Part shown: positions 1 through 50,313 of the stretch, piece after piece
How the letters are laid out: every line of letters starts with the position of its first letter
Position numbering within the stretch: position 1 is the stretch's first letter
Assembly: GCA_028723425.1 (NCBI GenBank)
Contig: JAQYEZ010000014.1
Span: forward strand, 1-50,313
Length of the DNA stretch: 50,313 nt
From: Peptoniphilaceae bacterium
GTDB lineage: Bacteria; Bacillota; Clostridia; Tissierellales; Peptoniphilaceae
Direction: 5' to 3'
Notes under the pieces: generated by a model
Databases searched by the model: none
What the model saw: the letters and a program-made list of their open reading frames with translations, nothing else
Told to the model about the DNA's origin: nothing
Program-made: the position numbers and the translations under genes

Positions 1-39
1 TTCAAAATACTCATTCATAGTCAAATCCACCTTTTTCAT
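1..39 (-). CDS. Start of a leftward gene, probably an IS transposase (partial)
   Basis: Only the first 13 codons lie in the window (MKKVDLTMNEYFE), opening at the ATG at 39-37 behind a perfect AGGAGG at 54-49. The short peptide resembles the N-terminus of transposases of the IS1202/ISNCY type, which begin with a small helix-turn-helix domain; this is recalled from the family and cannot be proven on 13 residues. The A/T-rich stretch at 55-145 has motifs resembling an IS end (GTAGAACGCAA and GTAGAAACACAAA in tandem on the minus strand), which agrees with a mobile element abutting the ArsA pair. Confidence 0.45.
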   Translation of the reverse strand, partial: MKKVDLTMNEYFE

Positions 40-165
40 TTTCAATTACCTCCTAAGAGATAATTTTACAATATTTTTAATTGAATTACTGACAAATTTA
101 TTTGTGTTTCTACTATGACAATATCACTTGCGTTCTACACGGAATTTTTTATATTAATTTTTAAG

Positions 166-194
166 TTGTTTTATAGCTTTTTTTATGGTATACT
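166..194 (+). promoter_or_regulatory. Promoter of the ArsA-like pair
   Basis: TTGTTT at 166-171, a 17-bp spacer, and TATACT at 189-194 preceded by TGG (extended -10). It lies about 40 bp upstream of the first start codon and is the only good sigma-A-like pair in this gap. Confidence 0.6.
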
Positions 195-235
195 TTTGAA
201 GCAAAAAGAAACGTTTTTAAGGAATGGATGATGCT

Positions 236-1420
236 GTGAAAAAAATAATAATTTATACAGGAAAAGGTGGCGTTGGAAAATCTTCAATATCATCTGCTAC
301 TGCTATAAAATCTGCAAGAGAAAATAATAAAACTATCTTACTAAGTCTTGATAGGGCCCATAGTTTATCTGATATATTTGAAACAAAGCCAAGTGATGAA
401 ATAGTAAATTTAAGAGATAAGCTGGATTTATTAGAAATAAATACAGAGAAATTGTTAATAGAAAATTTTCCCTATCTTAAAGAAAATTTTAATAACCTAT
501 ATACAAGTCCAGGTTTAAATACTACTTTGCTTGATGACAAATTTTCGCTACCAGGTTTGGAAAATCTTATTAATTTAATAAAAATTAAGGATATTTATGA
601 TAACTATGATTACGACAATATAATTGTAGATTGTCCCCCAACAGGATCAAGTCTTGCCCTACTTCAGTTACCCGAATTATTGTCCTGGTATTTAGAAAAA
701 TTTTTTCCCATAGGCAAAAACCTAGTCAGAGTTTTAAATCCAATTGCCAAGCATAAATATAAAACAAGTCTACCTAAAAAAGAGGCCTTAGATGATGTTG
801 AAAAAATATATTATAAAATTTTAGACCTCCAAAGCTTATTAAAAAATAAAAAGCAAACATGCATAAGGCTTGTAAGCCTAGCAGAAAAAATGGTTGTAGA
901 GGAAACTAAAAGGTCCTATATGTATTTAAATCTGTATGATTATAACGTAGATAGAATTTTTATTAATAGGATTTATCAAGGCTATGATGATAATGATTTT
1001 ATAAAAAAATCTAAAAATATCCAAGCCAAATATATAAAAATATTAGAAGAGATTTTTTCTGATATAAAAATAGACAAAATAAAGTGGTATCCTGAACAAA
1101 TTCATGGTATAGACTCTATCAACAAAATGTTAAATGATTTGAATGAAACAGATGATTTATTGACTATAAATACAAATAAAAACTCTCTTGTGTATCAAAC
1201 TTATGAAAAGGGATATATACTAGAAATTCCTTATTTTAAGGCTTTTGATGATGACTATAAAATAGAAAAAATAGATAAGGACCTTATTATAACTATGAAA
1301 AATTTCAAAAGAATAATACCTCTACCAAATATTTTATATGAAAGTGTGATAGAGAAAATTAAGTTTTCCTCTAATTTGCTTAAGGTGTATTTTAGTAATA
1401 ATAAGGAGTCCTTGTTATGA
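236..1420 (+). CDS. ArsA/Get3-family ATPase with C-terminal HSP20-like domain (first of a pair)
   Basis: SIMIBI-class P-loop ATPase. The N-terminus carries the deviant Walker A GKGGVGKS (residues 10-17 or so), followed by a switch region SLDRAHS in place of the usual TDPAHS, and DCPPTGSS as the Walker B region. About 60 C-terminal residues look like the HSP20/alpha-crystallin-like domain found on some bacterial ArsA proteins. I see no Cys cluster for arsenite or antimonite binding and no arsR, arsB or arsD nearby, so arsenic efflux is unlikely; a client-protein or membrane-protein handling role like that of Get3 is possible. The GTG at 236 is preferred over the ATG at 224: the AAGGA at 219-223 touches that ATG with no spacer, and the GTG start gives MKKIIIYTGKGG, matching the next gene. 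Confidence 0.8.
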   Translation: MKKIIIYTGKGGVGKSSISSATAIKSARENNKTILLSLDRAHSLSDIFETKPSDEIVNLRDKLDLLEINTEKLLIENFPYLKENFNNLYTSPGLNTTLLDDKFSLPGLENLINLIKIKDIYDNYDYDNIIVDCPPTGSSLALLQLPELLSWYLEKFFPIGKNLVRVLNPIAKHKYKTSLPKKEALDDVEKIYYKILDLQSLLKNKKQTCIRLVSLAEKMVVEETKRSYMYLNLYDYNVDRIFINRIYQGYDDNDFIKKSKNIQAKYIKILEEIFSDIKIDKIKWYPEQIHGIDSINKMLNDLNETDDLLTINTNKNSLVYQTYEKGYILEIPYFKAFDDDYKIEKIDKDLIITMKNFKRIIPLPNILYESVIEKIKFSSNLLKVYFSNNKESLL

Positions 1421-2577
1421 GAATTATTTTATATACAGGTAAGGGAGGAGTCGGAAAAACAAGCATATCTGCTGCTTCTGGCCTTAAAGCTTCTAAAGAT
1501 AAAAAGACTATAATCTTAAGCACAGATATGGCCCACTCCCTTTCAGATAGCTTTGATGTAAAAAGTAAAAATAATCAAATTAAGATAAATGAAAATTTGA
1601 CCCTAGAAGAGCTTAATCCCATACTTTCATCAAAAAAAGCATGGGGACATTTGCATGCTTATTTAAGAGAGCTTATAGAAAAGAAAGCAAATGCCAATAT
1701 TGATTTTGATGAAATGTTACTTTTGCCAGGCTTTGATGATTTATTTTCCCTACTTAGAATATTAGAAATTTATAAAGAAAATAAGCATGAACTTTTAATT
1801 GTCGATTGTGCTCCAACTGGGGAAACCTTGTCTCTTTTAAGCTATGGTGAAAAAATAGAAGTCTTTGCAAAAACTATAGTTCCCTTATTTCAAAACTTTA
1901 ATAAAGCTTTTGGAAATTTTATTTCTAAAAAAACTTCTGTTCCAAAACCAAAAGATATTGTTTTTGAAGAATTTAAAGCTTTGGCAGATAAATTAACAAA
2001 ATTAGATTACATTCTTCATGATAATTCAATCACAAGCCTTAGGATAGTGACTACACTTGAAGATATAGTCTTAGATGAAGCAAAGAGAAATTATGCTTAC
2101 TTAAAACTGTATAATTATAATGTCGATGCGGTATTTATCAATAAAATATACCCCCAAGATTTTTTTAGGTCAGGTTTTAATGATTTAAAAGAAAAGCAAA
2201 ATATACAGCTAAAAAATGCTAATGATTTTTTCAAAGATGTCCATATTTTTTATTCTTATCTAAAAGATTATGAATTATATGGAGTCGATAAGCTTGAAAT
2301 TTTATCACAAGAAATCTTCGAAAATCAAAATCCTTACCAAATTTTTTCTAAGAAAGATAATTTTTTCATAGAAGAAAACCACGGTTCTAAGATACTAAAT
2401 ATAGAAATTCCTGATGCAAAAATCGAAAATCTTAATCTAGAAAGACAAAACGATGATTTAATCATAACTTACCTAAATCAAACAAGAAGATTTGTCTTGG
2501 ATGAAAAATTAAAAAGAAGAGAGCTTTCTAAGTATGTGTATGAAAATCCTTACCTAAAAATCTATATGGATTATTGA
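1417..2577 (+). CDS. ArsA/Get3-family ATPase with C-terminal HSP20-like domain (second of a pair)
   Basis: 386 aa paralogue of the preceding gene, overlapping it by ATGA and therefore translationally coupled; AAGGAG precedes the start. Walker A is GKGGVGKT at residues 8-15, the switch region is STDMAHS and the Walker B region DCAPTGET. The C-terminal part (about 320-386) again looks HSP20-like. Two separate paralogous ATPases in tandem could form a heterodimer, comparable to the two halves of fused ArsA proteins; that is inference. As in the first copy, no metalloid-binding cysteine cluster is seen. It is followed by a bidirectional terminator that also ends the purine operon arriving from the right. 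Confidence 0.8.
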   Translation: MRIILYTGKGGVGKTSISAASGLKASKDKKTIILSTDMAHSLSDSFDVKSKNNQIKINENLTLEELNPILSSKKAWGHLHAYLRELIEKKANANIDFDEMLLLPGFDDLFSLLRILEIYKENKHELLIVDCAPTGETLSLLSYGEKIEVFAKTIVPLFQNFNKAFGNFISKKTSVPKPKDIVFEEFKALADKLTKLDYILHDNSITSLRIVTTLEDIVLDEAKRNYAYLKLYNYNVDAVFINKIYPQDFFRSGFNDLKEKQNIQLKNANDFFKDVHIFYSYLKDYELYGVDKLEILSQEIFENQNPYQIFSKKDNFFIEENHGSKILNIEIPDAKIENLNLERQNDDLIITYLNQTRRFVLDEKLKRRELSKYVYENPYLKIYMDY

Positions 2578-2586
2578 AAATCTTAA

Positions 2587-2626
2587 AATAGCTTAGGCTA
2601 GTTTAAACTAACCCAAGCTATTTTTT
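2587..2626. terminator. Bidirectional intrinsic terminator
   Basis: An inverted repeat AATAGCTTAGG...CCCAAGCTATT (2587-2622) with an inner CTAGTTTAAACTAAC, followed by eight T on the plus strand and A/T-rich on the minus. It separates the ArsA pair from the convergent purine operon. Confidence 0.85.
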
Positions 2627-3016
2627 TTATTCTACATAAGATAAGTAAGCTTTTAGGACTTTAATATAGCCATCCTTTTTTAAAGCTTCTTCAACAAAAC
2701 TCTTTAGTTCTGATGTTGGATACACATTTCTTTCTATAGCCTTCATCCTCTTTAAAATTGAGGATGAAATAATGTTAATATCTGAAGAATTAAGTTGAAT
2801 TTGTGCATCATGAGCTGCATTTTCTATAGACTTCATAATTTTATAGTCCTTATACTCTTCTAGTTGACCAGACTTTTTTATCACATATTCTTTATCATCA
2901 TCAACTATATCGTCTAGGACCTTTAATTTTATTCCTTCTAAGTCTTTAGAAATCTCACTTGGACTAAGATTTTTTTCTTTGTAGTAAGCAATAATTGTTT
3001 GTTTTAAATCTTGCAT
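2627..3016 (-). CDS. Stand-alone ATP-cone domain protein at the end of the purine operon
   Basis: 129 aa. Residues about 44-128 fit the ATP-cone fold: VIKKSGQLEEY, then KIMKSIENAA, a middle helix ending ILKRM, then ELKSFVEEALKKDGY and a closing KAYLSY. This is the nucleotide-sensing module of class I and III ribonucleotide reductases and of NrdR. Here no reductase or zinc-ribbon partner is attached; only about 43 charged helical residues precede it. It starts 9 bp after purM, so it is the last gene of the purine operon, and a purine-nucleotide-sensing role is a natural guess. I know of no characterised protein of this layout. Recognition of the domain is by pattern only; a profile search would settle it. 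Confidence 0.7.
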   Translation of the reverse strand: MQDLKQTIIAYYKEKNLSPSEISKDLEGIKLKVLDDIVDDDKEYVIKKSGQLEEYKDYKIMKSIENAAHDAQIQLNSSDINIISSSILKRMKAIERNVYPTSELKSFVEEALKKDGYIKVLKAYLSYVE

Positions 3017-3025
3017 AATAAACTC

Positions 3026-4054
3026 CTATTCTAAGTTAATCTTAACTTTTTCATCTGTTACTATACATTTACCACAAATCCTTGCTTTATCATCAAATTT
3101 CTTTAATATTTCCAAAGCCTTGCTTGCCTCTTTTTCAGAAACTACTATAACCATTCCTATGCCCATATTAAAAGTTTGGAACATTTCTTTTTCAGAAACT
3201 TCTCCCCAATCTTTGATAGCATAGAATATCTTGTCAATATCACTTCTTTTTATATCAAATTCTATGCCTATATTTTGAGGTAAGATTCTTGGTACATTTT
3301 CGTAAAGTCCACCACCTGTAATATGAGCAATCCCTTTAACATTTACTTCTTTTAAAAGGGCTTTTATTTCTTTTGCATAGATTTTTGTTGGTACTAAGAG
3401 CTTTTCTCCAATTGTTTTTTCATCATCAAACTTATCTGTTAGTTTTATGCCTTTAATATCTAAAGCTGCTCTTACTAGAGAAAAACCATTGGAATGAACC
3501 CCTGATGATGAAAGGCTGATAGCTATATCACCCTCTTTTATATTTTCTCCTGTGATTATTTTTTCTTTATCAACAAGACCTACAGCAAAACCAGCAAGGT
3601 CATATTCATCTTCCTGATAAATACCAGGCATTTCTGCAGTTTCTCCCCCTATTAGGGCAGCTTCTGCTTGTTGGCAGCCATCTGCAACCCCTCTAACAAG
3701 TTGTGCCATTTTATTAACTTGAAGTTTTCCTGTAGCTATATAATCAAGGAAAAATAATGGTCTTGCACCTTGACACAAAATATCATTTACGCACATAGCA
3801 ACAAGATCTATACCAACTGTATCGTGCTTGTTAAGTTCCATAGCTAGTTTTATCTTGGTACCAACTCCATCAGTTCCACTTACTAGAACTGGATTTTTTA
3901 TTCCAGCAAGGTCAGGAGCAAATAGACCTGCAAAACCTCCTATGTCTGCCAAAACTTCTTTGCCATGTGTTTTTTTAACTATATCTTTTATTATTTTTAC
4001 TTCTTCGTAACCCTTATTCTTATCTACTCCAGCATCTTTATAAGTTAAGCCCAT
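3026..4054 (-). CDS. purM: Phosphoribosylformylglycinamidine cyclo-ligase (AIR synthetase)
   Basis: 342 aa, full length. It converts FGAM plus ATP to aminoimidazole ribotide, step 5 of purine synthesis. Characteristic stretches are DIGGFAGLF near residue 40, VSGTDGVGTK (58-67), LDYIATGKL, GGETAEMPGIY and HITGGGLYENVPR. The ATG overlaps the purE stop as TAATG, so translation is coupled. Product of the preceding PurL activity, substrate for PurE downstream in the pathway. Confidence 0.97.
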   Translation of the reverse strand: MGLTYKDAGVDKNKGYEEVKIIKDIVKKTHGKEVLADIGGFAGLFAPDLAGIKNPVLVSGTDGVGTKIKLAMELNKHDTVGIDLVAMCVNDILCQGARPLFFLDYIATGKLQVNKMAQLVRGVADGCQQAEAALIGGETAEMPGIYQEDEYDLAGFAVGLVDKEKIITGENIKEGDIAISLSSSGVHSNGFSLVRAALDIKGIKLTDKFDDEKTIGEKLLVPTKIYAKEIKALLKEVNVKGIAHITGGGLYENVPRILPQNIGIEFDIKRSDIDKIFYAIKDWGEVSEKEMFQTFNMGIGMVIVVSEKEASKALEILKKFDDKARICGKCIVTDEKVKINLE

Positions 4055-4527
4055 TATATTTCCTCTAAATTTCTATTTTGCTCAAGGACACCTTCTCTCA
4101 TTTTTACCTTGTAGTCTTTTAATTTATGGGCAAGCTTATCATCGCTAAGAGCTAAAATTTGCGCTGCAAGTATAGCCGCATTTTGACCACCATTTATGGC
4201 AACAGTTGCAACTGGTACTCCTTTAGGCATTTGTACTATAGATAAAAGAGCATCAAGACCTGCAGTGTTTGCCCCACCTGCTGGTACTCCTATAACTGGT
4301 TTAACAGTCATACCTGCTGTTACTCCGCCTAGATGGGCTGCCATTCCTGCTATTGTTATATAAACTTTGCAGTCATCCTTTTCTACAGTATCCTTTAGAA
4401 GATCTAAGGCTCTGTGAGCCGAAATTACCGATACCTCATAGGAAATATCAAACTCTTTTAGGCAAGTAGTTACTTTTTTTGCTATATCAATATCTGAAGC
4501 AGATCCCATTATAACTCTAACATCCAT
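4054..4527 (-). CDS. purE: 5-(carboxyamino)imidazole ribonucleotide mutase / AIR carboxylase subunit
   Basis: 157 aa. MGSASDID at the N-terminus forms the phosphate-binding loop and SAHRAL carries the conserved His; GMAAHLGGV and the GGANTAGLDALLSIVQMPKG-type core follow. The SAHR form is that of class I PurE, which uses N5-CAIR made by PurK, yet no purK is present in this operon; either purK is elsewhere or this enzyme works directly on AIR and CO2. The gene lies 16 bp after guaB. Confidence 0.95.
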   Translation of the reverse strand: MDVRVIMGSASDIDIAKKVTTCLKEFDISYEVSVISAHRALDLLKDTVEKDDCKVYITIAGMAAHLGGVTAGMTVKPVIGVPAGGANTAGLDALLSIVQMPKGVPVATVAINGGQNAAILAAQILALSDDKLAHKLKDYKVKMREGVLEQNRNLEEI

Positions 4528-4543
4528 TCTTATTTATCCTTCC

Positions 4544-10893
<6,350 letters not shown>

Positions 10894-10917
10894 CACATCT
10901 CCTCTAATCAGCAAAAA

Positions 10918-12423
10918 TTAATGTTTGAAGTGTCTATTTTTTGTAAATACCATTGACATTTGGTATTGGTTGCACTTATCAATTGAGTCCTTATCTCTAA
11001 TTGATCCGCCCGGTTGGATAATTGACTTAACTCCAATTGAGTGTGCAAATTCAACACAATCATCAAATGGGAAAAAGGCATCCGAACTCATGACAGAGTC
11101 TGTAAAGTCTGTTTCTGGGTGGTTATTTTTTATAGATTCTAAGGCCCAAATTCTTGATGTTTGTCCACAGCCAATTCCTAGAGTTTGTAAGTCTTTTGCT
11201 ATAACTATAGCATTTGACTTGGTGTGTTTTACTACAGTCATGGCAAATTTCAAATCTCTAGCTTCTTTTTCTGTTGGTCTAGCTTCGGTAATTACCTTAA
11301 ACTCATCAACAGCTCTATCCTTATCTTGAATTAACACTTTTCCGTTTAGATATTTTATATCGACCTTTACTAGTTTATTATCAAAGTTAATTTTAACAAG
11401 CCTTATATTTTTCTTTTTTGTTAGTACTTCAAGAGCCTCTTCAGTAAAATCTCTTGCTGAAACTATTTCCAAGAAAATTTGGCTCATTTTTTCTGCAGTT
11501 TCTTTATCAACTACTCCATTTATAGCAATTATTCCGCCAAAAATAGAAAGTGGATCTGCAAGATATGCCCTAGAGTAAGCGTCAAATACATTATCACCTA
11601 TAGCAACTCCACATGGAGATTGGTGTTTAAGGGCTACACAAGAGTTCTCTCCAAGTTCATTAGCAAGTTCTACTGCAACATTTAAATCATTATAATTATT
11701 AAAACTCATTTCTTTACCATGGAGTATCCTACAGTCTTTTAATAAGCCTTCTACATAGTTATCTTTTAACAAAATTGCACTTTGTTGAGGGTTTTCTCCA
11801 TATCTTAATTCTGATTCTTTTTCAAAACCATAAGTAATGTATTTTGAGTCACTTCCTACAAGATCTTGGAAATATCTAGCTATAATTGAATCATAGTAGG
11901 CTGTCAAAGAATAAGCTTTCATGGCAAGTTTTCTTCTATAGCAAAGATCTATTTTCTTATTTTCTAATCTATAAATAAAATCTTCATAATCATCTGGATC
12001 TGTTACTACAAGAACATCCTTGTGATTTTTGGCAGCAGATCTTATCATTGATGGACCACCTATATCTATATTTTCTGTAATAAAATCATGATCTTTTGAT
12101 TTTAAGGCATTTTGAAAATCATATAAGTTTACTACTACTATATCAATCGGCTTAATATCATGCTCTTCTATAGTTTTTACATGGTCTTTATTATCTCTTT
12201 TATAAAGAATACCACCATGTACATAAGGTGAAAGCGTCTTTACCCTACCATCCAAAATTTCTGGAAACTTTGTTACTTCTTCAATCTCTGTAACCTCAAC
12301 TCCAGCATCTCTTATGGCCTTGTAGGTTCCACCTGTGGAAATTAATTCTACTCCAAGCCTTTTTAACTCTCTAGCTAAATAGTCAACATTTTTCTTGTTT
12401 GTCAAAGATATTAACGCTCTCAT
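10918..12423 (-). CDS. purH: Bifunctional AICAR transformylase / IMP cyclohydrolase
   Basis: 501 aa. The N-terminal MGS-like cyclohydrolase domain (about 1-190; ISTGGTYKAI, PFNYLDG-like region as VKTLSPYVHGGILYKRD, IDIGGPSMIRSAAKN) is followed by the transformylase domain, with ALKHQSPCG as the catalytic Lys-His motif and SDAFFPFDD and QPGGSIRD near the C-terminus. It makes the last two steps to IMP using 10-formyl-THF. It overlaps purN by ATGA. Confidence 0.96.
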   Translation of the reverse strand: MRALISLTNKKNVDYLARELKRLGVELISTGGTYKAIRDAGVEVTEIEEVTKFPEILDGRVKTLSPYVHGGILYKRDNKDHVKTIEEHDIKPIDIVVVNLYDFQNALKSKDHDFITENIDIGGPSMIRSAAKNHKDVLVVTDPDDYEDFIYRLENKKIDLCYRRKLAMKAYSLTAYYDSIIARYFQDLVGSDSKYITYGFEKESELRYGENPQQSAILLKDNYVEGLLKDCRILHGKEMSFNNYNDLNVAVELANELGENSCVALKHQSPCGVAIGDNVFDAYSRAYLADPLSIFGGIIAINGVVDKETAEKMSQIFLEIVSARDFTEEALEVLTKKKNIRLVKINFDNKLVKVDIKYLNGKVLIQDKDRAVDEFKVITEARPTEKEARDLKFAMTVVKHTKSNAIVIAKDLQTLGIGCGQTSRIWALESIKNNHPETDFTDSVMSSDAFFPFDDCVEFAHSIGVKSIIQPGGSIRDKDSIDKCNQYQMSMVFTKNRHFKH

Positions 12424-12965
12424 TTTTCCTCCTCCAAAATCTTTATTGCATTTTTTAAAATCACATGTTCTTCCTTTAGTACCTTATCTGCTATCTCTTG
12501 TGGACTTTTACAATCGTTGATATCAACTTGCCTTTGGAGAATAGTTGCCCCATCATCAAGTTTTTCATTTACCCAATGTACTGTAACCCCAGACACATCT
12601 TCTCCTGCTTCAAAGACCTTCTCGTGAACATGGATCCCATAACAACCCTTACCTCCAAATTTTGGTAAGAGTGAAGGGTGGATATTTATTATCCTATATT
12701 GATCTATTAAGGTTTTTCCTACTTTTGGTAGATATCCTGCCAAGACTATTAAATCTATTTTCTTTTCTTTTAACTTTCCTAAAATATCCTCTTCATTTTT
12801 TGATATAAAAGTTTCTATACCAAATTCTTTGGCATAGTTTAAGCCTTCTGCATTTTTATTTGAAACTACAAGTTTAATTTTGCTTGAAAAATAAGCTTCC
12901 TTTTGGGCCTCTAGCAAGGCCTTGAGGTTTGAGCCCTTACCTGAAATAAATACTGCTAAATTCAT
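12420..12965 (-). CDS. purN: Phosphoribosylglycinamide formyltransferase
   Basis: 181 aa. It formylates GAR with 10-formyl-THF. Motifs: FISGKGSNLKALLEA at the N-terminus, INIHPSLLPKF with the catalytic Asn and His, GVTVHWVNEKLDDGATI with the catalytic Asp. It starts 7 bp after purF and overlaps purH, so the three are co-transcribed and coupled. Confidence 0.96.
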   Translation of the reverse strand: MNLAVFISGKGSNLKALLEAQKEAYFSSKIKLVVSNKNAEGLNYAKEFGIETFISKNEEDILGKLKEKKIDLIVLAGYLPKVGKTLIDQYRIINIHPSLLPKFGGKGCYGIHVHEKVFEAGEDVSGVTVHWVNEKLDDGATILQRQVDINDCKSPQEIADKVLKEEHVILKNAIKILEEEK

Positions 12966-12972
12966 GACTCTC

Positions 12973-14322
12973 CTAAATAATAATTGGATCTATTGGATAA
13001 TCTCCTGTAAAACATGCCTTGCAATAGGTATCATCTTTCATACCTGTTGCCTTCAAAAAACCTTCCATAGATATGTAAGCCAAAGAATCTGCTCCTATAC
13101 TCTCTCTAATCTCTTCTATATTAAGATTTGCTGCTATTAAATTTCTCTTTGATGGGGTGTCTATACCATAGTAGCAAGGATAAGCTACTGGAGGTGATGT
13201 AATTCTCATATGTATCTCTTTAGCTCCTGCCTTTCTCATCCTTTTGATAAGTTTTTCTGAAGTAGTTCCCCTTACTATAGAATCATCCAAAAGAACTATT
13301 CTTTTTCCCTCCAAAACTGTCCTTAAAGGATTTAGCTTTAGCTTAACTGCAAGTTCTCTCTCATCTTGGCTAGGCTTAATAAAAGTCCTACCCATGTACC
13401 TATTTTTTACTAAACCTTCGGCAAAAGGTAGACCTGACGCTTGGGAATATCCTATAGCTGATGGAGTTCCTGAATCTGGAACGGCACAAACAAGATCTAC
13501 ATCACATGGAGCTTCCTTGTAGAGAATTTCCCCTGCTCTTCTTCTAAAGTTGTAAGCATTTACTCCGTCAATATCGGCATCTGATCTTGCTGTATAAACA
13601 TATTCAAAAATACAATGGCTTGGATGTGGTAAATCTTCCTTGTACATATAAGAATGAACGCCATCTTGGTCTACAACTACAATCTCGCCTGGCTTTAAGT
13701 CCCTAATCTTCGCATCTCCAAGGATTTCTATAGCAGAATTTTCACTAGCTATTATGACCTCTTCATCATTTTCTCCAATCATAATAGGCCTTATGCCTCT
13801 AGTTCCCCTAAAAGCAATGAGTTTGTCTTTCATTAGAAAGATTACAGAGTAACCCCCTTCTATCATATCCATTGTTTTTCTAATAGCTTCAACTATATCA
13901 TCTTTATAATATCTAGATATAAGATATAAGATAACCTCGCTGTCAATAGAGGTATGAAACATCATTCCTTCTTGTTCTAGTCTAGTTCTTAAGATTTGAT
14001 AATTAATCAAATTTCCATCATGAGCAAGGGAAAATTTTTGACCCTTTACAAAGGACATAAGAGGTTGAACATTGTAATCCTTATTTTCCTCTTGCTTTAG
14101 ATATCCAACAAAACCTATGCCAATATTTCCTTTTAGCTCTTCCAGATTCCTATCATCAAAAACATCGTTAACAAGGCCTCTTGATTTTCGTCTATTTAAA
14201 TTTTCCCCATCAGATATTACAATACCAGCTGAATCTTGACCCCTATGTTGAAGGCAGGATAAACCATAAAACATCTTTTTGTTAATATCTGATTTAGAGT
14301 ATATGCCCAAAAGTCCACTCAT
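12973..14322 (-). CDS. purF: Amidophosphoribosyltransferase with altered glutaminase site
   Basis: 449 aa. The fold is clearly PurF: LQHRGQDSAGI, IDSEVILYLI, and the PRPP loop VLLDDSIVRGTTS. It should make phosphoribosylamine from PRPP. Odd: the N-terminus is MSGLLGIY, with Ser where the Ntn nucleophile Cys (MCGI or ECGVFGI) is expected, and the oxyanion loop is AHDGNLIN in place of AHNGNL. An in-frame TAG lies three codons upstream of the ATG, so no longer form with a Cys can be started. The glutaminase half is probably dead, which leaves ammonia as the nitrogen donor unless a partner supplies it. The ATG is fused as TAATG to a 14-codon upstream ORF. Confidence 0.93.
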   Translation of the reverse strand: MSGLLGIYSKSDINKKMFYGLSCLQHRGQDSAGIVISDGENLNRRKSRGLVNDVFDDRNLEELKGNIGIGFVGYLKQEENKDYNVQPLMSFVKGQKFSLAHDGNLINYQILRTRLEQEGMMFHTSIDSEVILYLISRYYKDDIVEAIRKTMDMIEGGYSVIFLMKDKLIAFRGTRGIRPIMIGENDEEVIIASENSAIEILGDAKIRDLKPGEIVVVDQDGVHSYMYKEDLPHPSHCIFEYVYTARSDADIDGVNAYNFRRRAGEILYKEAPCDVDLVCAVPDSGTPSAIGYSQASGLPFAEGLVKNRYMGRTFIKPSQDERELAVKLKLNPLRTVLEGKRIVLLDDSIVRGTTSEKLIKRMRKAGAKEIHMRITSPPVAYPCYYGIDTPSKRNLIAANLNIEEIRESIGADSLAYISMEGFLKATGMKDDTYCKACFTGDYPIDPIII

Positions 14323-14366
14323 TAGTTTCTAACCTCTCTTACCTTAATTCTACATGATTGTTTCAT
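14322..14366 (-). CDS. 14-codon upstream ORF coupled to purF
   Basis: The peptide would be MKQSCRIKVREVRN. It has AAAGGAG 11 bases before its ATG, while purF itself has only a weak GAGAGG site; its TAA shares an A with the purF ATG (TAATG). Translation of purF probably depends on ribosomes that end this ORF. It is rich in Lys and Arg, with no run of one codon. It lies after the terminator hairpin, so it is made only in read-through transcripts. Confidence 0.5.
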   Translation of the reverse strand: MKQSCRIKVREVRN

Positions 14367-14390
14367 CTTTTCTTACTCTCCTTTAAAACA

Positions 14391-14414
14391 CAAAAGGACC
14401 CAAAAAAGGTCCTT
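14391..14414 (-). terminator. Intrinsic terminator (attenuator) in the purF leader
   Basis: On the minus strand AAGGACC, loop TTTTTTG, GGTCCTT, then TTTGTGTTTT. It lies between the promoter and purF and begins at the last base of the leader ORF stop codon, so ribosome position on that ORF can affect folding. Confidence 0.75.
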
Positions 14415-14589
14415 AGCAATAGATAAAAATATTTGATTTTTTAGTATAAGTTGAGAGGAAAACATATTCCTTGCATGAGGTTTTTCTGTATTCTCTTGGC
14501 ATAATTAAATCGTGATTTACACCTCTTCTTTCTTTTATTGAATAAAATCTTATTCTTAAATTGTAAATAAAATATTTAACTAATACCAT
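14413..14589 (-). CDS. 58-codon leader ORF upstream of the purine operon attenuator
   Basis: An open frame of 58 codons from ATG 14589, behind GGGAG about seven bases upstream, to TAA at 14415-14413, the stop abutting the terminator stem. It begins MVLVKYFIYNLRIRFYS and contains RRGVNHDLIMPREYRKTSC; it is basic and aromatic, with no signal peptide and no domain I recognise. The fit of SD, ATG, full reading frame and stop to the interval between promoter and terminator suggests real translation. It could be a regulatory leader peptide or a small conserved protein. I recognise no known riboswitch class in the same RNA. Confidence 0.5.
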   Translation of the reverse strand: MVLVKYFIYNLRIRFYSIKERRGVNHDLIMPREYRKTSCKEYVFLSTYTKKSNIFIYC

Positions 14590-14617
14590 ACCTATCTCCC
14601 AATCTTACTATGCACTA

Positions 14618-14646
14618 ATAATATCACAATTTATAAATATGTACAA
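14618..14646 (-). promoter_or_regulatory. Promoter of the purine operon
   Basis: TTGTAC (14646-14641), 17-bp spacer, TATTAT (14623-14618) on the minus strand, giving a start near 14611, about 22 bases before the leader ORF. Confidence 0.6.
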
Positions 14647-14746
14647 TTTGAAAATAGATATATTTTACACTCTATAAATATATAAAAATTAGCACATATG
14701 TAAGAAATATTACATAATTAATAAGACAAGTTAGCTAGGTCTAAAC

Positions 14747-15985
14747 TTATCTAACCAATTGGTTAGGCAGAGTGACTATTTCTGTTCTATTTTGATCAAA
14801 ATGAATGTCCTGATTCAAAGAAGCAAAACTAACAGAATTTTTCCCATACTTTTTTCTAATCTTATAAAGGGTCAAATCTAGGCTCTCTTTTTTCAAAAAT
14901 TTTTCATAATCTTCAAGCATATCAAGTTGAATAGGTGTTTTATCAGAAATAAGGTTTATCCCTCTAAGGCCTACTGCCCTAACTGGCAAATGCCAAGTGT
15001 ATCTTTTTAAAAAAAGCTTGATAGCCTTTTGAGCAAGAATTATGGAAGCATTGGTTGGTTGATCTAAGCTAACTTGAAATTCTTGAGAAAGAAGTTTAGA
15101 ATCCCTTACATAAACTTGTATACCACAAGCCTTTAAACCATTTTCTCTAAGTCGTTTTGATACTGAAAAAGAAAGAGATTGAAAAACGTGAAAAACTTCT
15201 TCAAAGTTAGACAAATCCTTGCTACAAGTAGTAGAATTTCCTATAGACTTTATAGGCTCCATATGATTAAAATCATTGACCTTTGCCGTATTTAGGCCTC
15301 TTGCATTTATACAAAGTTTTACTCCTATAAGGCCAAACATAGATTTCATAAGATCTATAGGAGCCATAGCCAAATCTTTTAGGCAAAAAATCCCTATAGC
15401 ATTTAACTTTCTTTTTGTAGCAGGGCCAACTCCTACCATAGCTTCTACTGGAAGTGGCCAGACTATATCCCTAAAATTCTTTTTACTTATAACAGTTAAA
15501 CCATCAGGCTTCTTATAATCTGAACCAAGTTTGGCAAATATTTTATTAAAAGATACCCCTACGCTTACAGTGATACCAAGTTCACTTTTTATTCTTTCCT
15601 TAATCTCATAGCCTATATCTTCTCCACTTCCAAACAGATGAACAGAACCAGTCACATCAAGAAAACACTCATCCAGACCAAAAGGCTCAACTTGATTAGT
15701 GTAGTCATAATAAATTTTTTTTGCCATCCTAGAATGGATAAGATACTGGTCATAATGTGGATTAACTACAACAAGATCAGGGCACTTGTTTTTTGCCTGC
15801 CAAATAGCGTCTCCTGTCTTTACTCCAAAGGACTTTGCTTCTTGAGATTTAGCCAAAATTATACCATGCCTATTTTCTACATTTCCAGCTACAGCCAAAG
15901 GAAGGCCTCTTAGCTTTGGGTTTAATTTTGCCTCTATAGAAGCATAACAACTATTCATATCAGAATGTAAAATTACTCTTTCCAT
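14747..15985 (-). CDS. Y-family DNA polymerase (DinB/UmuC/UvrX type)
   Basis: 412 aa translesion polymerase. Metal ligands are seen as D9 (HSDMNSCYAS) and D105-E106 (GLDECFLD); GVSFNKIFAKLGSDYKKPDG and GVGPATKRKLNAIGI are the thumb and helix-hairpin-helix parts, followed by a little-finger domain. The C-terminus ends PNQLVR and lacks a clear QLxLF beta-clamp motif. AAGGAG precedes the ATG. It is divergently transcribed from an XRE repressor and ImmA-type protease with shared operators in the 125-bp gap, which suggests damage-inducible control without LexA. Whether it is closer to DinB or to UvrX cannot be told by eye. Confidence 0.92.
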   Translation of the reverse strand: MERVILHSDMNSCYASIEAKLNPKLRGLPLAVAGNVENRHGIILAKSQEAKSFGVKTGDAIWQAKNKCPDLVVVNPHYDQYLIHSRMAKKIYYDYTNQVEPFGLDECFLDVTGSVHLFGSGEDIGYEIKERIKSELGITVSVGVSFNKIFAKLGSDYKKPDGLTVISKKNFRDIVWPLPVEAMVGVGPATKRKLNAIGIFCLKDLAMAPIDLMKSMFGLIGVKLCINARGLNTAKVNDFNHMEPIKSIGNSTTCSKDLSNFEEVFHVFQSLSFSVSKRLRENGLKACGIQVYVRDSKLLSQEFQVSLDQPTNASIILAQKAIKLFLKRYTWHLPVRAVGLRGINLISDKTPIQLDMLEDYEKFLKKESLDLTLYKIRKKYGKNSVSFASLNQDIHFDQNRTEIVTLPNQLVR

Positions 15986-16023
15986 AAAAAACTCCTTGAT
16001 TTATACTGTCTAGTAATGTATAA

Positions 16024-16043
16024 TTAAGACAGTTAATGACTAA
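16024..16043. promoter_or_regulatory. Operator, copy 1, in the dinB/XRE divergent region
   Basis: TTAAGACAGTTAATGACTAA. It matches copy 2 (16081-16100) at 18 of 20 positions and lies 38 bp before dinB, where the dinB promoter must be. A looser third copy may lie at 16005-16020 (ACTGTCTAGTAATG). No GAAC-N4-GTTC LexA box is present in the gap. Confidence 0.65.
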
Positions 16044-16080
16044 GAATATGATAAGTCTTTTATCGTCTTTTGTCAAATAT

Positions 16081-16100
16081 TTAAGACTGTTAATGTCTAA
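16081..16100. promoter_or_regulatory. Operator, copy 2, just upstream of the XRE gene
   Basis: TTAAGACTGTTAATGTCTAA, with an AGAC-N7-GTCT inverted repeat at its core. It directly abuts the AAAGGAG of the repressor gene, so binding would block that gene's own transcription (autoregulation). Confidence 0.65.
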
Positions 16101-16110
16101 AGGAGTGAAT

Positions 16111-16506
16111 ATGAGTTTTGGAAAAAAAGTAAGAGAGCTAAGAGAGATCAAAGGTTATACCCAAGAAGAACTAGCAAAAAAAGTAGGTGTTTCTCTTAAA
16201 ACCATATCAAGATATGAGTCAGGAGAATCAAAACCTCGTTATAGAAAGACATACGATATGCTTGCTGAAGTTTTAAACACTACCCACGATCATTTAGTTA
16301 CAGATGAAGAAAACTTCATCCTATCTGCCAGGGAAAAATATGGAGCCCAAGGAGCCAAAGATGCAGAAGAAATGATTAACGGAGTAATAGGTCTTATGGC
16401 TGGTGGAGAACTTCCAGAAGAAGACAAAAGAGCAATATTAGATGCTATCCAAGAAGCTTACTATATTGCAAAAATGGAAAACAAAAAATATAGTCCAAAA
16501 AAATAA
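16111..16506 (+). CDS. XRE-family repressor (ImmR/DdrO-like)
   Basis: 131 aa. Residues about 6-60 are a Cro/C1-type helix-turn-helix (VRELREIKGYTQEELAKKVG, then SLKTISRYESGESKP). The C-terminal 65 residues are helical and lack a peptidase domain, as in ImmR and DdrO, repressors that are cleaved by a separate ImmA/IrrE protease. The ATG at 16111 is chosen for its AAAGGAG; the frame opens upstream through the operator, which cannot be coding. The ImmA-like gene follows after 6 bp. Probable targets are the two operators before it and dinB. Confidence 0.88.
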   Translation: MSFGKKVRELREIKGYTQEELAKKVGVSLKTISRYESGESKPRYRKTYDMLAEVLNTTHDHLVTDEENFILSAREKYGAQGAKDAEEMINGVIGLMAGGELPEEDKRAILDAIQEAYYIAKMENKKYSPKK

Positions 16507-16512
16507 GTAGCT

Positions 16513-17052
16513 ATGTCTATATCCTATGATCAAATTTATAAAGACAGCCAAAAAATCATAGAAAAATTTGCCACAAGGGATCCTAAAGAGATACTAGAAG
16601 CAAAAAATGTTAAAATTATACCATTTTCAACAAAAACTAAAATACTTGGCATGTTTAAAATAATAAAAAGAAATTCTTTTGTTTTCTATAATCCTTATGT
16701 CGACAAAAGAATACAAAATATGGTATTTGCCCATGAGCTTGGACATGAAATCTACCATAAAGATAGGGCAAAGGGCCTAGATCTTATGGAATATGAGCTA
16801 TTTGATATTAATTCAGAAATGGAACTAGAAGCAAATATCTTTGCCTGCCATCTTTTAATAGATGAAGAAAAACTTATGGAAGATATAAAACAAGGCTATA
16901 CCTATTATCAACTAGCATCTTTATATGATGTAAATGTAAATCTTATGATTTTTAAATTAAACGAAATGCATAGAATGGGGCTTCCAATAAAAAAAGAAAA
17001 TCCCGCTGACCCTAAATTCTTTAAAGATATAGAGAAAGGTTACTACTATTGA
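16513..17052 (+). CDS. ImmA/IrrE-family metallopeptidase
   Basis: 179 aa. The zinc motif HELGH is at residues 74-78 and the third ligand is in ELEANIFA (Glu106), the arrangement of the ImmA/IrrE (COG2856) family. Known members cleave an adjacent XRE repressor: ImmA cuts ImmR on ICEBs1 and IrrE cuts DdrO in Deinococcus after DNA damage. The adjacent repressor and divergent polymerase fit that role here; cleavage itself is inferred. The ribosome site is weak, so it is probably made at low level or by coupling. Confidence 0.88.
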   Translation: MSISYDQIYKDSQKIIEKFATRDPKEILEAKNVKIIPFSTKTKILGMFKIIKRNSFVFYNPYVDKRIQNMVFAHELGHEIYHKDRAKGLDLMEYELFDINSEMELEANIFACHLLIDEEKLMEDIKQGYTYYQLASLYDVNVNLMIFKLNEMHRMGLPIKKENPADPKFFKDIEKGYYY

Positions 17053-17597
17053 TAGATAATACAAAAGAATTGGTAAGAAAAATCCTAATAGAAGAAGGCA
17101 AAAGAAATGGTTATGTTTTAGATATGACTTGTGGAAAAGGCTATGATTCCAAATTTATTTTGGAAAATTTAAGTCCAAAAAAACTATACGCCTTTGACAT
17201 CCAAGAACTATCCAAAGAATTTACAGAAAAAACCTTAGGTAGCTTTAAGGAAAATTTTGTTTTTATTTTAGATAATCACAAAAATTTAGATTTATATGTT
17301 AAAGAAGAAATTGACCTTGCTATCTTTAATCTGGGTTATCTGCCAAGTTCTGATAAAACCATTACTACAAATTACAAAGATGTTATAGAAGCTTTGGAAA
17401 AAATATTAAAAAAACTTACCAAAAATTCTATGATAATAATAACATTCTACCCAGGCCATCCCTCTGGCAAAGAAGAGTATATATATGTGGGAAAATACCT
17501 AAAAAATCTTTCCCAACAACAATACTCTATAATTAAATATGACTTTATCAACCAAAAAAATGATCCCCCACTAGTCGTAAAAATTATAAAAAAATGA
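17049..17597 (+). CDS. SAM-dependent methyltransferase of the YtqB/rRNA-methylase-like family
   Basis: 182 aa Rossmann-fold methyltransferase: LDMTCGKGYDS is the SAM-binding loop, YAFDIQ follows, and FNLGYLPSSDK is the motif IV region typical of the small YtqB-like (PF06962) family. The substrate is unknown; YtqB relatives act on tRNA wobble uridine derivatives. It starts with TTG overlapping the ImmA stop (TTGA) behind AAAGG, so it is the third gene of the XRE-ImmA operon. Confidence 0.8.
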   Translation: MIDNTKELVRKILIEEGKRNGYVLDMTCGKGYDSKFILENLSPKKLYAFDIQELSKEFTEKTLGSFKENFVFILDNHKNLDLYVKEEIDLAIFNLGYLPSSDKTITTNYKDVIEALEKILKKLTKNSMIIITFYPGHPSGKEEYIYVGKYLKNLSQQQYSIIKYDFINQKNDPPLVVKIIKK

Positions 17598-17645
17598 AAA
17601 CTACCCTCCTTATTGATTTATCCAAATAAAGAGGGTAGGTTTTAA
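17597..17645. terminator. Bidirectional terminator
   Basis: ACTACCCTC...GAGGGTAGGT with an inner TTATT/AATAA pairing; A-run before and TTTT after. It ends the XRE operon and the convergent surface-protein gene. Confidence 0.85.
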
Positions 17646-17661
17646 AGCTCATTTTCTATTC

Positions 17662-19575
17662 TTATTTATTATCATATCTTGCTAGAAATTCCTTAGCCAC
17701 TTTCAAAGACTCATTGGCCCTAGCTACTGCCTCATCCAAAGTTTTACTATATCTCTTGTAAGATTGGGGCATATTTTCCTTTATAAACTTTACTCCAGCA
17801 AGTTTATTTTCAAGCCTTTCTGCAACAATTCTTATTTCCATTATAATATCATCTGATAAATTTTGATCTTTTTGATAAAAATCATCCCAATATTGTTGAT
17901 AAAGATTTGTTGAAGTATCAATATCATCATTTGTATCAATTTTATCATTGTTATCTTCATTAGAATCTTCCAATTCTTCATCAATCTTATCTGATGATGG
18001 CTTATCAATTTCTTCTGTATCTTCAATATCCTTATCATCCTCTTTAGGATAAATTGGATTTTCTTCTTCCTTAAAGCTAATATTTATCTTAAATTCTACA
18101 TTCCATAGCCTTGAATTATCAGGATATATAAGATTAACCATCAACTTATTTATACCCTCTTGGCTAAAATTAGGCTCTTTTGCCCATTGAACTATAATAT
18201 CTTCTGGCAATTGATCTAAATTATCTATTAATTCTCTTGGATTTACCTCTTTACCATCTTCGATAATAAAATTATCTTTAAAGATAGGTGCCAATGTACT
18301 TGCCATAGTATCTTCAAATATAGCTTTAAATTCAGTATCCTTATACAAATTAATCTCTGGATCAAAATTAGGATCCCATCTTACAAACTTAGCACCCTTT
18401 TTACTCTTAACAACAGGCGGCTCATATTGACCTAGACTAGAAAAACTATAGCCTTTTGGAATATTAAACTCAGAATTTCCATCAAAAATTTGATCTTCAT
18501 CTTTCAAAAATTTTACACTTACATATGTACTTTTATCATTTAAATTTATATCATCTATAATTTTACTATACTTTGCCCTTAATTTATATACATTATTATC
18601 TATCTTTATTTTTTCCCATTCTATAAGCCTATAACCCTTATCTACTATTATTTCAGGTAAAGGCTTATCAACAGGTGCAAAATGTGATATAAAAATTTCT
18701 TTTATCTCTCCATCCATGATACGGCCATGGTCTCCAGCATCATAAATAAATTTATTATAACGATATGGAACATCTGTATTACTATCATTTTCTATTAGTG
18801 GAATAAAATAGTCACTATAAAAAAACTTAACCTGTTTAACAAAAGCTTTTTTTACAGATGGTAACTTTACAAAAACGTTAATCAATGCCCTATGTTCATC
18901 CTTAACAATAAGCTTATCGCCAAAATAATACTCTGTATCTTTTGGTAGATCATTCTTATTTTTTACAAACAATCTTGCAAAATTATACTTATCTTCCTTT
19001 AAATTATATCCCTTATTAAGTCCCACATCTTTAAATATAGGTCCTTGGTGAATCTTAAACTGACCAATAATCCTTTCCTTTCCCAAATCATCTTTAGGAC
19101 AAAAAGTCATTGTCAAAATATCCCCAGCCTTAGCCTTATTTTCATCAAAAGATTTTGTCTTTTCGTAAGTATAGTTAATTTTAGGAGCTTTAAAATAATC
19201 CTCTATAAAAGTAACTAGTTCTCCTCGTGAATTGTAAAAATTATAATAGTAAGTACCTTTTTTACTTATATCAGCATCAACTTTAAAATTAAAATTATAA
19301 ATTTCAGTATAAACATCCTCAATGCTAAGTAATTTAACTGGATAATTATCATCTGCCCATTTTAAATTTTCAAAAGAAATTCTCTGGTTAGAAACTTCAT
19401 TTACCTTATCTATTGTATTATTTTGGGCATAAGAAGGACTAACATTTACCAAAAAAATTGACAAAAATAATAAAAAACTAAAGGCTATTTTTTTTAAAAA
19501 ATCTACAAGTAAAAAATCGATTTTTTCCTTTATTTTCTCAGATATACCAAAAAAACAACTAGAACTCTTTTTCAT
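17662..19575 (-). CDS. Secreted multidomain surface protein, function unknown
   Basis: 637 aa. A long basic N-terminus (about 35 residues) leads into a hydrophobic stretch and a PSYAQ cleavage site near residue 50. The middle has beta-rich units like bacterial surface repeats: a segment with PKGYSFSSLG and FVRWDPNF resembles the Listeria/Bacteroides repeat, and one with GINKLMVNLIYPDNSR resembles Rib-type domains. Then an Asp/Glu-rich linker (about 520-570) and a helical tail of about 70 residues. There is no LPXTG motif and no C-terminal membrane anchor, so it is either released or held non-covalently. Start at 19575 chosen for AGGGGAGTG. Confidence 0.7.
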   Translation of the reverse strand: MKKSSSCFFGISEKIKEKIDFLLVDFLKKIAFSFLLFLSIFLVNVSPSYAQNNTIDKVNEVSNQRISFENLKWADDNYPVKLLSIEDVYTEIYNFNFKVDADISKKGTYYYNFYNSRGELVTFIEDYFKAPKINYTYEKTKSFDENKAKAGDILTMTFCPKDDLGKERIIGQFKIHQGPIFKDVGLNKGYNLKEDKYNFARLFVKNKNDLPKDTEYYFGDKLIVKDEHRALINVFVKLPSVKKAFVKQVKFFYSDYFIPLIENDSNTDVPYRYNKFIYDAGDHGRIMDGEIKEIFISHFAPVDKPLPEIIVDKGYRLIEWEKIKIDNNVYKLRAKYSKIIDDINLNDKSTYVSVKFLKDEDQIFDGNSEFNIPKGYSFSSLGQYEPPVVKSKKGAKFVRWDPNFDPEINLYKDTEFKAIFEDTMASTLAPIFKDNFIIEDGKEVNPRELIDNLDQLPEDIIVQWAKEPNFSQEGINKLMVNLIYPDNSRLWNVEFKINISFKEEENPIYPKEDDKDIEDTEEIDKPSSDKIDEELEDSNEDNNDKIDTNDDIDTSTNLYQQYWDDFYQKDQNLSDDIIMEIRIVAERLENKLAGVKFIKENMPQSYKRYSKTLDEAVARANESLKVAKEFLARYDNK

Positions 19576-19586
19576 TTCACTCCCCT

Positions 19587-19800
19587 CAAAATAAAAATAC
19601 AATAACAAATCAGAAATACTCTATACATCCAAATGTATCTCTATCTAAAATTATCACCTACAAGTAAGCCCTAACAAAATAGTTATAGCATTATCCCAAA
19701 AATTATCTTTATCAAAAGATATAACTTGTACATTTTCTTGTAAACTGTAAACCACCTCCATTTATATAAATCACAAAATTTCAAATTTCCTAGCCAAAAA
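19587..19800 (-). repeat. Duplicated upstream region, copy A
   Basis: About 210 bp upstream of the surface-protein gene is repeated in diverged form at 21129-21388. Shared blocks include TTATCACCTACAAGTAAG, TCTTTATCAAAA, and ACAAGTT/TACAAG direct elements near 19725-19755 on the minus strand. It presumably carries the gene's promoter; a TATAAC -10-like element is near 19690. The rest of 19800-19955 has only the inverted repeat below. Confidence 0.65.
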
Positions 19801-19871
19801 ACCTAACTTAAGCTTCAAAAAGATTTTTACCTTCAATTAACTTCTTAGCTTTATATTAATAAATAGACTGT

Positions 19872-19936
19872 CCAAAATCACATAAGCAAATATAATATAT
19901 TCTTTTTTATACTCACAGTATATCGGCTTATTTTGG
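19872..19936 (-). repeat. Inverted repeat downstream of the CAP-domain gene
   Basis: CCAAAATCACATAAGC (19872-19887) pairs with GCTTATTTTGG (19926-19936) apart from a three-base bulge. It could end transcription of the CAP gene, though there is no clean T-run. Confidence 0.35.
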
Positions 19937-19955
19937 AGCACTAAAATGTAAATGT

Positions 19956-20798
19956 TTATTTGGTTGCATAATATAATGCATCTAAGTCTATTTTTTTATA
20001 ATAATAAATGTTTTGTTTTTTTTCTGTTACATGATTGTCATCTAGATGATGAAGTGATGTACCAGATTCAGATAATTGATCAGAAAAATCAGACTCTTTT
20101 TCATCAGGATCTATCTTAATGTTTTTTTCTTTGATATAAGTATTTAGCATACTTTCGTAATTATTTATAGAAAAATCTTGTCCTAATTGGCCTTTTATTC
20201 CCCAAATTTGAGAATGAATAATACCCAGGTGAGTTTTTGGCAAAGTACTAATAGCAAGTCCTGTTACTTGCGTATTTTCATCTATTATATTTAAATAATG
20301 ACCTATTTTTTGACGATCCTTTTCTCCATTTTCTAAAGCTTTCTTTTCTCCATAGTACCAAGCTCTATAAGGATTATTATCCATATATCCCCATGCTAAA
20401 TTCTCCCAAACATTAAAATTATGTGTGTGATCATCTTCAGTAGTTGCAGCACTCGTCATCGCTATTGCCATTGCTTGATGTGATATGGTCCATGATTTTT
20501 TATTCTTTTTACGGTTATCAGAAAGCATTAGTTTATTACCTTCTTTGATAAGGTCGATACTCTTTTTCATATTTTGAATAGAAGTAGAATCTCTCATATC
20601 ACCTCTTTTGTGATAATTAGCATATTGGTTTAATATGTCTATTGCCTTTTGAGCATCTGTTCTTTGAGCGGGGTATTTAACTTTTACCCATTCATAAAAA
20701 CTCCAAGCATCATAGCCTTTGGCCTCTGCCTTTGGCATACTAACTAATGAAGCTATGACTAATAAGCTTCCAAGTAATATTCTCTTTATAAATTTCAT
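19956..20798 (-). CDS. Secreted CAP/SCP-domain protein
   Basis: 280 aa. A signal peptide of about 27 residues ends AEA-K. The region from about 105 to 200 fits the CAP (cysteine-rich secretory, antigen 5, PR-1) fold: HNFNVWENLAWGYMDNNPYRAWYYGEK, then IGHYLNIID and GIIHSQIWG, the conserved HSQ/W end. Such proteins are common in secretomes of Firmicutes; their biochemical role is unknown. AAGGAG lies before the ATG at 20798; no coupling with the neighbours. Confidence 0.75.
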   Translation of the reverse strand: MKFIKRILLGSLLVIASLVSMPKAEAKGYDAWSFYEWVKVKYPAQRTDAQKAIDILNQYANYHKRGDMRDSTSIQNMKKSIDLIKEGNKLMLSDNRKKNKKSWTISHQAMAIAMTSAATTEDDHTHNFNVWENLAWGYMDNNPYRAWYYGEKKALENGEKDRQKIGHYLNIIDENTQVTGLAISTLPKTHLGIIHSQIWGIKGQLGQDFSINNYESMLNTYIKEKNIKIDPDEKESDFSDQLSESGTSLHHLDDNHVTEKKQNIYYYKKIDLDALYYATK

Positions 20799-20949
20799 AA
20801 TTTTCTCCTTTATGTATTCATTACAAATCAATTATCATATATTAAATATTATGCACCTTTCTTTTTATGAAAATACTATTTACATCAAATCCTAGTTATA
20901 TTACATACATTTATAATATTTTACGTTCACTTACTTTTTCATATTCTTT

Positions 20950-21092
20950 CTAGTTATAAGAATAAAAAGACATGATCCAATTTATAAGATGCCTTTCTTT
21001 CCAATTATAATGCTCATTAGAAAAATTATATTCCAGATTATCAATAAATGGTCTTAATCTTTCTAAGCTAATTGACCATTTCCTAGAAAATT
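20950..21092 (-). pseudogene. Possible gene scrap
   Basis: An in-frame stretch of about 45 codons with protein-like composition (SLERLRPFIDNLEY, then NWKERHLINWIMSFYS) ending in TAG at 20952-20950. It has no start codon near its beginning and an upstream stop. It sits downstream of the duplicated promoter copy B, so it may be the rest of a deleted gene. Not recognised. Confidence 0.3.
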
Positions 21093-21128
21093 AGTTTTTA
21101 ACAATCCTACCTCCTCCATAATAAAGTC

Positions 21129-21388
21129 CAAAATAAAAAATACAATAGCAAATCAGGAATACGTTTTACATATGAATGTAAATCTCTAACTCAAATTATC
21201 ACCTACAAGTAAGCTTTACAAAATAATTATATCATCACTCAAAAAAAATATCTTTATCAAAATATATATAGACAACAACTTGTAAATTTTCTTGTAAAAT
21301 GTAAACCACCTTAATCTTTATAAAATCATTGTAAATGTCAATATAAGAATGTACAAATCATAAAGTTGCAGATTTCCTATCCTAAAAA
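21129..21388 (-). repeat. Duplicated upstream region, copy B
   Basis: Diverged copy of 19587-19800, with about 45 extra bases. It abuts an eroded CRISPR repeat at 21385. No intact gene follows it on the minus strand, so it looks like the promoter of a lost gene. The remaining gap 20799-20949 shows nothing. Confidence 0.65.
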
Positions 21389-21534
21389 TACCTCCGCTTA
21401 TGCGGATAAAACTCATCATTTGTTAAAATGTGATTTGATACTAAAGGATCACCCCCGCTTATGCGGATAAGCCAAAAAGCTAGCCCTCTAATCTTTTTTT
21501 AAGTTGGGATCACCACCGCTTACGCGGATAAAGA
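21385..21534 (-). CRISPR. Eroded CRISPR remnant with three repeats
   Basis: Degenerate copies of the main repeat at 21385-21412, 21446-21473 and 21507-21534, each with the CCGCTTA(T/C)GCGGATAA core. They still keep exact 33-bp spacers and a 61-bp period. Changes at the repeat ends (for example GATAAGCC and GATAAAGA in place of GATAAAAC) show decay. This is the old, trailer end of an array now split from the main one by two small genes. Confidence 0.9.
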
Positions 21535-21564
21535 GTACAAAATAAAATTAGTTACAAGTGCATA

Positions 21565-21780
21565 TTAATTTAATACTTCTATATTTGAAATATCAGGTGT
21601 ATTAATATCATAATATTTATATGGAGTTTCAAGGCTAATGCTTTCAATTTCAGGTTCATTATCTCCCGGTTTAATGTAAAGGTTAAAAATCCCCATATAT
21701 TCTTTATTCCTACAATCTTTTACTTTTACTTTTTTATTATAAAATTTCTTTAAATTTTCAAACCCAATATAATTATTCAT
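21565..21780 (-). CDS. Small protein of unknown function between CRISPR remnants
   Basis: 71 aa behind a good AAGGAG. The protein is charged and likely a small beta-rich fold (KKVKVKDCRNKEYMGIFNLYI reads as strands); it ends with a DISNIEVL tail. No signal, no membrane segment, no family I recognise. It lies between an eroded three-repeat CRISPR fragment and an orphan repeat, so it entered or survived in array debris. An immunity- or antiphage-type cargo protein is possible but unsupported. Confidence 0.6.
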   Translation of the reverse strand: MNNYIGFENLKKFYNKKVKVKDCRNKEYMGIFNLYIKPGDNEPEIESISLETPYKYYDINTPDISNIEVLN

Positions 21781-22107
21781 TTTTTAAGCTCCTTAAATGT
21801 TCTTAATGTTGGTATTATATATGATATCCATTTTTAGAATAATGAATTATAGCTCTATTTGTTTCTATTATAGAATTTGTTGCTTCATTAAATATCTATC
21901 TTTAACTTATCATCTTTAATTAATTCTATTTATCAAGTTTTACTTTTGCCTATAAGCTCGCCTTTTCATCTATTATTTTTAAATGAATTTCTTGTTTGCT
22001 TACTTTTAGTATATTAAAATTATTATTGTCAAGAATATATTTTCAAAAACGTTTTTTTTATATAGATTTCTATTTCTTTTAACAGGACCTAAATTATATA
22101 GTTTAAA
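21781..22107. other. Gene-free A/T-rich gap
   Basis: No open frame with a start and ribosome site, no RNA gene and no strong repeat. A 20-codon protein-like tail (NILKVSKQEIHL) can be read leftward around 21955-22020, too short to call. The stretch 22136-22221, past the orphan repeat, also shows nothing. Confidence 0.5.
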
Positions 22108-22135
22108 ATTATTCCGCCGCTTACGTGGATAAAAC
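22108..22135 (-). CRISPR. Orphan CRISPR repeat
   Basis: A single decayed copy, ATTATTCCGCCGCTTACGTG followed by GATAAAAC, matching the right two-thirds of the array repeat. It has no partner at 61 bp on either side. Confidence 0.8.
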
Positions 22136-22221
22136 TTAACTACGCTCTTTAGGGAATTTCATCCCAGCCTTAGAACATACCCGTCATACAAAAAAGCGAT
22201 TATAACTTTTGTCATTATTGA

Positions 22222-22518
22222 TTACTTATATATTTCCATATACTTTTTTAAAACATTATAAGGATCATCTACAAAATAAAATTTTCCACCTTTTGAACTA
22301 CCATCTGCAGGTCTAGGCTCTTTTAGATTATAAATATAATCTTCATCGCTATCATCGACTACTTTCAACATTCCTGCTTTATCTCTAACTATATCATATA
22401 ATTTGTCGTTAGTTAAACCATCTACACCAAATGTTTCCCCGATATATTTAACCTTGCCAATATATTCTAATGGTATTGATTTTTTTAATTCACATTGAAA
22501 TACATTTATAGTTTTCAT
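22222..22518 (-). CDS. Conserved small SH3-like hypothetical protein
   Basis: 98 aa. The central part YIGETFGVDGLTNDKLYDIV, then VVDDSDEDYIYNLKEPRP and DGSSKGGKFYFVDD, has the pattern of a short beta-barrel hypothetical family that I have seen in Firmicutes, often in accessory islands; no function is known to me. The start is ATG 22518 with a moderate AAAGGT. It lies between an orphan repeat and the trailer end of the main array. Confidence 0.65.
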   Translation of the reverse strand: MKTINVFQCELKKSIPLEYIGKVKYIGETFGVDGLTNDKLYDIVRDKAGMLKVVDDSDEDYIYNLKEPRPADGSSKGGKFYFVDDPYNVLKKYMEIYK

Positions 22519-22546
22519 TCTCTATTTTTACCTTTATAATTAAATT

Positions 22547-22690
22547 TTATCTCATACTGATTAAGATTTTTTCGTACCAATGAACATAATAATAAAATTT
22601 ATCAGAATTAATTTTTCCAACGTTTTTTCCAATTTTTCTGCAATTCCTCCATAGAGATTATATAACCTTTAGATATCTCTTATTTCTTGT
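22547..22690 (-). pseudogene. Frameshifted gene remnant beside the array trailer
   Basis: Coding-like peptides in two frames, MEELQKNWKK then KINSDKFYYYVHWYEKIL, can be joined by a frameshift near 22620 and end at TAA 22549-22547. There is no intact frame. It resembles debris of a small cytosolic protein gene; identity unknown. Confidence 0.35.
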
Positions 22691-22718
22691 CCACTAAATA
22701 TAGTTTTTGTATTCTCTA

Positions 22719-23539
22719 GGATCATAACCGCTTACGCGGATAAAACAGCTTTAAAATATATGAATCTTTTCTAGACTTGGGATCACCCCCGCTTACGCGG
22801 ATAAAACAAAATAAACTTTTCAACTTCATCCCAAACTATAGGATCACCCCCGCTTACGCGGATAAAACCTTTATCTCCATTCATCTTTTCACATAGAGCA
22901 GGGATCACCCCCGCTTACGCGGATAAAACATGGTAATACCAAGTCTTTACCTTTGTTATCTAGGATCACCCCCGCTTACGCGGATAAAACCTTTATCTCC
23001 ATTCATCTTTTCACATAGAGCAGGGATCACCCCCGCTTACGCGGATAAAACTTATAAAGGGTTTTTCTTTCCTTTTCTTTGTTAGGATCACCCCCGCTTA
23101 CGCGGATAAAACCACTCTTGCTTCAAGTTCTAATTCGCGCCTATAGGATCACCCCCGCTTACGCGGATAAAACTTTCCTTCTGATACTAAGCCGTTAAGC
23201 CAAATAGGATCACCCCCGCTTACGCGGATAAAACTGAACGAATAATGGAGTAAATAAATGATTACCAGGATCACCCCCGCTTACGCGGATAAAACGATTT
23301 TCAAATTCGCCCTTTATTGTTTTCTTTGGGATCACCCCCGCTTACGCGGATAAAACCACGCCGTGAAGAGTGGATGGCAACCCAAGCTAGGATCACCCCC
23401 GCTTACGCGGATAAAACGGCCCGCATAAGGTCCGGAAAAGCTTCCGGCAAGGATCACCCCCGCTTACGCGGATAAAACTTCTTTAGCCGTGGTATAATAA
23501 ATATGTGGATAGGATCACCCCCGCTTACGCGGATAAAAC
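22719..23539 (-). CRISPR. Type I-E CRISPR array, 14 repeats and 13 spacers
   Basis: Fourteen 28-bp repeats with a strict 61-bp period (33-bp spacers). Read leftward, the repeat is GTTTTATCCGCG-TAA-GCGGGGGTGATCC, a classic I-E palindrome form close to those of streptococcal I-E arrays. The copy at 22719-22746 is changed (CATAACCGC for CACCCCCGC), marking the trailer; the leader is on the cas2 side. Spacers at 22869-22901 and 22991-23023 are identical. Two of the leader-proximal spacers (23357-23389, 23418-23450) are more GC-rich than the host. Array transcript is on the same strand as cas genes. Confidence 0.98.
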
Positions 23540-23572
23540 ACTAAACAATTGCATAAATTTAGCTATTGTTTA
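23540..23572 (-). promoter_or_regulatory. Very short CRISPR leader with inverted repeat
   Basis: Only 23 bp separate the cas2 stop from the first repeat. Within 23542-23572 TAAACAATTGC pairs with GCTATTGTTTA (10 of 11), spanning the cas2 stop codon. Integration signals and any array promoter must therefore overlap the end of the cas2 coding sequence. Confidence 0.5.
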
Positions 23573-24483
23573 TTTAGATCCTCTAAAAATTTCCCCACTT
23601 TGGTTGAAAGCTCATAGGTTAATTTTGCATCTTCTAGCGCCCTATGAGGTTGGTCTTTTTCTATCTGGTATTGTTTTAAAATGTTTGAAAGTTTGTATGA
23701 TGATAGATATTTTTTCTCTTTTTTTACATAGACTAGTAAATCATATTTTTTATTTTTTATTTGAGATTTTCCCATTTGCCTTAATGCCATATTTATAAAC
23801 TTCAGATCAAAGTCTAAATTATAAGCTACTATAGGAGCATCTTCTATAAATTTTATAAATTCTTCCATTACATTTTCAAGATCTCTACCTTCGTTTTTTA
23901 TCAGTGTATCATCTATTTTGGTCAATTCTCTTATTTGTTTAGGTATTGGTTTATAAGTTTTTACCAAGCTTTGAAAATAGTTTATCTTATCTTCTTCTAT
24001 TTTTACAGCCCCTATTTCTATTATTTTATTCTTTTTATAGTCAAGTCCATCTGTTTCTATATCTATGATAACATATGGTTTTGATTTTTGATTATATTTT
24101 GTATTTAAATTGGAATTTTTTCTTCCAGAATATTTATGAGAATTTCTAAGTTTAGCTTGCTTACTAAAGCCTAATTTGTATTTTTGATCTTCTTGTTTTT
24201 CTTGATCTTCTTTTATTAGGATAAGTGGTAGTCCATCATAGTCTATAGCTTTTCTTTTTGTATTTATAGTATCAAATTTATAGCCTATTTCATTTCTATA
24301 GGAATAGGATATAGTTGCTTGACCGTCTCCAATATTTTCTCTTATCCTATTCCATAGCTTTTCTCTAACTTTTGTATTAAAGTTTCCAACATATACTCCA
24401 CTTGCTATTTCCTGCATCCATTTGCTTAAATCTCCTCTTAAAGAGTTTGTTACATTGGTTAAGGTTACTACTGTTAGTGGCAA
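23563..24483 (-). CDS. cas2: Cas2 fused to a DnaQ-like 3'-5' exonuclease (type I-E)
   Basis: 306 aa. Residues 1 to about 95 are I-E-type Cas2 (MPLTVVTLTNVTNSLRGDLSKW, split here from one stretch: LRGDLSKWMQEIASGVYVG). After a charged linker of about 40 residues comes a DEDDh exonuclease: DIETDG (Asp141, Glu143), AYNLDFDLKF, HRALEDAKL. Fusions of this kind are known in streptococcal I-E systems, where the exonuclease trims prespacers before integration. The start is a TTG at 24483, preceded by AGAAGGTGATT inside the end of cas1; the upstream in-frame ATG has no such site. Stop lies 23 bp from the first repeat. Confidence 0.93.
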   Translation of the reverse strand: MPLTVVTLTNVTNSLRGDLSKWMQEIASGVYVGNFNTKVREKLWNRIRENIGDGQATISYSYRNEIGYKFDTINTKRKAIDYDGLPLILIKEDQEKQEDQKYKLGFSKQAKLRNSHKYSGRKNSNLNTKYNQKSKPYVIIDIETDGLDYKKNKIIEIGAVKIEEDKINYFQSLVKTYKPIPKQIRELTKIDDTLIKNEGRDLENVMEEFIKFIEDAPIVAYNLDFDLKFINMALRQMGKSQIKNKKYDLLVYVKKEKKYLSSYKLSNILKQYQIEKDQPHRALEDAKLTYELSTKVGKFLEDLNKQ

Positions 24484-24484
24484 T

Positions 24485-25426
<942 letters not shown>

Positions 25427-26059
25427 CTAATCTGCCACTTTTATCACAGTCATTAAACCACAACCATAAGCTTTTTTCTTGCCAAAACCTTGGGTTAAAC
25501 TTCTATAAAATAGGTCCTTGTCAGTAACTGTTAATAGGCCTTCATAGGTTACTTTACTTAGATTTACCAACTTTTTCCCCTCTTTTTTTAAGGGTACAAA
25601 TTTTCTTTCCACTATAGCAAAGTCTTCAAGCTTTAGTTTGAAACCATTTTTTTCGCTTCTTTCTAATAAAAAGTTTGCCTGATCATAATAATTTAGGAGT
25701 GGATATACTCGGCCCCTCTTGGATATTTCTTCTTTTCTAGAAACAATAGGATTTAAAGTCACCCTAAATCTCATCTTATCTCCTTGATTTATAGTGGAAA
25801 GATATTTATCATAGGATTTAAACCTTGCTGTTGATTTTACTCCAAATTTTTCCAATTTATTGATATCTGGACTATTCTCACTTACTATAATAAGATATTT
25901 TCTACCATTTATTTTATCAATTCTCCAAAGCTTTCTGCTTCTTTTTCCTTCTTCATCAGGAAAACTATCCTCAACCCAAGAATGGTAGACTCCAAGATGA
26001 CTTAATTCTTTCATTTTTTTCCTATTGTTAAGATCTATTTCTACTTGTGATATATACAT
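25427..26059 (-). CDS. cas6e: Cas6e crRNA-processing endoribonuclease (Cse3)
   Basis: 210 aa, two ferredoxin-like folds. MYISQVEID is the signature N-terminus, His26 in GVYHSWVED is the expected catalytic His region, and the C-terminal glycine-rich loop is LTQGFGKKKAYGCGLM. It cuts the array transcript within the repeat hairpin. AAGGAG precedes the ATG; 2 bp separate it from cas5e. Confidence 0.95.
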   Translation of the reverse strand: MYISQVEIDLNNRKKMKELSHLGVYHSWVEDSFPDEEGKRSRKLWRIDKINGRKYLIIVSENSPDINKLEKFGVKSTARFKSYDKYLSTINQGDKMRFRVTLNPIVSRKEEISKRGRVYPLLNYYDQANFLLERSEKNGFKLKLEDFAIVERKFVPLKKEGKKLVNLSKVTYEGLLTVTDKDLFYRSLTQGFGKKKAYGCGLMTVIKVAD

Positions 26060-26061
26060 AT

Positions 26062-26766
26062 TTACTCCTTAACATTTTCAAAAATATCATGATCTGTATC
26101 TTGAAGTTTTTCTATATTTATATCTATCCTAGCTTCACTTCTATTTTTAAAGATTCTTTCTTTTTTTGAAAAAGAAAGGACCCTATCTTTTCTCATTTCG
26201 CTATAGGATAAATTTTCATTCTCATCAATTAAATCTTTATCTGCATATATAGATAAATTTGATAAATGCGTATCCTTGTACCATTTTTGGGCAAGCCATG
26301 GATAAGTCTTTAAGTTTTGAATTGGTCCGTAATTATTTTTTTCTATAAAGAAATCGGCATTTATTGGAACAGACTTTCTGCCCAAGAATAATTGATAGTA
26401 TGGATTTTTTAGAGCATACTCTATTTTCTCCATCAAATCTTCATCATTTGAACCGATAGCTACAAGAAAAATACTATCTTCCAAATAATATCTATCCGTT
26501 AAATATACATTTTTCTTATTATATTCATGTCTTGCTACTTGGAAATCTTTTGTAACAGCTCCTATTTGATCAACCCTTAAAGCAAAATCAATTTTGTTTA
26601 ATTCTTGAATTTCTTTATCTTGGTCTCTCTTGTAGCCAAAAGCTGCAGCAAGCATACCTATTAGAGCAGATTTTGAAGGATGAAGATCAGTATGTCTGAT
26701 ATTAAAATGAGAATTTGTGCCCCAAGATTGTAAAGGAGATGCAAATTTCAATAAAATCGTTGACAT
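26062..26766 (-). CDS. cas5e: Cas5e Cascade subunit (CasD)
   Basis: 234 aa. The N-terminus MSTILLKFASPLQSWG and HPSKSALIGMLAAAFG are diagnostic of Cas5e; FLGRKSVPI is a further conserved patch. It caps the 5' handle of the crRNA in Cascade. Start at 26766 preferred: GGAG precedes it and it sits one base after the cas7e stop (TAATATG), whereas the ATG 12 bases upstream has no ribosome site. Confidence 0.95.
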   Translation of the reverse strand: MSTILLKFASPLQSWGTNSHFNIRHTDLHPSKSALIGMLAAAFGYKRDQDKEIQELNKIDFALRVDQIGAVTKDFQVARHEYNKKNVYLTDRYYLEDSIFLVAIGSNDEDLMEKIEYALKNPYYQLFLGRKSVPINADFFIEKNNYGPIQNLKTYPWLAQKWYKDTHLSNLSIYADKDLIDENENLSYSEMRKDRVLSFSKKERIFKNRSEARIDINIEKLQDTDHDIFENVKE

Positions 26767-26767
26767 A

Positions 26768-27841
26768 TTATTCTCCATCTTCTTCTAATTTTTCATCTAT
26801 TTCTGTTTTTAAACCTTCTAAAAGTTTAGTTAAAGATTCCTCTTCTTTAATATCAGATTTTGTATTTTCAGTTGTTACATATGAAGCAAATATAGGCTTT
26901 TGGGTAAATTTTTCTACCTTGTAATATTCATCAAATAATTTTTCTATGGATTTTTCTACATAGCCATCTGTTGACCTTACTGGTTTTTCAAAAGCACTTA
27001 CAAGATTAACTGGCCTATCTTCTCTTAAAGTTACCAAGACTAGCTGTGGTAATGTTTGGTTTGCAAAAGTATTTACTTTGCCTGTTGGAAGAGATTTTAC
27101 AAAGGCCTCTACAAATAATTGTAAGGTATTTATTGTAGCTTTCTTATCTTTTAATTGTTTAAACAAGTCGTGAACAGCAACATTTGCATAACGATATAGT
27201 GTTGATGAATTAAATTCTATAGTGCCAAGCATGCCAGCTCCTACATTTGATTGATCATTAGAAAAGTCATCTATAGCTGTATAGAAATCAAATTCTTGGT
27301 CTATTGGGTGAGTTGAAATTGCATGAGCAACTTGAGATGATGCTTCTTCGTTCAAATTTGAATCATCTGCTACCATTCTTCCGAAAAGAGCAATATCTAT
27401 AGCTGGATTTTCTTTTAAGATATCTTTTAAAACTTTCTTATCTTCTTTTTCTAGACTTGCCTTTGCCAATCTTTCTGCTTGAGTATTGCCCAAAAAGAAT
27501 AAAGCCTTAGCCTTTTGATTTGCAGTTTTTACTCCAGCATCATTTATGGTCTTCTCTGCTAATTTCATTGCTTCTTCATAAGAAATTGATGAGTCTATTT
27601 CCCTTATTTTTCTTGCTAGATAGTCAACTATATTTAAAGTTCTTACCCCAACATTTAAAGACTCAGAATTTTCTTTAAAATAATCTCTCATGGCTTTTTT
27701 CCAAGCTTGTGAAGATACTCTGGCTCTTCTTACTCCACCGTATTGGGCAGTTTTTGGTGATCCTGTATCATCCCTATTGATATTTGATGGTGGTAATGTT
27801 TGTATTGCATGTACATCTAAAAATAAGTTACTCTTCTTCAT
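26768..27841 (-). CDS. cas7e: Cas7e Cascade backbone subunit (CasC/Cse4)
   Basis: 357 aa. The N-terminus LDVHAIQTLPPSNINRDDTGSPKTA and GGVRRARVSSQAWKKAMR are typical Cas7e sequences (shown in parts), with GAGMLGTIEFNSSTLYRYA in the middle. Six copies coat the crRNA spacer. GGAGAAA precedes the ATG, which lies 14 bp inside cse2. Confidence 0.96.
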   Translation of the reverse strand: MKKSNLFLDVHAIQTLPPSNINRDDTGSPKTAQYGGVRRARVSSQAWKKAMRDYFKENSESLNVGVRTLNIVDYLARKIREIDSSISYEEAMKLAEKTINDAGVKTANQKAKALFFLGNTQAERLAKASLEKEDKKVLKDILKENPAIDIALFGRMVADDSNLNEEASSQVAHAISTHPIDQEFDFYTAIDDFSNDQSNVGAGMLGTIEFNSSTLYRYANVAVHDLFKQLKDKKATINTLQLFVEAFVKSLPTGKVNTFANQTLPQLVLVTLREDRPVNLVSAFEKPVRSTDGYVEKSIEKLFDEYYKVEKFTQKPIFASYVTTENTKSDIKEEESLTKLLEGLKTEIDEKLEEDGE

Positions 27842-28439
27842 TTTCTTCTCCTTTTTCTATCTTCTTAAAACTATAATAATTCCTTGACCACTTTAATCTA
27901 ATACTTTCTTGGTAGCCTAGCAAATAATAGAACAAATCTTCTGCAAGTTTTGCATAGGAAACCTTTGCTTGATTTTTCTTTTTAGCTTTTAAAAGGCTAA
28001 CCATTTGCCTTAAATAATGTGAAAATTCTTCATAAGTTGATGCTGTGATCATCGCATTAAATCTTCTATCTATTGCTTTACTATCTTCTACATCTCTTAG
28101 AATTTTAAGAGAATAGCCCATATTTTGCCATCTGTTCTCCTCATCCGTAAGAACACTTTCAGATATGCCTTGTTGATGAAGTGCATATAATTGTAGACTT
28201 GTTATTATTGCCAATTCTTCTTTACTTAATTTAGAACTATTGCCCAAAAATTCTTCAGGCATATTTTCAAAAATAAAGGCAAAAGCATCCATATTATCTA
28301 CAAGTGGCTTATTTATAGAATTTCTTAGATTAGCTAGAGTAGCCTTTTTTAAAGGCTCATTTTTCATAGTATCTAATTTTATCAAAATTCTACTTGCAAC
28401 TGCATATAGGCTGGTCCTTTTGTTAATTTTTTCATCCAT
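27828..28439 (-). CDS. cse2: Cse2 Cascade small subunit (CasB/Cas11e)
   Basis: 203 aa, all helical. RFNAMITASTYEEFSHYLRQMVSLL is the most conserved stretch (given in parts: RRFNAMITAS, HYLRQMVSLL). As a dimer it stabilises the R-loop. It overlaps cse1 by 8 bp and cas7e by 14 bp. Weak sequence conservation is normal for this subunit; position supports the call. Confidence 0.92.
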   Translation of the reverse strand: MDEKINKRTSLYAVASRILIKLDTMKNEPLKKATLANLRNSINKPLVDNMDAFAFIFENMPEEFLGNSSKLSKEELAIITSLQLYALHQQGISESVLTDEENRWQNMGYSLKILRDVEDSKAIDRRFNAMITASTYEEFSHYLRQMVSLLKAKKKNQAKVSYAKLAEDLFYYLLGYQESIRLKWSRNYYSFKKIEKGEENEEE

Positions 28440-30165
28440 TTTTCTTCTCCAATAATTTCAGATCGTTATTGATATTATATTCAAAACGATTATAAGCTAT
28501 AGCAACATTTAATAATTCTTCTTTTTCTACTCCTTTTACTCTCCTTTTTACCTCTCTACCCTTATAGTCTCTTGGTGTAGATTTTTCCAAAACAAATTCT
28601 GCTTCTTTTGTAACAATATCATATAATTTTTTTCTCCATTCAAATATTTTCTCATCCTTATCATCATCGTATTTGATACTTATTAACCAATCCCTAAAAG
28701 GTCTATCTACCAAAAAATACATCTTTTCAATACTTTTATCTATAAAACTACCAGTCTTATCATTTCTTATTAGAGAAAGATCTGTCAAAAAGTTTTTATA
28801 TACAAAATCTATTATTCTTTTGGTTTGATCCACTGTTAAATTAATATAAGTAGTCCAATTATTTTTATCCAAATCAGTCAATATGAATTGTCTGAGATTT
28901 AAGTTATCATAAGTTTGATCTGTAGGTCTCCAGGATGTTGCATTTTTATCATCTTGCATACTTATACTATTTACAGTTACCTTATAATCTCCTATTATTT
29001 CTTTTATTTTTTCAAGCCATGCAATTAGACCTGGTCTTTTGTATCTATGCTCGCTACTTTCTGGTGTATCTGTGACCAAAAGTCCAAAAGATCTCCATAA
29101 ATATTGGTTAGGATTGTGTTTTTTTGGAGTATAGAAGTCTTTATTTTCACCTTGATTATTAAATCTCCAAACTGTCATCGGTTCAAAAAAATATGATCTA
29201 TGGTCTAAATCAGGCATTTTTACAGCATACATATAAAATGGCTTATCTTCTGTAAAGTCTAAATCTATATTTATGGCTCTAGACCAGTTTGTATATAACT
29301 GACTTAGATTATCTGGATTTAAGCCCAAAAATGCCAAGTCAACATATTCTATACCGCTGTATTCCCAGCAAGGTTTTTGAATATTATTTTCCCCATCATC
29401 TATACCTTGCCTATCTAGAATAAGATTTAACATTAGAGTTTCAAACAAATTATTTCCTTCTAAATAAATACCTCCCAAATCAAAAATCCAGCCTTTAGAT
29501 TTTTTATATTCTTCTCTCTTAAAAACTGTCTTATCTGATAAGCCCGAATAGCCTTGAAAAGTAATTATCCATCTAGCAATTTCTGCATAAGTCATAATGT
29601 CCTTAGCCTTATTTTGAGAATATTTTGGAGAAAATAAAGATGTCTTATTTTCGCTTTCTGAAATCAATCTATTTATATTTTTACCAAAAATTTTTCCAGG
29701 CTCTTTTTTATTTATCTTATCAGCAGAAATATCCTCATACAAAACTTGATAGAATGGGTATTTTTCATCAATAAGATTAAAGTGATCTTTCCATTTTAAT
29801 AAATAATCTTTAATTATTGGAGGAAACTCTCCTTTAATCCAAAGTTTTTGCCAAGTATCAAAAAGTTCTATGCTGTAATCATCTTGGTCTTCTTCATCGT
29901 AAATAACATTTGTTTGAAAATATCTTTGATCAAGTTTTATTTGTGGATAGTTCTTACCATCTGCATCAAAGCGGGAAAAAACTGTGTGCAAAACAGCAAG
30001 CAAGACTCTCATAAGTGCAAAATCTTGAGTTTTGGAATCCCCTGCTAAGCCCAAATACTTGTGAGCATTTTCAAATACTTCTATTAAAGATACATCCTCA
30101 CTTGTACCTTTTTGATCACTAATAACCGATATCCATTTTTCTTCTAGTAAATTATATAGTCCCAC
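28432..30165 (-). CDS. cse1: Cse1 Cascade large subunit (CasA/Cas8e)
   Basis: 577 aa. It recognises the PAM and recruits Cas3. The N-terminal NLLEEKWISV and GDSKTQDFALMRVLLAVLH match the family, as do LFSPKYSQNKAKDI and WRSFGLLV. It starts with GTG directly after the cas3 TGA (AAAGGAT upstream) with no gap, so the two are coupled. Confidence 0.95.
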   Translation of the reverse strand: MGLYNLLEEKWISVISDQKGTSEDVSLIEVFENAHKYLGLAGDSKTQDFALMRVLLAVLHTVFSRFDADGKNYPQIKLDQRYFQTNVIYDEEDQDDYSIELFDTWQKLWIKGEFPPIIKDYLLKWKDHFNLIDEKYPFYQVLYEDISADKINKKEPGKIFGKNINRLISESENKTSLFSPKYSQNKAKDIMTYAEIARWIITFQGYSGLSDKTVFKREEYKKSKGWIFDLGGIYLEGNNLFETLMLNLILDRQGIDDGENNIQKPCWEYSGIEYVDLAFLGLNPDNLSQLYTNWSRAINIDLDFTEDKPFYMYAVKMPDLDHRSYFFEPMTVWRFNNQGENKDFYTPKKHNPNQYLWRSFGLLVTDTPESSEHRYKRPGLIAWLEKIKEIIGDYKVTVNSISMQDDKNATSWRPTDQTYDNLNLRQFILTDLDKNNWTTYINLTVDQTKRIIDFVYKNFLTDLSLIRNDKTGSFIDKSIEKMYFLVDRPFRDWLISIKYDDDKDEKIFEWRKKLYDIVTKEAEFVLEKSTPRDYKGREVKRRVKGVEKEELLNVAIAYNRFEYNINNDLKLLEKKNG

Positions 30166-32934
30166 TCATTGTATCCTTTCTAATTTTTTTATTTTTAAGC
30201 CGTATTTTTCGCTATATATAAGTTTAAAATCTCCAATTATAAATTCATTATTTTCATCAAATATTATGCCAAGACTTCCCTTTAACCAAGCTTGGTCCTG
30301 CCATACTTTTAAATATTTTAAATTATATTTTTCCAAATTTTCTATAGTTTTGTCTATATTATAAATATTGGATAAAATCGTTGGCAATTTTAAGCTATTA
30401 TTAGCAATCTTTTTTGCTATCTTATTTTCATTTATTCTCTCTGAAATATCCTTATCTTCTCCAAAGATACCATAGCCCTTGCCAATCTTTTTTAAAGCTA
30501 TAACTTCTATAGTGTCATTTGAATCTCTTACTTGTGCATTTGCTTTTTCTTCTGTTTTTAAAATAGCATCTCCTTGAAGCCAATCCACCATGGTTTTTTC
30601 CCTGCGATTTTTCCTTTGACTTAAAAGATATACTTTTGCCTTTGCCTTTTTCTTTTCTTTGAAAACCTCATCTTCTCGCAGAAAATCTTCATATTTATTA
30701 TTTAATTCATAACTTAAATCCAATTTATCATCTGAGTAAACTTTCTGAACTAGTTTTGATATATCTGAAGGAATTTCAATTTTTTCCGGCAAATAATACT
30801 GACTTCTTGCAAGTATATAGGCACCGTAAACAGCAAGGGAACCTTTTTCAAAATCAAAATCTTTGTTCATACACCCTACATAAACTACAGGTTCCTTGTA
30901 GGCCAAAGGTCTATCTTCTCTTTGGTGTCTATGAAGTCTTCCAATCCTTTGAATCATCAAATCCATTGGAGCAAGATCTGTTATCAATACGTCAAAGTCA
31001 ATGTCTATTGATTGTTCAATCACCTGAGTTCCTATGATTATTTTTTTCTTAGGTCTTTTTCCTCCTTTACCAATCATATCTAGCAAAGCTTTTTCTTTTT
31101 TTGCTCTTTGGGTCGCTATAAAATTTGAGTGAAGTAGGTCTACCCTATCCTCTCCAAAAATATCAGCACATTTTTCTGCTAATTCTTGAGATTTTTTTAC
31201 AGTATTTACAATTACGCCAATAATTCCATCCTTTTTTGACAATTCTTCTATCAATGGCAAAAGATCATCTGAATAATATTTTTCTATGCTTATAATCTTT
31301 GCTTGACCTTGTGAAAAATCAGTATATTGCTTTATATCCTCTCCGTCCGTATAGGAAATTAAGGGATAAGCATCTTTTGATAAATTTTTACGCTTTTCTT
31401 TAATATCAGTCTTACGAACTCCCATGCCCAAAAGGTAGGCTTGTAACATCTCTTCTCTTTTTTCAGCAGGAAGAGTTGCAGAAAGCAAAATCACTGGAAC
31501 TTGATATGAGCCAAGCCATCTTATAGACTCTAGTAGGTATTGATCCATATAGATATCATAGGCATGTACCTCATCTATAACTACAACTTTTTTATCAAAA
31601 CCCAAATGCCTTAAAGCTACGTGTTTTTGCTTTAAAGACATTAATAAAAACTGATCTACAGTTCCAATAACAAAATCATCAAGAGAAGTTTTCTTTCTAC
31701 CAGCAAACCATTCATTGATTACAACCGTCTGATTTTCTAACTCTTTATCTGTTAGATCTATATTTACATTTGAAGAAAGAGAAATAAAATCCTCATTTAA
31801 TGAAGCCTTACCATGGGCAAGCCTTATACCATGTTTCTTGTCCAAATCAGCATCTATTTTCTCTAACCAATCTTCTATTCTAGGAAATATAGCATTTGAT
31901 GTAGCCTGGGTGGGCAAGCCAAAAAACAAGCCACTCCTATTTGTCTTATAAGCTAGTTCTTCTACTCCTATAAGGGCTGACTCAGTCTTTCCCATGCCCA
32001 TAGGTGCTTCAAAAATAAAAATTCCTGGAGCACTTGTATTATAGATAACTTTTTCAAATTTCTCTTGTGCTTGTCTAGGAGAAAAACCAAAGCGAATTTT
32101 AAATATATTTTCTCCTAAATTATTTTCTATATCAAAAACATCTTCTGCCTGCCAAGTAGTAGAAGTGGCCCACTTTTCATAAGCTTTAATAGGTCTACTA
32201 TCTTTATTTATAACTTCGGCTTCATCGATATTAATAAGAGGAAAATAATTATTATTGGATGCTATCCAGTCTGCCATAATCAAAAGTGCTGATAAAATTA
32301 TTTGTGTGTTTTTTGGTATAGGTGGTAGATCTTTGAGATTTTCAAAGCCATTATCAATTAAGGCACTTTCTATAATTTCTTCTTGAACTTTTTTCCAAAG
32401 TTTATAATCTAAATCTTCTGGATTTTCGACCTTATAGTAATTGCTAATTAAAGATTTTTGTTGAATTATTTGACTTTTTGAAGGAGGTTTACCATGATGT
32501 GAACCTACTATACTAGCAAGATCTTCTCCAAAGCCATTCCAAACAAGTATCATCTGCCCTGCCAAGGCATGGAAAGTTTTCTCAGCAAAAGAAAGACTTT
32601 TATCAAAATCTCTAAATCCTGCCATTCTTAACTTTTCCATCAAAGAGTATTCTAAGTCTTCTGTAGAAAAATTCGTTTTGGTTGTCTGAAAATTATATGT
32701 AGCCTTACCAAGATCGTGAATTTGACATAAAAATGTAAATAATTTCTTACTATCATCTTGGTCAAAAAACCCGAGTTCTTCACTAATTCTAAATTTCTGA
32801 CCTTGACTTAACCAGTTCTCCCACAACAAAGCTCCTATATCTCTGGTGTCAATCAAGTGTTGGTAAAGTGATAGCCATTTATTCGATACTTCTCCTACTT
32901 CTTTTTTTGCCCATAAATATTTGCTCATTTCCAT
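30166..32934 (-). CDS. cas3: Cas3 helicase-nuclease (type I-E)
   Basis: 922 aa. An N-terminal HD nuclease (LCQIHDLGKATYNF with His73-Asp74; VGSHHGKPP) is followed by an SF2 helicase: Walker A APMGMGKTES, DEVH box VVIDEVHAYD, motif III LLSATLP, motif VI IQRIGRLHRH, and a C-terminal accessory domain. It shreds DNA unwound from Cascade-marked targets. The ATG at 32934 follows AAAGGTGAT. It is the first gene of the operon, downstream of an extended -10 promoter overlapped by a cre site. Confidence 0.97.
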   Translation of the reverse strand: MEMSKYLWAKKEVGEVSNKWLSLYQHLIDTRDIGALLWENWLSQGQKFRISEELGFFDQDDSKKLFTFLCQIHDLGKATYNFQTTKTNFSTEDLEYSLMEKLRMAGFRDFDKSLSFAEKTFHALAGQMILVWNGFGEDLASIVGSHHGKPPSKSQIIQQKSLISNYYKVENPEDLDYKLWKKVQEEIIESALIDNGFENLKDLPPIPKNTQIILSALLIMADWIASNNNYFPLINIDEAEVINKDSRPIKAYEKWATSTTWQAEDVFDIENNLGENIFKIRFGFSPRQAQEKFEKVIYNTSAPGIFIFEAPMGMGKTESALIGVEELAYKTNRSGLFFGLPTQATSNAIFPRIEDWLEKIDADLDKKHGIRLAHGKASLNEDFISLSSNVNIDLTDKELENQTVVINEWFAGRKKTSLDDFVIGTVDQFLLMSLKQKHVALRHLGFDKKVVVIDEVHAYDIYMDQYLLESIRWLGSYQVPVILLSATLPAEKREEMLQAYLLGMGVRKTDIKEKRKNLSKDAYPLISYTDGEDIKQYTDFSQGQAKIISIEKYYSDDLLPLIEELSKKDGIIGVIVNTVKKSQELAEKCADIFGEDRVDLLHSNFIATQRAKKEKALLDMIGKGGKRPKKKIIIGTQVIEQSIDIDFDVLITDLAPMDLMIQRIGRLHRHQREDRPLAYKEPVVYVGCMNKDFDFEKGSLAVYGAYILARSQYYLPEKIEIPSDISKLVQKVYSDDKLDLSYELNNKYEDFLREDEVFKEKKKAKAKVYLLSQRKNRREKTMVDWLQGDAILKTEEKANAQVRDSNDTIEVIALKKIGKGYGIFGEDKDISERINENKIAKKIANNSLKLPTILSNIYNIDKTIENLEKYNLKYLKVWQDQAWLKGSLGIIFDENNEFIIGDFKLIYSEKYGLKIKKLERIQ

Positions 32935-32964
32935 AAATATCACCTTTACTAATATATGCAGTGG

Positions 32965-32978
32965 TGTAAACGTTTTCT
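32965..32978 (+). promoter_or_regulatory. cre (CcpA) site on the cas operon start point
   Basis: TGTAAACGTTTTCT matches the cre consensus TGWAARCGYTWNCW at all 14 positions. It lies immediately after the -10 of the cas3 promoter, where CcpA binding represses. Confidence 0.7.
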
Positions 32979-32980
32979 AT

Positions 32981-32989
32981 ATTATACCA
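32981..32989 (-). promoter_or_regulatory. Extended -10 promoter of the cas operon
   Basis: Minus strand TGGTATAAT, the TATAAT at 32986-32981, gives a start near 32974 and a 5' leader of about 40 bases. The -35 region is poor, as is common with TGn extended elements. Confidence 0.65.
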
Positions 32990-33034
32990 CTAATTTTAAT
33001 ATTTATAAAATAGATTTATCTTAACTTAATAAGA

Positions 33035-33064
33035 AAACCTAAAAAATGTCAAAAACTAGTATTT
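33035..33064 (-). terminator. Weak terminator after fruK
   Basis: CCTAAAT...ATTTTTTAGG with T-rich tail TTTTCTTATT on the minus strand. Loop is long, so termination may be partial and some fruK transcripts may enter the cas operon. Confidence 0.4.
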
Positions 33065-33068
33065 AGGC

Positions 33069-33974
33069 TTACATTTTTTTATACAACTTATATATTTCTT
33101 CTTTTGTTCCTATATTTTCTGAAAATGCCGTGGCAGATCCACATGCTACGGAAAACTTTAAGATATCTTCAAAAGAAAATCCCTTTTCTATTCCATAAAC
33201 AAAGCCTGCCACCATAGAATCTCCAGATCCTACAGAATCAACCAATTTCCCCTCTGGAGCTCTTATGAAATATTCTTTCCCACTTATATCAACCATATAG
33301 GCTCCAACTTTGCCCAAAGAAACCATTATATTTTTTGCTCCTAGGTCTTGGAGTTTTTTGGCATAAAACGAAATTTCTTTTTTTTCCTTAATTTCAAGGC
33401 CAAATATTTCCTCTAATTCTCTTAAATTAGGTTTTACCAGAAAAGGTCTTAAAGCCAAAGTAGCTTCCAAAGCCTTGCCACTTGCATCGACTATTATTTT
33501 AATGCTTTTTTCCTTTAATCTTTCCATAATATCTTTATAAAAGCCCACTCCTAAAGATTTAGGAATTGAACCTGATAGCAAAAGATAGGCCCCATCTTCT
33601 ATTTGATCTAGCTTTTTGTATAGAGCCTCTATTTCATCTATGCTAATATCAAGACCAGGTCCATTGATTTCTGTTTCAAGACCCGCTTTTATTTTTACAT
33701 TAATCCTGGTAAAGCCTTTTTGTACATGGATAAAATCAGTCCAAAGCCCTTGATCTTTTACTAAAATTCTCTCTAGTTCATCACCGGTAAAGCCTCCAAC
33801 ATAGCCCAATATGGCAGAGTCCAGACCGAGATTTTTAAGTAGTTTTGTAACATTTATTCCCTTTCCACCAGCTTTGATTAGCTCTTGATCCATCCTATTT
33901 GTTTGACCCAAATCTAAATAGTCAAGTCTAACAATATGGTCCAAGGCAGGATTTAAAGTTAAGGTATAAATCAT
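33069..33974 (-). CDS. fruK: 1-phosphofructokinase-type sugar kinase (PfkB family)
   Basis: 301 aa. It phosphorylates fructose-1-phosphate or tagatose-6-phosphate. NPALDHIVRL at the start, KAGGKGINVTKLL, LLSGSIPKSLG, KPNLRELEEI and VDSVGSGDSMVAGF (catalytic Asp; the usual GAGDS has Ser for Ala) are family marks. It stands alone, without a fructose PTS gene or fruR next to it, so its substrate is not certain. GGAGG precedes the ATG. Confidence 0.88.
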   Translation of the reverse strand: MIYTLTLNPALDHIVRLDYLDLGQTNRMDQELIKAGGKGINVTKLLKNLGLDSAILGYVGGFTGDELERILVKDQGLWTDFIHVQKGFTRINVKIKAGLETEINGPGLDISIDEIEALYKKLDQIEDGAYLLLSGSIPKSLGVGFYKDIMERLKEKSIKIIVDASGKALEATLALRPFLVKPNLRELEEIFGLEIKEKKEISFYAKKLQDLGAKNIMVSLGKVGAYMVDISGKEYFIRAPEGKLVDSVGSGDSMVAGFVYGIEKGFSFEDILKFSVACGSATAFSENIGTKEEIYKLYKKM

Positions 33975-34102
33975 TTATCCTCCTTTTTCTCTCCTACGTT
34001 CTTTATCCTATTTTATAGCTGTTTGGTAAATATTTCCTAAAAATACCTTCAAAAGTCCAATTTAGATAAAGTATCTATTATTAATAATAAAGAAAGCTTT
34101 TA

Positions 34103-34162
34103 AAATATTGAATTAAGCTTAATAGAATAAAATTACAACAATTAAGCTTAAATTCAATATTT
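34103..34162. repeat. Long inverted repeat between pepF and fruK
   Basis: Left arm AAATATTGAATTAAGCTTAAT (given as 34103-34123) pairs with 34141-34162 with one extra base; the loop is 17 nt. It follows the pepF stop and may act as a terminator without a T-run, or be a relic of a small mobile repeat. Confidence 0.55.
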
Positions 34163-34180
34163 ACTAGCCTTCTATTGTTT

Positions 34181-35878
34181 TTATTTGATTTTTTCTTTAT
34201 CCAATGAATCTAGGTATTCTTGTAATTTTGGTATTATTTTTGCAATAGTTCCTTCTTCAAATGGACTTTCAAGTCCTACTTCTTTCAAAGCTTCCTTGGT
34301 AGAAAGTTTTCCACTAATCTTGCATAGGTTTAAATAAGAATTCCAAGCATCTTGGTGGTTGTTAAGATCCCATACAAAATATTGAAAAGCATTTATTTGA
34401 GCTATGGTGTAATCCAAGTAATAGAAAGGATAATTATATACATGAAGTTGTCTTTGCCATCTTCCACCACTTTCTAGATATTCGTTTCCATCATAGTCAA
34501 GATGTGGTAGATATTTCTTTTCTATTTGCCTATATTTAGCTCTTCTTTCTTGTGGAGTCATATCAGGATTTTCATAGATTTCTTCTTGGAATTCATCTAT
34601 ACTTACCCCATATGGCAAAAATTCTATGGCATCTACAACATGGTAATAGTAGTATTTCTCAGTATCTTTTCCAAAGAAATTTTTCATCCAAGGATGAGTA
34701 AAGAATTCCATGCTCATTGAGTGAGTTTCTGCAATCTCACTGGTCATTTTGTTATTATCAGATGGAAATACATCTTTTGTCAAATAGCCTTGAAAAGCAT
34801 GGCCTGCTTCATGAGTTAATACATCAACATCTCCGCTTGTTCCATTGAAGTTTGAGAAAATATATGGCATTTTTGAAACAGGCAAGTATGTCATATAGCC
34901 GCCTGGAGCTTTTCCATGTTTGGTAGTAAGATCCATCATTTCCTTTTCTACCATAGCTTTGAAAAATTCATCTGTTTGGTCTGAAAGCTCGTGATACATC
35001 TTGCTTGCTTCTTTAACCAAAATATCTTCACCGCCTATTGGCTTTGGATTTCCTGATAAGAAATTTAGACCAAGGTCATAGTATTTTAAATCTTCTACTC
35101 CTATCCTCTCTTTTTGCTCTTTATATAATTTTTGAGTAAAAGGAACAACTACATCAAGAATTTGCTTCCTGTATCTTCTCGCATCTTCTATATCCCAATC
35201 AACTCTATCCATAAGTTTATAAGCTACTTTAGTGTAAGTTTTAAAGCCAAGTTTGTTGGCAATTTTTGTACGTACTTTTATAAGTTGATCATAAATTCTA
35301 TCTAGTTCTTCTACATTATCATAAAACCAGGCATTTAGGGCTTCAGATGCCTCTTTTCTTGTTTGTCTATCTTTATCTTGGGTTAAGGCAGACATTCCAG
35401 AGATATTTTTAACCTCTCCCCTAAACTCAATTCTTGCTCCTCCAGTTAATTTGTTGTATTCATTTACTAGTTTAGCCTCTTTTACCCTATCTTCCATGAT
35501 AGATGGATTAAAAACATCCTTTTTAAGTTGATCTCTTGCAGTAATCATTTTGCCAAATTTGTCTTCAAATGATGGGCGATAAACCGTATTAAGCCTAATT
35601 GTTTGTAATCTGTGTTCCATTTGGTCAAAGCTTGGACTTATTTCATAAAAGGCTTGCATTTGTTTATCATAAAACTCATCTTCTGTATTTATACTATTTC
35701 TAATATAGGCAATTTCACGCATTTCATAATATTGATTAAATTTATTTTCTATTTCTTTATAAGTATCAAAGAATATATCTTCGCTTGGAGCTTTTTCCAA
35801 TTTATCCAAAAGTTCATTAATCTGCTTGATTAATTCATCAAAGTCTGGTCTTTGGTATTGTAAGTCTTTAAATTTCAT
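34181..35878 (-). CDS. pepF: Oligoendopeptidase F-type M3 metallopeptidase
   Basis: 565 aa, cytosolic. Zinc motif in LTHEAGHAFQGYL (HEAGH) and the downstream EIAETHSMSMEFFTHPW ligand region; ISGMSALTQDKDRQTRKEA is typical of the family. It degrades peptides of about 7-17 residues, in keeping with amino-acid-fermenting cocci. AGAGGTGA lies before the ATG; stands alone. Confidence 0.93.
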   Translation of the reverse strand: MKFKDLQYQRPDFDELIKQINELLDKLEKAPSEDIFFDTYKEIENKFNQYYEMREIAYIRNSINTEDEFYDKQMQAFYEISPSFDQMEHRLQTIRLNTVYRPSFEDKFGKMITARDQLKKDVFNPSIMEDRVKEAKLVNEYNKLTGGARIEFRGEVKNISGMSALTQDKDRQTRKEASEALNAWFYDNVEELDRIYDQLIKVRTKIANKLGFKTYTKVAYKLMDRVDWDIEDARRYRKQILDVVVPFTQKLYKEQKERIGVEDLKYYDLGLNFLSGNPKPIGGEDILVKEASKMYHELSDQTDEFFKAMVEKEMMDLTTKHGKAPGGYMTYLPVSKMPYIFSNFNGTSGDVDVLTHEAGHAFQGYLTKDVFPSDNNKMTSEIAETHSMSMEFFTHPWMKNFFGKDTEKYYYYHVVDAIEFLPYGVSIDEFQEEIYENPDMTPQERRAKYRQIEKKYLPHLDYDGNEYLESGGRWQRQLHVYNYPFYYLDYTIAQINAFQYFVWDLNNHQDAWNSYLNLCKISGKLSTKEALKEVGLESPFEEGTIAKIIPKLQEYLDSLDKEKIK

Positions 35879-35963
35879 AAATTCACCTCTTTATATAGTT
35901 CTATCAAATTAATTATCTTATAATTCTATTAAATAACTTTTACTAATAAAATCAAGCGTTAAA

Positions 35964-37265
35964 TTATGAAAGAATATCCTCTACAATTGGAGTCTTCGGA
36001 ACTTTTTTATCAGAGAAAATAAAGGCCTTGTAGAATTTTTCCTTCCATTGATCTGTAAGCGGGCTATCGTGATAAACTATGCAAATTTCATCTGATTTTT
36101 TTATCTTCATGCCTTTTTTGGCCTTTAATTCCAAGCCAACAGCATAATTAATATTATCATCTACAGTTGCACGACCTGCTCCAAGTTCCATGGCCAAAAT
36201 TCCTAGTTCCAAAGCTTTAAGCTCTTTTATATACCCTTCTTCTCGTGATAACATTATTGTTTTATATTTTGCTTGGGGAAGAAGCTTTGTGTTTTTAATT
36301 TGTTCTACCTTTCCGCCTTGGTAGCTAACCATTTGACAAAGTTTTTCAAAGGCCTTGCCATTTCTTATAACTTCTTCTAACATAGACCTTGCTTGTTTTT
36401 CATCTTTGGCTAATTTTCCTTGCATTAGCATGATTTCTCCAGCTTTTAGGCATAATTCTGTGAAATCTTCTGGTCCATGACCTTGTACAGTTTCTACAGC
36501 CTCCCTTACTTCTAGTGCATTACCTATAGTATTTCCAAGCGGTTGGTTCATATCTGAAATCATTGCTCTGGTATCCTTGCCAAGTTTTTTACCAATAGCT
36601 ATCATAGCTTTGGCAAGTCTTTTTGCATCTTCTACCCTATGCATAAAGGCACCCTCTCCATATTTTACATCTAGCAAAATAGTATCAGAACCTGAAGCCA
36701 ATTTTTTAGACATAATAGATGAAGCTATAAGTGGTATAGAATCAACAGTTGCCGTAACATCCCTTAGAGCATAAAGTTTTTTGTCAGCTGGAACCAAGTC
36801 TCCTGTTTGACCTATAATAGCAAGGCCAATTTCATTTACTTGCTTTTTAAATTCTTGATCTGTTAGGTCAATTCTCATTCCCTCTATTGATTCGAGCTTA
36901 TCCAAAGTTCCCCCTGTATGACCAAGCCCTCTTCCTGACATCTTGGCAACTTTTAGACCACAAGCTGCAACCATGGCAGTTAGTGCTAGAGAAGTCTTAT
37001 CTCCAACTCCACCTGTTGAATGCTTGTCAGCCTTAACACCTTCTATGGATGAAAGATCTATAACATCTCCGCTATCTCTCATAGCTTGAGCCAACTTAGC
37101 TGTTTCATGCTCATTCATTCCATTAAACACTATAGCCATCAAAAGGGCAGAAATTTGGTAGTCTGGTATTGTATTGTTTGTTACCCCATCTATAAAAAAT
37201 TGAATTTCTTCATCTGTTAAGACTTGGTTTTCTTTTTTCTTCTCTATGATATCTACAAATCTCAT
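35964..37265 (-). CDS. pdp: Pyrimidine-nucleoside phosphorylase
   Basis: 433 aa. It splits thymidine, uridine or deoxyuridine with phosphate. KADKHSTGGVGDKTSL is the phosphate-binding loop, KMSGRGLGHTGGT and SSIMSKKLASG(S/A) are further signatures. Together with deoC it opens the route from deoxynucleosides to acetaldehyde and glyceraldehyde-3-phosphate. A short palindrome TTTATCTT-AA-AAGATAAA just upstream (37295-37313) could be an operator. Confidence 0.95.
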   Translation of the reverse strand: MRFVDIIEKKKENQVLTDEEIQFFIDGVTNNTIPDYQISALLMAIVFNGMNEHETAKLAQAMRDSGDVIDLSSIEGVKADKHSTGGVGDKTSLALTAMVAACGLKVAKMSGRGLGHTGGTLDKLESIEGMRIDLTDQEFKKQVNEIGLAIIGQTGDLVPADKKLYALRDVTATVDSIPLIASSIMSKKLASGSDTILLDVKYGEGAFMHRVEDAKRLAKAMIAIGKKLGKDTRAMISDMNQPLGNTIGNALEVREAVETVQGHGPEDFTELCLKAGEIMLMQGKLAKDEKQARSMLEEVIRNGKAFEKLCQMVSYQGGKVEQIKNTKLLPQAKYKTIMLSREEGYIKELKALELGILAMELGAGRATVDDNINYAVGLELKAKKGMKIKKSDEICIVYHDSPLTDQWKEKFYKAFIFSDKKVPKTPIVEDILS

Positions 37266-37443
37266 TCTTTCTCTCCATATATACTAAAAATCAGTTTTTA
37301 TCTTAAAAGATAAAGTGGAATTAATCTATTACTAAGTTACTACCCAATAATCCTAATTTTTTCATTAGAAAAATAAAAATGTTAATATTAAGATAATAGC
37401 TTATCCTTAAAACTAAAATCTAATATTCTATCTTTTTATCTTC

Positions 37444-38085
37444 TCAATTTAAGATATCTATAGCAGAACTTGTCCCAATCCTATCACAGCCTTCTTCTAT
37501 AAACATAATAAGATCTTTTTCAGTTTTTATTCCACCAGCTGCCTTAATCTTTACATCTTTCCCAAGATATTTTTTAAATAATCTTATATCTTCAATTTTG
37601 GCTCCATCTGTTCCAAAGCCAGTAGATGTTTTAATATAATCTGCACCTGCATTTGTGACCGCCTTGCACATAGCTATTTTTTCCTCTTCTGTTAAATAAC
37701 AAGTTTCTATAATTACTTTTAATATTTTATTTCCACAAGTCTTTTTCAAAGCTCTTATCTCATCTTCTACCATTTTGTAGTTGCCATTTTTAACCTCTGC
37801 TATATTAACTACCATGTCGATTTCATTGGCTCCATCTTCTATAGCAGAAATAACTTCTGTAAGCTTTGATTTTGTCGAATTATAACCAAGAGGGAAGCCT
37901 ACTACTGTGCAAATATTGATATTCTTATAATTTTGTTTAACTCTTTTTATGTAAGTTTGAGGGATGCAAACAGAGGCTGTTTTATATGCTATAGCTTCTT
38001 CACATAATTTTTGAATATCTTCCCATTTTGCAAACGGTTTTAATTGTGTATGATCGATGTGCTTGTAAATTTCTTTTCTTTCCAT
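37444..38085 (-). CDS. deoC: Deoxyribose-phosphate aldolase
   Basis: 213 aa TIM barrel. EIDMVVNI, KVIIETCYL (Schiff-base region), DYIKTSTGF with the catalytic Lys, and KAAGGIK match the DeoC family. It cleaves 2-deoxyribose-5-phosphate. It is divergent from a DeoR-type regulator, whose likely target it is. AAAGGAAAA precedes the ATG. Confidence 0.95.
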   Translation of the reverse strand: MERKEIYKHIDHTQLKPFAKWEDIQKLCEEAIAYKTASVCIPQTYIKRVKQNYKNINICTVVGFPLGYNSTKSKLTEVISAIEDGANEIDMVVNIAEVKNGNYKMVEDEIRALKKTCGNKILKVIIETCYLTEEEKIAMCKAVTNAGADYIKTSTGFGTDGAKIEDIRLFKKYLGKDVKIKAAGGIKTEKDLIMFIEEGCDRIGTSSAIDILN

Positions 38086-38277
38086 TTTATTTTCCTTTCT
38101 TAAGTATGAATTCGCCTTTAATTAAGTTTGTTTTTTATCATTTGTTATATTTTTATTATATTTTATGATTATCTTGTTACTTTGTCAACAATATATCCAA
38201 TTGATATTTTCATTTATATTGTATCATAGCAAATTTTTCTCTGCTATTTTCTTTATCTATACATTTTTAGACGATTT

Positions 38278-38286
38278 TGTTATAAT
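38278..38286 (+). promoter_or_regulatory. Promoter of the DeoR-type regulator
   Basis: Extended -10 TGTTATAAT with TATAAT at 38281-38286, 32 bp before the start codon. Confidence 0.55.
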
Positions 38287-38317
38287 AAACTTAGTTATAA
38301 GGAAAACGGTGGTAAAT

Positions 38318-39106
38318 ATGTCGAAAAAAGATCAAAGATTAAATAATCTAATTTCAATAATAAAAATAAACAATGGTGCATCTATAAAAGAACTTTCAAC
38401 TAAGCTAGATGTATCTGAAATGACCATTAGAAGAGATATAAAAATCTTGGAAAGTCAAAACATCCTTGAAATTTACCATGGATCTGTTGTCTATAATCCT
38501 AACTACGACAATCCAACCATAAGCAAAAAAAACACCGACTATAGCCTATCTTCAAACTCTGTACTTATGGAAAAGGAAAAAACTTTGATAGGAAAAAAAG
38601 CCGCAGAACTTGTTGAAAATGACGATATTATTATAATAGATTCAGGTACTACTACAGAGAAACTATCTTCCAACTTAAATGAAGATATAAATTTCACATG
38701 CCTTGTGTTTTCTTCCAATAATCTTATCCATCTTCTATATAATAAAAGTATAAATCTTATATTTGCTGGTGGAAAAATGCACAGAGAGTCTGGTTTCTTT
38801 GAATCTCCAGAAGGACTTAAACTCATAGAAGGAATTAGGGCATCCAAGGTATTTTTATCGGCAGCTGGAGTACATAAGGACTTAGGATTAACATGTGCCA
38901 ATTCATATGAAATAGAGGCCAAAAAGACAATAATTAAAAACTCTGTTGAAGTTATTCTCTTGGTTGACTCATCTAAATTTGATCAAGTAAAATCAGCCTA
39001 TTTCTGCGACCTTGACCAAGTTGATACCATAATAACAGATAGGGGTATTAATGACGAATGGAAAAAAATCATAAAAGATAAAAACATTAAATTAATAATA
39101 GCTTAA
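38318..39106 (+). CDS. DeoR/GlpR-family transcriptional regulator
   Basis: 262 aa. Residues about 6-55 are the winged helix (NNGASIKELSTKLDVSEMTIRRDI), followed by the sugar-phosphate sensor domain (IIDSGTTTEKL, NLIFAGGKM, VFLSAAGVHKDLGLT, VDSSKF). Members bind a phosphorylated sugar and repress catabolic genes. Its neighbours suggest deoC and perhaps pdp as targets, and fruK is 4 kb away; which one is untested. The ATG at 38318 is chosen because the frame upstream runs through the promoter; GGTGG is at suitable distance. Confidence 0.9.
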   Translation: MSKKDQRLNNLISIIKINNGASIKELSTKLDVSEMTIRRDIKILESQNILEIYHGSVVYNPNYDNPTISKKNTDYSLSSNSVLMEKEKTLIGKKAAELVENDDIIIIDSGTTTEKLSSNLNEDINFTCLVFSSNNLIHLLYNKSINLIFAGGKMHRESGFFESPEGLKLIEGIRASKVFLSAAGVHKDLGLTCANSYEIEAKKTIIKNSVEVILLVDSSKFDQVKSAYFCDLDQVDTIITDRGINDEWKKIIKDKNIKLIIA

Positions 39107-39113
39107 ATAAAAA

Positions 39114-39156
39114 GCTCTTCTATAAGTTATGATTACTTATAGAAGAGCATTTTTTA
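39114..39156. terminator. Bidirectional terminator
   Basis: A perfect 14-bp stem GCTCTTCTATAAGT/ACTTATAGAAGAGC with a 7-base loop, flanked by A-run and T-run. It ends both the regulator gene and the convergent MutS-like gene. Confidence 0.92.
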
Positions 39157-40818
39157 TATTTTCTCTTTTTCTTTACTTAATTGGTCTGCCATTTTTTGGG
39201 AAAGACTTACTATTTCATCACAAAAGCCCAAGCTTTCCAAAAGTCTTATAGCATTTCTTGTCCTTGATGGACCTTGTTTTAATTTATAATCAAAGTATAT
39301 GTCTCCATTTTCTTTGATATATTCCCTAAAGTGAATATTATTAACCTTGTCTTTAAACAAGGAAACTAATTCAATATCATGACTTGCAATCATTGCCAAA
39401 GACGACTTTTCTATTAAATAAGTTATTACACTGAAAGATGCGGCTATTCTTTCTATAGTATTGGTTCCTTTTAAAATTTCATCAATAAAATAGTATGATT
39501 TCTTATCCTCTAAATCATCAACAATTCTTTTTAGAGATTTTATCTCTGCAATAAAATATGAATCTCCATTTACTACATCATCCTTTATAGCCATAGAAGT
39601 AAAGACGCCCGCCTTTTTTAGCTTAAACTCTTCTGCAAATACAAAATTAAGGCTTTGAGCAAAAATTGCATTAATTGCTATACTCTTTACATAGGTTGAT
39701 TTGCCAGACGCATTTGATCCTGTAATAATGTTTACCTTATTAAAGTCTAGATCATTGGCAACTGGATCTTTTAATAGAGGATGGCAGATATTTTTGCCTT
39801 CGATTTTATAAGTATCTATAAATATTGGTTTACTGGTAAAACTTAAGGCTAATTGATAATTTAGGGTTGAAATGGAAGCTTCTATTTGGCCGACTTCCAT
39901 AAATAAAGCTAATACTTCCCTATGCTTATCTTCAACAAACTTATCAACTTGATCATAGGCTATAAATTGTAGCAAAAATACCTTCTTTAACTCTTCAAGC
40001 AAAATAAGAAAAGGATCTTCTGTGTATTCTATAGAAACCAAATTCATCCAAAAAGAAAGTTTTCCCAATTTTTTTAATATTTCTTTGATTTTATTGGAGT
40101 TTGGTAAGTCTAACTTTACAAATTTTTTGCTTCTTTTTAAGAAATTTCCTAGATAAGCTGAATTTTTAATATCAGCCAGCATATATTTTGATCTATTTTT
40201 GTAATAAGCCATATTAAATAGACCAAGAAGAGCAAAAATACTAAATAAGTAAATTCCTATTCTTTGATTTACTTGAAAGCAAATAATACTAGCTAAAAAA
40301 CTTATAAGGGCCAAAAATCCCATAAGATAAATTTTCTTATCCCTGCCTTTGGTATTTGAAACTCTATTATCAACATAATAAGGTAGGGACAAACCTCTAT
40401 TCTTTCCTATGTAGTAAAGGTTTAATTCAGATTTTTCTCTTTTAACCTTATCTTTTTGAAAAAAAATCTTTAGTTTTTGAAACTCTTCCAAGTCTTCATT
40501 GGCCTTATCATAATTTCTAAGCCTATAAAATAAGTAATCTTGACCTATAGAAGAATATCCTTTATTTATTTTTCTAAAGATTTTTAAAAAATCCAAATCT
40601 TGCCAAGTATAAGAATCTATATAGAAATCTTTCTTATAATACTTTCTTAATACCTCCATAGACTTAAAAAGTTCTTCTGGATCTATATCATCTATAAGCC
40701 TTGGCTCTGGAAACTTGCCCCAAGTTCTTCTTATCTTCTTTTTTATATAGGCTTTATTTGCAAGGTAGCTATAAAATGATATTAATATAAAAAGAAAAAT
40801 TACAATAATAACAGCCAT
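39154..40818 (-). CDS. Membrane-anchored MutS-family ATPase
   Basis: 554 aa. A hydrophobic N-terminal helix (residues about 3-20) and two more around 170-210 anchor it; then a helical clamp region and a MutS domain V ATPase: ITGSNASGKSTYVKS (Walker A), YYFIDEILKGTNTIER (Walker B), and SHDIEL. The mismatch-recognition domain of MutS1 is absent, so it is not a general mismatch repair protein; it belongs with the uncharacterised membrane MutS-like branch. Its ATG lies 22 bp from alaX, forming a two-gene unit. Confidence 0.82.
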   Translation of the reverse strand: MAVIIVIFLFILISFYSYLANKAYIKKKIRRTWGKFPEPRLIDDIDPEELFKSMEVLRKYYKKDFYIDSYTWQDLDFLKIFRKINKGYSSIGQDYLFYRLRNYDKANEDLEEFQKLKIFFQKDKVKREKSELNLYYIGKNRGLSLPYYVDNRVSNTKGRDKKIYLMGFLALISFLASIICFQVNQRIGIYLFSIFALLGLFNMAYYKNRSKYMLADIKNSAYLGNFLKRSKKFVKLDLPNSNKIKEILKKLGKLSFWMNLVSIEYTEDPFLILLEELKKVFLLQFIAYDQVDKFVEDKHREVLALFMEVGQIEASISTLNYQLALSFTSKPIFIDTYKIEGKNICHPLLKDPVANDLDFNKVNIITGSNASGKSTYVKSIAINAIFAQSLNFVFAEEFKLKKAGVFTSMAIKDDVVNGDSYFIAEIKSLKRIVDDLEDKKSYYFIDEILKGTNTIERIAASFSVITYLIEKSSLAMIASHDIELVSLFKDKVNNIHFREYIKENGDIYFDYKLKQGPSRTRNAIRLLESLGFCDEIVSLSQKMADQLSKEKEKI

Positions 40819-40840
40819 AAACTTTTCCTTTATAATACTA

Positions 40841-41962
40841 CTATTCTGTCACTTCTTTAAAAAGTTCAAGCAAATTCATATCTTCTTTTAAATCAAACTT
40901 ACCTGACACTAATTTATTTGAACCTCCGCCCTTAACAATAATTGATTTATCTTTTAGTTTATTAAGATAATCACGGGTCTTGTCTTCGTCAGAAATTAAA
41001 GCAAAGAAAACTTGATTATTTTCAATAGTATATATTGCTCTTTTATTTGACTTGCTATTTAAAAGCTCTTGTCCCAAGTTTCTGATATTTGCTGATGGTT
41101 CATTTTCTAGATAAGCTAACCTACCTTCTAAATTATCTATATCCTTAACCCTATATTTTAATAAGGATTCTTCTAGGTCTTTTATTTTCTTTTGGTCATT
41201 TTTATGCATCAAAACCAATTCATTTGCTCTTTCTACAACTTGATCTGAGCTAGTAGATAAAATTTTTCCAAGTTCTATAAGGTCATTGTTGGCTTTTTTC
41301 AAAAGCTTAGAAGCATTTTGACCAATCCCAACATGTACCTTGGTTCCTCTTTTGGTATTTTCAGTATTTAGAAAAACAAAAGATCCTATTTGCCCTGTAG
41401 ATTCCACATGACAAGTCCCACATGGTTGCTCATCTACTCCCTCAATAGTTACTATCCTAAGCTCATCAAATTGCTTATAGAAATCATCTGGATAATCTTT
41501 ACCATTTATATAGGTAAATTTAAGTTTTATATCCTCCCTTATAACTTTGTTAGCAAAATCTTCTGCCTTATCAAGCTCTTCTTTTGAAATATTTTTTTGG
41601 TTAACTTCAAACCAAAGATTTTCTGGATCTGAGCTTACTTCAGTCACATATAAGCCCTTTTTATGAAAATATCCATCCATAATATGATAAGCTGTTTGGA
41701 TACTTCCAGCCAAAAATCTTGTTTCTTCATCAAGCTTCATATGGATGGGATTAGAAAGTTCTCCATTTACCTTGTGAAGAAGCTTATCCCCATCCCACTT
41801 TAATTCAATCACATCAAGACCATTGATAGTTCCTACATCATCGGGTTGACCGCCCTTTTTCCCATAAAAAACTGTATCCTTAAAAGTATAAAAGCCATCT
41901 TCGTAGTTTTCTATTTCAGTTTGACACTCATATTTGGTCAAATGATCATAATTTCTATTCAT
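40841..41962 (-). CDS. AlaX/AlaRS-editing-like protein with DHHA1 domain
   Basis: 373 aa. It resembles the editing and C-terminal (DHHA1) parts of alanyl-tRNA synthetase, which hydrolyse Ser- or Gly-tRNA(Ala). KKGGQPDDVGTI and the second zinc motif PCGTCHV (Cys-x3-His) are present, with GVGGGSNK-like IVKGGGSNKLVSG near the end. Odd: the first zinc motif reads QTAYH, with Gln in place of the first His of HTAxH. Editing may be altered or zinc held differently. A coiled segment (about 255-290) joins the domains. GAGGTGAT precedes the ATG. Confidence 0.85.
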   Translation of the reverse strand: MNRNYDHLTKYECQTEIENYEDGFYTFKDTVFYGKKGGQPDDVGTINGLDVIELKWDGDKLLHKVNGELSNPIHMKLDEETRFLAGSIQTAYHIMDGYFHKKGLYVTEVSSDPENLWFEVNQKNISKEELDKAEDFANKVIREDIKLKFTYINGKDYPDDFYKQFDELRIVTIEGVDEQPCGTCHVESTGQIGSFVFLNTENTKRGTKVHVGIGQNASKLLKKANNDLIELGKILSTSSDQVVERANELVLMHKNDQKKIKDLEESLLKYRVKDIDNLEGRLAYLENEPSANIRNLGQELLNSKSNKRAIYTIENNQVFFALISDEDKTRDYLNKLKDKSIIVKGGGSNKLVSGKFDLKEDMNLLELFKEVTE

Positions 41963-41997
41963 AAAATCACCTCAGATAAAAATAATAAGTACTATAT

Positions 41998-42038
41998 TTT
42001 GTTTTAAATAGCGTACTTTAAAACAAATACCTTGTCAA
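41998..42038 (-). promoter_or_regulatory. alaX promoter with 11-bp inverted-repeat operator
   Basis: TTGACA (42038-42033) on the minus strand, and over the -10/start area a perfect TTTGTTTTAAA / TTTAAAACAAA (41998-42008, 42017-42027) with 8-bp centre. The -10 (TACGCT) is poor, as for an activated or repressed promoter. The binding protein is unknown. Confidence 0.5.
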
Positions 42039-42100
42039 TTATAGACTTAACCTTGCTAAAAAAGTCTCAGATTTTTTGATAATCCAAGGCTAGAATTTTC

Positions 42101-42559
42101 TTATTTAAAAACTTTTAGGAAAAATTCTCCCATTAGAGAAGAAATCAAAAACGTTCCCACTATTACAAATATAGAAACTATAATTCCTTTAAGGCCAACT
42201 TTCTTAAAAGCTATCCAATCTTTGCCTACTATTACTCCAGCATAGGCTAGAATATAAGTTATAAGGGCATTAAGACTTATTAACTCTACATAATGTATTA
42301 GAACTTCTGATACTGGTGATATTGGTGAGGCTAAAAATATAGCTAGTAGGGAAGCCCATAGTACAGGTGATAAAACTTTAATATTAACTATATAGGATAA
42401 GACATATCCTAATAAACCAATAATAAGTAGCATAGAAGAACCAATTAATGAGTCCAATAAGTTTGCTTGTCCCAATAATACATTAGATATTGTAGAAAAA
42501 ATCATGCCAACAAAAAGTGCTGTTATTATTCCAAGTATATTTTCTTTAAGTTTTGCCAT
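42101..42559 (-). CDS. Small membrane protein paired with DUF3100 protein
   Basis: 152 aa with four or five hydrophobic helices, few charges. It overlaps the previous gene as TAATG, so the two are co-made and likely form one membrane complex. I do not know a biochemical function. Context with an M20 peptidase suggests transport of N-acyl amino acids or small peptides; this is inference. Confidence 0.7.
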   Translation of the reverse strand: MAKLKENILGIITALFVGMIFSTISNVLLGQANLLDSLIGSSMLLIIGLLGYVLSYIVNIKVLSPVLWASLLAIFLASPISPVSEVLIHYVELISLNALITYILAYAGVIVGKDWIAFKKVGLKGIIVSIFVIVGTFLISSLMGEFFLKVFK

Positions 42560-43347
42560 TATTTTTCCTCTTTCTTTTTTTTATGAAATTTTCTATATAA
42601 AAATTCAGTTAAAGGAAGACCCAAAAATATTCCCAAAGGAAGAGCAATTACACTTGATATTAAATTTGAAAGACCAGCAAAAGCAGACATCTGTGCCTCA
42701 AGTTGTGGATAAGATTCAATAAGTGCTGATAAACCTGCTGTCATCATAGAAGCAGAGCCTGCTCCAACTCCCATTGAAGCTGCCAAGGGACCAATGATAC
42801 CAGTAGAAATAGCAATTGATGAAATTATGCTCATCACTATAGGTCCAAGTATGGTTCCAATTATATATACAGCCATAACCCCTCTAAATTCAGGAGAATT
42901 TGCAGAGTACCTTTCTTGAATTAAGCCAACATTAGCCTCCCTACTCAAAGCATGACACATTCCAATTGATTCTCTGCCCAAACCAAGTAGCAAGGCAATA
43001 GGTAGAGAAACAATTATAGTGCCTAGGTTGCCAAAGTTTTGTAAAACTAAAGCAAGACCTGCTTCTTTTATTTCTTGGAGTCTAGATCCTGAAGATACCC
43101 CTAATTTTACTATCAATAAAGTCATTGCTATTCCTAACATATAATTTGCATTTTCATATGACTTTTCAGTAACAATTTTTGCAGGAGACATATAAAAAGC
43201 AAACATAATAAGCATTGACCAAATCAAGGGTGAAAATACTATGGCAACTTCTCCAATTTTTATTGTCTTTGTCCCAATAAATATTGATAAAATCGATATT
43301 AGCAAAACACTGATGTGTAATTTATAATCTTTTAATAAATTTTTCAT
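42559..43347 (-). CDS. DUF3100-type membrane protein, putative transporter half
   Basis: 262 aa with about eight membrane segments. GMCHALSREANVGLIQERY and GVGAGSASMMTAGLSAL are hydrophilic patches inside the membrane region, as in transporters. I recall this pattern as DUF3100; members often sit beside amidohydrolases. It begins 10 bp after the M20 gene and couples to the small partner. Confidence 0.75.
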   Translation of the reverse strand: MKNLLKDYKLHISVLLISILSIFIGTKTIKIGEVAIVFSPLIWSMLIMFAFYMSPAKIVTEKSYENANYMLGIAMTLLIVKLGVSSGSRLQEIKEAGLALVLQNFGNLGTIIVSLPIALLLGLGRESIGMCHALSREANVGLIQERYSANSPEFRGVMAVYIIGTILGPIVMSIISSIAISTGIIGPLAASMGVGAGSASMMTAGLSALIESYPQLEAQMSAFAGLSNLISSVIALPLGIFLGLPLTEFLYRKFHKKKKEEK

Positions 43348-43357
43348 ACCTTCTCCA

Positions 43358-44536
43358 TTAGTTTAGAACTTTAAAAACTGTTTCTACAAAAAGAGCTACA
43401 GCCTTATAGAAACTTGATTCATCCAAGTCAAACTTGCAATTATGGTTAGGATAAATACTGCCATCTTCGTATACCTTAGGATTGGTAAAAAAGATAAAGG
43501 TAGCTGGAACTTCTTTTCCATAGAAAGCAAAGTCTTCCCCTCCCATAGTTGGTCTTTTTAAATATAAGCTTTGGCCTGGGAAAAGATTTTCTGCAATAGC
43601 CTTTACTCTTTCTGTAAATTCTGGATCATTGTCTACTACAGGATAATATCTTTTGTAAGTAACTTTTGCTTTTGCACCATGAGCTAAAGCTATAGCCTCT
43701 GAAACCTCGCTTATTCTTTTTTCGATAATATCCCTAACATCTTCATTTAAACTTCTAGCCGTTCCTAGCATATGAACCTTATCAGGAATTATATTTTGAC
43801 TTGATCCTCCTTCTATTTTGCAAACAGATATTACTCCATTTTCAACAGGAGATATATCCCTTGATATGATTGTTTGTAAAGAACTTATAATTTCTGCAGC
43901 AACAACAATCGGATCAATAGCTTCGTTTGGGCTTGCACCATGACCGCTTTTGCCCAAAACATCAATCTCAAAAGTATCCATAGCAGCCATCATTTCATTT
44001 TTTTTAAAGCCAAAAGTACCAATTTTTTCATCGGCAAGTCTTCCACCATGCATGCCCACTACAAAGTCTACATCTGGATTTTTTAAAGCACCTTGATCTA
44101 TCATTGGTTTTGCCCCGCCTGGTATTTCTTCTCCTGGTTGAAAAATAAATTTAACGTAGCCCTTGAATTTATCTGAATTTTCCTTGACAATTTTTGCCGC
44201 AGTTAAGGCTATTGCGGTATGAGAGTCATGACCACAAGCATGCATCTTACCTGGATGGGTAGAAGCATAATGCGCCCCTGTTTGTTCTAAAACTGGAAGA
44301 GCATCCATATCAGCTCTTATAGCTAAACACTTACCCTCTCCATTTCCCTTTATTGTTGCAACTATACCATTACCGTTTATGTATTCTTCATAGGATATTC
44401 CAAATTCCTCCAATTTTTCCTTTACATAGCTAGATGTTTTTGGCAAATCTAATTCCAATTCTGGTATCATATGCAAATCTCTTCTCATTTTGACACATAG
44501 GTCTTGATTTTCTTTGGCTAGACTAATAGAATCCAT
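43358..44536 (-). CDS. M20-family amidohydrolase/peptidase
   Basis: 392 aa. HACGHDSHTAIAL, PGEEIPGGAKPMID, GMHGGR and GGEDFAFYG give the metal ligands and catalytic Glu of the IAA-amino acid hydrolase/HipO branch; the lid domain is about residues 185-295. It frees amino acids from N-acyl, peptide or p-aminobenzoyl-type conjugates; the substrate is unknown. First gene of a three-gene unit with the DUF3100 pair, which may import its substrate. AAGGAG precedes the ATG; TATAAT at 44570-44565 is a likely -10. Confidence 0.9.
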   Translation of the reverse strand: MDSISLAKENQDLCVKMRRDLHMIPELELDLPKTSSYVKEKLEEFGISYEEYINGNGIVATIKGNGEGKCLAIRADMDALPVLEQTGAHYASTHPGKMHACGHDSHTAIALTAAKIVKENSDKFKGYVKFIFQPGEEIPGGAKPMIDQGALKNPDVDFVVGMHGGRLADEKIGTFGFKKNEMMAAMDTFEIDVLGKSGHGASPNEAIDPIVVAAEIISSLQTIISRDISPVENGVISVCKIEGGSSQNIIPDKVHMLGTARSLNEDVRDIIEKRISEVSEAIALAHGAKAKVTYKRYYPVVDNDPEFTERVKAIAENLFPGQSLYLKRPTMGGEDFAFYGKEVPATFIFFTNPKVYEDGSIYPNHNCKFDLDESSFYKAVALFVETVFKVLN

Positions 44537-44697
44537 ATACTCTCCTTATATTTTTTTCTAATCTATTATAGCTTGGGCTAATATTCTCCTATTTTAAGGA
44601 TCATTTTTATAGAAAAAATCGTTTTACATCTCTATCAAATATGATATTAGTAAACAATTATCCATATACCCCTTATATTTTCTACCCTAAATTATAA

Positions 44698-44736
44698 GAA
44701 AAAAACCTCCTTACTGCTGTTGCCAGTAAAGAGGTA
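44698..44736 (-). terminator. Terminator of the MMPL operon
   Basis: ACCTC-T-TTACTG / CAGTAA-G-GAGGT with a 7-base loop, then seven T on the minus strand. Confidence 0.88.
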
Positions 44737-44747
44737 ATTAATCAATG

Positions 44748-47282
44748 TTATTCTACTTTTATCAAATATTTTATTTCAGTTTTGGAATCTCCATCATAAC
44801 CTGTGAAGGATTTAGGGTAAGTATTATCCATTTTTACAAGTTCATCTTTTACTTTTAATAAAACATCTACTTTATCCAAACTCTCTCCTGCTTTTTGGTC
44901 CATTTTATCTATGCCTTGGCTCATATATTGACCCATGCCTTCAGATAAGTTGTGACTACCTTCTGAAAGTTTCTTGTTAGCTTCTGAAAGTTCTGGCATA
45001 TTTGAATTAAGAGTGTTAAGGCCTTTTGACAAGTCATTTGAGCCTAAAAGGAGTTTTTGGCTTCCTTTCTTGTACAAGTCATTTATTCCTCTATCAAATA
45101 AATTTATTCCTTTATTTAAATTAGAAAAACCTGTTTGTAGGTTTGCTATCCCATTATTTAGTTCATCATACTTATCCCTTAGCAAAATAGAAGCTTGATT
45201 TAACTTACTTGTTGCATTTAATAAGCTTCCAACTTGATCTTTAGATCCTAAAAGCATTTGTCTGATATTAGCTGATTCTTGGTTTAGTTTTTCACTACCA
45301 GCAGAAAGTTTTTGGGACCCATCTTCCATTGACTTGTAGCCTTCCATAAGTTTTGCTTGGTTTTCATAAAAGCTATCAGATCCACTTTTAACTTCTTTTG
45401 ATGATTCTTCTAGACTTCCAAGTCCGCCAGCTAATTTTCCCATAGATTGGTCAAATTCTCCCATTTTGCTAGAAAATTCTCTTGTCTTTGAATTTATGCT
45501 ATCTAAGCCTTGACCAAAGCTTATTAAACCCTTATTTAAATCTGACAAACCACTTGCTAAAGTATTGGCCTTACTTACAAACGTAGCACTTTTATTATTT
45601 AATTGATCGGATGAGTCTTTTATTTTTTGGGCTGCATTTTGTTCATTTGCCAAAGCATTTGAAAGACTATCTAGGGCTTGTGCCATTTTAGGATTATTAA
45701 CTATCTCAGGATCTTGTGAAAGAGTAGCTATTAGTGAGCCTGCTTGATCTAAATTGTTAGCTACACTTGTACTATCTTGTACATAAGTTTGGCCTTGATT
45801 ACTTAGACCATTTGCAAATTCTTGGGATGAATCTGCAAGTATTTGAGATTTTCCCAAAATTTGTTTTAAAGATTTATCTAAATCATCAACTCCAGCACTT
45901 AATTTTAGGCTTGATTGATTTAAGTTTCCACTAGCTTCTTTGATGGTTTTAGTATTTTTGGAAACTTCCCCTATACCAGCATTAATTTTCCCATAAGATT
46001 CATTTAGCACTTTAGTTTTGCTATTTAATTCTGTAAATTTATCGTTGGCACTTGTTAGGCCATCACTTAAGGATTTTGCGCCGAAACTTAAGGATGAGGT
46101 AGCCTCACTAAGCTTGCCTATTTTATCAGAATCATTTAATTCTCCTGCTAGGCCTTCGATTTTTTGAGCATAAGTTCCCATATTTTGTGCATATTCTTCT
46201 AGACCTTGCCTATAGGTCATTGAACCTTGGTTTAGGCTTTTTAAGCCAAGAGAAAAATCGCTAGAACCTTTAGCAAGACTTCCACTAGCTTTAGCAGATT
46301 TTCCCAAGTTCTCGTCTACCTCTCTTATTCCACTATTTAAAATATCAGCCCCTTTGGCAAGTTTATCAGTTCCTTGGACCAAAGTATCAATTCCCTTGGC
46401 AAATTGATCTTGACCTTGGGCAAGTTTATTTGTCGCATCTACTAGTTTATCCCCATTAGTTTTTAAATCTTTTATGCCGTTTTTTAAATCTTCTATAGAA
46501 TTTGCCTTGTTCAATTCTTTGCTTTCAAGGCTAAGATTTGTAAAGCCTATCATCAAAGCTTGTTGATCAAAGTCTTTCACATCCATTTCTATACTTAGAC
46601 CATCTTTTAGATATTTATCAATATCCAAATCTGAGGCAAAATCTGTTGAGTTTAAATCAGCTTGCAAGCTTTCTTTCATACCAGGTGCTAAGAGAGCGTT
46701 AAGTATTAGTTTTGAACCATCTTTTGAAACTTCTCCAGAAGAATATTTTAAGTTTTTTATTGTCGAATCTTCAGCTATAAAGGCTATATCTGCAAGATAG
46801 GGTCTATAAATCCTTCTATTTACACCATCAATATTTACATCTTTAAATTCCTTATTTTCAAGGTCTATATTTAATATAAGATGACCAGATTTTCCTTTTA
46901 AATCCTTATATAAAATTTTTCCCCCATCTAAGCTTGCAGTAAGTTTAACATTTACAGGAAGGTCTTTGTCAGTTTTTCCTTGATAATAAAGGTCGTTTTT
47001 GTTCATTTTCCAACTAACTTTATTGCCGTTTTTGTTTGGCTTAGCTGTTGACTTTAGGTTTTCTAGGTCTTTTAAGTTGTTTGTTTCCGAAAAATCTATC
47101 AAGTTATCTGCCGCTTGCCAAACACTTACAGTCTTTTCTTTATCTATTTTGTTATTTTCCATAGTTGAAAAAACAAACTCATCTCTTTTATCATTATCGC
47201 TCTTTGCCATAGATAGGCTAGGTGATAGTGTGCTAATAGCCAGCCCAAGAGCTACAACTTTGCCTACATTTTTTTTATTCAT
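44748..47282 (-). CDS. Secreted Leu-x-x-Gly heptad-repeat protein partnered with MMPL
   Basis: 844 aa. Signal peptide of about 26 residues ends SMA-K. A globular domain spans about 30-250; then from about 265 to 790 a long coiled rod of L-x-x-G-type heptads (KLAQGQDQFAKGIDTLVQG, LNKGINLFDRGI) ending with a short domain. Such heptads occur in YhgE/Pip-type and MMPL-linked proteins and are thought to form extended rods across the cell wall. No membrane anchor at the end. The ATG at 47282 overlaps the MMPL stop by 8 bp behind GAGGAG. Confidence 0.85.
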   Translation of the reverse strand: MNKKNVGKVVALGLAISTLSPSLSMAKSDNDKRDEFVFSTMENNKIDKEKTVSVWQAADNLIDFSETNNLKDLENLKSTAKPNKNGNKVSWKMNKNDLYYQGKTDKDLPVNVKLTASLDGGKILYKDLKGKSGHLILNIDLENKEFKDVNIDGVNRRIYRPYLADIAFIAEDSTIKNLKYSSGEVSKDGSKLILNALLAPGMKESLQADLNSTDFASDLDIDKYLKDGLSIEMDVKDFDQQALMIGFTNLSLESKELNKANSIEDLKNGIKDLKTNGDKLVDATNKLAQGQDQFAKGIDTLVQGTDKLAKGADILNSGIREVDENLGKSAKASGSLAKGSSDFSLGLKSLNQGSMTYRQGLEEYAQNMGTYAQKIEGLAGELNDSDKIGKLSEATSSLSFGAKSLSDGLTSANDKFTELNSKTKVLNESYGKINAGIGEVSKNTKTIKEASGNLNQSSLKLSAGVDDLDKSLKQILGKSQILADSSQEFANGLSNQGQTYVQDSTSVANNLDQAGSLIATLSQDPEIVNNPKMAQALDSLSNALANEQNAAQKIKDSSDQLNNKSATFVSKANTLASGLSDLNKGLISFGQGLDSINSKTREFSSKMGEFDQSMGKLAGGLGSLEESSKEVKSGSDSFYENQAKLMEGYKSMEDGSQKLSAGSEKLNQESANIRQMLLGSKDQVGSLLNATSKLNQASILLRDKYDELNNGIANLQTGFSNLNKGINLFDRGINDLYKKGSQKLLLGSNDLSKGLNTLNSNMPELSEANKKLSEGSHNLSEGMGQYMSQGIDKMDQKAGESLDKVDVLLKVKDELVKMDNTYPKSFTGYDGDSKTEIKYLIKVE

Positions 47283-49377
47283 AAATAAGCTCCTCATTTT
47301 TTCTATTTTCTTTTCTATCTATTTCTTTTAAACCTCTGGTTGTTTTTATAATCAAAGGAGATGCAAAATATATAATGGATGGCAAGATAAAGAGGATAAC
47401 GACCATTGAGAACAAGGCTCCTCTTGCTAGCATATGGCCAAATACACTTACCAATTCCATTTTAGAATAAAAGCCAACACCCATGGTTGCTACTATAAAG
47501 GTTAAGGCTGAACTTATAATAGAAGGTGATGTCTCTCTAACAGCGGTTTCTATAGCCTCTTTTCTACCTCTTCCCTTTTTGATTTCTTCTATCCACCTGC
47601 TTGTTTCAAGAATTGAATAATCAATTGTTGAACCAAGTTGAATAGTTCCAATTATAATTGATGCTACAAATGGTATGGTTTGATTCATATAAAATGGAAC
47701 AGCCATGTTCATTTGTATGGCAAGTTCTATTGCTAAAATCAAAAATATTGGCAAAGTTACTGATTTTAGTGTAATAAATAGGATTAAGAATACTACTGTA
47801 ATTGATAGCAAGTTTACATTTTTAAAATCCTTATCTGCAATCTTTGTCAAATCATCAGTAAGTTCAGCTTCTCCAGTAACATAGGATTTAGGGTCATATT
47901 TTTTAACAACATCCTTTATCTCTTGGATTTGTTTGTGAACATCTACAGATGCAACCTTGTAGGCTGATTGAAGCATAAGCATTTGGTAGCCATTTTTTTC
48001 AAAATTTTCTATCAAATCATCCGGCATTACTTGATCTGGTATCATAGATCCCTTGATTTGCCCCTTGGACAAAACTGAATTTATACCCTTAATATGCTTT
48101 AAATCATCGTTTATTTTCTTTAGCTCATTTGCTTTTATACCTTCATTAATTATTACAAAATGAGTTGATTGCATGCCATAATCATCTTTTAACTTTTCCA
48201 AGGCTACTATTGATTTTAAATCCCTTGGCAAGGACCTATCAAGGTTGTAGTAAACCTCATAATTTCTTGCCCCATAAACAGCTGGCACTAGCAAAACAAA
48301 GCCTAGTAGCAAAAATGCCAAATGGTGTTTGGCTATTAATTTTGATGTATTTGTTAGCTTTGGTGCTAAAGCCTTGTGTTGATATTTATGGATTGCTTTA
48401 TCAAAAGTCAATATAAAGGAAGGAAGGACTGTTACACATGTTATTAGGCCAAAGATAACTCCCTTTACCATAACAAGTCCAATATCTTTACCTAAAGTCA
48501 ATCTCATAACAACAAGAGCAAAAAAACCTGCCACAGTAGTTAGGGAAGAACCCGAAATAGCGCTTATAGTTTTATCTATTGCTATAGCCATGCCATCTTC
48601 ATTGTTTTCAGAATTTTCTCTTTCTTCTTCATACCTATGATAGAGAAAGATTGAATAATCCATAGTTACTGCCAATTGCAATACAGCTGCTAAAGCCTTT
48701 GTAATATAAGAAATTTCTCCAAAAATAAAATTTGTTCCCATGTTATAAATAATTGCATATCCAATATTTATCATAAAAAATATAGGAATTAAACTTGATT
48801 TGGTTAACAAAGATAAAACTACAAGGCTTAGAACTACAGCTATAGCTGTATAGATTGGTGTTTCCTTATCAGTTAAATCTTTTGTATCTTTTACCACAGG
48901 AGAAATACCAGTTAAATATCCATCATCTTTGACAATATTTCTGATAGAAGCTACTGCTTCTTGGGTGGTTAAAGATGCAGAAGAATTGTCAAACTTTACA
49001 AAAAGTAGAGTAGAATTTTTCCTATAAAAAGCATCGTTTAATTCATCAGGAAGTACATCATTAGGAATCATAGATGAGATAAGGCTATTTCTTGATACTA
49101 CACTTGATACTCCCTCTACCTTATCGATTTCTTTCTCAATTTTTTCTACTTGTGCATCATTTTTATTTTCCAAAATAAGCATGGAGGTTGCCGCATTTTT
49201 AAATTCATCCTCCAAGATTTTTTGCCCCTTAGTTGATTCTATATCCTGAGGTAGATAGGATAAGATATCATAATTGACCTTGCTATTTAAAAAGCCGAAT
49301 ACAGCTGGCAAGAGCAAAATAGTCGAAATTACTAAAATAATTCGACTTCTTTTAGTTATAAATTTGCCTAGTTTCAT
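47275..49377 (-). CDS. MMPL/RND-family exporter
   Basis: 700 aa. Two similar halves, each with one leading membrane helix, an outside domain of about 120 residues (NYDILSYLPQD, NLDRSLPRDLK) and five helices; AVTMDYSIFLYHRYEEE and GSTIDYSILETSRWIEE hold the intramembrane Asp-Tyr motifs for proton coupling. Members move lipids, glycolipids or drugs. Coupled to the heptad-rod gene, so the pair may act as one export unit. GAGGTGAC precedes the ATG. Confidence 0.92.
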   Translation of the reverse strand: MKLGKFITKRSRIILVISTILLLPAVFGFLNSKVNYDILSYLPQDIESTKGQKILEDEFKNAATSMLILENKNDAQVEKIEKEIDKVEGVSSVVSRNSLISSMIPNDVLPDELNDAFYRKNSTLLFVKFDNSSASLTTQEAVASIRNIVKDDGYLTGISPVVKDTKDLTDKETPIYTAIAVVLSLVVLSLLTKSSLIPIFFMINIGYAIIYNMGTNFIFGEISYITKALAAVLQLAVTMDYSIFLYHRYEEERENSENNEDGMAIAIDKTISAISGSSLTTVAGFFALVVMRLTLGKDIGLVMVKGVIFGLITCVTVLPSFILTFDKAIHKYQHKALAPKLTNTSKLIAKHHLAFLLLGFVLLVPAVYGARNYEVYYNLDRSLPRDLKSIVALEKLKDDYGMQSTHFVIINEGIKANELKKINDDLKHIKGINSVLSKGQIKGSMIPDQVMPDDLIENFEKNGYQMLMLQSAYKVASVDVHKQIQEIKDVVKKYDPKSYVTGEAELTDDLTKIADKDFKNVNLLSITVVFLILFITLKSVTLPIFLILAIELAIQMNMAVPFYMNQTIPFVASIIIGTIQLGSTIDYSILETSRWIEEIKKGRGRKEAIETAVRETSPSIISSALTFIVATMGVGFYSKMELVSVFGHMLARGALFSMVVILFILPSIIYFASPLIIKTTRGLKEIDRKENRKNEELIYE

Positions 49378-49404
49378 ATGTCACCTCGTTTTTCTTATAA
49401 ATTC

Positions 49405-49417
49405 TGACTAACAGTCA
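49405..49417. promoter_or_regulatory. Operator 1 upstream of MMPL
   Basis: TGACTAACAGTCA, a TGACT-N3-AGTCA palindrome of the TetR-operator type, in the 5' leader. Confidence 0.55.
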
Positions 49418-49435
49418 CTTCTAAACTATAGTATT

Positions 49436-49463
49436 ATTATAAGTATAAATGACCAAAAGTCAA
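49436..49463 (-). promoter_or_regulatory. Promoter of the MMPL operon
   Basis: Minus strand TTGACT (49463-49458), 16-bp spacer, TATAAT (49441-49436); start near 49429. Confidence 0.75.
49450..49462. promoter_or_regulatory. Operator 2 upstream of MMPL, over the -35
   Basis: TGACCAAAAGTCA shares ten of 13 bases with operator 1 and covers the -35. Both together suggest one dimeric repressor; no TetR gene is in the window. Confidence 0.55.
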
Positions 49464-49692
49464 TATTTTTCTTTAAATAAATTAAGGCATAAGTATAAAT
49501 CTTAAAATTTCAAGCCTTATCATTTGTAAATTTTATATTAAGTGCTATATTATATATAAGCGGGAGTTTGACAGTTGAAAACAAAAAAATCTTCTGTAAG
49601 TATTGAAATTCCTCTATTTTTTTGTCAAGTTTTTTAATATATTTTGTGGTATTGTTCGGTATTGCATGGTATAATTATATTAGGAGGACTTT
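49463..49692 (+). other. Left flank and promoter of the IS1634-type element
   Basis: A gene-free stretch. An extended -10 TGGTATAAT (49667-49675) lies just before the transposase. The IS end is probably near 49561-49582 (CGGGAGTTTGACAGTTGAAA), where the composition changes; the right end is outside, so inverted repeats cannot be matched. Nothing else is seen. Confidence 0.45.
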
Positions 49693-50313
49693 ATGAGACT
49701 TAATATTGTTAAATCTAAGAATGCTGAACAACTTTATATTATTAAATCTATTAGAAAGGATGGTAAGTCTACTACTAGAATTATGAAAAAGCTTGGCACT
49801 ATGGCTTCTCTTTTGCCTAAGTTTGATTATGATAGGGATAGGGTTATTGCTTGGGCTAAGAATGAGGCTAGTAATCTTACTGCTTTGGAGAATGAGGGTA
49901 AGGTTTCTGTGGATGTTTCTTTTAATGAGTTGAATCAATTGGATATGGGTCATAGACTTTGTTTTAATATTGGCTATCTTTTTGTTGATTTTTTGTTTTA
50001 TGAACTTGGCTTGGATATGATATGTAATGATATTTCTAAGATATATAAGTTTGAATATAGTTTGTCTGATGTTCTTAGGATGTTAGTAGCTACTCGTATT
50101 ATCGAACCTTCTTCTAAGTTGTCTTCTTATGATTATGCTTTTAATTTTTTGGAAGAACCTTCTTTTGAATTGCAACATGTTTATAGGTCTCTTGATATTA
50201 TTTCTAAGCATTCTGATGAAATTCAAGCTTTGGTTTATGCTAATAGTGATGGTTTGATTGATAGAAATAAAGAGGTTCTTTTTTATGATTGCACTAATTA
50301 TTTTTTTGAAATT
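49693..50313 (+). CDS. IS1634-type (IS4 superfamily) transposase, 5' part only
   Basis: 207 codons run open to the window end. The start MRLNIVKSKNAEQLYIIKS, followed by RIMKKLGTM, LRMLVATRIIEPSSKL and LFYDCTNYFFE, matches the N-terminal region and first DDE Asp (YDCTNYFFE) of the IS1634 family. AGGAGG precedes the ATG. Codon use leans to T-ending codons (TCT, GCT, AAG) more than the neighbours do, as for imported DNA. Intactness beyond 50313 cannot be seen. Confidence 0.88.
   Translation, partial: MRLNIVKSKNAEQLYIIKSIRKDGKSTTRIMKKLGTMASLLPKFDYDRDRVIAWAKNEASNLTALENEGKVSVDVSFNELNQLDMGHRLCFNIGYLFVDFLFYELGLDMICNDISKIYKFEYSLSDVLRMLVATRIIEPSSKLSSYDYAFNFLEEPSFELQHVYRSLDIISKHSDEIQALVYANSDGLIDRNKEVLFYDCTNYFFEI

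What the first reader, a model, noticed from the sequence alone, without database searches (positions are those of the whole stretch)
14747..17597. Candidate LexA-independent damage response: XRE repressor, ImmA/IrrE protease and divergent Y-family polymerase
Sequence: a 131-aa XRE protein without peptidase domain, then an ImmA/IrrE metalloprotease (HELGH), divergent from a translesion polymerase, with two 20-bp operators 18/20 identical in the 125-bp gap and no LexA-type box. Knowledge: ImmA cleaves ImmR on ICEBs1; IrrE cleaves DdrO in Deinococcus upon damage. Inference: here the same switch, with no integrative element visible, controls mutagenic repair in a Firmicute, with a methyltransferase as a third member.
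Basis: partly seen in the sequence, partly recalled or inferred. Interest (0 to 1): 0.78.

Follow-up and report, generated by a model that had tools for sequence, protein, structure and literature searches.

The report
LexA-free protease switch for mutagenic polymerase
In Anaerococcus, a genus in which no copy of the usual DNA-damage repressor LexA was found, an error-prone DNA polymerase gene sits beside a small repressor and a protease gene that look like a private on-off switch for it, a layout also seen in related bacteria and gut phages.

Summary
In detail: a Y-family polymerase (dinB) divergent from an XRE repressor and an ImmA/IrrE protease (HELGH), with at least three related operators in the 125-bp gap. 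The methyltransferase is MnmM, probably a bystander. Comparison supports the core idea. No LexA DNA-binding domain was found in 28 Anaerococcus genomes; 16 of 16 genomes from other families of the order have it. The XRE-ImmA pair is in 21 of 21 Anaerococcus examined, beside dinB in 19. An operator fills the 17-bp spacer of the dinB promoter in 18 of 19. One Anaerococcus whose dinB moved to another contig keeps such operators there. LexA boxes occur at 9 of 9 dinB promoters in relatives where no chromosomal pair of this type was found, and at 0 of 42 in genomes with the pair. The module recurs in phages and, with UmuC, in other bacteria and on a plasmid. The regulon looks private, though the scan was partial. 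Damage induction and XRE cleavage are inferred from ImmR-ImmA, CapH-CapP and DdrO-IrrE, not tested. Verdict: new variant of a known kind (proteolytic XRE switch), aimed at mutagenic polymerases.

The parts
14747..15985 (-). dinB: 412-aa Y-family DNA polymerase (Pol IV type), proposed target gene
   Evidence: PF00817 E 2e-42, PF11799 E 2.8e-19; NF002677 just over its cut-off, 257.8 against 256 bits; acidic motifs HSDMNSCYASIE and FGLDECFLDVT intact in the translation (their catalytic role is recalled)
15996..16024 (+). predicted xre-immA promoter: TTGATT, 17-bp spacer, TATAAT
   Evidence: best sigma-70 match on this strand of the 200 bp before xre; a TTG-type -35 and TATAAT 16-17 bp apart in 19 of 21 genus loci, not L011 and L020
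16026..16042 (+). operator O1 (AAGACAGTTAATGACTA), between the -10 boxes of the two divergent promoters
   Evidence: 2 mismatches to the genus consensus AAGWCATTWAATGWCTT
16048..16076 (-). predicted dinB promoter: TTGACA, 17-bp spacer, TATCAT
   Evidence: equivalent promoter found in 18 of 19 dinB-linked Anaerococcus loci
16053..16069 (+). operator O3 (AAGTCTTTTATCGTCTT), filling the spacer of the dinB promoter
   Evidence: 3 mismatches to the consensus
16083..16099 (+). operator O2 (AAGACTGTTAATGTCTA), in the xre leader and upstream of the dinB -35
   Evidence: 3 mismatches to the consensus
16111..16506 (+). XRE repressor, 131 aa; HTH at the N-terminus, two C-terminal helices joined by a short linker (AGGELP)
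   Evidence: PF01381 E 3.5e-14; AlphaFold model, mean pLDDT 86, helices 65-96 and 103-126, lower confidence (67) at residues 91-100
16513..17052 (+). ImmA/IrrE-type metalloprotease, 179 aa, HELGH
   Evidence: PF06114 E 3.5e-13; only M78 match in the own genome; profile matches CapP 7t5t and IrrE 3dte
17049..17597 (+). mnmM, tRNA U34 methyltransferase; overlaps the immA stop, probably a syntenic neighbour and not part of the switch
   Evidence: NF053511 E 4.3e-56; next to immA in 17 of 21 Anaerococcus loci

Best explanation
This is a self-contained damage switch for a mutagenic polymerase. In undamaged cells XRE dimers sit on the operators between and inside the two divergent promoters and hold down both dinB and their own xre-immA operon. 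When DNA damage produces single-stranded DNA, and perhaps RecA filaments, ImmA becomes active and cuts XRE near the linker between its two C-terminal helices, about Leu95-Met96. The dimer falls apart, the operators empty, and DinB and fresh XRE-ImmA are made; new XRE resets the switch. Supported here by sequence comparison: gene order, operators, their match to the XRE recognition helix, operators on a dinB that has moved away, and the absence of LexA. Inferred from known relatives: repression itself, proteolysis, its site, and damage as the signal.
For: LexA_DNA_bind found in 0 of 25 Anaerococcus and in 16 of 16 genomes of other families of the order, and in 0 of 21 Anaerococcus; 28 distinct Anaerococcus together. 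XRE orthologue in 21 of 21 Anaerococcus. HE[LI]GH protease beside XRE in 56 of 57 loci (56 translated; L121, a 36% hit, showed none). A Y-family polymerase beside the pair in 39 of 53 named-genome loci, in three arrangements: divergent dinB, codirectional dinB, downstream umuC (many are the same genomes as). Operator: 41 windows at 3 mismatches or fewer upstream of xre in 21 loci against 0.23 in shuffles, the consensus being drawn from these same loci; in the dinB promoter spacer in 18 of 19. Trans: in Anaerococcus G119 dinB is on another contig yet has two operators, at 4 and 3 mismatches, at its promoter; unlinked dinB and xre promoters share an inverted motif in G119 (P 0.02) and in G015, G047, G067 of one other genus (0 of 60 shuffles each). 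LexA boxes: 9 of 9 against 0 of 42. Outside the training loci, the same operator occurs in 3 of 3 loci whose XRE has the K..R recognition helix (two genera, umuC targets) and in 0 of 6 with R..N/S. XRE model with the ImmR layout (ImmR helices 64-88 and 103-126, cut at F95-M96, PMC8960796, passages).
Against: No binding, induction or cleavage data. Five of 25 named Anaerococcus loci keep xre-immA without an adjacent dinB, G101 has no long dinB at all, and 3 of the 19 adjacent copies are interrupted (G054, G114, G024), so dinB cannot be the only reason to keep the pair. The shared motif was not significant for G021 (P 0.15) or G034 (P 0.42). Strong Peptidase_S24 hits, as in XRE-S24 repressors that RecA might cut, occur in 12 of 21 genomes, the own one included. 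Four of the nine LexA-box dinBs belong to a distant group; G074 is 65% complete and LexA itself was not found there over the cut-off. Five of the 28 LexA-free genomes are 82-91% complete.
Confidence: 0.7

Rival explanations
1. XRE represses dinB and itself, but ImmA responds to something other than DNA damage (zinc release, a peptide, phage entry), so the polymerase is made under a different stress.
For: IrrE in Deinococcus is proposed to be triggered by zinc (PMC7907104, title and start of abstract in the listing; section of PMC8072749) and ImmA of ICEBs1 also by RapI (PMC11841131, passages). ImmA here is a bare 179-aa protease.
Against: Dinb of the same lineage carries LexA boxes, that is, a damage input, in relatives; ssDNA activates both CapP and PprI (PMC10904395, passages).
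Confidence: 0.18
2. The pair is a degenerate or domesticated phage or ICE repressor left beside dinB, with no present role in damage control.
For: Phages and a plasmid carry the same module; several Anaerococcus have lost, moved or interrupted dinB.
Against: Pair kept in 21 of 21 genomes with the protease motif intact; promoter and spacer operator at 18 of 19 linked loci and on a relocated dinB; no mobile-element gene among the 19 window proteins scanned.
Confidence: 0.07
3. XRE-ImmA is a toxin-antitoxin-like or defence pair and dinB is an accidental neighbour.
For: COG2856-XRE pairs have been listed as toxin-antitoxin candidates (PMC2701414, passages).
Against: Two different Y-family polymerase types in three arrangements, in several bacterial families, phages and a plasmid; operators in the dinB promoter spacer.
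Confidence: 0.05

Closest known systems
ImmR-ImmA of ICEBs1 (Bacillus subtilis) and TnSmu1
   Same: Small XRE repressor plus adjacent bare M78 protease; C-terminal two-helix layout, with the ImmR cut site F95-M96 matching L95-M96 by residue number
   Different: Those switches control excision and transfer of a mobile element (PMC10233336, PMC11841131, passages); here the proposed target is a host polymerase gene and no mobile-element gene was recognised nearby
IrrE/PprI-DdrO of Deinococcus
   Same: Metalloprotease that inactivates an XRE repressor of DNA repair genes (PMC8072749 and PMC10904395, passages)
   Different: IrrE chain in the PDB is 301 aa against 179 aa here; DdrO represses many genes, recA among them, here at most a private switch was seen; LexA homologues still exist in Deinococcus
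CapP-CapH of CBASS defence operons
   Same: Best solved match of the protease profile (7t5t, E 6.2e-8); ssDNA-stimulated cleavage of a repressor
   Different: CapH controls an anti-phage operon, not a polymerase
LexA-controlled yqjW/uvrX-yolD polymerases of Bacillus (PMC6511836, passages)
   Same: Damage-controlled Y-family polymerases of Firmicutes; a UmuC-YolD version of the module is on plasmid pRUMAL02
   Different: There the repressor is LexA; here an XRE-ImmA pair is encoded beside the polymerase

Membership tests
ImmR-ImmA type proteolytic repressor pair | XRE protein with HTH and no peptidase domain, adjacent M78 protease with HEXXH | tested here: met
ImmR-ImmA type proteolytic repressor pair | Cut site in a linker between two C-terminal helices | tested here: inconclusive
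   Layout and residue number agree; L95 nearly invariant, A97-G98-G99 invariant in 40 sequences; no cleavage assay, full ImmR not aligned; in the model L95-M96 ends the first helix
ImmR-ImmA type proteolytic repressor pair | Resides on and controls a mobile element | tested here: not met
   No recombinase, relaxase or phage gene among 19 window proteins scanned (the outer window ORFs were not scanned); pair in 21 of 21 Anaerococcus, usually beside dinB and mnmM
ImmR-ImmA type proteolytic repressor pair | Activated by DNA damage or RecA | not testable with these tools
   Needs an experiment
IrrE/DdrO radiation response | Long IrrE with further domains beyond M78 | tested here: not met
   179 aa, one Pfam domain only
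IrrE/DdrO radiation response | Regulon of many repair genes sharing one motif | tested here: inconclusive
   Own genome: 4 places at 2 mismatches or fewer, none but the local one at a recognised repair gene; O2 and O3 have 3 mismatches, so weak sites would be missed; genus scan only partly inspected; weak recA site in 4 of 21
LexA/SOS regulon | LexA present and LexA box at dinB | tested here: not met

The most novel reading that the evidence does not exclude
XRE-ImmA plus a Y-family polymerase is a portable LexA-free 'mini-SOS' cassette, shared by chromosomes, gut phages and plasmids. Control of one and the same dinB lineage has been exchanged between LexA and this cassette, and in Anaerococcus, which lost LexA, the cassette is the only conserved dedicated damage-response regulator that remains.
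Probability: 0.5. Interest if true: 0.78.

Novelty: new variant of a known kind. Interest (0 to 1): 0.62.

Why it matters
How bacteria without LexA turn on mutagenic repair is an open question. This locus offers a compact candidate that can be tested in a reporter strain, with natural controls in hand: relatives whose dinB has LexA boxes, a strain whose dinB moved but kept its operators, and lineages whose operators differ together with the XRE helix. Its presence in phages and on a plasmid suggests that inducible mutagenesis can travel as a small package independent of host LexA.

Tried and rejected
Rejected: MnmM as part of the switch. Not supported: a wider regulon. The genus scan gave 112 forward matches at 2 mismatches or fewer in 21 genomes against 42 for the reversed control. 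Local sites explain roughly 28 if the 21 loci are a guide (a partly different set of genomes), so an excess of non-local matches over the control remains unexplained; the listing was cut. I inspected 22 non-local places: 7, 13, 2 more of the own genome. Of these 19 lie wholly inside ORFs, L261:1980 overlaps an ORF end, and L261:2933 and L275:1501 lie in gaps; L275 (own genome C84:66756, a perfect palindrome before a 167-aa ORF of unknown kind) was not followed. Rejected as genus traits: operator control of recA (3 of 21 loci with a site at 3 mismatches or fewer; a fourth, G103, by eye) and of the second Y-family polymerase (0 of 20 loci).

Unresolved: direction of the LexA/XRE exchange. The DinB tree (55 rows) puts four LexA-box dinBs in one supported clade among XRE-linked clades, but deep branches are open, a fifth (G017) is a long unplaced branch and four others form a distant group. 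Also unresolved: what xre-immA controls where dinB is gone.

Limits: searches used mononucleotide shuffles, shuffled two-base blocks. In one search the best repeat in the dinB-xre gap reached P 0.04 or less in 18 of 28 loci; 10, among them five Anaerococcus-type gaps, did not. The 'spacer-op mm' column is out of register and was not used. One search took 52 of the 57 dinB genomes; G044, G053, G064, G072 and G089 were not taken.

Not obtained: a model of ImmA and a fold search of the XRE model. The XRE job was busy at 37, 48, 51, 54, 60, accepted at 62 and collected at 106.
Full report
What is there. The window is contig C14 of a 1.9-Mb draft genome. dinB (14747-15985, -) stands divergent from a 131-aa XRE (16111-16506, +), followed by an ImmA/IrrE protease with HELGH (16513-17052, +), the only Peptidase_M78 match of the genome. 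The third ORF is MnmM. Purine genes lie on one side (my reading of the ORFs; of these only the purF ORF was scanned). A Rib-domain surface protein and a type I-E CRISPR-Cas locus lie on the other. No integrase, relaxase or phage gene was recognised among the 19 window proteins scanned; the outer window ORFs were not scanned.

Promoter anatomy. Two promoters face each other: xre TTGATT-17-TATAAT (15996-16024) and dinB TTGACA-17-TATCAT (16048-16076, -) (positions counted by me). O1 (16026-16042) lies between the two -10 boxes, O3 (16053-16069) fills the dinB spacer, O2 (16083-16099) lies in the xre leader. In the 200 bp before xre of 21 Anaerococcus loci, the consensus AAGWCATTWAATGWCTT, drawn by eye from these same loci, has 41 windows at 3 mismatches or fewer against a mean of 0.23 in shuffles. 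Of 19 loci with adjacent dinB, 18 have the dinB promoter with at most one mismatch in its two hexamers and GAC/GTC half-sites filling a 17-bp spacer. The exception, L020, has an interrupted dinB; two other interrupted copies (L008, L019) keep the promoter.

Conservation. XRE hits at E 1e-8 or less occur in 84 of 120 genomes of the family, 21 of 21 Anaerococcus among them. In 19 of the 21, dinB is adjacent and divergent; 16 copies are whole and 3 interrupted. In nine further family loci (L026-L034) all nine have an adjacent Y-family polymerase: five divergent dinB, one codirectional dinB, three downstream umuC. Of 22 more (L090-L111), 12 have one and 10 do not, one of them (L095) at a contig end. 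Of 53 named-genome loci, which overlap with these, 39 have one, including Pseudoramibacter and two other Eubacteriaceae (umuC) and a Mageeibacillus MAG (dinB); five of 25 Anaerococcus there do not. Of 57 XRE loci, 56 have an adjacent HE[LI]GH protein (L121 none). Three XRE hits of 36-37% identity were read (L118, L228, L232): L118 has a serine-recombinase-like and a relaxase-like ORF beside it, L232 the former, L228 is a short contig (my reading). I take these as a separate mobile lineage.

LexA. PF01726 finds no LexA in 25 of 25 Anaerococcus and finds it in 16 of 16 genomes of other families of the order. Across the family 74 of 120 genomes have it over the cut-off, 0 of 21 Anaerococcus. Together 28 distinct Anaerococcus, five of them 82-91% complete. 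RecA is present in 21 of 21. Peptidase_S24 hits over 60 bits occur in 12 of 21; the copy of the own genome reads as an HTH-S24 protein (by eye).

Exchange of control. One search found the long dinB in 57 of 120 family genomes; I read the promoter in 52. In nine relatives where no chromosomal pair of this type was found (G074 has a mobile-type pair and G077 a distant one), the dinB promoter has a LexA-box match at 0-4 mismatches, shuffle P 0.015 or less: 9 of 9. In 42 promoters from genomes with the pair (35 linked, 7 unlinked) the best match has 5-7 mismatches: 0 of 42. G062, with LexA and xre-immA-umuC elsewhere, has none either (6). Several genera have LexA and still keep dinB beside the XRE pair, for example G002, G030 and G037, so the pair works beside LexA there and alone in Anaerococcus. 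The tree does not settle the direction.

Trans and specificity tests. A search for shared motifs between unlinked dinB and xre promoters was run on six pairs (G059 was left out): G119 P 0.02; G015, G047, G067, one genus, 0 of 60 shuffles each and above the mispaired controls; G021 P 0.15; G034 P 0.42. At 4 mismatches or fewer the Anaerococcus operator occurs in 20 of the 21 loci from which the consensus was drawn. Of nine outside loci it occurs in the 3 whose XRE helix reads K..R (two genera, umuC targets, P 0.003 or less each) and in 0 of 6 with R..N/S. These are related sequences, not independent draws.

Phages and plasmids. Of 15 phage records with a related XRE, at least nine have dinB beside it (coordinates; one search lists 40 of 96 records); five of the nine have the same scores and are probably near-copies. 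The three XRE-bearing annotated ones that I read are Ca. Heliusvirales. Pfam confirms Y-family, M78 and HTH in phage NatCom_19828. Of 16 viral contigs with a related dinB, eight have a divergent XRE scoring 99 bits or more, some of them near-copies. Plasmid pRUMAL02 has xre-immA-umuC followed by a gene annotated YolD-like; its Pfam match is below the cut-off.

Mechanism. The protease profile matches CapP and IrrE. The XRE profile's best solved match is another regulator (9sf2), then the ImmR HTH and, lower, DdrO; apart from 9sf2 these are HTH matches. The XRE model has helices 65-96 and 103-126. ImmR is described with helices 64-88 and 103-126 and a cut at F95-M96 in the linker (PMC8960796, passages). 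ssDNA activates PprI and CapP (PMC10904395, passages); ImmA of ICEBs1 acts in the RecA-dependent response (PMC11841131, passages). From this I infer ssDNA- or RecA-triggered cleavage of XRE.

Prior work. Ten accepted searches of the open-access library (most listings were capped) showed no paper, in the titles, abstract starts and passages seen, that describes XRE-ImmA control of a Y-family polymerase or a LexA-free damage response in Anaerococcus. PMC8072749 section 4.4 (read) calls COG2856/XRE pairs present in many bacteria, often on transposons and phages. Subscription papers were not searched.

Noticed in passing
window 21391-32943: Type I-E CRISPR-Cas locus (cas3, cse1, cse2, cas7, cas5, cas6, cas1) whose cas2 ORF is fused to a DnaQ-like exonuclease, with a 61-bp-period array.
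   Followed up: partly
window 6007-10914: One 1635-aa ORF that reads as a PurD-PurL fusion; in relative L112 a PurL-like ORF of 1222 aa stands without PurD (family names are my reading, no scan).
   Followed up: no
   Followed up: no
G119 contig C1, near 200475, 263316 and 326157: Three S24 hits with equal scores at an exact 62,841-bp spacing, perhaps a tandem prophage or an assembly artefact.
   Followed up: no
L111 235-2508: In one relative (G019) the gene after immA looks like a RecD2-type helicase instead of a polymerase (my reading).
   Followed up: no
L144-L147: A weak operator-like site between a -10 box and recA in four Anaerococcus (G095, G109, G103, G117), perhaps a recent extension of the switch.
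   Followed up: partly
L275 1501-1517 (own genome C84:66756): A perfect palindromic operator-like site (2 mismatches) in a gap before a 167-aa ORF of unknown kind.
   Followed up: no
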